From positions 62,001 to 126,000 of the forward strand of contig NZ_JAANYY010000004.1 of assembly GCF_012274265.1 (NCBI RefSeq): a stretch of DNA of 64,000 bases, in the 5' to 3' direction. The stretch's first letter is position 1. Every line of letters begins with the position of its first letter. Below the pieces are notes generated by a model. It saw nothing but the letters and a program-made list of their open reading frames with translations. It had not been told where the DNA came from and ran no database searches. Below are positions 1 through 64,000 of this stretch, piece by piece. The position numbers and the translations under genes were made by a program. The stretch comes from Sphingopyxis microcysteis (GTDB lineage Bacteria > Pseudomonadota > Alphaproteobacteria > Sphingomonadales > Sphingomonadaceae).

Positions 1-1459
1 CGGCTTCGCGCAGGTCCGAACAGATCGGGCCGTCGGGGGCGTTGAACTTGGGGTTGATCACCGATCCCTGACCGCCGAGCCAGCCCCAGTCGGCGCGATA
101 TTTGCCGTCGCCCTCGACCGCGAAAACGGGATCGAGCCCGTTCGCTTTGCACAGGTCGAAGTCGTCTTCGCCGTGATCGGGCGACATATGGACGAGCCCG
201 GTGCCGCTGTCGGTGGTGACGAAATCGCCGGGCAGGAAGGGACGCGGGCGCAGGTAGAAGTCGGCCAGCGGGGAATCGAGATTTATTGTTCCCCGGCGAA
301 CGCCGGGGTCCAGGGTGTCGTCCGCAAGGTTGTCGTCAGGCCGCCCTGGGCTCCGGCTTTCGCCGGAGAACAGCTTTGCCATCGGGTGGCGCGCGATGGT
401 GCCGGCGAGGTCGGAGCCGCGATACGTTTCCGGCTCGCCGTCTGCCTGCCAAGGATGCGCGTAATACTCTGCTTTCCCCAAGCCGAGGTCGCTCAGATCG
501 ACGTTGGCCGCTTGCCGGTTCAGTCTTGCAAGAACCGACTGCACCAGCGGCTCGGCGATCAGGAAACGCTTTCCGTGCCAGTCTAGGCCCGCCTCTTTCA
601 GCCGTCGATACACCTCAATCTGATGCTTCGTGCCTTCCGTTTCGGGCTCGAAACCAATGTGCGCATATTCAACCTCCGGCCCATAGGCGATCGCCTGATT
701 GACTGGGATCGTCCACGGGGTGGTCGTCCAGATGACAGCGTAAGCGCCCTTCAACTCTTCGATGGGCGAGTCCGTGATCTCGAACGCCACGTCGATCTGG
801 GTCGAGACGATATCCTCGTATTCGATCTCGGCCTCGGCGAGCGCGGTCTTTTCGACCGGCGACCACATCACCGGCTTGGCGCCGCGATAGAGCATGTCGT
901 TGGCGGCGAATTTGAGCAGCTCGCGCACGATGGTGGCCTCGGCCGCATAATCCATCGTCAGGTACGGATGGTCCCAGTCGCCGCCGATGCCGAGGCGCTT
1001 CAGCTGCTCGCGCTGGGTGTCGACCCAATGCTGCGCATAGGCGCGGCATTCGGCGCGGAATTCCTCGACCGGAACCTCGTCCTTGTTCAGCTTTTTCTTG
1101 CGATATTGCTCCTCGACCTTCCACTCGATCGGCAGGCCGTGGCAATCCCAGCCGGGAACGTAAGGCGCGTCCTTGCCCTTCAGCGTCTGGGTGCGGACGA
1201 CCATGTCCTTGAGGATATGGTTGAGCGCATGGCCGATGTGCATGTCGCCATTGGCGTAGGGCGGGCCGTCGTGGAGGATGAACTGGTCGCGGCCCTTGCG
1301 GCTGTCGCGAATCTGCCCCTCGAGATTGCCCTCGAGCCATTTCGCCAGAATCAGCGGCTCCTTCTGCGGCAGGCCGGCCTTCATCGGAAAGTCGGTCTTG
1401 GGCAGGAAGACGGTGTCGCGATAGTCGCGCTGTTCGGCGGTGGGCGTGCTGTCGGTCAT
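1..1459 (-). CDS. ileS: Isoleucyl-tRNA synthetase, N-terminal part (runs off window start)
   Basis: Class I aminoacyl-tRNA synthetase that charges tRNA-Ile in the cytoplasm. The reading frame is open from the ATG at 1459 to base 1, giving about 486 residues of a protein that normally has 900 or more; the C-terminal half lies outside the window. The class I HIGH signature is at residues 74-77, inside the family block PYANGDMHIGHALN, and the editing-domain block with GTGLVHMSPDHGEDDF follows further on. Residues about 363-392 (bases 283-373) are coded by a palindromic repeat inserted in frame, an addition within the editing-domain region (see findings). The gene is followed upstream by a repeat and then the GDPD gene on the same strand. 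Confidence 0.95.
   Translation of the reverse strand, partial: MTDSTPTAEQRDYRDTVFLPKTDFPMKAGLPQKEPLILAKWLEGNLEGQIRDSRKGRDQFILHDGPPYANGDMHIGHALNHILKDMVVRTQTLKGKDAPYVPGWDCHGLPIEWKVEEQYRKKKLNKDEVPVEEFRAECRAYAQHWVDTQREQLKRLGIGGDWDHPYLTMDYAAEATIVRELLKFAANDMLYRGAKPVMWSPVEKTALAEAEIEYEDIVSTQIDVAFEITDSPIEELKGAYAVIWTTTPWTIPVNQAIAYGPEVEYAHIGFEPETEGTKHQIEVYRRLKEAGLDWHGKRFLIAEPLVQSVLARLNRQAANVDLSDLGLGKAEYYAHPWQADGEPETYRGSDLAGTIARHPMAKLFSGESRSPGRPDDNLADDTLDPGVRRGTINLDSPLADFYLRPRPFLPGDFVTTDSGTGLVHMSPDHGEDDFDLCKANGLDPVFAVEGDGKYRADWGWLGGQGSVINPKFNAPDGPICSDLREA
288..371. repeat. Palindromic REP element inside the ileS coding frame
   Basis: Two 28-base arms (288-315 and 344-371) are inverted copies of each other matching at 24 of 28 positions, around a 28-base centre. 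Each arm is itself a hairpin with the core CCGGCGAA.GCCGG. The element keeps the ileS frame open and is translated as a polar stretch rich in D, G, R and P. Confidence 0.85.
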
Positions 1460-1526
1460 GGTGCGCGGCGCTTAGCGCAGTTTTGCGTGGGCGCAAAGCT
1501 TATGGGCGAGGGATGATACCAGCTTC

Positions 1527-1596
1527 GTCACCCCGGACCTGATCCGGGGTCCAGTCCTGCCTCGCTGCATGGACCCCGGATCAAGTCCGGGGTGAC
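1527..1596. repeat. Palindromic repeat (GTCACCCCGGA family)
   Basis: The sequence starts GTCACCCCGGAC and ends with its inverted copy GTCCGGGGTGAC; the arms also share GATCCGGGGTCCA. It fills the gap between ileS and the GDPD gene. It resembles paired REP (BIME-like) elements rather than an intrinsic terminator because no T-tract follows. Confidence 0.8.
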
Positions 1597-1617
1597 GATG
1601 AAGTGATAGCATGGTTT

Positions 1618-2661
1618 CTATTTCTGCCGTGGTCGCAGCGCCGGACCCACCGCGCGGATATCCTCGACCCAGATATAGCCGTTGAAGCTGGCGGGGATCT
1701 TGGCGAGTTGCTGCGGGGTGGAGAGGCCTTCGTTCGATTTGCCGCGTTCATAGGGGCCAAAAACGATGACGCGCGCGCCGACGCTGTCCATGCGGGCGAT
1801 CAGGCGGTCGGGCCAGCCCCAGAAGGCCCATTGATAGTTGATCGGGATACCCAGCACGCCGTTCCGGCAGCTTTCAGGCACGATGCCGGTCCAGCCGTAC
1901 ATCACATAGTCTTTGGTGCAGGCCATTCCCTCGCGCTTGAGGTCGAACGACCAGTTGGCGGGGAGCAGCTTGCGCATCCGTTTGACCGGGGCTTCGTGGC
2001 CATAAAAGGCGTCGCCGAGCCTGGCGCTGTCGCGGCCCGAGGCCCGGAGGATCGCGAACAGCTGGTCGGCCTCGCCGGGATTCTTCGACTTGAAGTTGAA
2101 CAGGATCGGATGGACGGGGAGCGCCGCGAGGCCTTCCTCGACCGTCGGCATCTTCCCGACCCCCTTGCCGCGCAGGGGGAAGGTCTTGCCGCCGTCGGCG
2201 GTGTAGCCATGGCCGATGTCGAGCGCCTTCAATTCGGCCAGCGTCAGGTCGCGGGTGTCGCCCTTGCCGTCGGTGCGGCAATCGACGGTCCAGTCGTGGA
2301 ACAGCACCATGCGCCCGTCCTTCGTCGGCGCGACATCGACCTCGACCATGTTGGCGCCGAGCCCGACCGCCCAGCGCATCGATTCGGGTGTGTTTTCGAA
2401 CACATCATGGTCGGGCGGATAAGCGTGGATGGCGGTGCAGGTGTCGCGGCCGACCGCGGCGCGCTTGTCATAGAGGTGATAGACGCCGCGGTGCGCGATG
2501 AGCTTGGGTTTGCCGGCGGGATCGGGGGCGAGCCAGCTGGCGTTGCTGAGGGTCAGCCAGGCGACGAGCGCGGCGAACAGCCACAGCGCGATTTTGGTGC
2601 GGCGGCGAAGCGGCTTTTTCGGTGGGCCTTCGAGGGCGGTGGCCCAGTCGTCGTGCGTCAT
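1618..2661 (-). CDS. Glycerophosphodiester phosphodiesterase family protein, membrane-anchored
   Basis: A 347-residue GDPD-family protein, expected to hydrolyse glycerophosphodiesters to glycerol 3-phosphate and an alcohol. Residues 23-39 form one hydrophobic segment after a basic stretch, so the enzyme is probably anchored with its catalytic domain in the periplasm. Family motifs follow in order: AHRG at 56-59, ENTPES at 89-94, EVDV at 107-110 and a metal/catalytic HD at 122-123. The second half is less typical of bacterial GlpQ, so the substrate is uncertain. It lies between ileS and ribF on the same strand, with a palindromic repeat in each gap. Confidence 0.82.
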   Translation of the reverse strand: MTHDDWATALEGPPKKPLRRRTKIALWLFAALVAWLTLSNASWLAPDPAGKPKLIAHRGVYHLYDKRAAVGRDTCTAIHAYPPDHDVFENTPESMRWAVGLGANMVEVDVAPTKDGRMVLFHDWTVDCRTDGKGDTRDLTLAELKALDIGHGYTADGGKTFPLRGKGVGKMPTVEEGLAALPVHPILFNFKSKNPGEADQLFAILRASGRDSARLGDAFYGHEAPVKRMRKLLPANWSFDLKREGMACTKDYVMYGWTGIVPESCRNGVLGIPINYQWAFWGWPDRLIARMDSVGARVIVFGPYERGKSNEGLSTPQQLAKIPASFNGYIWVEDIRAVGPALRPRQK

Positions 2662-2676
2662 TTCGTCCCCCCAATC

Positions 2677-2768
2677 GTCACCCCGGACTTGATCCGGGGC
2701 CCATTCCCGCCGCGCCGCATGGACCCCGGATCAAGTCGCACGAGTCACGGGCCTCGTACGAGGGTGAC
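2677..2768. repeat. Palindromic repeat (GTCACCCCGGA family) carrying a nested hairpin
   Basis: Same family as 1527-1596 in its left arm and centre, but the right arm is interrupted at 2737-2760 by a hairpin with stem CGCACGAG/CTCGTACG and 8-base loop TCACGGGC, before the closing GGGTGAC. A related hairpin occurs at 34025-34052. Confidence 0.75.
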
Positions 2769-2774
2769 GAAGAA

Positions 2775-3701
2775 TTATAGGTCCGCGAGCAACGCCTTCG
2801 CCGCATCGCAATCCTTGGCGATCTGCGCCATCAGCGCGTCCATGCTTTCGTACTTTGCCTCGGGCCGGATGAAGGCGTGGAAGGCGATGTCGATTTCCTG
2901 CCCGTAAAGATCCTCGGCGAAGTCGAAGAAATGCGGCTCGAGCAATTCCTTCGGTGGGACGAAGCTGGGGCGGATGCCGAGGTTCGCGGCGCCTTTCAGG
3001 GGCCGTCCGTCCGGCAGTTTCCCGGTGACGGCGTAGATGCCATATTTCGGGCGCAGATAATTGCCCATGTCGATATTGGCGGTGGGAAAGCCGAGCAGGC
3101 GGCCGTTCTTGTCGCCATGCTCGACGCGGCCGCGCACGGTGAAGGGGCGGGTGAGCAGGCGCGCGGCGGTCTTGCAGTCGCCTGCCTGCAGCGCCTCGCG
3201 GATACGGCTCGACGAGATCACGGCGTCGTCCTCGACCGGCGCGACCATTTCGGTGAAGAAGCCGAGGCGGCGGGCATGGTCGGCCAGCGTCACGACATCG
3301 CCGCCGCGGCCCTTGCCGAACACGAAATCGGCGCCGGTGACGACCCCCGCGGCGCCGTAGCGATCGAGGAGGAGCCCGGTGATAAAATCCTCCGCCGTCG
3401 TCCCCGCAAGCGCGCCGTCGAAGGGCAGGACGAGCATCGCGTCGGCGCCCGCCGCGGCGAACAGTTCCTGCCTTTGGTCGAGCGTGGTGAGGCGGAAGGG
3501 CGGGACGTCGGGTTTGAAGAAGCGCACCGGATGCGGATCGAAGGTCGCGACGATCGCCGGGCGGCCTTCGTCCTTCGCGTGGCGGACGGCGCGGCCGACG
3601 ACCGCCTGATGCCCGGCGTGGAAGCCGTCGAAATTGCCGAGCGCGATGACCCCGCCGCGCAAGGGGGCGGGGGTGCGGGTGTGGCCGTCGAGGCGGATCA
3701 T
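2775..3701 (-). CDS. ribF: Bifunctional riboflavin kinase / FAD synthetase
   Basis: Converts riboflavin to FMN and FMN to FAD. The N-terminal adenylyltransferase part shows GNFDGFHAGH close to the start, and the C-terminal riboflavin kinase part carries the FPTANI block. The total of 308 residues is normal for RibF. The ATG at 3701 is preferred over an in-frame TTG at 3707 because GGGGAGGGG stands about 6 bases upstream of the ATG; that purine run belongs to the palindromic repeat at 3708-3832. RibF next to ileS on the same strand is a common arrangement in proteobacteria. Confidence 0.93.
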   Translation of the reverse strand: MIRLDGHTRTPAPLRGGVIALGNFDGFHAGHQAVVGRAVRHAKDEGRPAIVATFDPHPVRFFKPDVPPFRLTTLDQRQELFAAAGADAMLVLPFDGALAGTTAEDFITGLLLDRYGAAGVVTGADFVFGKGRGGDVVTLADHARRLGFFTEMVAPVEDDAVISSSRIREALQAGDCKTAARLLTRPFTVRGRVEHGDKNGRLLGFPTANIDMGNYLRPKYGIYAVTGKLPDGRPLKGAANLGIRPSFVPPKELLEPHFFDFAEDLYGQEIDIAFHAFIRPEAKYESMDALMAQIAKDCDAAKALLADL

Positions 3702-3707
3702 CGCCAA

Positions 3708-3832
3708 CCCCTCCCCTTCAGGGGAGGGGCAGCGAGACTTGCGAACTTGTTCGCTAGTCGCAGCGGGGTGGGCCGCGGACGCTGCGCAAGGCCGCTGGCC
3801 CCCACCCCAACCCCTCCCCTGAAGGGGAGGGG
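3708..3832. repeat. Palindromic repeat (CCCCTTCAGGGGAGG family), inverted pair
   Basis: The outer hairpins CTCCCCTTCAGGGGAG and CTCCCCTGAAGGGGAG are inverted copies at the two ends, with the spacer containing AGCGAGACTTG and a short stem-loop. The left end touches the ribF start and provides its ribosome-binding sequence. The same family is at 9609-9732 and 62688-62846. Confidence 0.85.
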
Positions 3833-3864
3833 CTTGATCAGCGCTGCACCGATACGCCGCACGG

Positions 3865-5067
3865 TCACGGCGCAGGCGGCGTCAGCGGAACCAGCCCCGC
3901 CTTGAGCACGCGCACCGCATTGCCGCCCATCGCGGCGCGGATTTCGGCGTCGCTGAACCCGGCGTCGATCAGCGCCTGCGTCACCTGCACCAGCTTCGAC
4001 GTATCGAAACGCACCGTGGTGGCGCCGTCATAATCGCTGCCGAGCGCAACGTGCTGGATGCCGACGAGGTCGCGGACATGCTTCATCGCCTTCGCGATGC
4101 TCGCGGGCGCGGTGTCGCAGATCGCGGCGTCCCAATAGCCGATGCCGACGAGGCCACCCGTTGCGGCGACGCCGCGGATCTGTTCGTCCGAAAGGTTGCG
4201 ATTGACCTTGCACGTCGCCTGCACGCCGCCGTGGCTCGAGACGACGGGGCGGCGCGCCATTTTGAGGATGTCGGCGACACAGGCGTTCGAACAATGCGCG
4301 ATGTCGACGATCATGCCCTTCGCTTCCATCGCGGTCACGACCTGGCGCCCGAACGGGGTCAGGCCGCCTTTCTTGAGGCCGTGCATCGATCCCGCGAGGT
4401 CGTTGTCGAAGAAATGGGTGAGCCCCGCCATGCGGAAGCCCGCGGCGTAGAGCTTGTCGAGGTTGGCGAGCTTGCCTTCGAGCGGGTGCAGACCTTCAAG
4501 GCTGAGCAGCGCGCCGACTGGCGCCGGTGTTCGGTCCAGCGCAGGCTTGGCGGCGGACCGTTCCAGCAGGAGTACGTCGATCTCTTCGGGACGGGTCACT
4601 CGGGCGAGCTTGCCGTCCGACGCCGCCACCGCGCGGTGCAGCTTTTCGGCGTGCCACAGCGAGCGTTCGAGCAGCGAGTTCCACGTCCGCACCGGCTGGA
4701 GCTGCGCGATCACCAGGCTGGTGATATTGTCGGTATCGCCGCTGTTCGCGTCGTAATTCTGCCCCTTGGGCGATTTGGTCGTGCTGGCGAGGATTTGCAG
4801 CGCGACATTGCCATCCTCGAGCCGCGGCAGGTCCATATGGCCGCGGGTTGCGCGGTCGAGGATGTCGCGTTTCCAGAGCAGGGTGTCGCTGTGCAGGTCG
4901 ACGATGGTCAGCGTTTTGTGCAGCGCCTTGGCGCGCTCGCTGACTTGCGGCAGCGGCTTGCCGTCGATCTGGTTGGTGCCGCGCTCGATGATCCCCGGCG
5001 CGAGCGCGAAAAAGGCGAGTGCGGCGAGAGCGATGACGAGCAGGATTCCGGTCAGCCAGCGGCGCAT
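3865..5067 (-). CDS. Membrane dipeptidase, peptidase family M19
   Basis: A 400-residue zinc dipeptidase of the renal-dipeptidase family. An N-terminal hydrophobic segment (residues 5-24) serves as signal anchor, so the catalytic domain should be periplasmic. Metal ligands seen in family order are HSD at 59-61, the glutamate in LSLEGLHP, then the histidines in DIAHCSN and SSHGGV. It starts 4 bases downstream of the end of folA and is probably cotranscribed with purE-purK-folA. A second M19 enzyme lies at 48730-49986. The natural substrate is unknown. Confidence 0.9.
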   Translation of the reverse strand: MRRWLTGILLVIALAALAFFALAPGIIERGTNQIDGKPLPQVSERAKALHKTLTIVDLHSDTLLWKRDILDRATRGHMDLPRLEDGNVALQILASTTKSPKGQNYDANSGDTDNITSLVIAQLQPVRTWNSLLERSLWHAEKLHRAVAASDGKLARVTRPEEIDVLLLERSAAKPALDRTPAPVGALLSLEGLHPLEGKLANLDKLYAAGFRMAGLTHFFDNDLAGSMHGLKKGGLTPFGRQVVTAMEAKGMIVDIAHCSNACVADILKMARRPVVSSHGGVQATCKVNRNLSDEQIRGVAATGGLVGIGYWDAAICDTAPASIAKAMKHVRDLVGIQHVALGSDYDGATTVRFDTSKLVQVTQALIDAGFSDAEIRAAMGGNAVRVLKAGLVPLTPPAP

Positions 5068-5071
5068 CGGT

Positions 5072-5563
5072 CTAGATCCTTGTCAATGTGACGAAACTGT
5101 ACGCGGGGCGCCCGGCGTCGTCGGCGGGATGATCGTCGCGCGCGACTTCGCACCATTCGGCGGGGTCGGGATAGGCGATGACCGCGTCGCCTTTCGGTTC
5201 GAGCCCGACTTCGGTCAGCTCGATACGGTCGGCCTGGGGCAGGAACAGGCGATAGATTTCGGCGCCGCCGATCACCATGACGTGCGGCGCATTGGCGAGC
5301 TTCAAGGCTTCCTCGATCGTCGCGACGGGCTCGGCGCCCTCGTCCTGCCAGTCGGGATCGCGGGTGAGGACGATGTGGCGGCGCCCTTCGAGGATCGCGG
5401 GCAGGCTGTCGAAGGTCTTGCGCCCCATGATCATCGGGCGGCCCATCGTCAGCTGTTTGAAGCGGCGGAGGTCGGCGGGCAGGTGCCAGGGCATCTTGCC
5501 GCCCGCGCCGATCACGCCATTGGCGGCGCGCGCGAGGATCAGGGTGATTTCGGGGTGGTTCAT
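5072..5563 (-). CDS. folA: Dihydrofolate reductase
   Basis: Reduces dihydrofolate to tetrahydrofolate with NADPH. The 163-residue length is typical. Visible family blocks are NGVIGAGGKMPWHLPADL with the catalytic aspartate, the NADPH-binding GRKTFDSLP, and VIGGAEIY near residue 100. Its ATG overlaps the purK stop codon (ATGA), indicating translational coupling with the purine genes that use folate cofactors. Confidence 0.95.
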   Translation of the reverse strand: MNHPEITLILARAANGVIGAGGKMPWHLPADLRRFKQLTMGRPMIMGRKTFDSLPAILEGRRHIVLTRDPDWQDEGAEPVATIEEALKLANAPHVMVIGGAEIYRLFLPQADRIELTEVGLEPKGDAVIAYPDPAEWCEVARDDHPADDAGRPAYSFVTLTRI

Positions 5564-6633
5564 GCGGGCGTGGTTCCGACCCAGGTTGCGTGACCGAGCT
5601 TGCGGCCGGCGCGCACTTCGGTCTTGCCATAATGATGGACGCGGGCGTTGCCGTCGGCGAGCAGCGCGGGGACCGCGGCGATGTCGGCGCCGATCAGGTT
5701 GCGCATCGTGACGGGCAGCGCGGTGGTCGCGGTGCTGCCGAGCGGCAGCCCGGCGACGGCGCGGATATGGTTTTCGAACTGGCTGGTGACCGCGCCCTCG
5801 ATCGTCCAGTGGCCGCTGTTGTGGACGCGCGGCGCCATCTCGTTAAAGATCGGGCCATCGTCGGTCGCAAAGAACTCGCCGGTCAGCACCCCGACATATT
5901 CGAGATCGTCGGCGATGCGCGCCATCAGCGCGCGCGCTTCGTCCTGCTGGTCGCGGACGATCTGTGGCGGCGGCAGGCTGGAGGTGGCGAGGATGCCGCC
6001 TTCGTGGACGTTGACGCTGCTGTCCCAGAAGCGCGTCTCGCCATCGATGCCGCGCACCAGGATGACCGAAAATTCATGCGCGAAGGTGACAAAGCCTTCG
6101 AGGATCGCGGCATGGCGGTCGATGCCGTCCCACGCGGCGTCGGCGTCGGCGGGGGTCGCGAGCCGCGCCTGCCCCTTGCCGTCATAGCCCATGCGCAGCG
6201 TCTTGAGGATCGCGGGCGCGCCGATTTCGGCGAGCGCGGCGCCCAGCGCAGCGCGGTCGGGGACAGCGGCGAAGGGGGCGGAGCGCCCGCCGAGCCCGGT
6301 CACGAACTGCTTTTCGGTCAGCCGGTGCTGCGCGATCTCGAGCGCCTGCGCGCCGGGGCGCACCGCCACATGCCCCGACAGGAAACGGACCGTATCGACG
6401 GGGACATTTTCGAACTCGATCGTCACCGCGTCGCAACCCGCGGCAAAGGCGGCGAGGCGCGGTTCGTCGTCCCATGCCGCCTGCGTGTGATGCGCCGCGA
6501 CCTCGGCCGCGACGCTCTCATGGTCGGGGGCGTAGATGTGCACCTGATAACCAAGCTGCGCCGCCGCGACGCTCAGCATCCGGCCGAGCTGGCCGCCACC
6601 CAATATGCCGATCGTCGAACCGGGTGCGAGCAA
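5560..6633 (-). CDS. purK: N5-carboxyaminoimidazole ribonucleotide synthase (ATP-grasp)
   Basis: Catalyses ATP- and bicarbonate-dependent carboxylation of AIR to N5-CAIR in de novo purine synthesis. The protein begins with the nucleotide-binding stretch TIGILGGGQLGRM and is 357 residues, the usual PurK length. The frame is open further upstream into purE, but a TTG at 6633 is chosen because GAGGG lies 8 bases before it and the protein then begins right before its first beta strand. Four bases separate it from the purE stop codon, and its own stop overlaps folA. Confidence 0.93.
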   Translation of the reverse strand: MLAPGSTIGILGGGQLGRMLSVAAAQLGYQVHIYAPDHESVAAEVAAHHTQAAWDDEPRLAAFAAGCDAVTIEFENVPVDTVRFLSGHVAVRPGAQALEIAQHRLTEKQFVTGLGGRSAPFAAVPDRAALGAALAEIGAPAILKTLRMGYDGKGQARLATPADADAAWDGIDRHAAILEGFVTFAHEFSVILVRGIDGETRFWDSSVNVHEGGILATSSLPPPQIVRDQQDEARALMARIADDLEYVGVLTGEFFATDDGPIFNEMAPRVHNSGHWTIEGAVTSQFENHIRAVAGLPLGSTATTALPVTMRNLIGADIAAVPALLADGNARVHHYGKTEVRAGRKLGHATWVGTTPA

Positions 6634-6637
6634 GCGA

Positions 6638-7135
6638 TCAGCCCTCGCGTACCGGGTGGGGGGCGACGCTGTTGGTCTGTTCCGCGCGCCAGGCATCAAG
6701 TTTTTGCGCCAGATCGGAGTCATTGTTGGCGAGCAGCGCGGCGGCGAACAAGCCTGCGTTGGTCGCCCCCGCCTTGCCGATCGCAAAGGTCGCGACGGGC
6801 ACGCCCCCGGGCATCTGGACGATCGAATAGAGGCTGTCGATGCCGTTCAAGGCCGCCGACTGGACAGGGACGCCGAGCACCGGCACCCGCGTCATCGCCG
6901 CGACCATGCCCGGCAGATGCGCGGCGCCGCCCGCGCCGGCGATGATCGCCCGCAGGCCGCGCGCCGCCGCGCCTTTGGCATAGTCGACGAGGCGATCGGG
7001 GGTGCGGTGCGCGGACACGATCTGGACGTCGTGCGCGATGCCGAATTGTTCGAGGATCTGGACCGCGTGGGCCATCGTCGGCCAGTCCGACTGGCTGCCC
7101 ATGATAACACCGACTTGCGGCGCTTCGTCGCCCAT
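6638..7135 (-). CDS. purE: N5-carboxyaminoimidazole ribonucleotide mutase
   Basis: Converts N5-CAIR, the product of PurK, to CAIR. The family motifs GSQSDWPTM near the N terminus, SAHRTPDRL and [12 protein letters not shown] are all present in a 165-residue protein. The ATG at 7135 is preferred over an in-frame GTG at 7150 because GGAGGG is placed 7 bases upstream of the ATG. It is the first gene of a minus-strand run purE-purK-folA-dipeptidase. Confidence 0.95.
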
Positions 7136-7342
7136 CACCCAACCCTCCACACAGCGGCCGTTATTCGCGCGATGAATCGCCGCCGCACCCCCCTAGCGAC
7201 TGCGCCGCGCGCGGGCAACGGCACCGAACATGCAATACTGACTCGCGCGTTTACCGATTGGTATCAAGTCGCGGCTAGGGTTGCCGCGCAATATCCGTCG
7301 GCATCGGGCCGATGAATAAGGGTTGGTTTGCGGGGACGTTGA

Positions 7343-7987
7343 ATGGATAGCGTAGGGGGGGCACGGATCGCGGTCGACCAGTTCGGCTCCGTCGCCGTCG
7401 ACTCCATCGAAGATCAGCTGCGGGAGATCCGCCGGGAACGCGATGCGCTGCGCCGCGAAAACCGGGTGCTGAAGATCGCCGTGGCCGAACTGGAGCGGGT
7501 GTCGGAACGCGACACGCTGACCCCCCTGTTCAACCGCCGCTATTTCCTGACCGCGATCCATCACCGCATCGCGCGTTTCGAGCGCCATGCCGAGCGCGCC
7601 GCGGTGGTCTTTGTCGACGTCAACCAGCTGAAATATATCAATGACAGTTTTGGGCATGCCGCGGGCGACTTCGCGCTGATGGAGATTGCCAAGCGGCTCG
7701 CCGAATCGATCCGCGCCACCGACGTTGCGGCGCGGATTGGCGGCGACGAATTCGGGCTGATCCTCGACCAGTCGAGCGAGGAAGGCGCGCGCGCCCAGAT
7801 CGCGCGGCTGGGCGATGTGCTGACGGCGGCACCCGCGGCGTATGACGGGCACAAAATCGCGCTGTCGGCCTGTTTCGGGATCGCGATGCTCCAGTCGGGG
7901 ATGACCGAATCGGACATATTGGCCGCCGCCGACCGCGACATGTACCGCAACAAACAGGGGCAGGGTTCGGCCGCGGGGCACCGCTGA
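7343..7987 (+). CDS. Diguanylate cyclase (GGDEF domain), soluble
   Basis: Makes cyclic di-GMP from two GTP. The 214-residue protein has a charged N-terminal helix (about 21-55, likely coiled coil for dimerisation), then a GGDEF domain beginning DTLTPLFNRR at 57. GGDEF is intact at 133-137, and the inhibitory I-site RATD lies five residues upstream at 124-127, so product inhibition is expected. There is no sensor domain or membrane segment. The only other c-di-GMP-related protein in the window is the PilZ protein at 62 kb. Confidence 0.93.
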   Translation: MDSVGGARIAVDQFGSVAVDSIEDQLREIRRERDALRRENRVLKIAVAELERVSERDTLTPLFNRRYFLTAIHHRIARFERHAERAAVVFVDVNQLKYINDSFGHAAGDFALMEIAKRLAESIRATDVAARIGGDEFGLILDQSSEEGARAQIARLGDVLTAAPAAYDGHKIALSACFGIAMLQSGMTESDILAAADRDMYRNKQGQGSAAGHR

Positions 7988-8066
7988 CATCGCTCCTAAC
8001 CCGCTGTTAACCAAATGAGCGCATCGTCCGATCAGGACATTCATTGTCCGAAAAGGGGGGTGAGTG

Positions 8067-8396
8067 ATGCGTACCCAAGCCGACCCATATCTCGACATTC
8101 AGAACCGGATCACCGGCCAGATCGGCGCGCTGGCCGAAGCGCTGCCGCATTGCGCGCTGGCGCAGATCGTTCAGGGCATCGACGATATCCGCTGCCTGGC
8201 GCGCGACAACGGCTTTGCCGCGGTCGAAACGCTGGCCAGCCGGCTGGAATCGGCGGTGGCGGGGGGCGGCTATCGCGCGGCCATCCTGACCTATCTCGAC
8301 GCGATGAGCGATGCCGCGACCGTGCCGCGCGGGCCGTTGCCCGCCGCCATGCATGAGGCATGGCTGGCGTCGGTCGCCATGCGCCTCGGTCATTGA
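8067..8396 (+). CDS. Small helical protein of unknown function
   Basis: A 109-residue protein with no recognised domain. The sequence is largely amphipathic helix, with the segment ALAQIVQGIDDIRCLARDNG and a conserved-looking C-terminal PAAMHEAWL. The ATG at 8067 follows GGGGGGTGAG; a GTG one codon upstream is the alternative. It sits 80 bases after the diguanylate cyclase on the same strand. The helical make-up recalls small histidine-phosphotransfer-like proteins but the phosphorylatable HxxKG motif is absent, so I do not assign it. Confidence 0.6.
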   Translation: MRTQADPYLDIQNRITGQIGALAEALPHCALAQIVQGIDDIRCLARDNGFAAVETLASRLESAVAGGGYRAAILTYLDAMSDAATVPRGPLPAAMHEAWLASVAMRLGH

Positions 8397-8428
8397 CGGT
8401 TCCTGCCTGACAATTCAGACGGGTTTGC

Positions 8429-8998
8429 ATGGATGCAATCATGCTTGCGCTGGTGGCGGTGCTGCTCGCCAATGCCGATGGGCGCAGCGGGATTATATTG
8501 TCGCGGCTGCTGAGCGCGCGGCCGGACCGGCGCGTCGTCGTCGCGGTCGCGTTTGGTGCGTTCCTGCTCAACGCCATGGTCGCCGCGACGGCGGGGGCGG
8601 TCGCCAACCGGATGATCGGACAGGGCGTAGCGGCGCTGCTCGTGGCGTTCGCGATGCTGTCGGCCGCCGCGGCGCTGCTGTGGCGCGGGCGAGGTATGCC
8701 GTTCGACGACAAGGCTTTGACCGCGCCCCCGACGATGTTGGCGGGACGGCTGCTGATTGCGCAGTTCGGCGACCGCAGCCATTTCCTGATCGGCGCGTTG
8801 GCGGCCACCAGTGGCGCTGGACAATGGGCGGCAGCGGGCGCGCTGGTCGGCTGGACGCTGGCGATGCTGCCCTTTCTGGCCTTCGGTCCGGCGTTGGCCG
8901 ATCGGCGCGCGGCGCACGGGGTGCGCTGGGCCAGCGCAGCGATCCTGGCGATATGGGGCATCGTTACCGCAATGGGGGCGTTCGGGCTGATCGGTTAG
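8429..8998 (+). CDS. GDT1/TMEM165 (UPF0016)-like integral membrane protein with altered motifs
   Basis: A 189-residue hydrophobic protein with about six membrane segments arranged as two related halves, as in the UPF0016 family of Mn2+/Ca2+ transporters. The family hallmark ExGD[KR][ST] is expected once per half. Here the first copy reads NADGRS (15-20) and the second QFGDRS (112-117), so both lack the leading glutamate. Either this is a divergent branch with a different substrate or it no longer transports. It follows the small unknown protein by 32 bases. Confidence 0.7.
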   Translation: MDAIMLALVAVLLANADGRSGIILSRLLSARPDRRVVVAVAFGAFLLNAMVAATAGAVANRMIGQGVAALLVAFAMLSAAAALLWRGRGMPFDDKALTAPPTMLAGRLLIAQFGDRSHFLIGALAATSGAGQWAAAGALVGWTLAMLPFLAFGPALADRRAAHGVRWASAAILAIWGIVTAMGAFGLIG

Positions 8999-9111
8999 GC
9001 CTGTAGAACTTTGCATCCTTATCGCTTTTATCGATGACAGCGACCGACAGCTTTCATGGGTAAAGCGCATCGCGGCGCGCTATATTGGGTGAAAGAGAAA
9101 GGATATTTCCC

Positions 9112-9567
9112 ATGTCCCATCCAAACCAGCCCGCCGTCGCCGATGCGCTCAACGCGCTGCTCGCCGACAGTTTTGCGCTCTATCTCAAGACCAAAAACTA
9201 TCATTGGCATGTCCAGGGGCCGCGCTTTCGCGAACTGCATCTGCTGTTCGACGAACAAGCGACACAGATTTTCGCGACCACTGACCTGATCGCCGAACGG
9301 GTGCGCAAGAATGGCGCGCGGACGCTCCAGTCGATCGGCGACATCGGGCGCCGCAGCTCGATCCGGGACGACGATGCCGCTGGCACCGATGCCGAGGCGA
9401 TGATCCGGGCGCTGGCTGACGATAACAGGCTTTTGCTGGACCAGCTCAAAGAGGTGAAGGCCGCGGCCGAGGCGGACGGCGACATCGCGACGAGCGGGCT
9501 GGTCGACACCTGGGCCGACGAGACGCAGCAGCGGATCTGGTTCCTGGAGGCAACGCTGGGCTATTGA
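9112..9567 (+). CDS. dps: Dps-family ferritin-like DNA-protection protein
   Basis: A 151-residue Dps protein, a dodecameric ferritin-like shell that oxidises Fe2+ with peroxide. The inter-subunit ferroxidase ligands H31, H43, D58 and E62 are all found at the positions normal for the family. The ATG at 9112 follows GAGAAAGGA by a suitable distance. There is no lysine-rich N-terminal tail, so DNA binding is not evident from the sequence. A repeat and then an intrinsic terminator follow. Confidence 0.93.
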   Translation: MSHPNQPAVADALNALLADSFALYLKTKNYHWHVQGPRFRELHLLFDEQATQIFATTDLIAERVRKNGARTLQSIGDIGRRSSIRDDDAAGTDAEAMIRALADDNRLLLDQLKEVKAAAEADGDIATSGLVDTWADETQQRIWFLEATLGY

Positions 9568-9608
9568 GGCCCGGCGGATTTTGGGTGACGGACGTAGCTA
9601 TCACCACG

Positions 9609-9732
9609 CCCTCCCCTTCAGGGGAGGGCAGCGAGACTTGGCAGCTTGCTGCCTAGTCGCAGCGGGTGGGGGCCAGAGGTATTGCGCTACACCGCGAGCC
9701 CCCACCCCAACCCCTCCCCTGAAGGGGAGGGG
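9609..9732. repeat. Palindromic repeat (CCCCTTCAGGGGAGG family), inverted pair
   Basis: Begins CCCTCCCCTTCAGGGGAGGG and ends with the inverted hairpin CCCTCCCCTGAAGGGGAGGGG-like arm. The spacer AGCGAGACTTGGCAGCTTGC matches that of the 62.7 kb copy and resembles that of the 3.7 kb copy. Confidence 0.85.
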
Positions 9733-9782
9733 CTTTCTGGCCGCAACCGGTCGCTTGCCGACAAAGGCGGTCCCAAACAAAA

Positions 9783-9810
9783 AAAAGGGCGGCCCGAGAG
9801 CCGCCCTTTT
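9783..9810 (-). terminator. Intrinsic terminator, probably bidirectional
   Basis: An 11-base perfect stem AAAAGGGCGGC/GCCGCCCTTTT around loop CCGAGA, followed on the minus strand by a run of seven Ts. It lies 19 bases past the stop codon of the minus-strand cold-shock gene and can also end dps transcripts arriving on the plus strand. Confidence 0.85.
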
Positions 9811-9828
9811 CATATCCGGTTATCGGCC

Positions 9829-10602
9829 TCAGTCCTGATGCGGCTGGATGTTCACCGCGGCGAACTTGCCGCGATCGTCGACTTCGATGTCGAAAGCGAC
9901 GCGGTCGCCTTCGTCGAGGCCCGCCATGCCGGCGCGCTGCACCGCGCTGATGTGGACGAAGGCGTCGGCCTGTCCGTCGTCGCGCGCGATAAAGCCGAAG
10001 CCCTTCGTCGTGTTGAAGAATTTGACCGTGCCCGAGGTGCGTTCACCAGTCAGCTGGCGACGCCCGCGGGCGCCACCCGGCGCGCCGCGATCGTCACGCT
10101 GGCGCGGTGCGAATTCTTCGACCGGCATCGGTTCGCCTTCGATCTTCAGATCGATGGCCGACACCTTGCCGTTGCGTTCGATCAGCGTGAAGCCGAGCGG
10201 CTGGCCCGAGGCCAGACCTTGCAGCCCGGCCTGTTCGACCGCGCTGATGTGCACGAACACGTCTTCGCCGCCATCGTCACGGGCAACGAAACCAAAACCT
10301 TTGGAAGCGTTGAAAAATTTGACCGTACCCTGGCCTTCGCCAACGACCTGTGCCGGCATGCCGCCGCCACGTCCGCCGCCGAAGCCGCCACGATCGCCGC
10401 CGCCGAAGCCGCCGCGGTCGCCACCGCCAAAACCGCCGCGATCGCCGCCGCCGAAGCCGCCGCGGTCGCCATAACCGCCACCGCGGTTACCGCCGCCGTA
10501 GCTGTCGCCGCCATAAGGTGCAGGTTCGAAGCTGTCGAAATTGCCGAAATCATCGCGCTTGCCGCGCCCCCGCTGGCCGCGGCGATCCTTGTTGAAACTC
10601 AT
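9829..10602 (-). CDS. Double cold-shock-domain protein with N-terminal RGG/glycine-rich region
   Basis: A 257-residue nucleic-acid-binding protein. Residues 1-85 are disordered, basic and glycine-rich, including four tandem GDRGGFGG units at 45-76. Two cold-shock domains follow, at about 91-155 and 190-254, each with RNP1-like KGFGF and RNP2-like VFVHIS / AFVHIS motifs, so both should bind single-stranded RNA or DNA. Paired CSDs are known in alphaproteobacteria; an RGG-type tail placed in front of them is less usual. Acting as an RNA chaperone is inferred from the domains. A strong terminator follows the gene. Confidence 0.92.
   Translation of the reverse strand: MSFNKDRRGQRGRGKRDDFGNFDSFEPAPYGGDSYGGGNRGGGYGDRGGFGGGDRGGFGGGDRGGFGGGDRGGFGGGRGGGMPAQVVGEGQGTVKFFNASKGFGFVARDDGGEDVFVHISAVEQAGLQGLASGQPLGFTLIERNGKVSAIDLKIEGEPMPVEEFAPRQRDDRGAPGGARGRRQLTGERTSGTVKFFNTTKGFGFIARDDGQADAFVHISAVQRAGMAGLDEGDRVAFDIEVDDRGKFAAVNIQPHQD
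10375..10470 (-). repeat. Tandem 24-base coding repeat, four units
   Basis: Four imperfect 24-base units each code for GDRGGFGG in the cold-shock protein. The protein units are identical while third positions differ, so they are not a very recent expansion, but unit number may vary between strains. Confidence 0.85.
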
Positions 10603-10864
10603 TGTCTAATAGTCGCTTTCGGTTCGTCCATACCCCATATGATCGGCGCCTTGCGTCGGACGGGGACGCACTTCACCACGGGCACAGACTCGCCCCATGC
10701 CGCTAACGACGCAATATATAGCTTAAACATTCTGCATCTGCGAACGGAAAATTCAAGCCGCCGATGCCGGACGAACCGCGCTTTGCCGCGGGCTGGCGGC
10801 GGATCGGCCAGCGCCGGGAAAACCAGTCATTGAGCGGCAAGGCGGCTTGGCCTAAGGCGGGCGA

Positions 10865-11482
10865 ATGAGCGTATATTTCCACGAAGAAGATTTGCCCGCC
10901 GGCGCATTGGGTCCGGGCGCCGTTGCGATCGACACCGAAACCATGGGGCTGAACCCGCTGCGCGACCGGCTGTGCCTGGTCCAGATCAGCGACGGGTCGG
11001 GCGACGAGCATCTGGTGCGCTTCGCGCCCGGCAGCCGTTATGACGCGCCGGTGCTGAAGGCGATATTGACCGATCCCAACCGGTTGAAACTGTTCCATTT
11101 TGCGCGTTTCGACATTGCGGCGCTGCAACAGGCGCTCGGCGTCGTTACCGCCCCCGTTTATTGCACCAAGATCGCATCGAAGCTGGTCCGCACCTACACC
11201 GACCGCCACGGGCTGAAGGAACTGGTGCGCGAACTTCTGGGTCAGGAAGTGTCGAAACAGCAGCAGTCGAGCGACTGGGGCGCCGCCGAACTCAGCGACG
11301 CGCAGCGCGATTATGCCGCGAGCGACGTGCGTTTCCTGCACGCGATGAAAGAGGTTCTGGATATGCGGCTGGCGCGCGAGGGGCGCACCGAATTGGCGCA
11401 GGCCTGTTTCGATTTCCTGCCGACGCGCGCGGCGCTCGACCTTGCCGGCTGGCCTGAAACCGACATTTTCGCGCATAGCTGA
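10865..11482 (+). CDS. Ribonuclease D-like 3'-5' exonuclease
   Basis: A 205-residue DEDDy-type exonuclease. The acidic residues lie in AIDTETMGL (motif 1), FHFARFDIAAL (motif 2) and DYAASDVRFL (motif 3, with the tyrosine of the DEDDy class). It lacks the C-terminal HRDC domains of full RNase D, as do many short alphaproteobacterial homologues. A role in 3' end trimming of structured RNA is inferred. It stands directly upstream of lptC, an arrangement common in this class of bacteria. Confidence 0.88.
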   Translation: MSVYFHEEDLPAGALGPGAVAIDTETMGLNPLRDRLCLVQISDGSGDEHLVRFAPGSRYDAPVLKAILTDPNRLKLFHFARFDIAALQQALGVVTAPVYCTKIASKLVRTYTDRHGLKELVRELLGQEVSKQQQSSDWGAAELSDAQRDYAASDVRFLHAMKEVLDMRLAREGRTELAQACFDFLPTRAALDLAGWPETDIFAHS

Positions 11483-11496
11483 CGGAAACCGATTCG

Positions 11497-12135
11497 ATGT
11501 CCGAACGCGCCGACCTTGACCGCACGATGCGCCAGATGTGGGCGCGCAGCGGGTCGAGTCACGACCGCGTGGTGCGCATCCTGCGTTACGGGCTGCCGCT
11601 GGTGATCGGCGTCGTCGCGGCGGTGCTGGTGTTTTCGCCCTTTACCCAGCGCGCCGAGATCAGCTTTCTGCTCGCCAAGGACAAGGTCGACATGGCGAGC
11701 GAGCGGATGAAGGTGACGCGCGCCGAATATCGCGGCCAGGATGCCAAGGGCCAGCCCTTTGCCCTGCTCGCGGGCAGCGCGGTGCAGAAAAGTTCGGCCG
11801 AACCGGTGGTGCGGATGACCGACCTGTCGGGGGCGATCCGGCTCGACGACGGCCCGGCGACGATCGTCGCGCGCGACAGCGCCTATAATATGGAAACCGA
11901 AAAGGTCGCGGTGCCGGGCATGGTGCAGGTCAAGGGCGCGGGTGGCTATCGCATCGATGCCAGCAATGTGTCGATCGACCTCAAGACGCGCAGCCTGATT
12001 GGGCAGGGCGGTGTCGACGGCACGTTGAATATCGGCAGCTTTTCGGCCAATCAGCTGACCGCCGATCTCGACCAGCGGATCGTGCGCTTGCAGGGCAATG
12101 CGCGGCTGCGGATCAATCAGGGAGTGATCAAATGA
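11497..12135 (+). CDS. lptC: LPS export periplasmic protein LptC
   Basis: A 212-residue inner-membrane-anchored protein of the Lpt bridge that moves LPS to the outer membrane. One transmembrane helix lies near residues 30-48, followed by a beta-rich domain with the family-typical start KVTRAEYRGQDAKGQPF. Its stop codon overlaps the lptA start (ATGA). LptB, often next in line, is not here. Confidence 0.85.
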   Translation: MSERADLDRTMRQMWARSGSSHDRVVRILRYGLPLVIGVVAAVLVFSPFTQRAEISFLLAKDKVDMASERMKVTRAEYRGQDAKGQPFALLAGSAVQKSSAEPVVRMTDLSGAIRLDDGPATIVARDSAYNMETEKVAVPGMVQVKGAGGYRIDASNVSIDLKTRSLIGQGGVDGTLNIGSFSANQLTADLDQRIVRLQGNARLRINQGVIK

Positions 12136-12707
12136 ACCGCCTTTGGACCATGAAAAGCATGGCGCTTGCAGGCGCGGGGTTTGCGTTCACCAGCCTCGCA
12201 TTGGTGTCGGTCGGTAGCGGCGACGCCGCCAATGCACAGGCGCTCGCCAACCACAACAGCAGCGCCCCGGTCGACTTCGCCGCGAACAGCATCGAGGTGC
12301 AGGATCGCGCCGACCGCGTCGTGATCGCGGGCAATGTCCGGGTGACGCAGGCCGGGATGACGCTGACGGCGGCGCGGATGACTGTCGCCTATACCCGTTC
12401 GGGCGGCACCGACGTCAATCGGCTCGACGCCACCGGCGGGGTGGTGGTGACCAAGGGGGACGAGCGCGCGTCGGGCAATGTCGCGATCTACGATCTCGAC
12501 CGCCGCCTGATCACGATGGTTGGCAATGTCGAGCTGCGCCAGCGCGGCAACAATCTGCGCGGCGGACGGCTGGTGATCGACCTCAACAGTGGCCGCGCGA
12601 CGGTCGACGGGCGCGGCGCGGCGCGCGGTCCCGACGGCAATCCGATCGCGGGCGGCACCGGCGGGCGCGTCACCGGCACCTTCACGGTACCGGAAAGAAA
12701 GCAGTAA
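12132..12707 (+). CDS. lptA: LPS transport periplasmic protein LptA (OstA-like)
   Basis: A 191-residue periplasmic bridge protein. An N-terminal signal sequence is visible (hydrophobic to about residue 35, cleavage near AQA), followed by a beta-jellyroll OstA domain with the pattern ..GNVRVTQAGMTLTAARMTV.. and a low-complexity glycine-rich end. It is coupled to lptC by a 4-base overlap. The rest of the Lpt system must be elsewhere on the chromosome. Confidence 0.87.
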   Translation: MNRLWTMKSMALAGAGFAFTSLALVSVGSGDAANAQALANHNSSAPVDFAANSIEVQDRADRVVIAGNVRVTQAGMTLTAARMTVAYTRSGGTDVNRLDATGGVVVTKGDERASGNVAIYDLDRRLITMVGNVELRQRGNNLRGGRLVIDLNSGRATVDGRGAARGPDGNPIAGGTGGRVTGTFTVPERKQ

Positions 12708-12813
12708 CCAGCGCTTTATACGGTTCTGCAACCATGTGCCTTCACCATGGGCGGCGGGACCAGAACCATCGCGGTGCCGGGGGGCGACGCCGCACATTGA
12801 AGGCGAGCCCCCG

Positions 12814-12963
12814 ATGCGCTTCTCCCCGCTTGTTCCCCCGCGCCGTCCATCTTTCGGCCGCCGCGCCGAGCCGCCCGCGGCAGTCATCCCGACCCCGACG
12901 AGCGAGGAACGGCGCCTGATCGAACGGATCATGCGGCATCTGGGGCCGCGCGAGAAACTCTAG
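12814..12963 (+). CDS. Possible 49-residue protein of unknown function
   Basis: A short frame in the gap after lptA, coding for a proline- and arginine-rich N-terminal half and a helical C-terminal end TSEERRLIERIMRHL. A weak GAAGGCGAG lies upstream of the ATG. The mix of a basic disordered start and an amphipathic helix could be real, but there is no homology evidence; treat as tentative. Confidence 0.35.
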   Translation: MRFSPLVPPRRPSFGRRAEPPAAVIPTPTSEERRLIERIMRHLGPREKL

Positions 12964-13060
12964 AATCTGTCCTGTTCAAATTGATCCGTAGCCCTGAGCA
13001 GGACAGACCCTAGCAAGGCGGCTCCCACAGTCGTCACCCCGGCCTTCACCGGGATGACGA
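12962..13060. repeat. Remnants of two palindromic repeats
   Basis: At 12967-13008 the pair CTGTCCTG/CAGGACAG brackets GTAGCCCTGAG, a fragment of the family seen at 17173-17243. At 13031-13060 a single hairpin TCGTCACCCCGG..CCGGGATGACGA is a half element of the GTCAYCCCGG type. Both sit upstream of the ABC exporter gene. Confidence 0.6.
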
Positions 13061-13133
13061 ATTTTAGGGATTGTTTCCTTTTGCCATGCAGTTTGCTTGG
13101 CGTTCCGCCCCCGCCCCCCTACATGGGGCGCGC

Positions 13134-14948
13134 ATGCCGCCCGATACGCTCACTTCCGCCGATGCGGCCAAGGAACCCCCCGTTCTCGATACGCTGAAGC
13201 GTTTCCTGCCCTATCTGTGGCCAGCGGGTCAGCGGGGGCACAAGGTTCGCATCATCGGGGCCGGGCTGATCGTGCTGGCGTCGAAGGGCGTCCAGCTCTC
13301 GATGGGCTTTCTTTATGGCGCCGCGATCGACCGGATGGCGCCGGGGATGGAGGAGGGCGTCGCGCTCGCGATCGGGCTGGTGCTCGCTTATGCCGGGGCG
13401 CGTTTTGCCGGGGTGCTGTTCGATAATCTCCGCAATGTGGTGTTCGAGCGCGTCGGGCAGGATGCGACGCGTGAGCTGGCGATCGCGACCTTCAGCCATT
13501 TGCACGCGCTGAGCCTGCGCTTTCACCTCGCGCGGCGGACGGGCGAGGTGACCAAGGTGATCGAGCGCGGGACCAAGAGTATCGACACGATGCTCTATTT
13601 CCTGCTGTTCAACATCGCGCCGACGATCATCGAGCTCGCCGCGGTGCTGGTCATTTTCTGGACCAAGTTCAGTTTCGGGCTGGCAAGCGCCACCGCGCTG
13701 ATGGTGATCGTCTATATCATCTTCACCCGCAAGGTGACCGACTGGCGCAACGCGCTGCGGACGCGGATGAACGACCTCGACACGCTGACCATCGGGCGCA
13801 GCGTTGACAGCCTGCTGAATTACGAGACGGTCAAATATTTCGGCGCCGAGGCACGCGAGGAATCACGCTACCGCGACGTCGCCGACCAATATGCGCGCGC
13901 CGCGGTGAAGAGCGAGAACAGCCTCGCGTGGCTCAACATCGGGCAGAGCCTGATCACCAACGCCGCGCTGGCGGGGGCGATGGCGTACACCGTGTGGGGC
14001 TGGTCGGTCGGCGAATATAAGGTCGGCGACGTGGTGCTGGTGAACACCTTGCTCGCGCAGCTGTTCCGCCCGCTCGACATGCTCGGCATGGTGTACCGCG
14101 TGATCCGCCAGGGGCTGATCGACATGGAGGCGATGTTCCGCCTGATCGACACCCCGCCGGAGATTTCGGATGCGCCGGGCGCAGCGCCGCTGGCGGTAAA
14201 CGGCGGCGCGGTGGCGTTCGACAATGTCGTCTTTGGTTACGAACCCGACCGCACAATCCTGAACGGCGTCAGTTTCGCGGTCGGCGCGGGCGAGACGCTG
14301 GCGATTGTCGGGCCGTCGGGGGCGGGCAAGTCGACGATCGCGCGGCTGCTGTTTCGCTTCTACGATCCGCAGGGCGGCCGTGTGCTGATCGACGGACAGG
14401 ATATTGCCCAAGTGACGCAGGCCAGCCTGCGCGCGAGCATTGGCATCGTCCCGCAGGACACGGTGCTGTTCAACGATTCGATCGGTTACAACATCGCCTA
14501 TGGCCGCGAAGGCGCAAGCGCCGACGAGATTGCGGCGGCCGCCGAGGGGGCGGCGATCGACGGCTTTATCGCCTTGCTGCCGCAGGGTTACGACACCGAG
14601 GTCGGCGAGCGCGGGCTGAAGCTGTCGGGCGGCGAGAAGCAGCGCGTCGCGATCGCGCGGACATTGCTCAAGAACCCGCCGCTTCTGATCCTCGACGAAG
14701 CGACGAGCGCGCTCGACAGCAGGACCGAGGCGGCGATCCAGGACACGCTGGAGCGGATCGCGGCGCGGCGCACGACGCTGGTGATCGCGCACCGCCTGTC
14801 GACGGTGACCGGCGCCGACCGCATCATCGTGCTCGACAAGGGCCGGGTGGCCGAGACGGGGACGCACGACCAGCTGCTGGCAATGCGCGGGCTGTACGCC
14901 GACATGTGGGCGCGGCAGCAGGCGGAGAAGGAAGAAGGGACGGTTTAG
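13134..14948 (+). CDS. Atm1/HMT-type ABC exporter, fused permease and ATPase
   Basis: A 604-residue half-transporter with an N-terminal six-helix permease and C-terminal ATPase, expected to dimerise in the inner membrane. Walker A GPSGAGKS, signature LSGGEKQR, Walker B LLILDEATSALD and the switch IAHRLST are intact. The sequence pattern is that of the ABCB/Atm1 family, which exports glutathione-linked compounds and contributes to metal tolerance in alphaproteobacteria. The start is uncertain: ATG at 13134 is chosen, but in-frame ATG at 13086 and TTG at 13071 would add 16-21 residues. The arsenic operon begins 200 bases downstream. Confidence 0.88.
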   Translation: MPPDTLTSADAAKEPPVLDTLKRFLPYLWPAGQRGHKVRIIGAGLIVLASKGVQLSMGFLYGAAIDRMAPGMEEGVALAIGLVLAYAGARFAGVLFDNLRNVVFERVGQDATRELAIATFSHLHALSLRFHLARRTGEVTKVIERGTKSIDTMLYFLLFNIAPTIIELAAVLVIFWTKFSFGLASATALMVIVYIIFTRKVTDWRNALRTRMNDLDTLTIGRSVDSLLNYETVKYFGAEAREESRYRDVADQYARAAVKSENSLAWLNIGQSLITNAALAGAMAYTVWGWSVGEYKVGDVVLVNTLLAQLFRPLDMLGMVYRVIRQGLIDMEAMFRLIDTPPEISDAPGAAPLAVNGGAVAFDNVVFGYEPDRTILNGVSFAVGAGETLAIVGPSGAGKSTIARLLFRFYDPQGGRVLIDGQDIAQVTQASLRASIGIVPQDTVLFNDSIGYNIAYGREGASADEIAAAAEGAAIDGFIALLPQGYDTEVGERGLKLSGGEKQRVAIARTLLKNPPLLILDEATSALDSRTEAAIQDTLERIAARRTTLVIAHRLSTVTGADRIIVLDKGRVAETGTHDQLLAMRGLYADMWARQQAEKEEGTV

Positions 14949-14959
14949 CCTGCTCCCTC

Positions 14960-15042
14960 GTCATTGCGAGCGGAGCGAAGCAATTCAGAGCGGTTTGCGC
15001 CTGCTCTGGATTGCCGCGTCGCCTTCGGCTCCTCGCAATGAC
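14960..15042. repeat. Palindromic repeat (GTCATTGCGAG family)
   Basis: Starts GTCATTGCGAGCGGAGCGAA and ends CTCGCAATGAC, with AGAGCGG..GCTCTGG inside. It stands between the ABC exporter and the ars promoter. The same family is at 49995-50078. Confidence 0.85.
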
Positions 15043-15068
15043 AATGTGCGCAAGATTTCCAGAACGCC

Positions 15069-15137
15069 ATTTCGATAATCATCGAAATATCTGTTGACGC
15101 GCTGTCCTGATTTCCATATTTCGATGATTATCGAATC
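15069..15137 (+). promoter_or_regulatory. ars promoter with two ArsR operators in inverted orientation
   Basis: ATTTCGATAATCATCGAAAT (15069-15088) is a near-perfect dyad, and ATTTCGATGATTATCGAA (15118-15135) is its reverse complement. Between them are -35 TTGACG (15094-15099) and, 17 bases on, a weak -10 (TATTTC, 15117-15122) that overlaps the second operator. ArsR bound to both sites would bracket the promoter and hide the -10. Confidence 0.82.
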
Positions 15138-15149
15138 ATGGAGGCCGCG

Positions 15150-15494
15150 ATGGAATCGGATAATGTCGTTCGCGCGCTGGGCGCGTTGGCACAGGAGCAT
15201 CGGCTCGCGCTGTTCCGGCTGCTGGTGCAGGCCGGACCCGACGGGCTGGCGGCCGGAGCGATCGCCGAGGCGCTCGGCGTCCCGGCATCGTCGCTCAGCT
15301 TTCATCTCGCGCAGCTGACCAACGCCGGGCTGATCGCGCAGCGCCGCGACGGGCGGTCGCTGATCTATTCTGCCGATTATGGCGCGATGACCGCGCTGCT
15401 CGGCTTTCTGATGGAAAATTGCTGCGGCGGCGCGGTCTGCGCCCCCGCGGCCCCCTGCGACACCAGGGACAAGACGGAAAGGACTGCTGCATGA
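15150..15494 (+). CDS. arsR: Arsenite-responsive ArsR repressor
   Basis: A 114-residue winged-helix repressor of the ArsR/SmtB family. The DNA-reading helix lies in the segment VPASSLSFHLAQL. The metal site is C-terminal: Cys91-Cys92, with Cys97 and Cys103, an arrangement like that of Acidithiobacillus ferrooxidans ArsR and not the classical helix-3 CVC. The ATG at 15150 is chosen because GGAGG stands 6 bases upstream; an ATG at 15138 is in frame. Its stop overlaps arsI. Two operators precede the gene. Confidence 0.92.
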   Translation: MESDNVVRALGALAQEHRLALFRLLVQAGPDGLAAGAIAEALGVPASSLSFHLAQLTNAGLIAQRRDGRSLIYSADYGAMTALLGFLMENCCGGAVCAPAAPCDTRDKTERTAA

Positions 15495-15970
15495 GCCGTT
15501 TTCACATGCACGTCGGGGTGAGCGATCTCGACAAGTCGATTGCGTTTTACTCGGGGCTGTTCGGCGCCGCGCCGAGCGTGACCAAACCCGATTATGCCAA
15601 ATGGATGCTCGACGATCCGCGGATCAATTTTGCGATCTCCGTACGCGAGGGCGCGCATCGCGGGATCGAACATGTCGGCTTGCAGGTCGAGGATGAAGCC
15701 GAACTCGCGGCGGTCTACGGCCGCCTGAAAAACGCCGGGGCGCCGGTGCTGGAGGAGGGCGCGACGACCTGTTGCTACGCCAAATCCGAAAAAAGCTGGA
15801 TCGCCGATCCCGACGGGGTGGTGTGGGAAGCCTTTCTGACCAACGGCGAATCGACGGTGTACGGCGACAGCCCCGACTTCGCGCCGCTGGCGTCGGATAA
15901 TGCCGCCGAGGGTGCGTGCTGCGTTCCCGCGATGCCGCAGGCGGCGCCGGTCAAGGTCGGCTGCTGCTGA
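15491..15970 (+). CDS. arsI: ArsI/CadI-family C-As lyase (VOC fold)
   Basis: A 159-residue protein of the vicinal-oxygen-chelate fold. ArsI removes the methyl group from trivalent organoarsenicals such as MAs(III), giving arsenite. The residues needed are visible: vicinal Cys94-Cys95 for the As(III), and iron ligands H5 (or H7), H61 and E113. A CadI (cadmium-induced) assignment is possible from the same family, but the arsR-arsI-arsC context favours ArsI. A cysteine-rich tail (CC near 143 and a final CC) could bind metalloid. The ATG overlaps the arsR stop by 4 bases. Confidence 0.87.
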   Translation: MSRFHMHVGVSDLDKSIAFYSGLFGAAPSVTKPDYAKWMLDDPRINFAISVREGAHRGIEHVGLQVEDEAELAAVYGRLKNAGAPVLEEGATTCCYAKSEKSWIADPDGVVWEAFLTNGESTVYGDSPDFAPLASDNAAEGACCVPAMPQAAPVKVGCC

Positions 15971-15971
15971 C

Positions 15972-16481
15972 ATGATCGCGACCGGGGGGTTGAACATATT
16001 GGTGCTGTGCACCGGCAATTCGGCGCGCAGCATTTTGGGCGAGGCGCTGATCGCCCGCAAGGGTGAAGGCCGAGTCCGCGCGTTCAGCGCGGGCAGCCAG
16101 CCGAAGGGCGTGCCGCACCCCGGCGCGCTGCGGCTGCTGGCGCGCGAGGGCTACGACTTTACCGCCTTCCGCTCGAAAAGCTGGGACGAATTTGCCGTTC
16201 CCGGCGCGCCGCGCATCGACATTGCGATCACCGTGTGCGGCAATGCGGCGGGCGAGGCCTGCCCCCTGTTCATCGGCGCGCCGGTGCGCGCGCATTGGGG
16301 ACTGCCCGACCCCGCCGATGTCGCGGGCGACGCGGCGGCGGTCGATGCCGCCTTTGCCGAAACCTGGCGCCTGCTCGACATGCGGGTGCGCGCGATGCTG
16401 GCGCTGCCGCTCGAAACCATGTCCGCGACCGAGCGGCGCGAGGCGCTGAACAGCATCGGCGCAATGGCGGGCGCGGCGTGA
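15972..16481 (+). CDS. arsC: Arsenate reductase, low-molecular-weight phosphatase type
   Basis: Reduces As(V) to As(III). The 169-residue protein has the P-loop CTGNSAR at 13-19, with catalytic C13 and R19. Cys89 and Cys97 in the segment VCGNAAGEAC complete the three-cysteine relay typical of thioredoxin-coupled ArsC. It begins one base after arsI and overlaps aqpS by GTGA at its end. Confidence 0.92.
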   Translation: MIATGGLNILVLCTGNSARSILGEALIARKGEGRVRAFSAGSQPKGVPHPGALRLLAREGYDFTAFRSKSWDEFAVPGAPRIDIAITVCGNAAGEACPLFIGAPVRAHWGLPDPADVAGDAAAVDAAFAETWRLLDMRVRAMLALPLETMSATERREALNSIGAMAGAA

Positions 16482-17152
16482 CGCGCGCGCTCGTCGCCGA
16501 GGCGATCGGCAGTTTTTTCCTGTTCGCGACCGTCGTCGGGTCGGGGATTATGGCCGAGACGCTGTCGGGCGGCAATGTCGCGGTCGCGCTGCTCGCCAAC
16601 GCGATCGCGACCGGGGCGATATTGTTCGTGCTGATCGCGATGCTGGGCGCGATTTCGGGCGCGCATTTCAACCCGGCGGTTACGCTGGTGATGGCGCTCG
16701 GTCGCAGCATCGCGCCGCGCACCGCGGTGCTTTATGTCGCGGCGCAGCTCGCGGGCGGTATCCTTGGCGTGTGGGCCGCGCATCTGATGTTCGACCTGCC
16801 GCTGCTGCAATTTTCGGCAAAGGCGCGCACCGGCGGCGGGCAATGGACGGGCGAGTTTGTCGCGACCTTTGGCCTGATCCTGACCATCCTCGGCACCGTG
16901 CGGCATCGCCCCGACTGGGTCGCGCCCGGCGTCGCGCTCTATATCACCGCGGCCTATTGGTTCACCTCCTCAACGAGTTTCGCCAATCCCGCCATCGCGG
17001 TGGCGCGGAGCCTTTCGGACAGTTTCGCGGGGATCACGCCCGCTGACGTACCGGCGTTCGTCGCGGCGCAGCTTGGTGGTGCTGTTGCGGCTTGGGCGTG
17101 CGGGCGCTGGCTGTTTGCCGGACGGAGTGATGAGACGAAAAGCGACATATAG
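16478..17152 (+). CDS. aqpS: MIP-family aquaglyceroporin, AqpS-type arsenite channel
   Basis: A 224-residue channel of the major intrinsic protein family with about six membrane helices. Both pore half-helices are present: HFNPAVT in the first half and FANPAIAVAR in the second. A GTG start at 16478 overlaps the arsC stop. In Sinorhizobium meliloti, AqpS sits in an ars operon and lets cytosolic arsenite made by ArsC flow out; the same role is inferred here, as no ArsB or Acr3 pump is in this operon. A perfect inverted repeat follows. Confidence 0.88.
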   Translation: MTRALVAEAIGSFFLFATVVGSGIMAETLSGGNVAVALLANAIATGAILFVLIAMLGAISGAHFNPAVTLVMALGRSIAPRTAVLYVAAQLAGGILGVWAAHLMFDLPLLQFSAKARTGGGQWTGEFVATFGLILTILGTVRHRPDWVAPGVALYITAAYWFTSSTSFANPAIAVARSLSDSFAGITPADVPAFVAAQLGGAVAAWACGRWLFAGRSDETKSDI

Positions 17153-17172
17153 AGCATGACGGCCTTCATCTG

Positions 17173-17243
17173 AACCGTAGCCCTGAGCCCGTCGAAGGGC
17201 GCTTCTCGGCAAGGCGCCCTTCGACGGGCTCAGGGCTACGGTT
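17173..17243. repeat. Perfect 30-base inverted repeat with 11-base loop
   Basis: The arms 17173-17202 and 17214-17243 are exact reverse complements, starting AACCGTAGCCCTGAGCCCGT. It belongs to the GTAGCCCTGAG family of palindromic elements and lies between aqpS and the antiporter gene. It could stop transcription, although there is no T-tract. Confidence 0.9.
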
Positions 17244-17346
17244 TCACATTCCTTCGATCAACAAACATCCTCATTTCATGGCGTAGCGACGCGGTCAGGC
17301 GCCGCGCGGGTTGACCCCGGGCGCTCCCGCCCCCTAGGCAGAAACC

Positions 17347-18987
17347 ATGCCGCACGACACGACCCTGATCGGAACCATCGTTGCGGGGCTTGGCGTTGCG
17401 TTTCTGATGGCGGCGCTGGCGCAGCGACTGCGGATTTCGCCGATTGCGGGCTACCTGCTCGCGGGCATCCTCGTCGGCCCGTTCACGCCGGGGTTCGTCG
17501 CCGACACCGGACTGGCGATGCAGCTGGCCGAGATTGGCGTCATTCTGCTGATGTTCGGGGTCGGGCTCCATTTTTCGCTGAAAGACCTGCTGTCGGTCCG
17601 CAAGATCGCGGTGCCGGGGGCGATCGCGCAGATCGCGGTCGCGTGGGCGCTCGGCATCATGCTCGGGCTGTGGCTCGGCTGGTCGGTCGCGGGCAGCGCG
17701 GTGTTCGGGCTGGCGCTGTCGGTCGCCTCGACCGTCGTCCTGCTGCGCGCACTCCAGGCGCGCGATATGATCGAGACCGAAAAGGGGCGGATCGCGGTCG
17801 GCTGGCTGATCGTCGAAGATCTGGTGATGGTACTCGCGCTTGTCCTGCTTCCCGCCATGTTCGGCGACCGCGGCGATGAAGGCGGCAGCGCGGGATTGCT
17901 GCAATCGGCGGCGATCGTGCTGTTCAAGGTCGTCGGCTTTGTTGCCTTCATGTTTGTCGTCGCGCGGCGCATCCTGCCCTGGGTATTGCACTGGGTCGCG
18001 CACACCGGATCGCGCGAGCTGTTTCGGTTGGCGGTGCTCGCAATCGCGCTGGGGGTGGCGTTCGGCGCGGCGGTGATTTTCGACGTGTCGTTTGCGCTTG
18101 GTGCGTTCTTTGCCGGGATGATCCTCGGCGAAACGCAATTGAGCCGCCGCGCCGCCGAGGAAACGCTGCCGCTGCGTGATGCATTCGCGGTGCTGTTTTT
18201 CGTGTCGGTCGGCATGTTGTTCGACCCCAATGTGCTGGTCGAACAGCCGGGGCCGGTGCTGGCGACCGTCGCGATCATCGTCGTCGGCAAATCGCTCGCC
18301 GCCTTCGCGCTGGTCCGGGCCTTCGGTCACACGAACCAGACCGCGCTGACGGTGTCGGTGAGCCTCGCGCAGATTGGCGAATTTTCCTTCATCCTGGCGG
18401 GGCTGGGGGTGGGGCTGGAGGTGCTGCCCGAAACCGGGCGCGACCTGATCCTCGCGGGCGCCTTGCTGTCGATCCTGGTCAACCCGATCCTGTTCACGCT
18501 CGCCGTCAAGCGCGTTCGTTCGGATGCGGCGCCCGGGCCCGCAGCGGCGCCTGACGCCGAAGCGCCCGCGCCGTGCAACGCCGGGGTCGTGCTGATCGGC
18601 TATGGCCGCGTCGGCAGCCATATCGGCGGGCTGATCTGCGGGCGCGGCGAAGGGCTGACCGTGATCGAGGACCAGAAGGACATGGCGGCGGCGGCGCGCG
18701 CGGCGGGCGCGACGGTGATCGTCGGCGACGCAACCAAGGAAAGCGTGCTGCGGCAGGCCGGGCTCGACGAGGCCTCGACATTGCTGATCGCGATCCCCGA
18801 AGGCGTCGAGGCGGGGGCGATCGTGCGGCGGGCGCGGGCGATCAACCCGAAGCTGGTGATCGTCGCGCGCGCACATTCGGACGAGGAGGTCGACGATCTG
18901 GTGCGCCGCGGCGCCGACCATGTCGTGATGGCCGAACGCGAGACGGCGACGCGGATGGCGGAACGGGCGATGCTGACTTTGGTATAG
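17347..18987 (+). CDS. CPA2-family monovalent cation:proton antiporter with RCK-N domain
   Basis: A 546-residue antiporter of the KefB/YbaL type. The first 390 residues are a Na+/H+-exchanger-like membrane domain with 11-12 helices. After a linker rich in A, P and D comes a TrkA-N/RCK domain starting VVLIGYGRVGSHIGG, a Rossmann fold that binds NAD(H) or a related ligand and gates transport. A C-terminal TrkA-C domain is missing, as in YbaL-like members. Potassium as the cation is inferred. The gene appears to be transcribed alone. Confidence 0.88.
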   Translation: MPHDTTLIGTIVAGLGVAFLMAALAQRLRISPIAGYLLAGILVGPFTPGFVADTGLAMQLAEIGVILLMFGVGLHFSLKDLLSVRKIAVPGAIAQIAVAWALGIMLGLWLGWSVAGSAVFGLALSVASTVVLLRALQARDMIETEKGRIAVGWLIVEDLVMVLALVLLPAMFGDRGDEGGSAGLLQSAAIVLFKVVGFVAFMFVVARRILPWVLHWVAHTGSRELFRLAVLAIALGVAFGAAVIFDVSFALGAFFAGMILGETQLSRRAAEETLPLRDAFAVLFFVSVGMLFDPNVLVEQPGPVLATVAIIVVGKSLAAFALVRAFGHTNQTALTVSVSLAQIGEFSFILAGLGVGLEVLPETGRDLILAGALLSILVNPILFTLAVKRVRSDAAPGPAAAPDAEAPAPCNAGVVLIGYGRVGSHIGGLICGRGEGLTVIEDQKDMAAAARAAGATVIVGDATKESVLRQAGLDEASTLLIAIPEGVEAGAIVRRARAINPKLVIVARAHSDEEVDDLVRRGADHVVMAERETATRMAERAMLTLV

Positions 18988-19000
18988 CCCAACCTTCATT

Positions 19001-19082
19001 CCGTTCGTGTCGAGCGAAGTCGAGACACCCCTCAGCGGCGCGCGAGGGCGAAGGGCATCTCGACTTCGCTCGATGCGAACGG
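19001..19082. repeat. Palindromic repeat (CCGTTCGTGTCGAGCGAAG family)
   Basis: Starts CCGTTCGTGTCGAGCGAAGT and ends with the degenerate inverted copy ACTTCGCTCGATGCGAACGG. The right end borders the region from which recQ may start. Related element at 61291-61364. Confidence 0.8.
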
Positions 19083-19149
19083 GAAAAGGATTGGAATGGT
19101 TGAGGTCGGGGCTTCCCCCACCGCGTCAAACTTCCTATCGCCCGTCCCA

Positions 19150-20931
19150 ATGTCCGCCGACGCGCTTCTCCCCCTCCTGAAATCCACCTTCGGTTTCGAC
19201 GCCTTTCGCGGTCGGCAGGCCGACGTCGTCACCCGCGTGATGGCGGGCGAGCGGACGCTGGCGGTGATGCCGACGGGGGCGGGCAAGTCGCTCACCTACC
19301 AGCTGCCCGCGGTTGCGCTGCCGGGCTGCGTCGTGGTCGTGTCGCCGCTGATCGCGCTGATGCACGACCAGCTGCGCGGGGCGCGCGCCGCAGGGATCCG
19401 CGCCGCGTCGCTGACCAGCGTCGACGCCGATGGCGCCGAGACGCGGCAGCGCTACCGCGACGGCGAGCTCGACCTGCTTTATGTGGCGCCCGAACGCGCG
19501 ACGGGCGAGGGGTTTCGCGCGCTGCTCGAGGCGCGGATGCCGGCGCTGTTCGCGATCGACGAAGCGCATTGCGTGTCCGAATGGGGGCATGACTTCCGCC
19601 CCGACTATCGCCTGCTGCGCCCGCTGCTCGATGCCTTTCCGGCGGTGCCGCGGCTCGCGCTGACCGCAACCGCGGACAGGCATACGCGCGAAGATATTTT
19701 GGTTCAGCTGGGGATTCCCGACGACGGGTTGATCCTGGCGGGTTTCGACCGGCCGAATATCCGCTATGCAATCCGCCCCCGGATCACCCCGGCGCGCCAG
19801 CTGGTCGAATTCATCGCCGCCAACCCCGGGCCGGGGATCGTCTATTGCCCGACGCGCAGCGGCACCGAGCGGCTGGCAGACCAGCTCGCGAAGGCGACGG
19901 GGCGGTCGGTCGCCGCCTATCACGCCGGCCTCGATGCCGAGCTGCGGGCGCGGGTCCAGCATGATTTCGTCGCATCGGAGGACGGCATCGTCACCGCGAC
20001 GGTCGCGTTCGGCATGGGCATCGACAAGCCCGACGTGCGCTTTGTCGCGCATGCCGCGCTGCCCAAATCGATCGAAAGCTATTATCAGGAAACCGGGCGC
20101 GCCGGGCGCGACGGCGACCCCGCGGAGGCGATGATGCTGTGGGGTGCCGACGATTTTGCCAAGGCGCGGATGCGACTGAGCGAGCTTCCCGAGGCGCGGG
20201 TGCCGGGCGAGCGGGTGCGGCTGAACGCGCTCGCGGCGCTGGTCGAGACGGTCGAGTGCCGCCGCGCGCAGCTGCTCCGCCATTTCGGCGAAAGCCCGCC
20301 CGCGCGCTGCGGCAATTGCGACAATTGCCTCGACCCCGGGCGCCAAGTCGATGCGACGGTGCTCGCGCAAAAGCTGCTGTCTGCGGTCTATCGCACCGGG
20401 CAGAGCTATGGCGCCGGGCATATCGAGGCGGTCCTGACCGGGCGCAGCGACGAACGGATCGCGCAGCGCGGGCATGACAAATTGTCGGTGTTCGGCATCG
20501 TCGAAGGCGACGAGGCGCGGCTGATCAAGCCGCTCGTGCGCACGCTCGTCGCGCGCGAGGCGCTCGAGACGACCGAGCATGGCGGGCTGATGCTCGGCCC
20601 CACCGCGCGCGCGATGATGAAGGGCGAGGCGGCGGTGCTGATCGCCGAGCCGCCGGTCAAGCGCACGCGGCGCGAGGCGCGCGGCGCAGCAGGCGCGGGG
20701 GCCGCAAATCCGATCGGTGATCCGCTGTTCGACGCGCTGCGCGCCACGCGGCGCGAGCTCGCTGCGGAGGCCAATGTCCCGCCCTATGTGATCTTTCACG
20801 ACGCGGTGCTGCGCGCGATGGCGACCGAGCGGCCCGCGACGCTGGAAGCGATGGGCACGATCCCGGGGGTCGGCGCCAAGAAGCTCGAGGCCTGGGGCGA
20901 TGCGTTTCTGGCGGTGATCCGGCAATTCTGA
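19150..20931 (+). CDS. recQ: ATP-dependent DNA helicase RecQ
   Basis: 3'-5' helicase acting in recombination and repair. The 593 residues contain the Q-motif region FGFDAFRGRQ, Walker A PTGAGKS, the DEAH box IDEAHCVSEWGHDFRPDY, the conserved GRAGRDGDP, zinc-binding cysteines (CRRAQ..CGNCDNC), a winged helix and a C-terminal HRDC domain. The chosen ATG at 19150 puts the Q motif at the usual distance. An ATG at 19096, preceded by AAGGA, would add 18 residues of unconvincing sequence and cannot be excluded. Confidence 0.95.
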   Translation: MSADALLPLLKSTFGFDAFRGRQADVVTRVMAGERTLAVMPTGAGKSLTYQLPAVALPGCVVVVSPLIALMHDQLRGARAAGIRAASLTSVDADGAETRQRYRDGELDLLYVAPERATGEGFRALLEARMPALFAIDEAHCVSEWGHDFRPDYRLLRPLLDAFPAVPRLALTATADRHTREDILVQLGIPDDGLILAGFDRPNIRYAIRPRITPARQLVEFIAANPGPGIVYCPTRSGTERLADQLAKATGRSVAAYHAGLDAELRARVQHDFVASEDGIVTATVAFGMGIDKPDVRFVAHAALPKSIESYYQETGRAGRDGDPAEAMMLWGADDFAKARMRLSELPEARVPGERVRLNALAALVETVECRRAQLLRHFGESPPARCGNCDNCLDPGRQVDATVLAQKLLSAVYRTGQSYGAGHIEAVLTGRSDERIAQRGHDKLSVFGIVEGDEARLIKPLVRTLVAREALETTEHGGLMLGPTARAMMKGEAAVLIAEPPVKRTRREARGAAGAGAANPIGDPLFDALRATRRELAAEANVPPYVIFHDAVLRAMATERPATLEAMGTIPGVGAKKLEAWGDAFLAVIRQF

Positions 20932-20968
20932 TGGTCGGCATTCGACCGGTTGCCGACGTACGTCATTT

Positions 20969-21126
20969 CCTCTCTCCCCTTGTGGGAGAGATGCGAAGGC
21001 TTGGCAGCTTTGCTGCCTAGCCGCAGTTGAGAGGGGTTTTACGCCTGCTGGCGTCCACCCCCTCACCAAGCTTCGCTAGCTCCTGACGGAGCAAGCTGCG
21101 CTATCCTCTCCCACAAGGGGAGAGGA
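20969..21126. repeat. Palindromic repeat (CTCTCCCCTTGTGGGAGAG family)
   Basis: A left arm CTCTCTCCCCTTGTGGGAGAG and right arm CTCTCCCACAAGGGGAGAG frame a 120-base centre with GGCTTGGCAGC..GCTGCCTAGCCGCAG and an inner stem. The centre shares the CTTGGCAGCTTTGCTGCCTAG module with the CCCCTTCAGGGGAGG family. Confidence 0.85.
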
Positions 21127-21221
21127 GCTTGTGGCAGATAACCACCGCAAAGCAGCCCGCCACCGGCTACCGCCACACCTTCACGCTTGTCAGCAATGGA
21201 GCGCGGTTTATACATCCGGCC

Positions 21222-21656
21222 ATGAGCGATTTTCGACCCCTGTCCGCCGACTATAGCGTCGCCCCGCAGATCAGCATCGAGGATGTCGCCGCGGCGAAGG
21301 CGGCGGGCTTTGCGATGATCGTCAACAACCGGCCCGACGGCGAGGAACCCGCCGCGCCGCAAGGCGGCGACATCGCCGGGGCCGCCGCCGCCGAAGGGCT
21401 CGCCTATGCCGCGATCCCGGTCGGCCATGCGGGGTTCAGCCATCCGCAGCTTGATGCACTCGATGCGGTGCTGGCGGGGGCGACGGGGCCAGTTCTCGCT
21501 TATTGCCGGTCGGGGACGCGATCGACCCATTTGTGGGCGCTGGCGCGCGCGCGGGCGGGCGAGGATGTCGATGCGATCTGTACGGCAGCGGCGGGCGCGG
21601 GGTACGACCTGGCGGGGCTGCGCCCGATGCTGGATGCGCTGGCGGGCGAGCGGTGA
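21222..21656 (+). CDS. DUF442 / TIGR01244 phosphatase-like sulfur transferase domain protein
   Basis: A 144-residue protein with the tyrosine-phosphatase-like fold found fused to the metallo-hydrolase in Blh-type proteins linked to sulfide handling. The likely catalytic loop is VLAYCRSGTRST, with the cysteine and arginine spaced as in the family. Here the domain stands alone. The ATG at 21222 gives a start at the family-typical MSDFRPLS. It overlaps the next gene by GTGA. The actual substrate (thiol, phosphate or sulfur) is unknown. Confidence 0.8.
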   Translation: MSDFRPLSADYSVAPQISIEDVAAAKAAGFAMIVNNRPDGEEPAAPQGGDIAGAAAAEGLAYAAIPVGHAGFSHPQLDALDAVLAGATGPVLAYCRSGTRSTHLWALARARAGEDVDAICTAAAGAGYDLAGLRPMLDALAGER

Positions 21657-22060
21657 CGCTGGCCGAGCTGATCCAGCTTGGCGGCTCGGTGGTCGCGGTG
21701 CTGCTTGTGGTGTGGCTGGTGGGCAAGATGGGGCTCGGCGCCGATCCGCGGATCGAGGATGAAGCGCATGCGATCCGCCTCGCCGAAGAGGCCGAGGTAG
21801 GATTTGGCGGGATCGAGGTCGCGCGCGACCGCGCGGGATTTGCCGCGATCGTCCGCAATGCCGAGGGGCGCCAGATGCTGGTGCGCGCGCACGGCAATCA
21901 TTTTGCCGCGCGGCCGATCGACGGGCAGGTGATCGGTCGGCTCGACAAGGATTTCCTGACCCTGACGATGCCTGAACGGACGTTCGGCGCGGTGACTTTG
22001 CACCTCGGCAAGGATGCCGGGATGTGGGCATCGCGGATGCGGGATCTGCGCTGTGGATAA
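21653..22060 (+). CDS. Single-pass membrane protein of unknown function
   Basis: A 135-residue protein with an N-terminal membrane helix (about residues 8-24) and a soluble domain with a repeated hydrophobic/charged pattern rich in beta strand. No family recognised. The GTG start overlaps the previous stop, and its own stop lies inside the first codons of the sterol-desaturase gene, so it is translated as part of a coupled cluster. Confidence 0.7.
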   Translation: MTLAELIQLGGSVVAVLLVVWLVGKMGLGADPRIEDEAHAIRLAEEAEVGFGGIEVARDRAGFAAIVRNAEGRQMLVRAHGNHFAARPIDGQVIGRLDKDFLTLTMPERTFGAVTLHLGKDAGMWASRMRDLRCG

Positions 22061-22967
22061 GCTGCCCGATCCGGTCACCTATGCGATTCCGGCCTTCATC
22101 CTGCTGCTGATCGCCGAAATGATCGTGGCGCGCCGCGCTGACAAAAGCCGGTACGAGGTACGCGATACGCTGAACTCGCTCATGCTTGGCACGGGGAGCC
22201 AGGTCGCCAGCGCGCTCGTTGGCGGGATCGTCGTGGCGCTGGCCGTGTGGCTGCACCAGTTCCGCCTGTTCGACATCGGGATCGATTTCATGGGCTGGTG
22301 GTGGGCGTGGATCCTCTGCTTCGTCCTCGATGACCTCGCCTATTATGTCTTTCACCGCAGCGCGCACCGGGTGCGCTGGTTCTGGGCGAGCCATGTCATC
22401 CACCACAGCTCGCAGCATTATAATCTGTCGACTGCGCTCAGGCAGACCTGGACGGGCTTCATCAGCATTGCTTTCATTTTCCGGCTGCCCTTGTTCCTGA
22501 TCGGCTTTCCGCCCGCGATGGTGTTTTTCTGCGCGGGGCTCAACTTGATCTACCAATTCTGGATCCATACCGAGGCGATCAAGCGGCTACCCAAATGGTT
22601 CGAGGCGGTGATGAACACCCCGTCGCACCACCGCGTCCATCACGGCGTCAACCCGCGCTATCTCGACGCCAACTATGCCGGGGTCTTCATCATCTGGGAC
22701 AAGATGTTCGGCAGCTTCGTTCCCGAACGCGATGATGAGCCGGTGCGGTACGGAATCGTCAAGCAGCTCGGAAGCTTCAACATATTGTGGGCTGCGGTGC
22801 ATGAGTGGGTCGGGATCGCGAAGGACGTCTGGCACGCGCCGTGGAAGCACAAGCTCAGCTATATGTGGCGTGAACCCGGCTGGAGTCACGACGGCAGCCG
22901 CGCGACGAGCGCGATGATCAAGCAGCGCTGGGCGGCGGGGCGCGCGAGCGAGGAAGCGGCGGATTGA
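22053..22967 (+). CDS. Sterol desaturase / fatty acid hydroxylase family membrane enzyme
   Basis: A 304-residue di-iron membrane enzyme. Four or more membrane helices carry the histidine clusters HRSAH, HVIHHSSQH and HHRVHH that bind the diiron centre in this superfamily. The substrate may be a sterol-like, hopanoid, carotenoid or acyl lipid; the sequence does not tell. The GTG at 22053 is chosen because an upstream start would reach far into the preceding gene. A TTGA overlap links it to the next gene. Confidence 0.88.
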   Translation: MDKLPDPVTYAIPAFILLLIAEMIVARRADKSRYEVRDTLNSLMLGTGSQVASALVGGIVVALAVWLHQFRLFDIGIDFMGWWWAWILCFVLDDLAYYVFHRSAHRVRWFWASHVIHHSSQHYNLSTALRQTWTGFISIAFIFRLPLFLIGFPPAMVFFCAGLNLIYQFWIHTEAIKRLPKWFEAVMNTPSHHRVHHGVNPRYLDANYAGVFIIWDKMFGSFVPERDDEPVRYGIVKQLGSFNILWAAVHEWVGIAKDVWHAPWKHKLSYMWREPGWSHDGSRATSAMIKQRWAAGRASEEAAD

Positions 22968-23284
22968 GCGTGCAGACGAGGGCAAGCCGCATTGCACACT
23001 GGAAATATTGGGACATCGTCGCCTTCGTCTCAGGAGGCGTTCCCCCGCTCTTGCTCTTGCTCTCCTTTTACGGCGCAAAGGATTTGGGTGGACTGTGGGG
23101 ACCGCTGTTTCTTGCGGCGGTTCCACTTTATCTGTTGAGCGCTGTGCTTGCTTGGCGGCGCGGTGATGCGCGGTTGATTGCGGGGGGCTGCGCAATGCTG
23201 ATGATCGCGCTCGTTCTGATGCTGCCGGCGATTCTGGCATCGGCGTTTCTTCTCGCCACCTGCTTCGCCGGAGATTGCCTCTAA
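22964..23284 (+). CDS. Small membrane protein of unknown function
   Basis: A 106-residue protein with three predicted membrane helices (about 19-37, 46-62, 73-95) and a basic N terminus; the C terminus ends with two cysteines (CFAGDCL). The TTG start overlaps the previous stop. Position at the end of the desaturase cluster suggests an accessory role, not shown by sequence. Confidence 0.6.
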   Translation: MSVQTRASRIAHWKYWDIVAFVSGGVPPLLLLLSFYGAKDLGGLWGPLFLAAVPLYLLSAVLAWRRGDARLIAGGCAMLMIALVLMLPAILASAFLLATCFAGDCL

Positions 23285-23369
23285 TTTGCAAGCCCCTTGC
23301 CACACCGCTTAATGACATTCATGTAAGTCGCGATTGACCACCGAAGCGGTGGCGAGGGGAGCGGCGGAT

Positions 23370-24956
23370 ATGGATCAGTTTGACATCATCGTCATCGGCG
23401 GCGGCAGCGCGGGGAGCGCGGCGGCGGGGCGGCTCGCCGCGGACGAGACGCGCAGCGTGTGCCTGATCGAGGCGGGCGGGACCAATGACGATGTTCGGGT
23501 CAAGACCCCGGGGTTCATGCCCTTCATCCCCGAAAAGTCGAACTATCGCTATGACACGCTGCCGCAAAAGGGGCTGAACGGGCGGATCGGATACCAGCCA
23601 CGCGGGCGCGGGCTGGGCGGGTCGAGCGCGATCAACGCGATGGTCTATATCCGCGGCCACGCCTTCGATTATGACCAATGGGCGGCGCTCGGCGCGACGG
23701 GGTGGACCTATGCCGACGTGCTGCCCTATTTCAAGCGCAGCGAGGGCAATGAGCGCGGCGGCGACGAGCATCATGGCGGCGACGGACCGCTGAATGTGAT
23801 GGACCAGCGCTGGCCGAATGTGACGAGCCGCCGTTTCATCGAGAGCGCCGCGGCGCTGCAACTGCCCCGCACCGGCGATTTCAATGGGCCGAACAATGAA
23901 GGCTTCGGCCTGTATCAGGTGACGCAGAAAGCGGGCGAACGCTGGTCAGCAGCACGCGCCTATGTCGAGCCGCTGCGCGGGCGTGCCAATTTCGACATCC
24001 GCACCGGCGCGCTGGTCGAAAAAATTGTCGTCGAGAATGGGCGCGCAACGGGCGTCGCGATCCGGCGTGGATCGCAGCGCGAAACGCTGCGCGCGCGCGG
24101 CGGGGTGATCCTGTCGGCGGGGGCGTTCGGCAGCCCGCAGATCTTGATGCTGTCGGGGATCGGCCCCGCTGCGCATCTTGCGGAGCAGGGAATCGCGGTG
24201 ACGCTCGATCGCGCCGCGGTGGGCGACAATCTGCAGGATCATATCGACTATGTGTCGAGCTGGGAAACCCGCTCGACCGACCCGCTCGGCAACAGTCTGG
24301 GCGGCACCTGGCGGATGGTGAAGGCGATTTTCGAACATCGCACCAAACGCACCGGCATCATGACGACCTGTTTTGCGGAGGCGGGGGGCTTCTGGAAATC
24401 GCACCCCGACCTGCCCGCGCCCGACATCCAATATCATTTCGTCCCGGCGATGCTCGAGGATCATGGGCGGACCAAGGTCAAGGGGCATGGCTTTTCGTGC
24501 CACGCCTGTGTGCTGCGCCCCGAAAGCCGCGGCACGGTGCGGCTGGCGTCGGGTGACGCCGCGGCGGCTCCCGCGATCGACCCCGGCTTCCTGACCGACG
24601 AGCGCGACATGGCGACTTTAAGGGCCGGGGTGCGGATGATGCACCGCATCGTCGCGGCGCCGCCGCTCGGCGACTATGCGGGGACCGACCGGCACCCGGT
24701 GAACCTCGACGACGATGCCGCGCTCGATGCGCTGATCCGCAGCCGCGCCGACACCGTCTATCATCCGGTGGGGACGTGCCGGATGGGCAGCGATGGCGAC
24801 GCGGTGGTTGACCCGACGCTGAAGGTGAACGGCATCGACGGGCTGTGGGTTGCCGATGCGAGCGTCATGCCGCGCTTGGTCAGCGGGAACACCAATGCGC
24901 CGAGCATGATGATCGGTGAGCGTGCGGCGGATTTTGTGAAGGCGGCTTTGCGCTAA
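23370..24956 (+). CDS. GMC-family FAD-dependent oxidoreductase
   Basis: A 528-residue choline-dehydrogenase-like flavoenzyme that oxidises an alcohol. FAD-binding IVIGGGSAGSAAAGRL is at the N terminus, the GMC signature RGRGLGGSSAINAM near residue 80, and the catalytic histidine motif YHPVGTCRMG near the C terminus. GAGGGGAG precedes the ATG at 23370. Candidate substrates are long-chain or other primary alcohols; the neighbours do not settle this. Confidence 0.9.
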   Translation: MDQFDIIVIGGGSAGSAAAGRLAADETRSVCLIEAGGTNDDVRVKTPGFMPFIPEKSNYRYDTLPQKGLNGRIGYQPRGRGLGGSSAINAMVYIRGHAFDYDQWAALGATGWTYADVLPYFKRSEGNERGGDEHHGGDGPLNVMDQRWPNVTSRRFIESAAALQLPRTGDFNGPNNEGFGLYQVTQKAGERWSAARAYVEPLRGRANFDIRTGALVEKIVVENGRATGVAIRRGSQRETLRARGGVILSAGAFGSPQILMLSGIGPAAHLAEQGIAVTLDRAAVGDNLQDHIDYVSSWETRSTDPLGNSLGGTWRMVKAIFEHRTKRTGIMTTCFAEAGGFWKSHPDLPAPDIQYHFVPAMLEDHGRTKVKGHGFSCHACVLRPESRGTVRLASGDAAAAPAIDPGFLTDERDMATLRAGVRMMHRIVAAPPLGDYAGTDRHPVNLDDDAALDALIRSRADTVYHPVGTCRMGSDGDAVVDPTLKVNGIDGLWVADASVMPRLVSGNTNAPSMMIGERAADFVKAALR

Positions 24957-24968
24957 GCGACCCTATTA

Positions 24969-25058
24969 CCCTCACCCTTCCGGCGCTTCGCGCCTCCCTC
25001 CCTCTCCCGACGGGAGAGGGAAGGGGCCCGCCGGCGAAGCCGGTGGGAAGGGTGAGGG
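24969..25058. repeat. Palindromic repeat (CCCTCACCCTTCC family)
   Basis: Starts CCCTCACCCTTCCGGC and ends GGGAAGGGTGAGGG, with the inner hairpin CCCTCTCCCGACGGGAGAGGG. It separates the convergent GMC and HxlR-type genes. Confidence 0.85.
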
Positions 25059-25064
25059 AGAAAT

Positions 25065-25607
25065 CTAGATTGTACACGCCTCTGCCAGCACCCGTCCCTT
25101 CCCCGTCAGCCCGTAAAGGCTCGTCGGGGGCCGCATATCGATCACCTCGCGCCGCACGAGCCCCTGCTCACCGAGCGTCGCCAGCCCCTGCGACAGCGCG
25201 CGCGGGGTCGCGGGGGCGAGCAGCCGCGACAGCGCGTTGAAGCGGTCGTGACCCGCGCCGATCCCGGCGACCAGCGGCAGGCTCCACCGCGTCGTGCCGC
25301 CGGGCGGTAGGCCGATCGCGCCTTGCGCTTCGGCGATCGTCGCGGCGCGCGCGGCGGCGGCTTTGCCTGCTTCGGTCAGGATATATTCGGGTCGCAGCGG
25401 GTGGCCGTGGCCGGGGTTGCGCTGGACCCAGCCCTGCGCGGCGGCGGCATTCAAGGTACGCGTCAGGCTGTCGCGCGACAGTGTCAACCGGTGCAGCAGT
25501 TCGACAAAGCGCGCGCCGCGATGCGCCGCCAGATCGGCGAGCAGTGGCACCAGCCAGCGGTGGCTGCCGAGCTGGAGCAGGAGCGGATCGGGCGCGCTTG
25601 ACGGCAT
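25065..25607 (-). CDS. HxlR-like winged-helix regulator, double-domain
   Basis: A 180-residue DNA-binding protein. The N-terminal half has an HxlR-type pattern (HRWLVPLLADLAAHRGARF, then LSRDSLTRTLNAAAAQGW), and a similar winged-helix pattern recurs near 130-165 (TPRALSQGLATLGEQGL), so the protein looks like two related wHTH units. The start is uncertain: ATG at 25607 or ATG at 25625. It is divergent from the VOC gene and probably controls it through the repeats between them. Confidence 0.72.
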   Translation of the reverse strand: MPSSAPDPLLLQLGSHRWLVPLLADLAAHRGARFVELLHRLTLSRDSLTRTLNAAAAQGWVQRNPGHGHPLRPEYILTEAGKAAAARAATIAEAQGAIGLPPGGTTRWSLPLVAGIGAGHDRFNALSRLLAPATPRALSQGLATLGEQGLVRREVIDMRPPTSLYGLTGKGRVLAEACTI

Positions 25608-25616
25608 TTGCCAGTA

Positions 25617-25636
25617 ACTATACAAACCAGACTATA
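25617..25636. promoter_or_regulatory. Candidate HxlR operator: direct ACTATA repeats
   Basis: ACTATA occurs at 25617-25622 and 25631-25636, 14 bases apart, in the 60-base gap between the divergent regulator and the VOC gene. The spacing is greater than one helical turn, so this is a guess at an operator. Confidence 0.4.
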
Positions 25637-25668
25637 GGTGCAAGCGCCTTGGCTGTGGGAGGAAAGAC

Positions 25669-26043
25669 ATGACACTCGAAATCGGATCCGAACTCACCTG
25701 TTCGATGGGGGTGACCGACATGACCGCGGCGATCGCCTGGTACGAGCGCGTGATGCACTGCAAATTGCTCTACCGCGCAGACGAGATCGGCTGGTGCGAG
25801 CTGGCGACCCCGATGGCGGGGGTCAATATCGGCCTCAGCCAGGTCGAGAGCGTGGTGCAGGGCGGCGGCGCGACGAATGTGTTCGAGGTCGCCGACATCG
25901 ATGCGGCCAAGGCGCATCTCGATGCCGAAGGGGTGCGCCAGGACGGCGATATCCAGCATATCCCGGGGCTGGTGAAGCTCATCACCTTCTATGATCCCGA
26001 CGGCAATGCCTTCATGTTCTCGCGGTCGGAAGCGGCGGCATGA
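25669..26043 (+). CDS. VOC-family (glyoxalase-like) protein
   Basis: A 124-residue protein of the vicinal-oxygen-chelate fold. The two beta-alpha-beta units are visible (VTDMTAAIAWYERV.. and FEVADIDAAKAHLDAEG..), ending with the usual FYDPDGNAFMFS. GGAGG stands 8 bases before the ATG. The reaction is unknown; such stand-alone proteins may act on glyoxals, antibiotics or aromatic compounds. It overlaps the next gene by ATGA and is divergent from the HxlR-like regulator. Confidence 0.82.
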   Translation: MTLEIGSELTCSMGVTDMTAAIAWYERVMHCKLLYRADEIGWCELATPMAGVNIGLSQVESVVQGGGATNVFEVADIDAAKAHLDAEGVRQDGDIQHIPGLVKLITFYDPDGNAFMFSRSEAAA

Positions 26044-26525
26044 CGGCGCGTTGGGGGATGGCGGCGCTGCTGGCGATCGCGGCCCCGGCAGCGGCGCAGG
26101 CGCCCGCCCCGTCGCTCGCGGCATGGCATGGCAGCTGGTCCGGTGAAGGGACCGCATTCGGAAAAGCAGCGACCGCGACGCTGGTGATCAAGGGAGCGCC
26201 CGACGGCGACGCGACGGCGCTCGCCTATCGACTGGCGGTACCCGGAACGCCGCCGATCGACTATGCGGCCGAAGCGATTTACCGCGTCGATGCCAAGGGC
26301 CGGGTGCGCGGCGACTGGACCGACAACATGGGTCGGACGCGTCCGATCGGAGGACGGGTTGCCGGGTCCGAGTGGCACAATCATTGGGGCAGCGCCGACG
26401 TCGAGATTGGCCGCTCGACCTATGTGCTGGAAGCGCCCGATCGGATGATTGTCACCGATTCGGTTCTAAAAGATGACGGTAGCTGGCGCGTGTTCGCGAC
26501 GCTTCGCTTTCAGCGAACCCGTTGA
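26040..26525 (+). CDS. Secreted protein of unknown function (lipocalin-like size)
   Basis: A 161-residue protein with an N-terminal signal peptide (hydrophobic stretch 5-18, cleavage near AAAQA). The mature part begins with LAAWHGSWSGEGTAFGK and alternates strand-like segments, suggesting a small beta-barrel. No family can be named with confidence. It is coupled to the VOC gene by a 4-base overlap. Confidence 0.6.
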   Translation: MTARWGMAALLAIAAPAAAQAPAPSLAAWHGSWSGEGTAFGKAATATLVIKGAPDGDATALAYRLAVPGTPPIDYAAEAIYRVDAKGRVRGDWTDNMGRTRPIGGRVAGSEWHNHWGSADVEIGRSTYVLEAPDRMIVTDSVLKDDGSWRVFATLRFQRTR

Positions 26526-26562
26526 AAAACAGCCACGTTCTGACGCATTCCATGCTGTGGGC

Positions 26563-26595
26563 AAAAAAAGAGGGCCGGGACTTGCGTCCCGGCCC
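26563..26595 (-). terminator. Intrinsic terminator for the minus-strand receptor gene
   Basis: A 10-base perfect stem GGGCCGGGAC/GTCCCGGCCC with loop TTGC; on the minus strand it is followed by a T-run (26563-26569). It lies about 175 bases past the receptor stop codon. Confidence 0.75.
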
Positions 26596-26768
26596 AGCCT
26601 TTCAGGCTCTCCCCTCCTGAAACTGTTGACGCAATGAATGCCACATTAATGTCATGTTGGGAAGGCCTAAATTTGCGGCAGGCCTGCCCAATTATTGTGC
26701 AGTGCAGCGTGCAGCAAAAAGGGGCCGGTTCGTTGCCGAACCGAACCCATTTTTGCGTCCGATGGAGC

Positions 26769-29138
26769 TCAGAACGTCTTGCGCGCGGTGATGCCAAAGG
26801 TGCGCGGCTGACCGACCGTATAGCCGAGCCGTGCCCGTCCGCCACGCTCGCGATCGAACGACAGCAGCGCGTTTTCGTCGAACAGATTGTTGACGTACGC
26901 GATCAGCGACAGGCCGCCTTCGAAGTCGACCCCGGCACTCAGATTGACCAACTGATAATCGGGCAATTGCAGGTCGACCGTCGTCGACGACCCCGCCGGT
27001 GCACCCCCGAACGGCAAGCCGTGGACGAAGGTCCGCGGGTTGTTTTCCTGATCGGCGGGCTGGGTGTAGCGGGTGCCGACATGTTGGAAGGATGCCGCAA
27101 CATACATGTTCGCGGCATCGCCAATCGGCCATTCATAGCTGCCCGACGCCGATAGCTGGAATTTCGGCACCGACGGCAGGCGATTGCCTTCGCGAATCCC
27201 CGTCGCGGTCGCGAGCACGCCGGGCAGGGTGGTGTCGAATTCGGCCTCGATCAGGCTGCCCGACAGGTTGAAATCGAGCCCGTCGGCCGGCGACAGCCCG
27301 AGTTCGAATTCGACCCCCATCGAATGCGCCTTGTCGACGTTGAACACGATCCGCGACGAACAGCTGCCGGCATCGAGCGTGACCTGCAGATTCTTGATGT
27401 CGTTGTAGAAGCCCGCGGCGTTGAAGGTGAAGCCGCGACCCTGCGACTTGATCCCCAGCTCGTAGTTCCACAGCGTTTCGTCGTCATAGTCCTGGAACCC
27501 GCCGAACAATGCCGCGTCGGCTGGGGTGCAGAGCGGCAGGTTGAGCGGATCATTGACCCCGCCAAGGCGGAAGCCCTTCGACGCCTGCGCGTTGACCGTC
27601 ACGCTGTCGCTGAGGTCGTAGGACAACAGGAAGCGCGGGGTGAAACCGCTCGACTTGGTGCTGTCGGTGCGGTTGTCGCCATTGGCGAACAGCCCGCCCG
27701 ATTTGAAGCTGCGCGTTTCCTTGAAGTCGTAATAGCGCCCGCCCGCGGTCGCCGTGAACGCATCGCTGAGGTCAAAGCTGACCTCGCCGAACAGCGCGAA
27801 CTGCTTGATGTCATAGGGCAGCAAGGCGTTGTACGGCGAGTTTGCGGCAAAGCCATTGGCGACCGCCGCCGACGTTCCAGCACCGAGCACCGCGTCGGTC
27901 ACCGCGTCATAACCGGGGGTGGGTAGCGTCTGGCTATAGACGCGGTCGACCTTTGAATAGAAAGCGCCGAGCACCCACTGGAACGGGCTGTCATTGTCCG
28001 ACGCGATGCGCACTTCCTGCGACCAGGTTTCAAGGTCGGTGGTGTCGACCAGGTTCGACGGCAGCAGAACACCGGCGGCCGGGAAGCCGAGATCGACCGA
28101 CACCGATCCGGTGAGCGCGCTTGCGTCGCGGCTGACCAATATGTCGCGGTTGATGTAACTGGTCACCGAGGTGAGCTTGGCGCCGCCGAGCCCGACATTG
28201 AGGTTGAGGTCCGCGATCAGCGTCTCGTCCTCGAACCCTTCGCGCAGCAACAGATATTGCTCGCGCTCGTCGAAGGTCACCTGCGGCCGCGTCGTCGTGA
28301 AGCGATTGCCGTACAGATTATAGATGTCCTGGCGATTGAAGCCGTCGGCGGTGACCTTTTGATACACCACGCGCGGGGTGATCGAAAAATTGTCGCTGGG
28401 CTCGAACGTCAGCGCGAGCCGACCGCCATAGCGTTCGCCGCTGTTGACGTCATCGCCGCCCGCCGGGCCGATCGCGTTGATGAAGCCGCCGTAGCGCGTG
28501 TAATAGCCGACCGCGCGCAGCGCCGCGGTGTCGCCCATCGGCACATTGACCGCGCCCTTCAAATGGCCGCCGAAGTCGTCGCCGTCGACAAGGTTGAGGT
28601 TCGCCTCGACGCTGCCCTCCATCACCCCGATCTTGGGTTGATTGGTGATGTAGCGGATGGTGCCGCCGACCGAACCCGATCCGAACAGGGTGCCCTGCGG
28701 CCCGCGGAGCGTCTCGACGCGGTTCAGATCGTACAGATCGATGTCGGGGGTGAACAGCGACAGCGAGATCACGCTTTCGTCGAGATAGACGCCGACCTGT
28801 TCCTTGACCCCCGGCTGGTCGCGGACGACCTGCCCCGCCGACACGCCGCGCACCGACACCTGGCTCTGGCCGGGGCCGAGGTTCTGCACCGACAGGCCGG
28901 CGACGTTGCGCGACAGGTCTTCCAGCGTCACCGCACCCGATTTCTGGATGTCTTCGGCGGTCTGGGCGTTGATCGAAAAGGGAATGTCCTGAAGATTGGC
29001 GTCGCGCTTGGTCGCGGTGACGATGATGATGTTGCTGTCGTCTTCGGCAGCGCCGGCCTCCTGCGCGAGGGCGGGCGTGGCAATGGGCACCAGCGCGAGC
29101 GTCGAAAGCCCGGCCAGCAGCATAGTGCGAGCATGCAT
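26769..29138 (-). CDS. TonB-dependent outer-membrane receptor
   Basis: A 789-residue outer-membrane transporter. A signal peptide is followed by a plug domain with the segments VTATKRDANLQDIPFS, VSVRGVS and RVETLRGPQGTLFGSGSVGGTIRY, then a long beta-barrel ending in a C-terminal phenylalanine (ARKTF), as expected. AAAGGA lies just ahead of the ATG at 29138. No sigma/anti-sigma pair or transport genes flank it, so its substrate is open; sphingomonads have many such receptors for carbohydrates, aromatics or siderophores. Confidence 0.93.
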   Translation of the reverse strand: MHARTMLLAGLSTLALVPIATPALAQEAGAAEDDSNIIIVTATKRDANLQDIPFSINAQTAEDIQKSGAVTLEDLSRNVAGLSVQNLGPGQSQVSVRGVSAGQVVRDQPGVKEQVGVYLDESVISLSLFTPDIDLYDLNRVETLRGPQGTLFGSGSVGGTIRYITNQPKIGVMEGSVEANLNLVDGDDFGGHLKGAVNVPMGDTAALRAVGYYTRYGGFINAIGPAGGDDVNSGERYGGRLALTFEPSDNFSITPRVVYQKVTADGFNRQDIYNLYGNRFTTTRPQVTFDEREQYLLLREGFEDETLIADLNLNVGLGGAKLTSVTSYINRDILVSRDASALTGSVSVDLGFPAAGVLLPSNLVDTTDLETWSQEVRIASDNDSPFQWVLGAFYSKVDRVYSQTLPTPGYDAVTDAVLGAGTSAAVANGFAANSPYNALLPYDIKQFALFGEVSFDLSDAFTATAGGRYYDFKETRSFKSGGLFANGDNRTDSTKSSGFTPRFLLSYDLSDSVTVNAQASKGFRLGGVNDPLNLPLCTPADAALFGGFQDYDDETLWNYELGIKSQGRGFTFNAAGFYNDIKNLQVTLDAGSCSSRIVFNVDKAHSMGVEFELGLSPADGLDFNLSGSLIEAEFDTTLPGVLATATGIREGNRLPSVPKFQLSASGSYEWPIGDAANMYVAASFQHVGTRYTQPADQENNPRTFVHGLPFGGAPAGSSTTVDLQLPDYQLVNLSAGVDFEGGLSLIAYVNNLFDENALLSFDRERGGRARLGYTVGQPRTFGITARKTF

Positions 29139-29307
29139 GGTGATATCCTTTCTGTACTGCGCGCGGCTATGTTGCCGCGTCGCGGGGCAAGAGGTGCGCC
29201 TCTTGCCGCAAATTCGCAATGGCCCGCGAATCCCGCGGAACAAAATTACCGAGGGCTGTTGCGCGGCGGCCACAGTAGCAGAATGCAAGCTTGGGGCGTC
29301 CACGCCC

Positions 29308-29337
29308 AAAAAAATGGCCGGGGATAAACCCCGGCCA
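29308..29337 (-). terminator. Intrinsic terminator of amtB
   Basis: A 9-base stem TGGCCGGGG/CCCCGGCCA with loop ATAAA, followed on the minus strand by seven Ts. It lies about 87 bases past the amtB stop. The surrounding gap, 29139-29423, has no gene that I can see. Confidence 0.88.
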
Positions 29338-29423
29338 GTGGTTCGCAGGAGGAACCTGGTGAGGATCCCGCCGCCGCCGTTTGAAAGGAGAGAGAGACGT
29401 GCGGCGACGGGTATCCTGTCTCG

Positions 29424-30788
29424 TCAATAATTATAGGCGCGCTCGCCATGCTCGCCGAGGTCGAGGCCTTCGCGTTCGACCTCTGCCGCGACGCGTCCGC
29501 CGGTGACGGCCTTGGCGATATAGAAGGCGATGGCCGAGCCGACGGCGGACCAGAGGACGGCGACGCCGACCGATTTGATCTGGATCCACAGCTGGCTGCC
29601 AAGGACATAATCGTCGCCTGCCGGACCGCCGAGCGCGGGCAGCATCGTGACCGCGGTCAGCACCGACCCGATCAGGCCGCCGACGCCATGGATGCCGAAC
29701 ACGTCGAGCGAGTCGTCAAAGCCGAGCTTGGCCTTCAGTTTCATCACGACGATGCAGCAGACGACACCCGCGACGGCGCCGAGCAGGATCGCGCCGAACG
29801 GGCCCGAATTGCCCGCTGCCGGGGTGACCGCGACCAGACCGGCAATCGCCCCCGAACAGGCGCCGAGCAGCGAACCCTTGTGGCCGAGGGCGCGTTCGGT
29901 GAGCATCCAGAACAGCACGCCGGCAGCGGTGGCGGTAAAGGTGTTGATCAGCGCCAGACCCGCCGAACCATTGGCTTCGAGCGCCGAGCCGGCGTTGAAA
30001 CCGAACCAGCCCACCCACAGCAGGCCGGTACCAATCAACGTCATGGTCAGCGAGTGCGGCGCCATGATGTCTTTCTGATAGCCATTGCGCTTGCCGATGA
30101 TCAGGCAGCCGACCAGCGCCGCGACGCCCGCGTTGATGTGGACGACGGTGCCGCCGGCAAAATCGAGCGCGCCCCAGCCAAAGATCAGCCCGGTGGCTTC
30201 GTCGGTGCCGCCGAGATACCAGACCATGTGCGCGATCGGATAATAGACGATGGTCAACCAGACGATCGCAAAGACCATCACCGCCGAAAATTTCATGCGT
30301 TCGACGAGTCCGCCGAGCACCAGCGCGACGGTGATCGCCGAGAAGGTCATCTGGAACGCGATGAAGACGAATTCGGGGATGACGACGCCGTCGGTAAAGG
30401 TCGCGACGGTCGAATCGGCGGTCACCCCGGCGAGGAACAGCTTGCCCGACGAGATGAACTGGTTGGCGTCGCCGCCAAAGGCCAGGCTGTAGCCGAACAT
30501 CACCCACATGATCATCGCCAGGCTGGCGACCGCGATGATCTGGGTCAGCACCGACAGCATGTTCTTGGTACGGACGAGGCCGCCATAGAACAGCGCGAGG
30601 CCGGGAACGATCATCGCCATGACCAGCACGGTCGCGGTGATCATCCACGCGGTGTCGCCCTTGTCGGGCGTCGGCGCGGCGGCTTCGGCGACCGCAGGCG
30701 CGGCTTCCTGCGCCCAGGCGGGCAGCGCGGCAAACAGCGACAGGCCGACGGCCCCGGCGCCCGCCGCAATTTTATTTGCGAACGTCAT
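29424..30788 (-). CDS. amtB: Ammonium transporter
   Basis: A 454-residue trimeric ammonium channel with a signal peptide (cleavage near AWA) and an extra A/P-rich stretch before the first of eleven membrane helices. The family region DFAGGTVVHINAGVAALVG is present. The ATG at 30788 is preceded by GGGGGA; an upstream in-frame start would add seven residues. It lies 17 bases downstream of glnK, which blocks the channel when nitrogen is abundant, and shares its sigma-54 promoter. Confidence 0.95.
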   Translation of the reverse strand: MTFANKIAAGAGAVGLSLFAALPAWAQEAAPAVAEAAAPTPDKGDTAWMITATVLVMAMIVPGLALFYGGLVRTKNMLSVLTQIIAVASLAMIMWVMFGYSLAFGGDANQFISSGKLFLAGVTADSTVATFTDGVVIPEFVFIAFQMTFSAITVALVLGGLVERMKFSAVMVFAIVWLTIVYYPIAHMVWYLGGTDEATGLIFGWGALDFAGGTVVHINAGVAALVGCLIIGKRNGYQKDIMAPHSLTMTLIGTGLLWVGWFGFNAGSALEANGSAGLALINTFTATAAGVLFWMLTERALGHKGSLLGACSGAIAGLVAVTPAAGNSGPFGAILLGAVAGVVCCIVVMKLKAKLGFDDSLDVFGIHGVGGLIGSVLTAVTMLPALGGPAGDDYVLGSQLWIQIKSVGVAVLWSAVGSAIAFYIAKAVTGGRVAAEVEREGLDLGEHGERAYNY

Positions 30789-30805
30789 ATTTTCCCCCTT
30801 TGTCA

Positions 30806-31168
<363 letters not shown>

Positions 31169-31179
31169 TCATGTTGCAG

Positions 31180-31195
31180 TGCAACAGCCGTGCCA
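31180..31195 (-). promoter_or_regulatory. Sigma-54 (-24/-12) promoter of glnK-amtB
   Basis: On the minus strand the sequence reads TGGCACGGCTGTTGCA, an exact match to the TGGCAC-N5-TTGCA consensus. It lies 36 bases ahead of the glnK start codon. Activation by NtrC is inferred; no NtrC site was searched by computation. Confidence 0.88.
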
Positions 31196-31372
31196 GATTA
31201 CGCGCGGCGCGGAAAAGTTAACATTTTGTGACGGGGTTCCTGCGATCAGGCGAATAATCGGTCGTTTACTGGGCAGGTGAGGCAGGGGTTTGCCTAAAAT
31301 TTAGGCATTGTGCGACGATCGTTCGCGTCTTGGAGATGACAGCCCCAGACCGAAGATAGCCCCTCAATCATC

Positions 31373-31466
31373 GTCATCCCGGACCCTTCGACAAGCTCAG
31401 GACAGGCTTGATCTGGGATCCATGACTTTGGCGCTGCGATGGATCCCGGATCAAGTCCGGGATGAC
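31373..31466. repeat. Palindromic repeat (GTCATCCCGGA family) with CTTCGACAAGCTCAGGA insert
   Basis: Starts GTCATCCCGGAC and ends GTCCGGGATGAC; the left half contains CCTTCGACAAGCTCAGGACAG, a module of the family seen at 32461-32542. A hybrid element in the 594-base gap upstream of glnK (31145-31738), which holds no gene. Confidence 0.8.
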
Positions 31467-31501
31467 GAGGGTATGGGAACCACCGGTTGCGGACATAGCC
31501 G

Positions 31502-31690
31502 ATCCTCCCCCACCGGGGGAGGGGGCCACCCGAAGGGTGGTGGAGGGGCACAGGCGGTTTGCGCTGCGCTGGGCCGAAAGAACCAAGCTTTCCGGGAACG
31601 TAGCAGGGGCGCACGACTTCGGCGGCAAGGCAAACCGACGGTGCCCCTCCACCAGCTTCGCTGGTCCCCCTCCCCGTTCCGGGGAGGATC
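31502..31690. repeat. Palindromic repeat (CCTCCCCCACCGGGGGAGG family), long inverted pair
   Basis: Outer hairpins TCCTCCCCCACCGGGGGAGGG and its degenerate inverted copy CCCTCCCCGTTCCGGGGAGGA enclose inverted inner arms TGGTGGAGGGGCA/TGCCCCTCCACCA and GGTTTGC..GCAAACC. It fills the rest of the glnK-EEP gap. Confidence 0.82.
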
Positions 31691-31738
31691 GGCTATGTCC
31701 GCTTCCCACCCCAAAGCAGCCGTTCAAAGCCGTCGGCT

Positions 31739-32434
31739 TTACCCCGCCGCCCGGAACTGCGCCCAGATCGGCAGATGGTCCGATGCGCGCGCGGCGAGCG
31801 CGCTGCGATGCACCCCCGCGTCCACCGCCTCCAGGTCGGGCGAGGCGAAAATGCGGTCGAGCCGCGCCACCGGGCGCCGGCTGTGGAAACTATGGCCGGT
31901 GTCGATCAGCCGGTGGCGCTCGCCGAAATCATGCAGGCAGCCGCCAGTTGCGCGCCATTCGTTGCAGTCACCCATCAATATGGTGGGCAGCACTTCGCCT
32001 TCCGCAACGTGATTCAGGATCGCACGCGCCTGATGGCGGCGGCGCAGCCCCGAAATGTCGAGGTGCATGCCGACCACCCGCAATCTTGTGCCGCCGATAC
32101 GGATCGTCGCCGCGACCGCGCCGCGCGGCTCGAGCGTCGGCAGGTGCAGCGCATGGCTTTCCTCGACCTCCGCGCCCTTGCGGACGAGCAGCGCATTGCC
32201 GTGCCAGCCGATGCTGTGCGGACGGGCCGTCAGCGCGACCGGCACATAGTCGCTATGATCTTCGAACATGTGCGGCGGGATCGCGCTGGCGCGCGTGCCG
32301 AAGCGGCGATCCGCCTCCTGCAGCGCGACGATGTCGGCGTCGAGCTCGCCGAGCACCGCCAGCACCCGCCCGGGATCGCGGCGCCGGTCGAGCCCGATGC
32401 CCTTGCGCATATTGTAGCTGGCAACTTTGATCAT
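31739..32434 (-). CDS. Endonuclease/exonuclease/phosphatase (EEP) family protein
   Basis: A 231-residue metal-dependent phosphoesterase. Family landmarks in order: ASYNMRKG at the N terminus, the metal ligand in IVALQEAD, GMHLDI, LMGDCNEW and the final RASDHLPI with the catalytic D-H. There is no signal peptide. Homologues act on DNA, RNA or phospholipids; the substrate here is unknown. It is the last gene of a minus-strand run starting at DUF924. Confidence 0.87.
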   Translation of the reverse strand: MIKVASYNMRKGIGLDRRRDPGRVLAVLGELDADIVALQEADRRFGTRASAIPPHMFEDHSDYVPVALTARPHSIGWHGNALLVRKGAEVEESHALHLPTLEPRGAVAATIRIGGTRLRVVGMHLDISGLRRRHQARAILNHVAEGEVLPTILMGDCNEWRATGGCLHDFGERHRLIDTGHSFHSRRPVARLDRIFASPDLEAVDAGVHRSALAARASDHLPIWAQFRAAG

Positions 32435-32460
32435 GGGAGGGTTTGGAACTGACCTTGAAT

Positions 32461-32542
32461 CCGTTTGTGCTGAGCTTGTCGAAGCACGGTCCTGCTTTCT
32501 TTCAAATGGAAAAACGGTCCTTCGACAAGCTCAGGACGAACG
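32461..32542. repeat. Palindromic repeat (CCGTTTGTGCTGAGCTTGTC family)
   Basis: Starts CCGTTTGTGCTGAGCTTGTC and ends with inverted GACAAGCTCAGGACGAACGG, with CGGTCC/ACGGTCC inside. Same family as 47225-47310. Confidence 0.8.
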
Positions 32543-32562
32543 GACGTGGGGTTAGGTTGCAG

Positions 32563-32775
32563 CTAGCCCGCCTCAAATTCCGCCAGCAACGCCCGCGCTT
32601 CGTCGAGATCCTCGTCGAGCACCATGATCCGCACCGGGATCATCAACCCGACGCTTTCGGCGATATTCATCCCGGCGTCGAAACAGACGGCATGCACCCC
32701 GGCGCTTTCGATCCGCCCGCGCAGCAGTTCGGCTTCGGCGCCGTTCGGGATGCGGACGAGTTCGACGAGTGGCAT
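32563..32775 (-). CDS. DUF2007 domain protein
   Basis: A 70-residue protein matching the DUF2007 pattern: LVRIPNGAEAELLRGRIESAGV, then a loop, then VRIMVLDEDLDEARALLAEF. Such domains are thought to be small signal-transducing or regulatory modules, without proven function. Its ATG overlaps the stop of the PNPOx-like gene by one base. Confidence 0.82.
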   Translation of the reverse strand: MPLVELVRIPNGAEAELLRGRIESAGVHAVCFDAGMNIAESVGLMIPVRIMVLDEDLDEARALLAEFEAG

Positions 32776-33341
32776 CAGGCAGGCTCGCCCTCGATGAAAC
32801 GGTCAGTGGGACGCGTCGGCAAGCCATCGATGCTTTGGGTCCGGCCCAGTGTCTTTTCGACCCACAGCGTCCGGTCGGCCTGCCGATGATATTTTTGCAG
32901 CGTGTCGCGCTCGTGCTGGAGTTCCATCATCGGCACCCCCCAGCCGCAGCTGGTCTGGACGCTCTCCACATCGATGACGAAAATCTGGCGCGTGCCGGGC
33001 AGCAGGGTGAAATGCGCCGCAAGCGCGGCCCAATCATCGTCCTGCGGCAGCACCGGGCGGCCGCGGCCATAGATGCGCAGGATCAGCGCGCTGCGGTCGA
33101 AAGCGCAGAACATGATCGTGATGCGGCCGTCGGCGGCAAGATGCGCGTGGGTCTCGTTGCCCGACCCGGCGAGGTCGAGATAGGCGACCTGGCTTTCGGA
33201 CAGGACGCGGAAACTGTCGGTATAGCCCTTGGGCGACAGGTTGATCCGCGCGTCGGCAGCGGCGGTCGCGGTGAAAAAGACCGGCTGTTTTTCGATGAAA
33301 GCGATATGTTTGTCGGTCAGCGTGTCGGTGAATTCGGCCAT
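32775..33341 (-). CDS. Pyridoxamine 5'-phosphate oxidase-like flavin-binding protein
   Basis: A 188-residue split-barrel protein with the family start FIEKQPVFFTATAA...INLSPKG and the block IMFCAFDRSALILRIYGRG. Members bind FMN or F420 and act as oxidoreductases; this is not PdxH itself because its substrate-binding C terminus is missing. It is coupled to the DUF2007 gene. Confidence 0.83.
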   Translation of the reverse strand: MAEFTDTLTDKHIAFIEKQPVFFTATAAADARINLSPKGYTDSFRVLSESQVAYLDLAGSGNETHAHLAADGRITIMFCAFDRSALILRIYGRGRPVLPQDDDWAALAAHFTLLPGTRQIFVIDVESVQTSCGWGVPMMELQHERDTLQKYHRQADRTLWVEKTLGRTQSIDGLPTRPTDRFIEGEPA

Positions 33342-33369
33342 CGTGCGTCTCCGTATCGGCGCCGTCCTA

Positions 33370-33963
33370 TCACCAATTCTTGCCCTCTTCTATCGCCTCA
33401 ACCTCCTCGGGCCGCGTCGCACGGCCGAGCGCTTCGTTGCGGTGCGGAAAGCGGCCGAAGCGGTCGATGATATCGAAATGTTGCTGCGCATAGTCGTGAA
33501 ACATCGGATCGGCGAGCTGGTTCATCAGCCGCAGCGATTCGTGCTGGTCGGCAATGTCCTCGCTATGTTCAAAGGGCAGATAGGCGAATTGGCGCCGTTC
33601 GTCGGGCCATGCCTGGTCCCACCCCTTGGCTACGATGCCGCGCGCGATCGCGCGGGCCAGGCTGTCGGTGGTAAAGGCGTCGGCATGGCCGCGATAGATG
33701 TTGCGCGGCACCTGATCGAACAGGATCGCAGCGGCGAGCGCGGTGTCGGGATCGGCAAGAAAGGCTTCGGCGGGCTGCGAACGGAGCGCTGTGTGCCAAT
33801 CTTCGGCGAGGTTGCGCACTTCGGCGTCAAAATCGGGGCCGCCGCCGTGCCAGTCGTCCATCCCATGCACGTCGAACCAGAAGGCGAGGAGTTGTTGCGG
33901 CCAGTCGGCGGGCGGGGCCAGTGGTGGATTTTCGGTTTCGAGTACCAACGTCATTCTTCCCAT
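33370..33963 (-). CDS. DUF924 family protein
   Basis: A 197-residue all-helical protein of the DUF924 group, with the typical LLAFWFDVHGMDDWHGG start, FLADPDTALAAAILFDQVPRNIYRG and MNQLADPMFHDYAQQHFDIIDRFGRFPHRN. Function unknown; the fold resembles tetratricopeptide-like helices. The start may be 33963 or 33954. Confidence 0.85.
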   Translation of the reverse strand: MGRMTLVLETENPPLAPPADWPQQLLAFWFDVHGMDDWHGGGPDFDAEVRNLAEDWHTALRSQPAEAFLADPDTALAAAILFDQVPRNIYRGHADAFTTDSLARAIARGIVAKGWDQAWPDERRQFAYLPFEHSEDIADQHESLRLMNQLADPMFHDYAQQHFDIIDRFGRFPHRNEALGRATRPEEVEAIEEGKNW

Positions 33964-33967
33964 CAAT

Positions 33968-34070
33968 CGTCATCCCGGCGAAGGCCGGGATCTCACCATA
34001 ACGAACGGCCGCAACGGAGAGATCGTGTTGGGAGTCACGTGCCTCCCAACACCCTGCGCCGGGATGACGA
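33968..34070. repeat. Palindromic repeat (GTCATCCCGGCGAAGGCCGGGA family) carrying a nested hairpin
   Basis: Starts CGTCATCCCGGCGAAGGCCG and ends GCCGGGATGACG. Inside is a perfect 10-base stem GTGTTGGGAG/CTCCCAACAC (34025-34052) with loop TCACGTGC, the counterpart of the hairpin at 2737-2760. Confidence 0.85.
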
Positions 34071-34085
34071 TGACCGGTGGAGCGG

Positions 34086-34490
34086 CTACTCGCCCTTGAC
34101 GCGCCGGTACGGCACGAATTTGCCGAGCGAGACGAAGCCGCTGTACATATGGCTGCTGCGGTCATGCAGCTGGACCGCGTCGATGCTGCACAGCTGGCTC
34201 CCCGACAATTTGGTGACCAGGATGTCGTCGTCGTCGAGCGATGACGCCCCGCCTTCGGGCCGGTTGACCCACAGTGTGCTGCCGACGCGGTAGACGATTG
34301 CGGTCTTGTCGATCACCTGGCTGCTGTGCGCCATCGACAGCGGGATGCAATTTTGCGGTTCGCCCGCGACGCGGCCTTCGAGCAGCTTGGCCAGCTGATC
34401 TTCGGGCGCGAGCCGTTCGCGCGCGCTGGCGGTCGCGGGGATTGCGGCGAGCGCGGCAGCGGCCAAAATCATCGGAATGTGCAGACGCAT
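34086..34490 (-). CDS. Secreted protein of unknown function
   Basis: A 134-residue protein with a signal peptide (cleavage near ASA, residue 23). The mature part contains two cysteines (NCIPL and LCSIDAV), probably a disulfide, and the segments QVIDKTAIVYRVGSTLWVN and DDDILVTKL. Similar small exported proteins are frequent in sphingomonads, but no family can be named. It stands alone between a repeat and the next secreted protein on the same strand. Confidence 0.65.
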   Translation of the reverse strand: MRLHIPMILAAAALAAIPATASARERLAPEDQLAKLLEGRVAGEPQNCIPLSMAHSSQVIDKTAIVYRVGSTLWVNRPEGGASSLDDDDILVTKLSGSQLCSIDAVQLHDRSSHMYSGFVSLGKFVPYRRVKGE

Positions 34491-34570
34491 GGTTCGACTC
34501 CTGTCTTCAACATATCCTACCCGCCGCCGCCCTACGCCAACGCGCGTGAACAGAGCCTGACCGGCGCGGA

Positions 34571-35797
34571 TCAGCACGCCCCGTCGGGCAGCGGGATGCC
34601 GAGTGGGCCTTTGCATTTCTTTTTCTTCGCGGGCTCCGCAGGGGTGCTGCTGCTGCCCGATCCGCCCATGCCGCCGAAATCGGCGCCGATCATCAACATG
34701 GTATGCGACCGAAAGCGCACTTTTGCGGTCCAGTCGATGTTCCACACCGCATTGCCCGCGGGCTTCGGTGGATAGGAAAAATTGGCCTCGGGGCCAAAGG
34801 CATTAAGGTTGCCGATCATCATCTCCCCCGAAGCCTTCTTGACCTCGGCGGGGATCGCGCAGCTTGTCTGCGACGGTGGCATCACGACCTTCTTCGCCAC
34901 CAGCCCCGCGACCGTCGAGGGCGGCAGCCAATCCCACAGCCCACCGCCGAACTCGCGTGCGTTGCTGCTCGTCCACCACACCATGTCGCCCCCCGCGCTG
35001 CCGCGGTCCATGCCGCCGAAAGCCCAGGCGACATAGCCGGTGGCGGGAACCAGCTGGTTCCAACGGATCATCACCGATCCGTCGCCCTGCATCGTCGTCG
35101 AAGCATTCAGCCCGGGCATATAGTCCTGCGCGAGGGTGAAGTTGATCTCGGGCCCGACGTTGCCCGCGATCCGGTGCGCGCCGAGCAGTGAGGATCCCGA
35201 CGATGGTTGTTTCGACGATTTGCTGTTCGGCCAGCTGGCGTAGGATTTGCTGTTCGACGCCATCACCTCGCGGATGCGCGGCACGGTGGTGGTGAACAGA
35301 TTGGGCGGCATCTGCCCCGCGGCGACCTTGGCGAAATCGATGATCACCGGCTGCCCTGGCCCGGCCTTGGCACCGCAGCCCCAGAACAGCAGCAGGCGGC
35401 CCTTGGGACGCTCGAAATCCCTCGGCATTTCATTGCCGTCCTCGCGCTCGCGCGGCTTGCCGGGTTCGGGGCCGAGCAGCGGCACCGACTTGCCGAGCTT
35501 GGCTTGCGGCAGGAAGAAATGATCGGCCTTGACCGGCGGCGCGGTCGGCGTCTGGTTCGACCCCAGCCGCAGCTCCAGCGTGCGCGCGACCTTGCCGTCG
35601 GGCCCGCCGCCGAACATCATCCCCATCATGCTGCCAACCCCGCGCCCGCCCGCCGCCATCGCGGCAAAGCCCGACGCGGTCGCGACGTCCATTTCATAGC
35701 GTTCGACAGGGCCGGTGGTCTTTTGGGCCGAACCCGGCACGGCGGCGAGCATCGAGGCAATGGCGGCGACGGAAACGAAACGCAGACTCGAACGCAT
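34571..35797 (-). CDS. Large secreted protein of unknown function
   Basis: A 408-residue exported protein. A signal peptide ends near GSAQ, residue 25; the mature part begins with a methionine/glycine-rich stretch (GGRGVGSMMGMMFGGG) and continues with a probable beta-sandwich part containing ATGYVAWAFGGMD. The end is unusual: a glycine/serine linker, then AEPAKKKKCKGPLGIPLPDG with a last-residue cysteine. GGGAGG precedes the ATG at 35797. No function can be assigned. Confidence 0.7.
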   Translation of the reverse strand: MRSSLRFVSVAAIASMLAAVPGSAQKTTGPVERYEMDVATASGFAAMAAGGRGVGSMMGMMFGGGPDGKVARTLELRLGSNQTPTAPPVKADHFFLPQAKLGKSVPLLGPEPGKPREREDGNEMPRDFERPKGRLLLFWGCGAKAGPGQPVIIDFAKVAAGQMPPNLFTTTVPRIREVMASNSKSYASWPNSKSSKQPSSGSSLLGAHRIAGNVGPEINFTLAQDYMPGLNASTTMQGDGSVMIRWNQLVPATGYVAWAFGGMDRGSAGGDMVWWTSSNAREFGGGLWDWLPPSTVAGLVAKKVVMPPSQTSCAIPAEVKKASGEMMIGNLNAFGPEANFSYPPKPAGNAVWNIDWTAKVRFRSHTMLMIGADFGGMGGSGSSSTPAEPAKKKKCKGPLGIPLPDGAC

Positions 35798-35920
35798 GAA
35801 TATCCTCCCTGTTGCCGGGGGAGACCCGGCGGATAATGCGGCCCGATTTCTTTTCTGTTTGAAGAGACTATAGGCGCGCAAAAGCGGCCCGCCAAGTGAG
35901 GTGCGTCACACCTGACAAAT

Positions 35921-36097
35921 CCTCCCCCGTGATGGGGGAGGCAGCGAGACTTGCCAGCTTGCTGGCTAGTCGCGGCGGTGGGGGTGCTCTCGCGTCCTGA
36001 AACAGGGGGCGAATGGACGCGCCTTCACCCTCATCCAACTCCGCCTAATCGCTTCGCGATAAGGCTCCGTATCCTTCTCCCATCAAGGGAGAAGGAA
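35921..36097. repeat. Composite of two half palindromic repeats of different families
   Basis: 35921-35985 is one half of the AGCGAGACTTG family (CTCCCCCGTGATGGGGGAGG plus TTGCCAGCTTGCTGGCTAGTC). 36026-36097 is half of a different family (CCTTCACCCTCATCC..CCTTCTCCCATCAAGGGAGAAGG). Together they fill most of the 300-base gap 35798-36098, which has no gene. Confidence 0.7.
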
Positions 36098-36098
36098 T

Positions 36099-37541
36099 TT
36101 ACGCCGTCCCGCCCACTGTCAGCCCGTTCACGAGCAAGGTCGGCTGGCCGACGCCCGCGGGGACGCTCTGGCCGCCCTTGCCGCAGATGCCGATGCCTTC
36201 GTCGATCGCCATGTCGTTGCCGATGCCCATCACCTTGGTCAGCACGCTCGGCCCGTCGCCGATCAGCGTCGCGCCCTTGATCGGTGTGCCGAGCTTGCCA
36301 TTCTCGACCTTATACGCCTCGGTGCAGCTGAACACGAATTTGCCCGACACGATGTCGACCTGGCCGCCGCCGAAGCTTTTGGCGAAGATGCCGTTCTTCA
36401 CGCGGCTGAGCAGCTCGGCGGGATCGTCGTTGCCGCCCTTCATGAAGGTGTTGGTCATCCGCGGCATCGGCGCGTGGGCAAAGCTTTCGCGCCGCCCGTT
36501 GCCGGTCGGTTCGACCCCCATAAGGCGGGCGTTGAGGCGGTCCTGCATATAGCCTTTCAAGATGCCGTCCTCGATCAGCACCGTCTCCCCGGTCGGGGTG
36601 CCTTCGTCGTCGATGCTGAGCGAACCGCGGCGACCGCCGCCGACGGGGCTCTCCATCGCGCCGTCGTCGACCACCGTCACCCCCGGCGCGGCGACGCGCT
36701 CGCCGATGCGGCCCGAAAAGGCGCTGGTTCCCTTGCGGTTGAAATCGCCCTCGAGCCCGTGGCCGACCGCCTCGTGGAGCAGCACACCGGGCCAGCCGGG
36801 GCCGAGCAATACGGTAAACTCGCCCGCGGGGGCGTCGACGGCGCGCAGATTGACCAGCGCCTGTGCCAGCGCTTCGTCGATCGCGCGGTTCCACTGCGCG
36901 GGTTCGAACAGATGGTCGTACATGTAACGCCCACCGAGCCCGAAAACCCCGCTCTCGCGGCGGCCGTTCTCCTCGACCACGATCGAGACGTTGAGGCGGA
37001 CGAGCGGGCGGATGTCGGTCGCGAGGAACCCGTCGGCGCGGACGATCTCGACCACCGACCAGCTGCCGGCAAGGCTGACCGACACCTGCGCGACGCGCGG
37101 GTCACGCGCACGCGCGGCGGCGTCGATTTCCTGGCACAGCGCGACCTTCTTCGCGAAGGGGATGAGGTCGAGCGGGTTTGCTTCGTCATACAAATGGCGG
37201 TTGGTGCGCGGCGGCGGCGCGGCGTGCGGCTGGCTGGCGGGGTCGAGCAGCGCCAGCGTCTCGGCGGCGCGGCGGATCGCCCCGGCGCTGATGTCGCTGG
37301 CATGGGCAAAGCCCGTCATCTCGCCCGACACCGCGCGCAGGCCAAACCCGGCATCGGTCGAATAATCGGCGGTCTTCAGGCGCCCGTCATCGAACCCGAA
37401 GCTCTCGGTCGCGCGATATTGCAGATAGAGCTCGCCGTCATCGGCCTTGGCAAGCGCTTCGCGCGCGAGCGCCTGCGCCAGATCGGGGTCGAGCGCGTCG
37501 GCACGGTAGAGGAAACGGCGGGGGTCGGTGGGACTGGTCAT
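36099..37541 (-). CDS. tldD: TldD metalloprotease
   Basis: A 480-residue TldD-type zinc protease. With its partner TldE (PmbA) it degrades unfolded peptides and matures peptides such as microcins or antitoxins. The metal motif HEAVGHGLEGD is intact, as is the downstream glycine-rich tail ICGKGGQSVPAGVGQP. The start ATG at 37541 fits the family. TldE is not in the window. Confidence 0.94.
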   Translation of the reverse strand: MTSPTDPRRFLYRADALDPDLAQALAREALAKADDGELYLQYRATESFGFDDGRLKTADYSTDAGFGLRAVSGEMTGFAHASDISAGAIRRAAETLALLDPASQPHAAPPPRTNRHLYDEANPLDLIPFAKKVALCQEIDAAARARDPRVAQVSVSLAGSWSVVEIVRADGFLATDIRPLVRLNVSIVVEENGRRESGVFGLGGRYMYDHLFEPAQWNRAIDEALAQALVNLRAVDAPAGEFTVLLGPGWPGVLLHEAVGHGLEGDFNRKGTSAFSGRIGERVAAPGVTVVDDGAMESPVGGGRRGSLSIDDEGTPTGETVLIEDGILKGYMQDRLNARLMGVEPTGNGRRESFAHAPMPRMTNTFMKGGNDDPAELLSRVKNGIFAKSFGGGQVDIVSGKFVFSCTEAYKVENGKLGTPIKGATLIGDGPSVLTKVMGIGNDMAIDEGIGICGKGGQSVPAGVGQPTLLVNGLTVGGTA

Positions 37542-37583
37542 GCGGCCGATATAGGCATGGCGCGTCGCGCGCGCAAACCGCCG

Positions 37584-38162
37584 TCAGAGATAATTGACCG
37601 TCAGCGTGAAGGTGCCGCTGTAATCGCCCGCGGGCTGGTTCGCCGGGACCGTGAGGGTGCCGCCGATATAATAGGTCTGCACCCCGCTGGGCAGCAGCGT
37701 TGCGCCCAGCAGCGCGATGCCGCCGCCGCTGGTACTGGCGGCGCGCACTAGGCTGGCGGTCATGTTGGGCGCGCCGCCGCCGATCCGCGCCAGCGTCACC
37801 GACGTGCTGCCCGATACGGTGATCAGGAAAATCCCCCCGGTTCCCTGAAATGTGGCGCGCTGCGCAGTGGTGCCGACGAGCGTCACGCCGCCGCCCGAGG
37901 TTCGCGCATTGGTGACCGGGTTGACGGTGACGGTACCGCCGGTTGGGCCGCTGACCAGCGTCCCGAAGTTCAGATCGTCGGTCTTGATCAGCGTGTTGGG
38001 GCGCACGATCGCCGCATTGGCGGTCACGTTGGTGTCGGCCGCCTGTGCCGATGCGCACGACATGGCTGCCGCCATGGCGGCGGCAATGGTCAGGGCGCGC
38101 GCGGCATCCCGACAGCTTCTGGTCCCTCGAATCCCCACAGATTCTGCTCCTGTCTGGCACAT
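37584..38162 (-). CDS. DUF4402 secreted protein (first copy)
   Basis: A 192-residue exported protein with the DUF4402 pattern: a signal region to about residue 42, IKTDDLNFGTLVSGPTGGTV near the mature start and the hallmark C-terminal GDYSGTFTLTVNYL. The family is thought to consist of beta-sandwich fimbria-like subunits. The first 15-20 residues before the signal helix make the exact start uncertain. The paralogue is at 38619-39146. Confidence 0.82.
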   Translation of the reverse strand: MCQTGAESVGIRGTRSCRDAARALTIAAAMAAAMSCASAQAADTNVTANAAIVRPNTLIKTDDLNFGTLVSGPTGGTVTVNPVTNARTSGGGVTLVGTTAQRATFQGTGGIFLITVSGSTSVTLARIGGGAPNMTASLVRAASTSGGGIALLGATLLPSGVQTYYIGGTLTVPANQPAGDYSGTFTLTVNYL

Positions 38163-38278
38163 TTATGCCAACGGGATGTGAGTGGTTGATGCACGGGCGT
38201 GGTAAAGCGGCTGTTTACTCCTGCGCGCGCCGGTCGCGCGCCGCGCCGGTTGAGCCCCGTCGGCGATCCCGCCGACGC

Positions 38279-38476
38279 CTAAGCTTTATCGGCGACCCCG
38301 CCGATCAGGATGAAGCGCCGGTCGCAATAGCCGCAGTCGGCGAACCCCGCGTCGGGGTCGATTTCCAGCCACACGCGCGGGTGGCCGAGCGCGGCGTTGG
38401 CAAGGCCGTCGCCGGTGCCGTCGCAGGCGATGCGGGTTTTCGGGGTGCGGATGGTTTCGGGCGCGGGCTGGGTCAT
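38279..38476 (-). CDS. Zinc-finger (zf-CHCC) protein, NDUFS6-like
   Basis: A 65-residue protein with the CHCC zinc pattern: C in RIACDGTG, H in LGHPRVWLEI, and CGYC near residue 50. This is the bacterial form of the domain found in the mitochondrial complex I subunit NDUFS6. Likely a small metal-binding protein of unknown partner. The start ATG at 38476 is taken because the upstream frame has no domain content. It lies between two DUF4402 genes on the same strand. Confidence 0.82.
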   Translation of the reverse strand: MTQPAPETIRTPKTRIACDGTGDGLANAALGHPRVWLEIDPDAGFADCGYCDRRFILIGGVADKA

Positions 38477-38618
38477 CGATCGCGCCCATAGCAAGCGCGC
38501 GGGGCGGGAGCAATCGGGGTCTGCGCCGTCGAACGACCGGCAGGGGACATGCGGCACCGGCCAATATTCTTGCGAATATAGGTGGTCATCCGGTGCCGCT
38601 TCTTCCCCCACAGAAGCT

Positions 38619-39146
38619 CTAGAGATAGTTGAGTGTGACCGTGAACGTCCCGCTGTAGTCGCCGGGCGCCTGGTTGGCGCCGACTTCCAGCGTCGCGCCG
38701 ATTGGAAAGTTGTAGTTGCCGAGCGCCGACGTGATCCGGAACCGCGTCGGCGATGTCGACAGGATCGCGGTCGGGGTGCTGCCGATTTCGAACGTGCGGG
38801 CGCGCATGCGCACCCCCGGTCCGGTCAGCCAGATCGTGTTCGACCCCAGCGAAATATTGACCTGGCGGTTGACCGTGCCGAGCCCGGCAAAACGCGCCGG
38901 TTCGCCGCCATTGCCGGCCAGCGTGACGCCGCCGGTACGGCTGCGCGATCCGTCGGGCGCCAGCGTCACCGTTCCCGCGACGTTCGACGGAATGATGTCG
39001 CCAAAGCTGAGGTCGTTGACCTTGAAGAAGGATAGGGGGCGCAGCACGATGGCTTCGCTTTGCGCCTGCGCCGTTTGCTGGGCCTGGGCCGGCGCCGCAA
39101 TGGCCGGGGCCATCAGCAGCGCGCAAGCGGCGATGCCGCGCAGCAT
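38619..39146 (-). CDS. DUF4402 secreted protein (second copy)
   Basis: A 175-residue exported protein with a clear signal peptide (hydrophobic core 5-20, cleavage near AQAQ), LSFFKVNDLSFGDI at the mature start and the C-terminal GDYSGTFTVTLNYL shared with the copy at 37584-38162. Overall similarity between the two is moderate, so the duplication is old. An adhesin or fimbrial-like role is family-based inference. Confidence 0.85.
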   Translation of the reverse strand: MLRGIAACALLMAPAIAAPAQAQQTAQAQSEAIVLRPLSFFKVNDLSFGDIIPSNVAGTVTLAPDGSRSRTGGVTLAGNGGEPARFAGLGTVNRQVNISLGSNTIWLTGPGVRMRARTFEIGSTPTAILSTSPTRFRITSALGNYNFPIGATLEVGANQAPGDYSGTFTVTLNYL

Positions 39147-39291
39147 GAACTGCGGGTTTTGGGTGTGTCTGGTCCTCACATCATTGGTCCTAGCGGCGAT
39201 TATCCAACATAGCGTTAACGCCGCGCCCACGAAAAGCGGCGGCAGCGATGAAGGCTTTTACAGGCCGGGGTGCGCGGCTATGGCAGCCACC

Positions 39292-40215
39292 ATGACCGAA
39301 GCCGCCATCCGCATCGACGCCGTGTCCAAACTCTATGCCGGCGGCAAGCAGGCGCTCGACAATGTCAGCTTCGATGTGCCGCGCGGCCAGATCTTCGGGC
39401 TTTTGGGGCCGAACGGGGCGGGCAAGTCGACCTTGATCAATATCCTGGCGGGGCTGGTCAACAAGACGAGTGGCAGCGCGAGCATTTGGGGCTTCGACAT
39501 CGACGCCGATCCCAGAAACGCCAAATATTCGATCGGCATCGTGCCGCAGGAAATCGTCTTCGATCCGTTTTTTACGCCGTTCGAGACGCTCGAGAATCAG
39601 GCGGGGCTCTATGGCGTGCCCAAGGCGAAGCGCATTTCGGACGAGCTGCTCGCCGCGGTGCATCTGTCGGACAAGCGCGACGCCTATGCGCGCACCCTGT
39701 CGGGGGGGATGAAGCGCCGCCTGCTCGTCGCCAAGGCGATGGTGCATTCGCCGCCGATCATCGTGCTCGACGAACCGACCGCCGGGGTCGATATCGAACT
39801 TCGCCAGCAGCTTTGGTCCTATGTCCAGTCGCTCAACGATCGCGGCGTCACCGTGGTGCTGACGACGCACTATCTGGAGGAGGCCGAGGAGCTGTGCGAC
39901 CGCATCGCGATCATCAACCATGGCAAGCTGATCGCGAACAAGCCGACGCGCGAGCTGGTCGACATGGCGCGCGAGAAGATCGTCGTGGTCACCTTGGATG
40001 CCGACGTCACCGACCTGCCGTCGCACGCGGCCTTCGACAAGGTCGAGCGCGAGGGCGAGCGGGGTCTCGCGATCCACTACAACAAGGATCGCGTCAACGC
40101 GGGCGAGGTGCTCGCCGCGGTGGGTGCGATGGGCCATGGCATCGTCGACGTCTCGACCCGCGAGGCCGATCTCGAGGATGTTTTCCTGAACCTGACGCGC
40201 GCGGCGAATGGTTGA
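39292..40215 (+). CDS. ABC-2 type transporter ATP-binding protein
   Basis: A 307-residue cytoplasmic ATPase. Walker A GPNGAGKS, signature LSGGMKRR, Walker B IIVLDEPTAGVD and the switch LTTHYLEE are intact, with a C-terminal extension typical of drug/polysaccharide-type ABC-2 transporters (YadG-like). No permease gene adjoins it. The ATG at 39292 matches the family start; ATG at 39280 is also in frame. Its end overlaps the next small gene. Confidence 0.88.
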   Translation: MTEAAIRIDAVSKLYAGGKQALDNVSFDVPRGQIFGLLGPNGAGKSTLINILAGLVNKTSGSASIWGFDIDADPRNAKYSIGIVPQEIVFDPFFTPFETLENQAGLYGVPKAKRISDELLAAVHLSDKRDAYARTLSGGMKRRLLVAKAMVHSPPIIVLDEPTAGVDIELRQQLWSYVQSLNDRGVTVVLTTHYLEEAEELCDRIAIINHGKLIANKPTRELVDMAREKIVVVTLDADVTDLPSHAAFDKVEREGERGLAIHYNKDRVNAGEVLAAVGAMGHGIVDVSTREADLEDVFLNLTRAANG

Positions 40216-40408
40216 GGCGCCCGAACCGCTGGCGGGCATGACGCTCAACGAGCGGCTTTATGCCCGCGGCCTTTTCGACCAATTCGATACGGCTTTGGCG
40301 GATCGAAACCGCCCCGCGCTACGCAAGGTCTTGATCGAGGTTGAAGTGTCGGACGTCAATGGCACGTTGGATCAACTGCTCGACGCCTCGCCGGAGATAG
40401 GCTCTTGA
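40208..40408 (+). CDS. 66-residue protein of unknown function
   Basis: A small soluble, acidic, helical protein (NERLYARGLFDQFDTALADR, then ALRKVLIEVEVSD). Its ATG lies 8 bases inside the ABC ATPase gene and its end overlaps nadB by TTGA, so it is translated in a chain with both. The overlaps and codon use like the neighbours speak for a true gene; no family is recognised. Confidence 0.7.
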   Translation: MVEAPEPLAGMTLNERLYARGLFDQFDTALADRNRPALRKVLIEVEVSDVNGTLDQLLDASPEIGS

Positions 40409-41991
40409 CCGACATCACCCCTCACGACGTCATTATCGTCGGCTCGGGCGCGGCGGGGCTCACCGCCGCGATCGCGCTCGCCGATCATTGCCGCGTGCTC
40501 GTGCTCGCGAAGGGTGAGCTTACCGGCGGGTCGACCGCCTGGGCGCAGGGCGGGATCGCCGCGGTGCTCGATGCGGGCGACACCTTCGAAAATCATATCG
40601 AGGATACGATGGTCGCGGGCGGCGGATTGAACCGGCGCGAGACGGTCGAATTCGTCGTCGAGAATGCGCCCGCCTCGATCGAACGGCTGGTCGAGATGGG
40701 CGTGCCCTTCAACAAGGACAGCGACGCGCTGCACCTGACGCGCGAGGGCGGCCATTCGCATCGCCGCATCGTCCATGTCGACGACGCGACCGGCTGGGCG
40801 GTGCAGGCGGCACTGCTCAAGACCGCCGCGGCGCATCCGAACATCACCCTGCTCCCCGGACAGGCGTGCATCGACCTGATTACCGGCCGACACGAGGAAC
40901 GCTATTCGGGTTCGGGCCGCGTCTGGGGCGTCTATGCGCTCGATGAAAAGAGCGGCAAGGTGCGCGCGCATGTCGGACGCGCGACGATCCTCGCGAGCGG
41001 CGGCGCGGGGCGCGTCTATCAATTCTCTACGGCTCCCAGAGGCGCGACCGGCGACGGCATCGCGATGGCGTGGCGCGCGGGATGCCGCGTGTCGAACATG
41101 GAGATGATGCAGTTCCACCCGACCTGCCTCTACAATCTCGACGTCAAGAATTTCCTGATCACGGAGGCGGTGCGCGGCGAGGGCGGCATCTTGAAGCACC
41201 CCGTCACCGGCCACCGCTACATGCCCGATTATGACGCGCGCGCCGAACTCGCGCCGCGCGATGTCGTGGCGCGCGCCAACGACGACCAGATCAAGCGCTT
41301 CGGACTCGATTATGTCCATCTGGACATCAGCCATCTCGACCGCGATTTCGTCGCCGGGCATTTCCCGAACATCTACGACAAGCTGCTGACGCTCGGCATC
41401 GACATGACGAAGCAGCCGATCCCCGTCGTCCCCGCGCAACATTATACCTGCGGCGGCATCCTGATCGACCTCGACGGGCGTACCGACCTGCCCGGGCTTT
41501 ACGCCGCGGGCGAATGCACCGAAAGCGGCCTCCACGGCGCCAACCGTCTTGCCTCGAACAGCCTGCTCGAATGTTTCGTGTTCGGCGAGGCGGCGGCCAA
41601 GGACATCATCGCACGCTGGGGCCAGCTCGAACCGCCCCCCTCGATCCGCCCATGGGACGAAAGCCGCGTCACCGATTCGGACGAAGAGGTGATCATCAAG
41701 CAGAACTGGACCGAAATCCGCCGCTTCATGTGGAATTACGTCGGCATCGTGCGCACGACGAAGAGGTTAGAACGCGCGCAGCACCGCATCCGCCTGCTGA
41801 CCGGCGAGGTCGAGGATTATTACGGCCATTTCCGCGTCACGACCGACCTGATCGAGCTTAGAAACCTGCTGCAATGCGCCGAACTGATCGTCAGGAGCGC
41901 GCTCCACCGCAAGGAGAGCCGCGGGCTGCATTATACACTCGATTATCCGGCGATGCTGCCGCACGCGGTCGATACGGTGCTGGTGCCCTGA
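40405..41991 (+). CDS. nadB: L-aspartate oxidase
   Basis: FAD enzyme that oxidises L-aspartate to iminoaspartate, the first step of de novo NAD synthesis. The 528 residues include the FAD-binding VIIVGSGAAGLTAAIAL at the start, GGSTAWAQGGIAAV, and the conserved FHPTCL and TCGGILIDLDG blocks. The TTG at 40405 is the plausible start and overlaps the previous gene. nadA and nadC are not in the window. The stop overlaps the AAA ATPase gene by one base. Confidence 0.94.
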   Translation: MTDITPHDVIIVGSGAAGLTAAIALADHCRVLVLAKGELTGGSTAWAQGGIAAVLDAGDTFENHIEDTMVAGGGLNRRETVEFVVENAPASIERLVEMGVPFNKDSDALHLTREGGHSHRRIVHVDDATGWAVQAALLKTAAAHPNITLLPGQACIDLITGRHEERYSGSGRVWGVYALDEKSGKVRAHVGRATILASGGAGRVYQFSTAPRGATGDGIAMAWRAGCRVSNMEMMQFHPTCLYNLDVKNFLITEAVRGEGGILKHPVTGHRYMPDYDARAELAPRDVVARANDDQIKRFGLDYVHLDISHLDRDFVAGHFPNIYDKLLTLGIDMTKQPIPVVPAQHYTCGGILIDLDGRTDLPGLYAAGECTESGLHGANRLASNSLLECFVFGEAAAKDIIARWGQLEPPPSIRPWDESRVTDSDEEVIIKQNWTEIRRFMWNYVGIVRTTKRLERAQHRIRLLTGEVEDYYGHFRVTTDLIELRNLLQCAELIVRSALHRKESRGLHYTLDYPAMLPHAVDTVLVP

Positions 41992-42764
41992 TGGTGCGGC
42001 GGTCGCGCGACACCCGCCTGCCGCCCCCGTTTCTGAAGCGTGTGTGGCTGCCAGAGGACGAAGCGGGGACCGTGGCGTGGCCCGACTGGGCTGACGCCGA
42101 TCATTATCCCTTCAATATGCCGCTCCTTCGCAGCGGCTTGGACATTCGTTTTGAGCGTCCGGTGACGATCATCGTTGGCGAGAATGGCTCGGGCAAATCG
42201 ACCTTGCTCGAGGCGATTGCGACGATGGCGGGCTTCAATGAGGGCGGCGGCGCCCAAGGTATGGCAGCGGTCGGTCAGGGCCATGCGTCGGGCGCCGACG
42301 GCGGCGCGCTCGGACGGGTTTTCCGAAGTGCTTGGTTGCCGCAAGTTAAGCGCGGGTGGTTCTTTCGCGCCGAGACATTCTTCTCGGTGGCGCGTTATCT
42401 GGATGAAGCGGGGTCAAGGCACGCCGATTTTCTTTCTGCCTCGCATGGCGAAGGGTTTATCGATTTCTTCGAGGAACGGCTCAGCCAGCAGGGTTTGTTC
42501 ATTCTCGATGAACCGGAGGCCGCACTATCGCCCCAACGCCAATTCGATTTCCTGAAAATCCTGCGGCGGATGCAGCGTGCTGCAAATTGTCAGGTGATCA
42601 TGGCGACGCACTCGCCAATCCTGATGGCGTTGCCTGACGCCGATCTTTGGCAGATCGAGCCCTTCGTGATCCAACCGACCACCGTCGAGCAGACGGCGCA
42701 TTTCAAGCTTTATCGGGAATTTATGCTCTATCCCCACGAAACCGTGGAAGCGATGATCGAATAG
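41991..42764 (+). CDS. AAA-family (ABC-like) ATPase of the small predicted-ATPase type
   Basis: A 257-residue protein with Walker A GENGSGKST, Walker B LFILDEPEAALS and the histidine-containing MATHSPILMALP, a layout close to that of SMC/OLD-like predicted ATPases. The signature region is reduced. It lacks the nuclease part of OLD proteins. Coupled to nadB by a one-base overlap. Function is unknown. Confidence 0.82.
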   Translation: MVRRSRDTRLPPPFLKRVWLPEDEAGTVAWPDWADADHYPFNMPLLRSGLDIRFERPVTIIVGENGSGKSTLLEAIATMAGFNEGGGAQGMAAVGQGHASGADGGALGRVFRSAWLPQVKRGWFFRAETFFSVARYLDEAGSRHADFLSASHGEGFIDFFEERLSQQGLFILDEPEAALSPQRQFDFLKILRRMQRAANCQVIMATHSPILMALPDADLWQIEPFVIQPTTVEQTAHFKLYREFMLYPHETVEAMIE

Positions 42765-42767
42765 GCG

Positions 42768-43016
42768 TCACCCACCTATCCCCAACAACCGCCCGACCAG
42801 AATCAACACAATCGCCCCGATCACCGACGCGAAGCATCCCGCGCGGTGGAATTCGCCGCGCACGCCGCGCGTCGTCACCAGCCCAGCGAGCAGCGAGCCG
42901 CCGATGCCGAGCAGGATCGTCGCGATCCATCCCATCTCGACCGCGCCCGGATAAAAGAAGCGCGCCAGCGCGCCGATGATCAGGCCCGAGATGATCGCGC
43001 CGATGATGTTGATCAT
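42768..43016 (-). CDS. GlsB/YeaQ/YmgE-family stress membrane protein
   Basis: An 82-residue protein with three glycine-rich membrane helices, the pattern ..IIGALARFFYPG..GWIATILLGIGGSLLAG.. typical of the transglycosylase-associated/GlsB family. Found in stress responses, with unknown molecular role. Its ATG overlaps the M20 gene stop by four bases. Confidence 0.87.
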   Translation of the reverse strand: MINIIGAIISGLIIGALARFFYPGAVEMGWIATILLGIGGSLLAGLVTTRGVRGEFHRAGCFASVIGAIVLILVGRLLGIGG

Positions 43017-44218
43017 GTGCCAAATCCTTCATGCAAAAACCGCTCGGCCAGCGCCGCGTGCAGCGCCGCGCCGCGCGCCATCACTTTTTCGTCGAGCACC
43101 ATATGGTTGCTGTGCAGCCCGCAGCATTGCCGCCAGTCGCTGCCCGCTTCGCTCGCGCCGAGCCAGAACATCGCGCCGGGGACTTTTTCGAGGACGTAGG
43201 AGAAATCCTCGGCGCCCATCACCGGATTGTCCATCGTCAGCCAGGCCGCTTCGCCAAACGTCTTTTCAACGACCGACTGGCCGAAACTCACCGCGCGCGC
43301 GTCGCAGACGGTGACGGGGAAGCCCTCGACGATTTCGACCTCGGCGGTGCAGCCGTGCGCTTCGGCGATCGCCGGGGCGAGGCGCTTCAGCTCGCGCGCG
43401 ACCATGGCGCGGCGCTCGGGCGACAGGGTGCGGATCGTGCCCTGCATCTCGGCGGTCTCGGGGATGATATTGTTCGTCGTCCCCGCCGAGATTTTCGCGA
43501 TCGTCACGACGGCGGGGTCAAAGACCGAGATGCGGCGCGTCACCATCGTCTGGATCGCGGTGACAATCGCGCAGGCGACGGGGATCGGGTCGACCGCATC
43601 GTGCGGCATCGACGCGTGGCCCCCCGCGCCCTTGACCGTGATCGACAGCACGTCGGACGAGGCGAGCAGCGGCCCCGCGCGTCCGGCGAAAATCCCGTGC
43701 GGCGCGTTGGGCATGATGTGGAGCGCGAAGGCCGCGTCGGGCAGCGGGTCGATGATCCCGTCATCGAGCATGAAGCGCGCCCCATGATGGCCCTCTTCAC
43801 CCGGCTGGAACATGAACATCACCGTCCCCGGCAGCCGGTCGCGCGCGGCGCAGAGCAGCTTCGCCGCGCCGACGAGCATCGCGACATGCGTGTCATGCCC
43901 GCACGCATGCATCGCGCCGCTGATCTCCGACGCGAAATCGAGCCCGGTTTCCTCAAGCAGCGGCAACGCATCCATGTCGCCGCGCAGCAACACGGTGCGC
44001 CCGTTGGCCGGCCCGCGCAGGATCGCGACCAGCCCGGTCGTCGACGGCCCCTCGCGAAATTCGAGCGGCAACCCGGCGAGCGCGTCCTTGATCTTGGCCA
44101 GCGTCTTGGGGTTCTGCAGGCCAAGTTCAGGCTCGCGGTGGATGGCGCGGCGCAGGTCGACAAGATCGTCGAGCAGCGTTTCGGCCTCGGCGGGCCAGCT
44201 ATGTGATGGCGTGTCCAT
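43013..44218 (-). CDS. M20-family metallo-amidohydrolase
   Basis: A 401-residue dinuclear zinc hydrolase of the hippurate/IAA-amino-acid hydrolase type. Ligands are seen in HACGHDTHVAM (residues about 105), the catalytic E in FQPGEEG, and the downstream HIMPNAPHG. Substrates of such enzymes are N-acylated amino acids; none can be named here. The chosen ATG at 44218 gives a normal N terminus (a longer frame exists). It overlaps the stop of the desaturase gene by 20 bases. Confidence 0.9.
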   Translation of the reverse strand: MDTPSHSWPAEAETLLDDLVDLRRAIHREPELGLQNPKTLAKIKDALAGLPLEFREGPSTTGLVAILRGPANGRTVLLRGDMDALPLLEETGLDFASEISGAMHACGHDTHVAMLVGAAKLLCAARDRLPGTVMFMFQPGEEGHHGARFMLDDGIIDPLPDAAFALHIMPNAPHGIFAGRAGPLLASSDVLSITVKGAGGHASMPHDAVDPIPVACAIVTAIQTMVTRRISVFDPAVVTIAKISAGTTNNIIPETAEMQGTIRTLSPERRAMVARELKRLAPAIAEAHGCTAEVEIVEGFPVTVCDARAVSFGQSVVEKTFGEAAWLTMDNPVMGAEDFSYVLEKVPGAMFWLGASEAGSDWRQCCGLHSNHMVLDEKVMARGAALHAALAERFLHEGFGT

Positions 44219-45158
44219 GCGGCGACTGTGCCGCGAAGCCGCCTCCGTGTCGAGGCACCTCAGAAAGCCCGGGGCGTTCACCCATCGTGTCGGGCGTGCG
44301 AACGTCCCATACCAGTCCTAACCGCTCGCACAGGCGGACGAAGGCATAGCCCCAGTCGCTTTGCCCGGGGAGGAGGCCGATGCGCGCGGAGCCGGGATAG
44401 GCATGGTGATTATTGTGCCATGCCTCGCCCATCGTCGGGATTGCGGCCCATGGGACGTCGAACGCCTGTACACCGTGCGCGTCGACCGTCCAGTGCTGCG
44501 GCCCGCGATTGTGTGCGAGATGGCCGACGAGCCAGTGACCATGATTGGCGACCGCGACGCGGGCGGCGACGCCCCAGACAACCCAGCCCCAGCCGCCGAT
44601 GACGAAGAAGAGGAGCGCAACGGGCAATTGCTGCCACCGCCAGGTCGCCTCGAGCCAGCGATAGAAGGGGTCCCGGTCGAGTTCGGCGAAGTCGAAGCGC
44701 GGCGGCTGGTCGAGATCGAGGCGGCAATAGATTTGCCACCAGGCATCGCGCAGGATGTGCGTCTTGTGCGCGAGGAACGGATGACAACCGGCCTGCCGCT
44801 GCGCCCAGTCGCGCGTGTCGTGCGCGCGGATGATGCCATGGGGACCCGCCATGCCGACCACGGCGCCGAACCAGGCGAGCGTGCGGGTCAGCCAGCGCGG
44901 CGCCTTGAAACTGCCGTGGATCATCATGCGATGATAGCCGACGCTGTGGCCAAGCAGCAGCGCTGCGCCCGTGGTGACGAAGAAGAGCGCGATCGCTGAG
45001 GGTGTCGCGAAGGTAGAGCCTGCAAGGAGCGCGGTCGCCGCCATGCCGCCGTTCCAGAGGATACTCGGCATGTCGGCGCGCACGCGGCCCCTGCACGGAT
45101 CGGGTCCATCCTCGTCGATCAGGAAATTGACCGCATGGGGGTCCAACTCGCTGCGCAT
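44199..45158 (-). CDS. Acyl-CoA/fatty-acid desaturase
   Basis: A 319-residue membrane di-iron desaturase. Several membrane helices and the three histidine boxes can be read: HSVGYHR near the start, HDTRDW (weaker second box), and HNNHHAYP at the end. The ATG at 45158 follows GGAG; a GTG at 45170 is an alternative. Upstream lies a 14-base palindrome shared with the divergent ArsR-type regulator, so the regulator probably controls this gene. Confidence 0.87.
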   Translation of the reverse strand: MRSELDPHAVNFLIDEDGPDPCRGRVRADMPSILWNGGMAATALLAGSTFATPSAIALFFVTTGAALLLGHSVGYHRMMIHGSFKAPRWLTRTLAWFGAVVGMAGPHGIIRAHDTRDWAQRQAGCHPFLAHKTHILRDAWWQIYCRLDLDQPPRFDFAELDRDPFYRWLEATWRWQQLPVALLFFVIGGWGWVVWGVAARVAVANHGHWLVGHLAHNRGPQHWTVDAHGVQAFDVPWAAIPTMGEAWHNNHHAYPGSARIGLLPGQSDWGYAFVRLCERLGLVWDVRTPDTMGERPGLSEVPRHGGGFAAQSPHGHAIT

Positions 45159-45183
45159 GCCCGACTCCACGTTGGAAAGAATA

Positions 45184-45197
45184 TAAGTAATTACTTA
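45184..45197. promoter_or_regulatory. SmtB/ArsR-type operator palindrome
   Basis: A perfect 14-base palindrome TAAGTAATTACTTA lies in the divergent gap between the desaturase and the regulator. AT-rich sites of this size are normal for ArsR/SmtB repressors. Confidence 0.7.
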
Positions 45198-45228
45198 AAT
45201 AAATTATCTCTTGTCAAGCGGCGCTTCG

Positions 45229-45561
45229 ATGCCCATTTCGGAACCCATGGAACGGGTTTTTCAGGCGTTGGCATCGACGCCGCGCCGCAAGATTCTTGCC
45301 TATCTGGCGCATGCCGAGCTCAGCGCGGGCGACATCGCTGCCCGCTTTGACATGAGCAAACCGGCGGTATCGCAACATCTGTCGGTGCTGGAAAATGCCG
45401 GGCTGATTACCAGCGAAAAGCGGGGGCAGTTCGTCTTTTATCGGCTGCTGCCCGATGCGCTCGCCAATGTGCTCAACGGTTATGTGCAGGAAGTCTGCCC
45501 GGTGTCGCGGCCGCTGAAGGCCGAATCGCGCGCGCTCGCGGACAAGCGCGAGGATCAATAG
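45229..45561 (+). CDS. ArsR/SmtB-family winged-helix regulator (SdpR-like)
   Basis: A 110-residue repressor with the HTH segment GDIAARFDMSKPAVSQHLSVLE. No cysteine metal site of the ArsR type is evident (one C, in EVCPVSRP), placing it with the SdpR-like, non-metal branch. ATG at 45229 or 45247 are both possible. It is divergent from the desaturase gene across the palindrome at 45184-45197. Confidence 0.85.
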   Translation: MPISEPMERVFQALASTPRRKILAYLAHAELSAGDIAARFDMSKPAVSQHLSVLENAGLITSEKRGQFVFYRLLPDALANVLNGYVQEVCPVSRPLKAESRALADKREDQ

Positions 45562-45574
45562 TCGCGACGAGGCG

Positions 45575-46210
45575 TCAGGCCAGCGCCGCCCGCCGCTGTT
45601 TCTGCCCCGCGACCACGCGCAGCACGATCACCATGACGACCAGCACCACCGGCAGCGCGTACCATAGGCTCACCGGGATGCGCTTGCCGTTGGTGAAAAT
45701 GAAGCTGACCGCGACCACCCAGACGCCCCACCAGTGCAGGCGGCCCCAGAGCTTGGGGCCGAGCGCCTTGACCATGCGATCGAACGAGGTCGTGGCGAGC
45801 AGCGCGATGAACAGATATGCGGTGCCGCCCGTGGCAATCGATTTGGGGTTGGTCAGCATCCAGAAGGTGCCGGGGTCGGTTTTCCACAGCGCGATGATCG
45901 CGAGCGCGTGGATGAAGTGTGACATGGCGAAGCCCAGCCCGAGCTGGCGCCGGTTGCGGCGCAGCCAGCGCGTGAAGGGGCCGGGCCACAGCTTCACCAC
46001 CGCCGACGCGGCAAAGGCGGCGAGGAACAGGACGAGCGACGTGCGCGCGGTGGCGCGGATCACCATGCGATAGCCTTCGGTATCCCAGCCAATGGCGAAG
46101 AGAAAGCCCAGCGCCATCGCCGCGAGCGCGCAGGTCAGCGTCCAGAACAACCCCCAGCCTTCGGCCCAGCCCTTGGTCGGCGCTGCCGCCCCCGTCGTTG
46201 TCGCCGTCAT
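45575..46210 (-). CDS. Ferric-reductase-like transmembrane protein (MsrQ-like)
   Basis: A 211-residue membrane protein with about six helices. Histidines in SHFIHALAI and RLHWWGVW are placed to hold b-type heme as in the ferric-reductase-like family. No MsrP partner is next to it, and the final basic tail is GQKQRRAALA. A reductase electron-transfer role is inferred from the family. Confidence 0.75.
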   Translation of the reverse strand: MTATTTGAAAPTKGWAEGWGLFWTLTCALAAMALGFLFAIGWDTEGYRMVIRATARTSLVLFLAAFAASAVVKLWPGPFTRWLRRNRRQLGLGFAMSHFIHALAIIALWKTDPGTFWMLTNPKSIATGGTAYLFIALLATTSFDRMVKALGPKLWGRLHWWGVWVVAVSFIFTNGKRIPVSLWYALPVVLVVMVIVLRVVAGQKQRRAALA

Positions 46211-46237
46211 AACATCCTCCCGTTAAAGCCTAGTGTT

Positions 46238-46262
46238 GCTAGGTATAACTTGCATACCTAGC
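46238..46262. promoter_or_regulatory. PadR operator
   Basis: GCTAGGTAT and its exact inverted copy ATACCTAGC are separated by AACTTGC. The arms are flanked by TAGTGTTGC and TAGCGTTGC. It lies 23 bases before the padR-type start codon and also within the promoter region of the divergent membrane protein gene. Confidence 0.82.
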
Positions 46263-46285
46263 GTTGCAAAGCTAAATCGGCAGGC

Positions 46286-46612
46286 ATGTCTGCTGAAATG
46301 CTCAAGGGCCATCTCGATGCCGTGCTGCTCGCCACGATCGGCGACGAAGCGCTGCACGGCTATGCGATCATCGAGGCGATCCGCGCGCGCAGCGGTGGCC
46401 ATTTCGACCTGCCCGAAGGGACAATCTATCCGGCGCTGCACCGGCTCGAACTTGCGGGGCTGCTCGCCAGCCGCTGGGTTCAGCCCGACGGCGGGCGCAA
46501 ACGGCGCGTCTATGCGCTGACCGACAGCGGCCGTCAGTCGCTGATCGAGCGGCGCGCGGGCTGGCAGAGTTTTGCCAGCGGCATCGACCGCGTGCTGGGT
46601 GCCCGCGCATGA
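46286..46612 (+). CDS. PadR-family transcriptional regulator
   Basis: A 108-residue winged-helix protein with the PadR start KGHLDAVLLATIGDEALHGYAI, the wing FDLPEGTIYPALHRLE and a short C-terminal helix. It binds the palindrome just upstream by inference. Its stop overlaps the next gene by 4 bases (ATGA), the common PadR-HAAS pair. Confidence 0.9.
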   Translation: MSAEMLKGHLDAVLLATIGDEALHGYAIIEAIRARSGGHFDLPEGTIYPALHRLELAGLLASRWVQPDGGRKRRVYALTDSGRQSLIERRAGWQSFASGIDRVLGARA

Positions 46613-47205
46613 GCGGCCCGATCGCCACCTATCTCGACGAGCTCGATGATGTGCTGGCGTTCGACCCCGGCCTGTCGCGGCGCGTACGCGACGAGATCGA
46701 ATCGCATCTGTGTGACACCGCCGAACAGGTGGGCGAGGCCGATGCGGTGCGGCGCTTTGGCCGCGCGAGCGACATCGCGCGCGCCTATGCCGAGGCGGCG
46801 CTGCCCGACCGGTTGCGGCGCTCGTGCGTCGTGGCGGGGCTGCTCGGTGTCGCTACGCTGCTGTTGATGCGGCTGCGCACGGTCGTCCTCGACATCCCGG
46901 GCGGCGCCGACCCGCTGACCTGGTTCGATCGCGGCGGGCTCGTCGCGGCGCTGCTTTGCATCGGCGCGGCGTGGTGGATGGCGTCGCGGCGCCGGATCGC
47001 GCTCGTGCGCCGCTGGCTGCACTTCGCTGCGGGCAGTCTGGCGTTGTCGGTCGGCGCCAGTCTGGTGCGCGCGTTTCAGGGCGCGTCGAGCGATTCGGCG
47101 CATGCGCTGATCGTCGGGACCGCGCTCATCGAACTGCTGTTGCTCGGCGGGCTGATGGCGCAGCTGGCGAGGCTCGACCGCTATGCGCGGCGGCTGGCGC
47201 TATAG
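46609..47205 (+). CDS. HAAS-domain membrane protein (PadR partner)
   Basis: A 198-residue protein. An N-terminal HAAS-type helical domain (YLDELDDVLAFDP..RRVRDEIESHLCDTAEQ..) is followed by four or so membrane helices. PadR regulators are often encoded with such proteins, which are thought to link membrane state to the regulator. The exact function is unknown. Confidence 0.75.
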   Translation: MSGPIATYLDELDDVLAFDPGLSRRVRDEIESHLCDTAEQVGEADAVRRFGRASDIARAYAEAALPDRLRRSCVVAGLLGVATLLLMRLRTVVLDIPGGADPLTWFDRGGLVAALLCIGAAWWMASRRRIALVRRWLHFAAGSLALSVGASLVRAFQGASSDSAHALIVGTALIELLLLGGLMAQLARLDRYARRLAL

Positions 47206-47224
47206 AGCTGCACGGCTTCCCAAG

Positions 47225-47310
47225 AACCGTTCGCCCTGAGCTTGTCGAAAGGCTGTTCTTTCGCAATGTCGAAAGGAAGAACGGTGCTTCGACCAGCTCA
47301 GCACAAACGG
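47225..47310. repeat. Palindromic repeat (GAACCGTTCGCCCTGAGCTTGTC family)
   Basis: AACCGTTCGCCCTGAGCTTG and the degenerate inverted copy CAGCTCAGCACAAACGG bracket GTCGAAAGG..CTTTCGCAATGTC. Same family as 32461-32542. Confidence 0.75.
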
Positions 47311-47334
47311 ATTTGGGCGTAGCAGGGCTGCGTC

Positions 47335-48510
47335 CTAACGCTTGCCGCTGAACAACTGCCGACCCGCGAGGTCGAGCATGATTTCCTCGCTGCCGCCGCC
47401 GATCGCGTTGACGCGCACCTCGCGGTAGATGCGCTCGACCTTGCTGCCGGTGATATAGGACGCGCCGCCCAGCACCTGCGCCGCCTCGCGCGCGACCGCC
47501 TCCAGCATCCGCGTCGCCTGTACCTTCAGCATCGCAAAGTCGGCGGGGCGGTCCTTGCCATGCTTGACCTGCCAGGCGCAGAGGTCGACCCACGCCTGCG
47601 TCGCTTCGATCTGGCGTTCCATGTCGGCGAGCTTGATGCGGATCGACTGGTGGCCGACGAGCGGACGCCCAAAGGTCTCACGGCTCTGCGCCCATTTGGC
47701 GGCTTCGGCCATCGCGACGCGGGCATAGGCGCAGCAGCCCATCGCCATCCCCAGCCGCTCGCTGTTGAAATTGCGCATGATGCCGATGAAGCCGCCATTC
47801 TCGGGGCCGATCAGGTTGCTCGCGGGTACGCGGACATCGCTGAAATGGATCGCCGCGGTATCGCTGCACCGCCAGCCCATCTTGTCGAGCCGGGTGCGCT
47901 CGACCCCGGGGCTGGACATATCGATCAGCAGCAGCGAAATGCCCGCCGCGCCCGGCTCGCCGGTGCGCACCGCGCAGGTCAGCCAGTCGGCGCGCATACC
48001 GCTGGTGATGAACATCTTGCCGCCGTTGACGATATAATCGTCGCCGTCCTTCACCGCGGTCGTCTTGAGGTTCGCGACATCGCTGCCGCCTCCCGCCTCG
48101 GTGATGCCGAGCGCGATGATCTTGTCGCCCGCCAGCACTGGCGGTGCGACGCGCTCCTTCAATTCCTCGGACCCCAGGGCGAGGATCGGCGGCAGTCCGA
48201 TGCCATGCGTCATCAGCGACGCGCCGAGCCCGCCCGCGCCGACCGCGGCCAGCTCCTCGGTCAGCACGAGGCCGTGGAAATTGTCGAAGCCTTCGCTGTG
48301 TCCGCCATATTGTTCGGGATAGCGCAGACCCAATATGCCCGCCTCCGCGGCCTTTTTGTGCAATTCGAGCGGCAGCTCGCCCTCGGCCTCCCAGCGGTCG
48401 ATGTGCGGCGCGATCTCGCGGCTGACAAAGCGGCGGACGCTTTGCGCCAGCGCCTCGTGGGTTTCGTCATAATAGGGCGAACGCGCGCGCCAGTCGTCGA
48501 ATGCTGTCAT
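47335..48510 (-). CDS. Acyl-CoA dehydrogenase
   Basis: A 391-residue flavoenzyme catalysing alpha-beta dehydrogenation of acyl-CoA. Three domains are seen: the N-terminal helical part, the middle FAD-binding block with ALGITEAGGGSDVANLKT, and the C-terminal part with GGSEEIMLDLAGRQL and the catalytic glutamate region. The start ATG at 48510 fits the family. Substrate chain length is unknown. No other beta-oxidation gene adjoins it. Confidence 0.9.
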   Translation of the reverse strand: MTAFDDWRARSPYYDETHEALAQSVRRFVSREIAPHIDRWEAEGELPLELHKKAAEAGILGLRYPEQYGGHSEGFDNFHGLVLTEELAAVGAGGLGASLMTHGIGLPPILALGSEELKERVAPPVLAGDKIIALGITEAGGGSDVANLKTTAVKDGDDYIVNGGKMFITSGMRADWLTCAVRTGEPGAAGISLLLIDMSSPGVERTRLDKMGWRCSDTAAIHFSDVRVPASNLIGPENGGFIGIMRNFNSERLGMAMGCCAYARVAMAEAAKWAQSRETFGRPLVGHQSIRIKLADMERQIEATQAWVDLCAWQVKHGKDRPADFAMLKVQATRMLEAVAREAAQVLGGASYITGSKVERIYREVRVNAIGGGSEEIMLDLAGRQLFSGKR

Positions 48511-48574
48511 GGGGATGATGCTGCGCGTGGTTGACGTAAACGTCAAGTTCGGACGCGCCGAAGGCGCCTTGGAA

Positions 48575-48653
48575 TATCTCGCACAAAGACACCAAGGCAC
48601 AAAGAAGGAGGAAAATGCGGCGATCTTTGTGTCTTCGTGTCTTTGTGTGAGAT
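48575..48653. repeat. Palindromic repeat (ATCTCGCACAAAGAC family)
   Basis: The left arm ATCTCGCACAAAGACACCAAG is matched by the inverted right arm with CTTCGTGTCTTTGTGTGAGAT. AT-richer than the other families, hinting at a different origin. Confidence 0.82.
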
Positions 48654-48729
48654 GATATGGCGCGACCTATCGGACGCATGGGTGGTCACGGGGTTGCGCC
48701 TTCCGCTCAAGCACTTAAGGTCGCGCCCT

Positions 48730-49986
48730 ATGAACAAACCCTCCCTGCTAGCCGGCCTTGCCGCTCTCGCCCTCATCACCACCCCTGCCACGGCGCAGAA
48801 ATCGCCCGAGGCGGTTACCGAAGCCGCGCTCCAGCGCGCGCCGGTGTTCGACGGGCATAATGACGTGCCGTGGGAATTGCGCGGGCAGGTCGGGAACGTC
48901 ATCAACAATTTCGATTTTCGCGACACCACCAAGCCCAAGCCCGACGGAACGGTGATGCACACCGACATCCAGCGGCTGCGCAAGGGCCGCGTCGGGGCGC
49001 AATTCTGGTCGGTTTATGTGCCGTCGAACACCAACGAGCAGCTCGCGGTACAGCAGACGATCGAACAGATCGACGTCGCGAAGCGGCTGATCGCGCGCTA
49101 TCCCGCCGACCTGTCGCTCGCCTATAATTCGGCCGAACTCGAACGGCAGATGAAGGCGGGCAAGGTCGCCGGGATGCTGGGGATCGAGGGCGGCCAGTCG
49201 ATCGGCTCGTCGCTCGCCGTGCTGCGCGAAATGTTCGGCATGGGGGTGCGCTATATGACCCTGACCCACGGCAAGAATGTGCCGTGGGCCGACAGTGCGA
49301 CCGATGCGCCGAAGCATGGCGGGCTCACCGATTTCGGGCGCCAGGTCGTGCGCGAAATGAACCGCCTCGGCATGATCGTCGATTTAAGCCACGTCAGCGA
49401 AGCGACGATGAAGGACGCGCTGGAAGCAACCAAGGCGCCGGTGATGTTCAGTCATTCGGGGGTGCGCGCGGTCAACGACCATCCGCGCAACGTCCCCGAC
49501 AGCGTGCTGCCCGCCGTGAAGGCGAGTGGCGGGGTGATCATGGTGGTGTTCTATGCCGCCTTCGTCGACCCCAATTTGCGCGAACATGGCCTGAAGCGGA
49601 CCGCCGAGCGGGCGCGGCTCGATGCGCTCTATCTCGGCAACCCCGACGGCGCCGCCGCGGCGCTCAAGGCTTGGGACGCGGCCAATCCGCCGCCGTCGAC
49701 CCCGCTCGGGCTCGCCGCCGACCATATCGACCATATCAAGAAGACGATCGGCGTCGACCATATCGGGATCGGCGGCGACTATGACGGCATGGACGCGACC
49801 CCGGTCGGGCTGGAGGATGTCACCGGCTATCCGGCGCTGTTCGCCGAACTGGCGCGGCGCGGTTATACGCAGGCGGAGCTCGAGAAGATATCGAGCGGCA
49901 ACATGCTGCGCGTGCTGAAGGCGAACGAAGCCTATGCCGCCAGCCAGAAGGGGCGGCCGCCCGTAGAGACGCCGGTCGCAAAGTAG
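48730..49986 (+). CDS. Secreted dipeptidase, peptidase family M19
   Basis: A 418-residue zinc dipeptidase with an N-terminal signal peptide (cleavage near ATAQ). Metal-ligand blocks are FDGHNDVPWEL, GIEGGQSIG, LTHGKNVPW, DLSHVSE and FSHSGVRAV. Compared with the 3865-5067 enzyme, it is secreted rather than membrane-anchored and shares only the family core. GCCCT rather than a good Shine-Dalgarno sequence precedes ATG 48730, but the signal peptide supports this start. Confidence 0.9.
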   Translation: MNKPSLLAGLAALALITTPATAQKSPEAVTEAALQRAPVFDGHNDVPWELRGQVGNVINNFDFRDTTKPKPDGTVMHTDIQRLRKGRVGAQFWSVYVPSNTNEQLAVQQTIEQIDVAKRLIARYPADLSLAYNSAELERQMKAGKVAGMLGIEGGQSIGSSLAVLREMFGMGVRYMTLTHGKNVPWADSATDAPKHGGLTDFGRQVVREMNRLGMIVDLSHVSEATMKDALEATKAPVMFSHSGVRAVNDHPRNVPDSVLPAVKASGGVIMVVFYAAFVDPNLREHGLKRTAERARLDALYLGNPDGAAAALKAWDAANPPPSTPLGLAADHIDHIKKTIGVDHIGIGGDYDGMDATPVGLEDVTGYPALFAELARRGYTQAELEKISSGNMLRVLKANEAYAASQKGRPPVETPVAK

Positions 49987-49994
49987 GGAACCTC

Positions 49995-50078
49995 GTCATT
50001 GCGAGGAGCCGCAGGCGACGCGGCAATCCAGAGCGCGCGTAAACCCGCTCTGGATTGCTTCGCTGCGCTCGCAATGAC
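49995..50078. repeat. Palindromic repeat (GTCATTGCGAG family)
   Basis: Starts GTCATTGCGAGGAGCCGCAG and ends with inverted GCGCTCGCAATGAC; the centre carries CCAGAGCG..CGCTCTGG. Second copy of the 14960-15042 family, and in the opposite orientation. Confidence 0.85.
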
Positions 50079-50081
50079 GGA

Positions 50082-50486
50082 TCAGGGTTTGCGCACTCCA
50101 AACGGCCACTCCACTGCCCCGCTGGCCCACAGCGCCCACCAGATGATCACCGGCTGCAACGCCAGCCGCGGGCCGTGGTACCACCAGCTCAATGTCTCGC
50201 CGCCGATCGCGACATTGGCGAGCGCGTGGTGGACATTGGCGGGCCATACGCAGAGAGCATAAAGCGCCAGTCCCCACCCTGCGGCCTTGCGCATCCGCGG
50301 AATCATCAGCCCGAGCGCTCCCAAAATCTCGGCGACGCCGGTGGCGGTGACCACCAGCTCGGGCTGCGGCACCCACGGCGGGGTGATCGCCAGAAACGGC
50401 TCGGGTCGCACCAGGTGCAGATAGCCTGCATAGCCATAAGCGAGCGCGAGCAGCCAGCGGAGCGCCGTGCGAACGGCGCGCTTCAA
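50082..50486 (-). CDS. DoxX-like membrane protein
   Basis: A 134-residue four-helix membrane protein with DoxX-like pattern LALAYGYAGYLHL...GVAEILGALGLMIPRM. The TTG at 50486 is the likely start. It lies 22 bases after the reductase gene on the same strand, so the pair may be cotranscribed. DoxX proteins are linked to thiol/quinone redox chemistry; nothing more specific can be said. Confidence 0.82.
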   Translation of the reverse strand: MKRAVRTALRWLLALAYGYAGYLHLVRPEPFLAITPPWVPQPELVVTATGVAEILGALGLMIPRMRKAAGWGLALYALCVWPANVHHALANVAIGGETLSWWYHGPRLALQPVIIWWALWASGAVEWPFGVRKP

Positions 50487-50508
50487 CGCGCTTTGCCGTC
50501 TGCGGGCG

Positions 50509-51801
50509 TCACCGCCCGATCGCCTCCAGCATCGCCTCGACGCTGACGAATTTCTCGCGCGGGTTGCCGTCGAGCGCTGCGGCGACCTCGGCGGCCTCGA
50601 TCCGCCGCCAGTCGGCGAAGGTCACCGGCGCCACCCCGCGGCTCGCCAGCAACGCATCGAGCCCCGGCCGCCCGGCCTTGCCCGCGCCGCGCCCGACATC
50701 CTCCAGCACCAGTTCGGCGATCCGCGCGCCGTCGGGCTTGTTGGTGCCGATCGTCCCCGACGGCCCGCGCCGCGCCCAGCCGACGCAGTACAATCCCGGC
50801 AAGATCCGGCCCTCGTCATTGGCAAAGCGGCCGCGGCCATGTTCATAGGGGACGCCGGGGATCGGCGGGGTCTGATAGCCGATGCAGCTGATGACCAGTC
50901 CGGCTTCGATGGCATAGGTTTCGCCGGTGCCATGGCTGCGCAGCTCGTCGTCCAGCGTGGTGCGCTCGACAATCACGCGCTGCGCTTTGCCGTCGCCCTC
51001 GATCGCCACCGGCATCGCGAAAAAGTCGAAATCGATCGTTACCGGCTTGGCGACCGGGTTGGCGGCAAAGCTCCGCAAATGCGTCACCGACTTGCGCATC
51101 CCGGGTTCGAGCAGCGCATCGTCGCCTTCCTGCGGCAGGTCGGCGGGGTCGACGCGCGGGCTGGCGCGCTCGAGATGCCCCAGTTCCCCCAGCTCCTTCG
51201 GCGTCATCGCAATCTGGTGCGGGCCGCGGCGACCCAATATGTGGATATGGCGCACCGCGCTTTCGGCGAGCTGCGCGCGCGCGTGCGCGACGATGTCGCT
51301 GCCCGCAAATTCCTGCGGGGTCTTCGCCAGAATGCGCGCGACGTCGAGCGCGACATTGCCGTTGCCGATCACCGCGACTCCGGCGGCGTCGAGCGGCGGA
51401 TTCAGCCCGGCAAAATCGGGATGACCATTGTACCACCCGACAAAGGCGGCGCTGCCGATCACCCCCGGCAGGTCGGCGCCGGGAATATCGAGCGGCCGGT
51501 CGTTCGGCGCGCCGGTTGCCAGCACCACCGCGTCGTATAATTCGACCAGCTCGTCGATCGTCACGTCGCTGCCGACCGCGACATGGCCGACGAAACGGAC
51601 ATTGTCGGTCAGCGCGACGCCTTCGTAGCGCCGCGACACCGCCTTGATCGACTGATGGTCGGGCGCGACGCCGGTGCGAATCAGGCCATAGGGGACGGGC
51701 AGCCGGTCGATGACGTCGACCGCAATATCCTCGGCTTTCTGAAGTGTTTCGGCGGTGTAATAGCCCGCGGGACCCGACCCGACGATCGCGACATGACGCA
51801 T
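50509..51801 (-). CDS. FprA-type ferredoxin/adrenodoxin-NADP+ reductase
   Basis: A 430-residue flavoenzyme with the FAD motif VAIVGSGPAGYYTAE and the NADP motif VIGNGNVALDVARILA. It follows the adrenodoxin-reductase layout (LPVPYGLIRTGVAPDH, and the C-terminal WARRGPSGTIGTNK). It passes electrons from NADPH to a ferredoxin, which is not encoded here. The ATG at 51801 is preceded by GAGTGGGTTG. Confidence 0.93.
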   Translation of the reverse strand: MRHVAIVGSGPAGYYTAETLQKAEDIAVDVIDRLPVPYGLIRTGVAPDHQSIKAVSRRYEGVALTDNVRFVGHVAVGSDVTIDELVELYDAVVLATGAPNDRPLDIPGADLPGVIGSAAFVGWYNGHPDFAGLNPPLDAAGVAVIGNGNVALDVARILAKTPQEFAGSDIVAHARAQLAESAVRHIHILGRRGPHQIAMTPKELGELGHLERASPRVDPADLPQEGDDALLEPGMRKSVTHLRSFAANPVAKPVTIDFDFFAMPVAIEGDGKAQRVIVERTTLDDELRSHGTGETYAIEAGLVISCIGYQTPPIPGVPYEHGRGRFANDEGRILPGLYCVGWARRGPSGTIGTNKPDGARIAELVLEDVGRGAGKAGRPGLDALLASRGVAPVTFADWRRIEAAEVAAALDGNPREKFVSVEAMLEAIGR

Positions 51802-51927
51802 CAACCCACTCCTTGCGGGTGTCCGCGCGGGCGCGCGGCCCCCCAACTGTTCTTTATCTGTTATGCCGTGATGCTAGCGGCGAAATGCGGCAGGGCAAGC
51901 GACCTTGTGCGGACCGGAACGGCGGTC

Positions 51928-51956
51928 TTGACAGCGCGGCGCTGGAATCATATTGC
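51928..51956 (+). promoter_or_regulatory. Sigma-70 promoter of tRNA-Gln
   Basis: -35 TTGACA (51928-51933) and -10 TATTGC (51951-51956) are separated by 17 bases. Transcription should begin about 8 bases before the mature tRNA 5' end, so the primary transcript has a very short leader. Confidence 0.75.
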
Positions 51957-51970
51957 GCCCGCCTCACGAT

Positions 51971-52044
51971 TGCCCTGTCGTCTAATGGTAAGACTGCGGT
52001 TTCTGATACCGCCTATCGAGGTTCGAATCCTCGCGGGGCATCCA
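51971..52044 (+). tRNA. tRNA-Gln (anticodon CTG)
   Basis: A 74-base cloverleaf with acceptor stem TGCCCTG/CGGGGCA, D-loop CTAATGGTA, anticodon stem GCGGT/ACCGC around loop TTCTGAT (anticodon CTG), T-arm GAGGTTCGAATCCTC and encoded CCA. It reads CAG codons, dominant in this GC-rich genome. Confidence 0.95.
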
Positions 52045-52069
52045 ATCCTTCCATCGCTGGATCCTGGCC

Positions 52070-52978
52070 CTAAGGACGAACTGCCGCGCGATAGCGTGAC
52101 GGTGCCATGCCGAAGCGCCGGGCAAAGGCCGTCGCAAAGTGACTCGGCGTGGCAAAGCCGGTTGTCAGCGCGATGTCGGTCACCGATTCGTTGGTGTTCC
52201 GGAGCCGCCGCGCCGCTTCGTCGAGCCGCACGCGCATGACATATTGCCACGGCGACAGGCCGAACGCTTGCTGGAAGGCTGCCGTGAAGCGGCGAACATC
52301 CATCCCGATGAGCCTCGCCAGCACGTCAAGACTGTGGCGGGCGTCGAGCTGCCCGCGGATAGTGTCGGCCAGCAGGATCCGGTCGGACGCCGACAGCTGA
52401 CGGCGCCGCGATCGTGGGGTGCCGGGCCCATATTGCCGACGAATATGCCATTCCAGGGCAACGCCAAGTCCGCGCGCCGCCATGATCGACAGATCGTCAT
52501 CGGCGCTGCGCAAGAGATTCGCCAGCCGGACCGTGGCGCCGAAAAGGCTGTCGTCGCGATACTGGACGCGCGCAGCGAGCGGAGCATCGTCAAGCAGCGC
52601 GGTCGGCACGCGGAACTCGACGAACTCGGCCCGTTCGCCCTGCGCCAATGCCGCATAGCGGCACGCCGCCGGGACGACCCAGACATCGCCGCGCGATGGC
52701 AGCGCGCTGCCCGACGGCCCAACCGAAAATTCGCAGTCCATCCGGACCACTTGTCCGCCCAGATGGACAACGATGATGTGGTGATCTTCCTCGAACGCCC
52801 AGTCGGTCGGGCGCGCCAGATTTTCGGTCGCAGCCAATATGCCGAGACGACCAATCTGCGCCTGGTGCCGTGCGACGACGTCGCGCGGGGATCGCGGCCG
52901 GATCCCGTCCCATATCTGTGCGGCTTCGGTCAATCGCCCACCTCGCGAGTCCCCACGACTCGTCTTGCCTAAACCCAA
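52070..52978 (-). CDS. AraC-family transcriptional regulator
   Basis: A 302-residue regulator with an N-terminal cupin-like sensor domain (DHHIIVVHLGGQVVRMD..) and a C-terminal double helix-turn-helix, with SLDVLARLIGMDVRRFTAAF and the second HTH ESVTDIALTTGFATPSHFATAF. It is divergent from the SDR gene, so regulation of that gene is likely. The start is uncertain: TTG at 52978 or TTG at 52933. Confidence 0.88.
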   Translation of the reverse strand: MGLGKTSRGDSRGGRLTEAAQIWDGIRPRSPRDVVARHQAQIGRLGILAATENLARPTDWAFEEDHHIIVVHLGGQVVRMDCEFSVGPSGSALPSRGDVWVVPAACRYAALAQGERAEFVEFRVPTALLDDAPLAARVQYRDDSLFGATVRLANLLRSADDDLSIMAARGLGVALEWHIRRQYGPGTPRSRRRQLSASDRILLADTIRGQLDARHSLDVLARLIGMDVRRFTAAFQQAFGLSPWQYVMRVRLDEAARRLRNTNESVTDIALTTGFATPSHFATAFARRFGMAPSRYRAAVRP

Positions 52979-53055
52979 AAACTGCGCCGGAATTGGAAAG
53001 CGGACAAGGCGAAAGCTTCTTATCCTCTGGAAAACAGACCCAAAGGAGACATTTG

Positions 53056-53829
53056 ATGGCCGATCACAGCATTAAGGGAAAAACCGTTCTGATCGCGGGC
53101 GGCGGCAAGAATCTGGGCGGTCTTGTCGCCCGCGACCTGGCCGCGCACGGGGCCAAGGCGATCGCGATCCACTATAACAGCCCCGCCTCTGTTGCCGAGA
53201 CGGAGGAAACGCTTGCCGCAGTCCGTGCCGCCGGGGCTGAAGCGGTTGCCTTTCAGGCTGACCTCACCTCTGCGGTCGCGGTCGAAAAGCTTTTTGCCGA
53301 CACAATCGCCGCGATCGGTCGTCCCGACATCGCGATCAACACGGTCGGGAAAGTGCTGAAAAAGCCGTTCGCCGAGATCAGCGAGGCCGAATATGACGAG
53401 ATGACGGCGGTCAATTCAAAGACCGCCTTTTTCTTTCTCAAGGAAGCGGGCAAGCATCTGAATAACCATGGCAAGATCTGCACCCTGGTGACGTCGCTGC
53501 TTGGCGCTTTCACGCCCTTCTACGCGGCCTATGCGGGCACGAAGGCACCGGTCGAACATTACACCCGCGCGGCGTCGAAGGAATTTGGCGAACGCGGCAT
53601 TTCGGTCACGGCGATCGGACCCGGGCCGATGGATACGCCCTTTTTCTATCCTGCCGAAGGCGCCGATGCCGTGGCCTATCACAAATCAGCCGGCGCCCTG
53701 TCGGCCTTCTCGAAGACCGGCCTTACCGATATCGAGGATATCGTTCCCTGGATCCGTATGCTGGTGTCAGAGGGCTGGTGGATGACCGGCCAGACGATTC
53801 TGGTCAACGGCGGCTATACGACCAAGTGA
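53056..53829 (+). CDS. Short-chain dehydrogenase/reductase (SDR)
   Basis: A 257-residue NAD(P)-dependent oxidoreductase. The cofactor motif at the start is GGGKNLGG instead of the usual TGxxxGxG; the catalytic tyrosine and lysine are in YAAYAGTKAP. The usual NNAG reads NTVG. AAAGGAG precedes the ATG at 53056 at a good spacing. The AraC regulator is divergent. Substrate unknown. Confidence 0.9.
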   Translation: MADHSIKGKTVLIAGGGKNLGGLVARDLAAHGAKAIAIHYNSPASVAETEETLAAVRAAGAEAVAFQADLTSAVAVEKLFADTIAAIGRPDIAINTVGKVLKKPFAEISEAEYDEMTAVNSKTAFFFLKEAGKHLNNHGKICTLVTSLLGAFTPFYAAYAGTKAPVEHYTRAASKEFGERGISVTAIGPGPMDTPFFYPAEGADAVAYHKSAGALSAFSKTGLTDIEDIVPWIRMLVSEGWWMTGQTILVNGGYTTK

Positions 53830-53837
53830 CCCCTCCC

Positions 53838-53862
53838 GGCGGGCGGCGGTTGCCGTCGCCCG
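53838..53862 (+). terminator. Likely intrinsic terminator after the SDR gene
   Basis: The stem GGCGGGCG/CGCCCGCC, extended inward to about 12 pairs around TTG, starts 8 bases past the SDR stop. Only a short T-run follows. The remaining part of the gap to 54092 holds nothing recognisable. Confidence 0.55.
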
Positions 53863-54091
53863 CCGCTTTCGGGGCGATCAGGCGGCGTCCGTCGGTCCCC
53901 CGGAAAAAATGTTCCTCTCCTGCATCCATTGCCGCTCGCCGCGCCGTCTAGCTGATGATCGGCCGCTGCGCCGGTCCGGGCGACGGTTTCGCGCGGCGGT
54001 TGATTATGTGCTCCCCGGTGCAGTTCAGCCCCGTCTTGCGGGAAGCCGTCGCCTGTGGTTTCACCATGCCGGTGCGGCGTGACGGAGATTT

Positions 54092-54706
54092 ATGTCGATG
54101 GATTTTTTGATTGCCGCTGCGGCCGCTGCCGCCACTGCATCCACCCCTGCGGCACCGCCGCCGACCCCGACGACCGTTTCGGTGCCGGTGTCCGAATCGA
54201 TCAGCGCCGAAGAGATCGCGGCCTATATCAGCCCGCGCGAAATCGCCTCCTATGTCCCGGCGCCGCCGCCGACGACCGAGCTGGTGGCGGTCAGCGACCA
54301 GCTGTTCAGCCTGCTCGAAAATGTGACGGTCGTTGCGCTTTTCTGCGTCGGTTTTTTCCTGCTCGCGCGGCTGCTTCATGCGTGGATGCTCCACCGTTCG
54401 ATCCGCCGCGCGCTCGAAGCGAAGTCGGAGGCGGTCGGCCCGCTGATCGAAAAGCTCAACAAGCCCTATGAGCATCTGAGCTGGCAGGGTGGCAAGGAAA
54501 CGGTCAGCGTCGGCGACGACCGCAACGCGCTGGTCTTGCTGGCGATCGGCCTTGCAATGGCCGGCTTCGGGCTGATCCAGGGGCATGAACAGCTGATCCG
54601 CACGTCGGTCGGCGCGGCCCTCTTCCCCATCTTTGTCGGTGTCGCCCTGCTTGTCCGCCGCCGCCTCGCGCGCGCCGCGGCTGCCGAGGAGCGTGCCGCT
54701 GCGTGA
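54092..54706 (+). CDS. Two-domain membrane protein of unknown function upstream of sigma factor
   Basis: A 204-residue protein. The N-terminal 50 residues are a hydrophobic, alanine-rich stretch and a proline/threonine-rich linker (PAAPPPTPTTVSVPV). Then follow a helix (VTVVALFCVGFFLLARLLHAWM) and, after a soluble stretch, two membrane helices near the C terminus. It overlaps the sigma-factor gene by 14 bases. It may influence the sigma factor, but this is context only. Confidence 0.7.
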   Translation: MSMDFLIAAAAAAATASTPAAPPPTPTTVSVPVSESISAEEIAAYISPREIASYVPAPPPTTELVAVSDQLFSLLENVTVVALFCVGFFLLARLLHAWMLHRSIRRALEAKSEAVGPLIEKLNKPYEHLSWQGGKETVSVGDDRNALVLLAIGLAMAGFGLIQGHEQLIRTSVGAALFPIFVGVALLVRRRLARAAAAEERAAA

Positions 54707-55241
54707 TGATGGGAGCGCCGAAGAAGATTGGGCTCTCAACCAGCGGGTTGCCGGGGGAGATCGCGCCGCTTTCCAGCTCCTCGTGCTGCGGTACGAAGGG
54801 CGGTTGCGCGCCTTCCTTGCACGCGCCGCGGGATGCGACGCCGACGATCTGGTGCAGGAAGCCTTCGTCCGCGCGTGGCAGCGTGCGGGCGATTATCGGG
54901 GGCAGGGGAGTTATGCGGCATGGATCATGGGAATCGGCTGGCGGCTGTTTCTCGACCAGCGGCGTACCGCAAAGCGGCGGGAGGGTCTGGCGGGCGCCGA
55001 TGACGACGCGCCGACGTCGACCGATCCGCGCGGTGCCAGCGACGCGGCGATCGACGCCGACCGCCTGCTCGCCGCGCTGTCGCCGCAGGAACGCGCCGCG
55101 CTTACCTTATGCTTCGGCCACGGCTGGTCGCATGGCGAGGCGGCCGAGATCATGGGGGTGCCGCTCGGCACGCTCAAATCCTTGGTCTTGCGCGGGCGCG
55201 CCAAGGCGCAGAAGATGATCGGCGAAGGAGCGGACGGATGA
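54693..55241 (+). CDS. ECF-type RNA polymerase sigma factor
   Basis: A 182-residue sigma-70-family factor with region 2 (CDADDLVQEAFVRAWQRAGD) and region 4 (LSPQERAALTLCFGHGWSHG, then GVPLGTLKSLVLRGRAKAQ). There is no region 1 or 3. The GTG at 54693 is chosen from a longer open frame because it follows GAGGA and lies just before the first domain. Its stop overlaps the next gene by ATGA. The gene order suggests the downstream membrane protein may be its regulator. Confidence 0.9.
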   Translation: MPLRDDGSAEEDWALNQRVAGGDRAAFQLLVLRYEGRLRAFLARAAGCDADDLVQEAFVRAWQRAGDYRGQGSYAAWIMGIGWRLFLDQRRTAKRREGLAGADDDAPTSTDPRGASDAAIDADRLLAALSPQERAALTLCFGHGWSHGEAAEIMGVPLGTLKSLVLRGRAKAQKMIGEGADG

Positions 55242-55561
55242 CGGCCCCGAACGACGCAGCGATGGACGCAATGCTGGCCGCGATGCTGGCGCCGCCGCGG
55301 CGCGCCGGCGACCGCGCCTTTACGCTCCAGGTCGAACGCGCGATCGACGCGCAGGCCGCCTACGCCCGCGCCCGCGCGCGCTTCTGGCGCAGCTTCGCGT
55401 TCGAGGCGCTGGCGATCGCGGCGCTGCTCGCGGCGCTGTGGCTGCTGTCATCGGCGCCGATCTTCGCGCCGCTGGCCAGCTCGACCCACTGGGGACTCGC
55501 CTCGCCGCTGCTGCTGATCCTGCTGCTGTGGTTCGGCACCCAGCGCTGGCGGAGCGCTTAG
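55238..55561 (+). CDS. Membrane protein coupled to the sigma factor, candidate anti-sigma
   Basis: A 107-residue protein: 45 soluble N-terminal residues with methionines and arginines, then two hydrophobic helices (about 53-70 and 83-100). The zinc anti-sigma motif HxxxCxxC is missing, so this is not a standard ZAS protein, but size, membrane location and translation coupling with the sigma factor are what an anti-sigma factor would have. Confidence 0.65.
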   Translation: MTAPNDAAMDAMLAAMLAPPRRAGDRAFTLQVERAIDAQAAYARARARFWRSFAFEALAIAALLAALWLLSSAPIFAPLASSTHWGLASPLLLILLLWFGTQRWRSA

Positions 55562-55605
55562 GGTCAGAACCCGAGGGTCCTGACCCCAGCGGGCCGCGCT
55601 GCCGG

Positions 55606-57315
55606 TCAGTCGTTCTCGATCTCGGCGTCGGGTGTCGGACGCGATTTTCGCGCCTTGGGGCTCGACGCAATCGATACCGGACGGTCCGCTTCATTTGCCG
55701 CCGCACCCTTGACCAGTGCGTCGAGCGAGCCGCCGTCAAAGCCGAGTTCCTTCATCAGGCTGTCGATCACCGGCGCCTGCGCGCGGTAAGCCAGCGCAGC
55801 CGACACAGCATTGCTCGCGAGGTTGCCATTGTCGGCACTGCCGCCGCTGCCGTTGCCGCCGCCGCTTCCGGCGCCGGTCTGGTTGATCCCGTCGACCTGG
55901 ATGATCTTGATCGAATCGATCGCTTCCATCGGCTTGGCGGCTTCGCGCACGACTTCGGGCAGCACTTTCAACAGCGCCATCTTGGTTTGCAGCGAAATCT
56001 GGTCCGACGACAGCAGGTTCGCCGCCTCGTTGATCGCGCGCTGGCCCGCCGCTTCGACTTCGAACCGGATGCGCGCGGCTTCGGCGCGCAGCTTTTCGGC
56101 CTCGGCCTCGCCTTCGGCTTCCAACCGGACAGCGGCCGCGCGGTTCGCCGCGGCTTCCTTTTCGGCTTCGGCTTCGACCTTTACCGAAATCGCCTGCCGT
56201 TCGGCCTCCTTTGCCGCTTCGATTAGTTCGATGCGCTTCAAGCGCTCGGCGACTTCGGTTTCGCGCGCGGTCGCGACCTGTTCCTCGGCGGCAACAGCGA
56301 TCGCGCGCGCGGCGTCGGCCTCGCCGCGCGCCTGACTTTCTTCGCGGCTCTTGTTCTGGATCAGGATCTGCTGTTCCTGGCGCGCCAGTTCGATCGCCTG
56401 CTCCTGCGCGATCCGCGCCTCTTCGATCGCGCGGTCAGCTTCGATCTGTTTGGCATCGACCAGCTGTTTCGCCTGGATGCGCGCATTTTCGGCTTCCTGG
56501 TTGCGCTGCGCCTGTTCACGCGCCACCTCCGCGGCCTGCTCGGCGCGCCGGATCTCGATCTCGCGCTGCTGGCCCAGCTTGGCAAATTCATTGTCGCGCG
56601 CGATTTCAAAGCTGCGCTTGTCGGCCTCCAGATTCTTGGTTTCGATCTGGACGCGCGTGTCCTGTTCGATGTCGTTGCGGGTTTTCTTGCGCAGTTCGAT
56701 CTGTTCGGTCAGCTTGGTCAGACCTTCGGCGTCAAAGGCGTTGTTGGCGTTGAAATGTTCGATCGAGGTCTGGTCGAGCCCGGTCAGCGACACCGATTCC
56801 AGCTCGAGCCCGTTCATCGACAGATCGTTCGAGCTCACCTGCTGCACCTTCTGGACAAAGTCGGCGCGCTGTTCGTGCAGCTGGTTCATCGTCATGCCCG
56901 CGGCGACGGAGCGCAGCGCGTCGACGAACTTGCCTTCGACCAGATCCTTCAGCGCTTCGGGGTTCATCGTGCGCAGGCCCAGCGTCTGCGCCGCCATGGC
57001 GATCGATCCCGCATCGGGGCGGACGCGGACGTAGAATTCGGCCTTCACGTCTATTCGCAGGCGATCGAGCGTGATCAGCGCATCGACATTCTTGCGTTCG
57101 ACCGCCAGCCGCACGGTGTTCATATTGACCGGCATCGTTTCGTGCAGCACGGGCAGGACCAGGGCGCCGCCGTTCATGATTACCCGTTCACCGCGAAATC
57201 CCGTGCGGACAAAGGCAATTTCCTTTGTCGCGCGATGATAAAGCCGCGTGACGATCAGTCCCAGAATAAGCAGCGCGGCCAGTCCGATACCCGCGTAAAT
57301 AGCAATTTCGATCAT
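55606..57315 (-). CDS. Flotillin-family SPFH protein (YqiK-like)
   Basis: A 569-residue membrane-scaffold protein. One N-terminal helix (about 5-23) anchors it, followed by the SPFH/PHB domain (RTGFRGERVIMNGGALVLPV..), then a long E/A/R/Q-rich coiled coil over about 200 residues, and a G/S-rich tail before the C terminus. Flotillins organise membrane microdomains. YqiK and YqiJ are encoded together in E. coli; here the YqiJ-like gene is directly upstream with the same strand. Confidence 0.92.
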   Translation of the reverse strand: MIEIAIYAGIGLAALLILGLIVTRLYHRATKEIAFVRTGFRGERVIMNGGALVLPVLHETMPVNMNTVRLAVERKNVDALITLDRLRIDVKAEFYVRVRPDAGSIAMAAQTLGLRTMNPEALKDLVEGKFVDALRSVAAGMTMNQLHEQRADFVQKVQQVSSNDLSMNGLELESVSLTGLDQTSIEHFNANNAFDAEGLTKLTEQIELRKKTRNDIEQDTRVQIETKNLEADKRSFEIARDNEFAKLGQQREIEIRRAEQAAEVAREQAQRNQEAENARIQAKQLVDAKQIEADRAIEEARIAQEQAIELARQEQQILIQNKSREESQARGEADAARAIAVAAEEQVATARETEVAERLKRIELIEAAKEAERQAISVKVEAEAEKEAAANRAAAVRLEAEGEAEAEKLRAEAARIRFEVEAAGQRAINEAANLLSSDQISLQTKMALLKVLPEVVREAAKPMEAIDSIKIIQVDGINQTGAGSGGGNGSGGSADNGNLASNAVSAALAYRAQAPVIDSLMKELGFDGGSLDALVKGAAANEADRPVSIASSPKARKSRPTPDAEIEND

Positions 57316-57378
57316 GAACTCACCCGTTGCTGTCGATTCGTGCCGCCATCATTGGAAGCCCCTCGACGGATATTAGGG

Positions 57379-57999
57379 TCAGTCGAGCCGGGGTAAATAG
57401 AAATCGCCGCGGGTGAAGGCTTTGAATATATCGCCCTCGCGTTTTACCAGCAGCACGCTCTCGCCGGTCTGGAAAATCTGGTCGGCGCTGTCGGGTTCGA
57501 CCATGATCTGATGTGGTTGCCCATGCTCGTCGGTCACGCGCGCCCGCGCCGGATGGCCCACGCGCGCGGTGCCGATGCTGATTTCTGCGAACCGCCCGAT
57601 CAGGTCGTCGCGTTCGATCGCGGTGGTTTCGATCCCGGGCAAAACCCGCGCGACGACGCGCGCCGCGACGCCGGTCACCGGCAGCGCGCCGACGGCGGTC
57701 AGCGGCACCATCAGCAAATTGGTACCCGGACCGCCGGTCAGCGCGGTGATCAACTGTTGCAGCCCCAGCCCGAGCGCCCCGAACAGCGCCAGGAAAATCA
57801 CCAGCCACATCAGGAACGGCACGCGGCCGATCCCGGCCCAGGCCAGCAATGTGTCGGCGACGCCCGCGTCGCCATCGGCATCGCCGTCCGCGTCGATGTC
57901 ACCCGCCAGCCCGATTGCCTGCACCGCACCGACCATCAGCATCAGCAGCAGGGCGGCGCTGAAGACGACGTTTTCGGGCGCGAGAAATTGATCGAGCAT
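57379..57999 (-). CDS. YqiJ/NfeD-like membrane protein with OB-fold domain
   Basis: A 206-residue protein with helices near 13-32, 60-84 and 90-118, separated by an acidic repeat (DIDADGDADGDAG), then a C-terminal OB-fold-like domain (LIGRFAEISIGTARVGHPAR..). It is of the type that partners flotillins. It lies 64 bases upstream of the flotillin gene on the same strand. Confidence 0.82.
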   Translation of the reverse strand: MLDQFLAPENVVFSAALLLMLMVGAVQAIGLAGDIDADGDADGDAGVADTLLAWAGIGRVPFLMWLVIFLALFGALGLGLQQLITALTGGPGTNLLMVPLTAVGALPVTGVAARVVARVLPGIETTAIERDDLIGRFAEISIGTARVGHPARARVTDEHGQPHQIMVEPDSADQIFQTGESVLLVKREGDIFKAFTRGDFYLPRLD

Positions 58000-58059
58000 C
58001 GGGTCTATGTGACGACGGCGACGAAGCTTGGCAAGCGAAGCCGCGCGATGCGTCGGACC

Positions 58060-58779
58060 CTAGGCCAGATCCTCACTCTCCGGCCCCTGATATTTCAGCT
58101 GCAAATAGCGTTCGCGCGTCGCCAGCTTGTCGAGTTCGCCCGCGGCCAGGCTGCGCGCGGCGCTGCCGATTTCGGCCTCCAGCATCTTGAGGCCGCCGAC
58201 CAAAGTCTCGTCGGGGGTGCGACCGGCATGGGCTTCGCCGCGCAGCCCCGCCGGGATGCGCTGATAGCCCGCGACCAGTTCGGGCAAATCCTCGCCGACC
58301 AGCTTGCGGATGTTCGCCGCGGCGGGTTCGCCCGGGTCGAGCGTCTGGAGCTGCGGCGCTAGCAGGTCGAGCTGCACCCCGATGCCGTCGACCAGCTGGC
58401 GCGCCGGGGCGGGCAGCATCGGGCGCTGCGCCTCGAGCCAGATTTCGGTGCGCCCCGCAAGCTGCTTGAGGTCGGTCTTGGGCAAATCGGCCTGGCGCGG
58501 TTCGGGAAAGGGCGTCCGCCCGAACAATACCGCGACCCCGATCAAGAGCACGAACAGCGCGAGCAGCCCGGTGAACCCCAATGGCTGGATCAGCGCCCCG
58601 AACAGCGCCGCGCCGAGCAGGACGACCCCGCCCGCGATCAGCACCCGGCCCAGTTTCTTGTAGAGATGCTGGCGGCGCAGCGCGACGCTCTTGGTACCGA
58701 TCGGGCGGCGGCGTTCGCGCGACCGTTCGATCGCACTTTCCGCCGACAGCCGGATCTTGTCGACCTCGCTCATGCTCAT
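58060..58779 (-). CDS. XpaC-like membrane protein
   Basis: A 239-residue protein with a basic N-terminal part, two membrane helices (about 44-86, a hairpin) and a long helical cytoplasmic part (LPELVAGYQRIPAGLRG.., a C-terminal ERYLQLKYQ). The layout and the TelA gene directly upstream match XpaC (5-bromo-4-chloroindolyl-phosphate hydrolysis) proteins, whose original name reflects a phenotype, not an enzyme. The ATG at 58779 is preferred; the frame is open further upstream. Confidence 0.65.
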   Translation of the reverse strand: MSMSEVDKIRLSAESAIERSRERRRPIGTKSVALRRQHLYKKLGRVLIAGGVVLLGAALFGALIQPLGFTGLLALFVLLIGVAVLFGRTPFPEPRQADLPKTDLKQLAGRTEIWLEAQRPMLPAPARQLVDGIGVQLDLLAPQLQTLDPGEPAAANIRKLVGEDLPELVAGYQRIPAGLRGEAHAGRTPDETLVGGLKMLEAEIGSAARSLAAGELDKLATRERYLQLKYQGPESEDLA

Positions 58780-58789
58780 CGGTCCGCCG

Positions 58790-60001
58790 TCAACCTTCGA
58801 TCGCCGCGAGCGGGCTGTCGGCGCCGCCGACGCTGGCCTGCGCCTGGCTCGCGCCCTCGGCGCGCGCAATATAGCCCTTCGACTTCGCGACCTCGCCCTC
58901 CAGCGTGTTGACCGTGGTCTTCATGCTGTCGAGCGCCTTCAGTTTGAAGGTGTCGATCGCGTCCATCGTGTCATAGATATTCTGGAACGCGCGTTGCAGT
59001 GTTTCCATCGGGATCGTGCTCGACGCCGCCTGCTCGTGGATGCGCGCGGTATTGTCCTTCAGCATCTTCGACGTGCCGTCGATGATGTTGGCGGTGGTGG
59101 TGTTGAGCGCGGTGATCTGTTCGAGCACCAGCTTCTGGTTGGTCATCGCCTGCGCGACGGTGATGGCGGTTTTCAAGGCGCCGACGGTGGTGGTGCTGGC
59201 GCGCTCGACCCCTTTCACCAGCTCGATATTATTCTTTTTGACGAGATCGAGCGCGAGATAGCCCTGCACCGTCACCGCCATTTGCGTCAGCAGATCCTGC
59301 GTCCGCTGGCGCGCGTAAAACAGCGCATTTTCGCGCAGCACTTTGGCCTTCGCGGGATCGACCCCGTCGAGTTCGGCGGCCTTGTCCTCAAGCTTGCGGT
59401 CGAGCGTCTGGGCGATGTGTACCATCTGCTCCAGCTTGCCCATCGCTTCCCACAATTTCCGCCGCTCGACGTCGATCGCGGCATTGTCCATCAACAGCTC
59501 GTCCTTGCCGTTCGCGAGCGCGGTCAGCACGCTCGAGATATGCGACTGGGCGCTGCGATATTTGGCGAAATAATTGGTGACGCTGCTGCCGAAAATCTTG
59601 TCGAGAAAGCCGCGCTTCGAAATCAGCTTGCCGTTCGCCGACGGGTCGAGCCGTTCGACGGTGTTTCGGAGCTCGATCAGATTCTGGCCGATGTCGGTGT
59701 CGCGGTCCATCGCCTTGATCGGGCGGTCGAGGAAGCGGTTCGACTGGTTCGCCGCCTCCAGCATTTCCTTGCGGCCCATGTTGGTGATCTGGTCGACCTT
59801 CTGGCCAAAGGCGGGCGAGTTGACGTCCTGCGCGACGAGGTCGTCGATAAAGCCGTCGACGCGCTCCTCCAGCTTCGATTTCTGTTCGCCGGACAGCGGC
59901 ACCAGCCCCGCCGCCTTTTCGGGCGCGACCGCGGGAACGGGGTCGGGCGGGGTCAGCTTCAGCTCGTCGGTTGCGGTTGCCGTCGCGGTCTGCTCGCTCA
60001 T
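58790..60001 (-). CDS. Toxic anion resistance protein, TelA family
   Basis: A 403-residue soluble protein of the TelA/KlaA family, largely helical (coiled coil), linked to tellurite and other stress tolerance. Family features are DIGQNLIELRNTVERLDPS, the YARQRTQDLLTQMAVTVQGYLALD core and the C-terminal KALDSMKTTVNTLEGEV. It leads a minus-strand cluster TelA-XpaC-like, followed by YqiJ-flotillin. Mechanism unknown. Confidence 0.88.
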   Translation of the reverse strand: MSEQTATATATDELKLTPPDPVPAVAPEKAAGLVPLSGEQKSKLEERVDGFIDDLVAQDVNSPAFGQKVDQITNMGRKEMLEAANQSNRFLDRPIKAMDRDTDIGQNLIELRNTVERLDPSANGKLISKRGFLDKIFGSSVTNYFAKYRSAQSHISSVLTALANGKDELLMDNAAIDVERRKLWEAMGKLEQMVHIAQTLDRKLEDKAAELDGVDPAKAKVLRENALFYARQRTQDLLTQMAVTVQGYLALDLVKKNNIELVKGVERASTTTVGALKTAITVAQAMTNQKLVLEQITALNTTTANIIDGTSKMLKDNTARIHEQAASSTIPMETLQRAFQNIYDTMDAIDTFKLKALDSMKTTVNTLEGEVAKSKGYIARAEGASQAQASVGGADSPLAAIEG

Positions 60002-60065
60002 TCGTCTTCCTTCCAGCCCCTTGCCGTCCCGCCTATATGGCATGCAGCACTGTGTTATTCAAGCA

Positions 60066-61025
60066 TTACACTTGATTTGCGCGGTCCAATGCCGGCGCAA
60101 TCCACGCCGACAGGATCAGCTGCGCCATGTGATAGACCAGGATCGGGACCAGCACCATGCCGGCGATCGCGGGCGGAAACAGCGTCGCCGCCAGCGGCGC
60201 GCCCACAGCGATGCTCTTTTGCGCGCCTGCGAACAGCAGCGTGATGCGGTCGGGCCGCGCGAGCCGCAGCAGCGCGCCAAATACCCACGCCCCGCCGAAC
60301 GACAGCGCCAGCAACACCGCGACCGCGCCGCAGACGATGCCGATCTCGCGGCCGTCAAGCTGGTCCCATATCCCCGCGACCACCGCCGCCGAAAAGGCGA
60401 CATAGACCGCGACCGCGATCGCGGTGCGGTCCATCGCGGTGGTCAGCCCCTTGTGCGCCAGCACCCACGGCCGCAGCCAGCGCTGCGCCAGTTGCCCGGC
60501 GATGAAGGGCAAGAGCAGGATGGCAACGATACGCAGCACTGCCTCGCCGCTGATCGCGCCCGCGCTGCCCGCGAGCGCCGCGAACAACAGCGGCGAGGCG
60601 ATCACGCCGGTCAGGTTGAGCAGCGCCGCCGCAACGACGCTCGCCGCGACATTGCCCCCTGCCATCGAACTTGCCGCGGTCGCCGACTGGACCGTCGAAG
60701 GCAAGATGCCAAGGAACAGGAAACCCAGCGCCAATGTCGCAGGCAGAAATGGCGCCGTCGCGAGCTGCGCGCCAAGCCCGAACAGCGCCATGATCCCGAA
60801 GCAAAAGGCCAGCGCGCCGCCCTGCAATTTCCAGTTGCGGATACCGTGCAGCACTTCGTCGCGCGGGAGCCGGACCCCGTTGAGGAAGAACAGCAGCACG
60901 ATCGCCGCGGTCGACACCCCCTGCGCCATCGGCACCGCCGCGCCGCGCACCGGCAACAGGCTGGCGAGCAGGATCGTGCCGAGCAGGATGGGGACGAAGC
61001 GGTCGGGAAAGATGCGGGATAGCAT
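60066..61025 (-). CDS. SBF-like (bile acid:sodium symporter family) transporter
   Basis: A 319-residue membrane protein of the SBF-like group (PF13593-type), with ten hydrophobic helices and the family region LGFLFLGILPSTVQSATAAS. Real substrates of bacterial members are mostly unknown organic acids. It begins with an ATG at 61025 and lies in its own transcription unit. Confidence 0.88.
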   Translation of the reverse strand: MLSRIFPDRFVPILLGTILLASLLPVRGAAVPMAQGVSTAAIVLLFFLNGVRLPRDEVLHGIRNWKLQGGALAFCFGIMALFGLGAQLATAPFLPATLALGFLFLGILPSTVQSATAASSMAGGNVAASVVAAALLNLTGVIASPLLFAALAGSAGAISGEAVLRIVAILLLPFIAGQLAQRWLRPWVLAHKGLTTAMDRTAIAVAVYVAFSAAVVAGIWDQLDGREIGIVCGAVAVLLALSFGGAWVFGALLRLARPDRITLLFAGAQKSIAVGAPLAATLFPPAIAGMVLVPILVYHMAQLILSAWIAPALDRANQV

Positions 61026-61067
61026 GGGAGGGCGATGGCGGGGCGGCGCGGATTTGGCAAGAATATG

Positions 61068-61264
61068 ATCCTCCCTGTGGCGAAGCCATGGGGAGGGGGA
61101 GTGCAGGGTTGGATTGCCCCCGGCAATCCAAGTCCAGTCCGGGGGACTGGACGACCCCGCACTTTCGCGAAGCGAATGGTGGAGGGGCGACAACGTCTGA
61201 GCCAAAGCCCCTCCGTCAGCGCTTCGCGCTGCCACCTCCCCATCGCTACGCGACAGGGAGGATC
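61068..61264. repeat. Palindromic repeat (GATCCTCCCTGT family), long inverted pair
   Basis: The ends GATCCTCCCTGTGGCGAAGC and GCGACAGGGAGGATC are inverted, and inner parts repeat GGGGAGG..CCTCCCC and a GTCCAGTCC..GGACTGGAC hairpin. It makes up most of the gap before the nucleosidase gene. Confidence 0.78.
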
Positions 61265-61290
61265 GCCGCTGTCGCTTCCTCGCGCCCAGT

Positions 61291-61364
61291 CCGTTTGTCC
61301 CGAGCGAAGTCGAGGGACGCATCGCGCCGCGCCAGCGCGTCTCGACTTTGCTCGACACGAACGG
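61291..61364. repeat. Palindromic repeat (CCGTTTGTCCCGAGCGAAG family)
   Basis: Starts CCGTTTGTCCCGAGCGAAGT and ends with the inverted AAGTCGAG-like arm CTTTGCTCGACACGAACGG. Same family as 19001-19082. Confidence 0.8.
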
Positions 61365-61385
61365 GCAGGGAGCTAGATAGCAGGC

Positions 61386-62036
61386 ATGCCCAACCTCCTC
61401 ATCCTCGCCGCGCTCCCCGAAGAAGCCGAGTCCCTGTTCCCGAACGTCGGCACATCCGCCGCCGCCCCGATCCCCCTCCGCCGCCTCACCGCCCACGGTC
61501 ACGCTCTCACCATCGCCACCTGCGGGCTCGGCAAGGTCAACGCGGCGCTCGCCGTCGGCCTGTTCGGCGCCGACGCCGACCTGATCCTGATGACCGGCAC
61601 CTGCGGCGCGCTCGGCGCGGCACCGGGCGCGTACTGGATCGCCGAGGCGCTCCAGCATGACTATGGCGCCGCCCATCCCGGCGCCTTTCGCCGCTACCGC
61701 GCCGGAGACTGGCCGATGGGCGAGGCCGGGGCAGCACATTTCGCCGCGATGCCCGACCCCGGGCTCGGCCTGCCGCATGCCCGCATCGCCAGCGGCGACA
61801 GCTTCGTCGCCTGCCCCGATGCCGCCGCAGACCTCGCATCGCTCGGCGCGACGCTCGTCGATATGGAGGTCGGCGCGGTGGCGCAGGCGGCGGCGCGGCT
61901 GGGCAAGCCGTGGGCGGCGATCAAGGCGGTGACCGACGAAGCCAATGATGCCAGCGGCGGCGAATTTCAGGCGAATCTGGCGCGCGCAGCCCGCGCCGCT
62001 GCGGGGCAGATCGAACGGCTGGTGGCGATGCAGTGA
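61386..62036 (+). CDS. MTA/SAH nucleosidase
   Basis: A 216-residue phosphorylase-fold enzyme that cleaves methylthioadenosine or S-adenosylhomocysteine. The glycine-rich GTCGALGAAPGAY, the catalytic glutamate in LVDMEVGAVAQ and aspartate in KAVTDEAND are in family positions. A futalosine-hydrolase (MqnB) role is possible from homology but no menaquinone genes are nearby. Confidence 0.82.
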   Translation: MPNLLILAALPEEAESLFPNVGTSAAAPIPLRRLTAHGHALTIATCGLGKVNAALAVGLFGADADLILMTGTCGALGAAPGAYWIAEALQHDYGAAHPGAFRRYRAGDWPMGEAGAAHFAAMPDPGLGLPHARIASGDSFVACPDAAADLASLGATLVDMEVGAVAQAAARLGKPWAAIKAVTDEANDASGGEFQANLARAARAAAGQIERLVAMQ

Positions 62037-62053
62037 CCCGCCATCGATAAAGG

Positions 62054-62572
62054 CTAATAGTCGATGGTAATCCGCACCCGGTCAGGGCTGACCCCGGCGG
62101 CGCGCGCGATCTGTTCGCGGCTGCGGTCGACCACCTCCTGAAATCCCCCGGGCGCCGCGTCGTCGAGCAGGTCGGTGGGCGGAACGTCCGATGTGTCGGC
62201 AATTTCCGGCGCCGGTTCGAGCGGCGGGCCAATTGCGCTTTGCAGCTCTACGGCACTTTTCAGTTCCACCGCGCTCAGCGTCGCTGAAGACACCGGCCCT
62301 TCGAACTGGCAACCGAACAACCTCCCGCTGGCCCAGATCACGACCGCGGTGATGTCGCCCGCGTGGGGCAGCTCGATTTCGATCCGGTCGCACGGCGCCA
62401 GCTTGATGTCGCTTTCGAACAACAGGCCGGTGCCCGAGATATTGTGGATCTGCACTTCGATCCCGGTGCCGTCATGCTGCACCCCCCTGGCCAGCAGGCT
62501 GAGCTTCCGGCGCACGTCCTGGCGCTGGTCGGCGCCGGATGCCGCTGGCAGGAAATGTCCGAAAACAGCCAT
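62054..62572 (-). CDS. PilZ-domain c-di-GMP-binding protein
   Basis: A 172-residue protein. The PilZ c-di-GMP-binding residues are RQDVR (17-21) and NISGTG (44-49). The remaining half is a variable, acidic linker and a C-terminal VVDRSREQIARAAGVSPDRV. It may respond to signals from a cyclase such as the one at 7343-7987; direct output is unknown. Confidence 0.88.
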   Translation of the reverse strand: MAVFGHFLPAASGADQRQDVRRKLSLLARGVQHDGTGIEVQIHNISGTGLLFESDIKLAPCDRIEIELPHAGDITAVVIWASGRLFGCQFEGPVSSATLSAVELKSAVELQSAIGPPLEPAPEIADTSDVPPTDLLDDAAPGGFQEVVDRSREQIARAAGVSPDRVRITIDY

Positions 62573-62687
62573 AGGCCGTTGTTGAGGTCGCGGCGTTAAT
62601 AGAAGGTTAGCGGCGGCCGCCAAAGCTGACCGGGTGAATGGGCGGGATGGCAGCTGGCGACAGATAGCGAACGTAGCGAAGAGCAAG

Positions 62688-62846
62688 CCCCTCCCCTTCA
62701 GGGGAGGGGCAACGAAGACTTGGCAGCTTGCTGCCTAGTCGTAGTGGGGTGGGGGCCAGCGGCCATGGACAAGGCCGCTGGCCCCCACCCGCTGCGACTA
62801 ACGAACAAGTTCGTAAGTCTCGCTGCCCTCCCCTGAAGGGGAGGGC
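62688..62846. repeat. Palindromic repeat (CCCCTTCAGGGGAGG family), head-to-head pair
   Basis: Each half holds CCCTCCCCTTCAGGGGAGGG, then AGACTTG.. and the GTGGGGGCCAGCGGCC boundary; the right half is the inverse of the left. Third member of the family. It fills half of the 320-base gap 62573-62893, and nothing else is seen there. Confidence 0.85.
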
Positions 62847-62893
62847 GTGCCTTTGTCGCTACGTCCGCTCCCCACCCCAAAACCGCCATCCCG

Positions 62894-63901
62894 CTACTCA
62901 TAACTCAGATGCGTCGCCTTCCCCCGGAAAATCCAGTGTGCCAGCACCGAATATCCCAAGATCACCGGCAGCACGAACAGCGCGCCGATCAGGATGATGC
63001 TCAGCGCCTCGGGGCTCGCCGCCGCCTGCCAGATGTCGAGCCGGTCGGCGATCAGATAAGGATAAAAGCTGTACGCGATGCCGACGAAGCCCAGCGCAAA
63101 GAGGATGCCCGCGACCGCCAGCGGCACCCATGACAGCTCGTCCTTCTCCCGTAGGGGGCGGCGCAGGAAGATCGCGAGGCCGACGAACAGCGTCGCCGAC
63201 GCGATCGGGATCGGCAACAGCGCGATAATCTCGGGCAGGCGGAACCAGCGGTCGAAGATGCGTTCGGAGAGCAGCGGCGTCGCGATCGAGATGATCGCCA
63301 TCGCCAGCGCCGTCGCCCACAGGCTGATTTCGGCCCAGCGCACCGCGCGTTTCTGCAAATCACCCTCGACCTTGTAGATCAGCCAGCAGGCGCCGACGAA
63401 GATATAGCCCGCGACCAGTCCCAAGGCGGCGAGCAGGCAGAACAGCACCGCGGCAAAGCTCTGGTCGAACCCCAGCACATAGGCGCCGAGCATATAGCCC
63501 TGACAGAGCGCGGTGAGCAGCGACCCGCCGAAGAAGGCATTGTCCCAGCGCTGCTTGTGCTCGGGCGGTGCCTTGGCACGAAACTCGAACGATACCCCGC
63601 GCAGGATCAGCGCGATCAGCATCAGCACGACGGGCAGGTAGAGCTGGGTCAGGATCAGCCCGTGCGCGACCGGAAAGGCGACGAGCAAGAGCCCGATGCC
63701 GAGCACCAGCCAGGTCTCGTTGGCATCCCAGAACGGCCCGATCGAGGCGACCATCAGGTCGCGGTTGGCGTCCTTTTCCAGCCGCGTCAGCATGCCGACG
63801 CCGAGGTCATAGCCATCGAGGATGACATAGAGCAGGATCGACAGCCCCATCAGCCCGGCGAAGATGACCGGCAGCCACCAGGGGTCGACGAACGGGGTCA
63901 T
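62894..63901 (-). CDS. cydB: Cytochrome bd-type ubiquinol oxidase, subunit II
   Basis: A 335-residue membrane protein with about eight helices, the family start MGLSILLYVILDGYDLGVGM and WDANETWLVLG. The length fits the short, cyanide-insensitive CioB-type subunit. It is part of a terminal oxidase using ubiquinol and oxygen. Its ATG overlaps the cydA stop by 4 bases. Confidence 0.93.
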   Translation of the reverse strand: MTPFVDPWWLPVIFAGLMGLSILLYVILDGYDLGVGMLTRLEKDANRDLMVASIGPFWDANETWLVLGIGLLLVAFPVAHGLILTQLYLPVVLMLIALILRGVSFEFRAKAPPEHKQRWDNAFFGGSLLTALCQGYMLGAYVLGFDQSFAAVLFCLLAALGLVAGYIFVGACWLIYKVEGDLQKRAVRWAEISLWATALAMAIISIATPLLSERIFDRWFRLPEIIALLPIPIASATLFVGLAIFLRRPLREKDELSWVPLAVAGILFALGFVGIAYSFYPYLIADRLDIWQAAASPEALSIILIGALFVLPVILGYSVLAHWIFRGKATHLSYE

Positions 63902-64000
63902 GCGGGCGCCTCCGATTGCGGCTCGGCCGGGCCTTCGGCGACACCGGGCAGCGGGAACATCGGCTTGCCCTCGGGTGCCGCCTTGCCCAGCCGTGCGAGC
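63898..64000 (-). CDS. cydA: Cytochrome bd-type ubiquinol oxidase, subunit I, C-terminal end (cut by window)
   Basis: Only the last 33 codons are in the window, ending ...FPLPGVAEGPAEPQSEAPA before TGA. They form the charged, proline-rich C-terminal tail typical of CydA/CioA. The identification rests mainly on coupling to cydB. Confidence 0.8.
   Translation of the reverse strand, partial: LARLGKAAPEGKPMFPLPGVAEGPAEPQSEAPA

Follow-up and report, generated by a model that had tools for sequence, protein, structure and literature searches.

An in-frame REP-like palindromic dimer in the CP1 editing domain of isoleucyl-tRNA synthetase of Sphingopyxis microcysteis

Inverted pairs of REP hairpins are known as BIMEs and other extragenic REP pairs, which occur in many copies between genes. 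The question raised by the present locus is whether such a pair is carried instead within the coding frame of an essential gene, ileS, and how it came to be there. The window (the whole stretch analysed, 64,000 nucleotides, G000:C4:62001-126000, G000 being the S. microcysteis genome) had been given a preliminary description in which two inverted REP hairpins at 288-371, with 24 of 28 arm bases matching, were said to be translated in ileS as about 30 extra polar residues in the editing-domain region. The features concerned are as follows.

1..1459, minus strand: 5' part of ileS (isoleucyl-tRNA synthetase, residues 1-486 of 1066), from the reading frame and NCBIfam TIGR00392 above its cut-off
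287..372, minus strand: REP-like dimer, in-frame insert, IleS residues ~363-391, from its fold, its copies in the genome and the alignment of relatives
287..315, no strand assigned: left arm of the inverted pair, inverted-repeat score 17
344..372, no strand assigned: right arm of the inverted pair, inverted-repeat score 17

The gene is read on the minus strand from an ATG at 1459 and continues beyond the window start; its whole product (P0001) has 1066 amino acids. P0001 was identified as an isoleucyl-tRNA synthetase, scoring 743 bits against an NCBIfam ileS equivalog cut-off of 621 and matching the fold of solved IleRS. Among the matches listed for G000 it is the one full-length ileS product, the next listed showing 29% identity over residues 36-262. 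The hairpin pair was confirmed and proved slightly longer than described, arms 287-315 and 344-372 being complementary at 25 of 29 positions. As RNA the element folds at -52.8 kcal/mol, compared with a mean of -32.8 for shuffled sequences (z = -5.8; none of 200 shuffles equally stable). The ileS frame is indeed open throughout, the protein is intact on either side, and about 29 mostly polar residues are added to the CP1 editing domain. They enter after a Leu, at the Gly-Gly turn of insert-free relatives (HPMxxL^GGFF).

Searching G000 at the DNA level revealed 8 further full-length copies of the element, with 73-82% identity. Like CGTC-REP dimers (PMC3733652), it consists of two inverted stem-loops arranged head-to-head, it is repeated in the genome, and its stems are followed by a short CCA tail (GCCCAGG and TCCAGG). 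The terminal CGTC tag, which reads TGTC or CCTC in many copies, is absent: the element starts (C)TGTTC, and none of the 8 other copies has CGTC before the stem within the stretch examined. We therefore call it REP-like rather than a CGTC-REP. As to a dedicated RAYT, Y1_Tnp (PF01797) had no match in G000; of 13 genomes searched, 4 have one. Because no Y1_Tnp gene was found in G000, mobilisation by a resident RAYT was rejected.

Relatives were then compared at the same turn. Among 74 Sphingopyxis genomes read, 64 have no insert, their short loop reading HPMHALGGFFARPRPF or nearly so; in one of them, G012, the insert-free loop is longer by five residues, HPMQDRVSGPLAEFFARARPF. The segment is thus missing from most congeners, contrary to what would be expected if all related proteins carried it in non-palindromic form. 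Because 8 other copies lie in G000 and 64 of 74 congeners lack the insert, the CP1 element is a genuine insertion from a repeat family of G000. The ten Sphingopyxis carriers are G000, G002, G063, G067, G069, G082, G092, G094, G096 and G100, the sequence being interrupted by contig ends in G082 and G096.

The preliminary description had also raised the possibility that the insert is specific to this lineage; this is not the case, as other palindromes fill that position in many genera. Across the family, a match was obtained in 195 of 199 genomes, of which 191 remained after removal of 4 Sphingopyxis. A CP1 insert was present in 14 of these 191, from 12 genera, all 14 among 43 low-scoring loci that were fetched again; in that set L201 (G244) is cut at the site, L179 (G110) lies in a short open frame, and both L168 and L174 were counted as without insert, the former having an odd loop and the latter a single half REP. 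For the remaining 148 genomes, 62 loci were read and none has the insert; the other 86 were scored empty on a match that runs ungapped through the site. Further carriers are the named records L212, L215 and L221 and the S. indica plasmid pMC4 (L061). The protein database was also searched with residues 352-412; as this query is the insert region itself, the 38 proteins obtained, that of the window among them, are selected for carriers. All 34 with the site motif hold a long insert, and proteins named by source as Blastomonas and Sphingorhabdus are among the 38. The insert type of G000 recurs in protein records P0002-P0009. In the S. indica strain MC4, ileS belongs to a plasmid record of 404 kb that is typed as conjugative; REPs fill both its CP1 and C-terminal loops, and the neighbouring genes are annotated as purE, dihydrofolate reductase, riboflavin kinase/FAD synthetase and lspA.

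By eye the inserts form two unrelated groups, each of several types: REP dimers, and CCCCTCCCC...GGGGAGGGG palindromes. When 25 distinct inserts were tested for inverted repeats (L040, L120 and L164 standing outside this test), 20 beat all 200 shuffles and two were beaten by 1 and 2 shuffles, respectively, while those of L172, L173 and L200 were not palindromic beyond chance. The inverted-repeat score never exceeded 8 in 150 rows with a shorter loop, some genomes being represented twice. The window itself contains CCCCTCCCC...GGGGAGGGG palindromes at 3708-3832, 9609-9731 and 62689-62845, outside frames that pass the gene test; this is the kind that fills the CP1 site in G002 and G100.

The CP1 turn is not the only filled loop of the gene. 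In the G000 protein a second dimer follows SVHLLEWP..LP and precedes the helix that comes after ELIGRW.

G000:C4 60581-60643 (L302:2581-2643), beyond the window: in-frame REP dimer close to the C-terminus of ileS, the second in this gene, tagged CGTC at each end

This C-terminal loop could be judged in 77 Sphingopyxis genomes, with an intact REP in 26 (G000 included) and none in 48, of which 12 were judged by coordinates; the other three have a half REP (G094), a broken frame (G093) or a cut sequence (G086). Two of the 26 intact inserts score only 9. Inserts at the two loops tend to occur together, the C-terminal one being found in 7 of 9 CP1 carriers and in 19 of 61 other genomes (Fisher p = 0.011). 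A third site, within the variable CP1 stretch described below, is filled in L221 and L232. All three sites are occupied by REP-coded inserts in L221, a metagenome-assembled Sphingobium whose IleS frame has 1109 amino acids. All 26 intact Sphingopyxis C-terminal inserts give the REP peptide in the RHP... frame, a loose pattern that takes in PREGG, RHPVLD and RHPGPR variants. Nine resident dimers gave 18 orientation readings, in which frame 0 was open 13 times, frame 2 eight times and frame 1 four times. The frame bias of the inserts is a hint of selection in favor of a polar frame, common descent being another possible cause; in the database proteins P0009 and P0038 the left arm is read in another frame.

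It had been advised to look for other REPs within reading frames. Such a search of 464 kb, made up of the window plus twenty 20-kb stretches, gave no accepted case outside ileS. These sequences contain 77 inverted repeats scoring at least 15, against 1 after block shuffling. Three of the 77 passed an open-frame and GC3 test, and one, the ileS CP1 element, was accepted as intragenic; this test demands 60 open codons to either side of an element and so would miss those near gene ends. On inspection with Pfam, the element at 33966-34071 was rejected because it stands where a DUF924 gene of the opposite strand begins, and that at 61067-61264 because it stands upstream of the SBF-like transporter domain of its ORF; both were taken to lie between genes. 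Ten open frames were scanned over 7 of the 8 other full-length copies of the CP1 element. Three of these frames have Pfam domains, all to one side, and in no frame is the element flanked by domains; across the copy in L065 no ORF of at least 90 aa was found. The C-terminal REP peptide gave 116 own-genome matches. Two long frames among these were checked, L405 (CcmF-like) and L418 (thymidine kinase), and both were rejected as intragenic REPs, the match lying upstream of the domain.

What, then, does the insert do in the enzyme? AlphaFold gives pLDDT below 50 at residues 369-388 of P0001; both the CP1 and the C-terminal inserts are predicted to be disordered, and the rest of IleRS is predicted with confidence. 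On the question whether the insert is tolerated as a surface loop, the added peptide is predicted to be a disordered loop, and a tolerated loop appears the likeliest role of the inserts. A REP-like dimer of a family repeated in G000 stands in frame in CP1, and we consider it likely that its roughly 29 residues, predicted to form a disordered loop, are tolerated. Resident palindromes may enter many places in a genome, and most insertions into genes would be lost to selection. Those in two or three IleS loops could survive because such loops would accept a stop-free, polar insert of 3n bases. After entry, the insert would be inherited vertically and also passed between species by recombination of short ileS tracts, and it would be nearly neutral for the enzyme. 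Tolerance alone does not account for the frequency with which ileS is hit.

The history of the insert is bound up with the sequence beside it.

374..658, minus strand: hypervariable CP1 stretch beside the insert, residues ~268-362; contains the third REP site in two relatives

Within Sphingopyxis (300 random pairs of 2485) the flanks of this stretch have a mean identity of 88.6% and the stretch itself 30.5%. Certain cross-genus pairs reach 73-74% in the stretch (L104 of g1 with L175 of g87, and L140 of g59 with L143 of g98), their flanks being 77-78% identical. The flanks of the inserts are also alike across genera (IYN.L...WERALEFYARP; AKLF...SPLAEFF), therefore part of the scatter of inserts is probably due to exchange of ileS tracts and not to fresh insertion. 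One could go further and suppose that one or a few ancient insertions occurred, that a short ileS cassette was spread between species by homologous recombination, with fresh insertion being rare, and that the palindrome was later replaced by local copies through gene conversion. The shared flanks, the adjacent stretch that looks exchanged or kept as old variants, and the co-occurrence of CP1 and C-terminal inserts are in favor of this account. Against it, unrelated palindromes at one turn could not convert each other by homology, and insert-free loops of the carrier-like type HPMAD.F..SEFYTKPRPF exist (L166, L190 and L193). Moreover, the ileS genes of three genomes of genus g45 hold three different elements, and among these three congeners the G210 element was found only in G210 itself. 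We regard the account as rather unlikely as a whole, though it retains a real share of probability.

Distribution on a tree was examined with FastTree on 158 IleS rows from which the variable stretch and the insert had been removed, so that the result is a gene tree of ileS itself. The 28 CP1 carriers require at least 24 changes (shuffled labels, mean 26.2; 25 of 200 as low), or at least 17 once branches with support below 95 were collapsed; C-terminal inserts require at least 16 (shuffled mean 21.8), or at least 8 after collapse of weak branches. When elements were traced in genomes, that of G069 was frequent in G069, G063 and G094 and was not found in G000 at E 1e-5. The G100 type had, on both strands together, at least 50 matches in G100, at least 34 in G000, which has another type at CP1, and at least 8 in G002, a carrier in which it is scarce. 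In two of the three comparisons across genomes the insert type agreed with the repeats resident in the host, and the match is not exclusive, the G100 type being frequent also in G000 and scarce in the carrier G002. Taken together, the sequence comparisons suggest that the pattern probably reflects both repeated insertion and the exchange of cassettes.

A bolder form of the recurrent reading, which we hold to be improbable, is that the sphingomonad IleS is a dedicated palindrome sink, in which unrelated resident REPs would be repeatedly drafted into two or three loops as new protein and a recombining hypervariable CP1 cassette would be kept diverse by some CP1-binding agent. Selection could also act on the insert itself, the CP1 face being under diversifying pressure, for example from a binding factor, or the loop tuning the editing, with REPs as raw material. 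Such pressure would fit the hypervariable stretch in an otherwise 89% identical enzyme and the concentration of inserts in one gene; it fits poorly with inserts that are predicted to be disordered, that differ in sequence between carriers and that are absent from most relatives read, and we think it distinctly doubtful. A role at the level of nucleic acid, in which the hairpin, formed in the mRNA or the DNA of ileS, would slow down translation or alter mRNA stability or supercoiling, would agree with the stable RNA fold and with the retention of palindromes in most inserts. Recent insertion alone would keep the palindrome, and a mid-gene position in a minority of species does not suggest conserved control; this role seems very unlikely. 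Chance codon use is rejected by the fold z-score, the genome copies, the insert-free relatives and the shuffle tests on inserts, and, together with an assembly artefact, is of practically negligible probability in view of the 8 other copies, the absence in relatives and the same insert type in P0002-P0009.

The excerpts available of Di Nocera et al. 2013 (PMC3733652) describe GTAG- and CGTC-tagged REP dimers that code for 20 to 30 amino acids within real genes, the CGTC ones mostly head-to-head. They name tRNA synthetases of S. alaskensis and E. litoralis as carriers, suggest neutral placement in loops, and note that recB carries distinct REPs at nearly one and the same position in two species of Xanthomonas; no dedicated transposase was found there for CGTC REPs. 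The ileS insert is alike in being an in-frame REP dimer within a real gene, a tRNA synthetase. It goes beyond those excerpts, where the synthetase and the site are unnamed, in showing unrelated palindromes at one ileS site in many genera, and a second and a third filled loop in one gene, which are not seen there. The comparison with Rickettsia RPEs made in the preliminary description also holds, these being, as cited in the same excerpts, palindromic repeats that lie within protein-coding genes and are translated with them in frame; they differ in belonging to other bacteria, in having other sequences and in lying in many host genes, whereas the intragenic copies found here lie in one gene. 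Translated REPs themselves are therefore already known, and the new part is the repeated filling of fixed loops of one essential gene by unrelated palindromes. Searches of open-licence papers turned up no report of the CP1 insertion site in ileS.

How REPs move without a dedicated transposase, and whether a palindrome can be turned into protein, are open questions that the ileS case addresses. Filled and empty sites in sister species, and different palindromes at one turn, make this gene a set of natural replicates, and related copies of the palindromes are still present in the genomes tested. The insertion route, the choice of target and the tolerance of the enzyme are therefore directly testable in ileS, and the marked variability of one stretch within the editing domain of such a core enzyme calls for an explanation as well.
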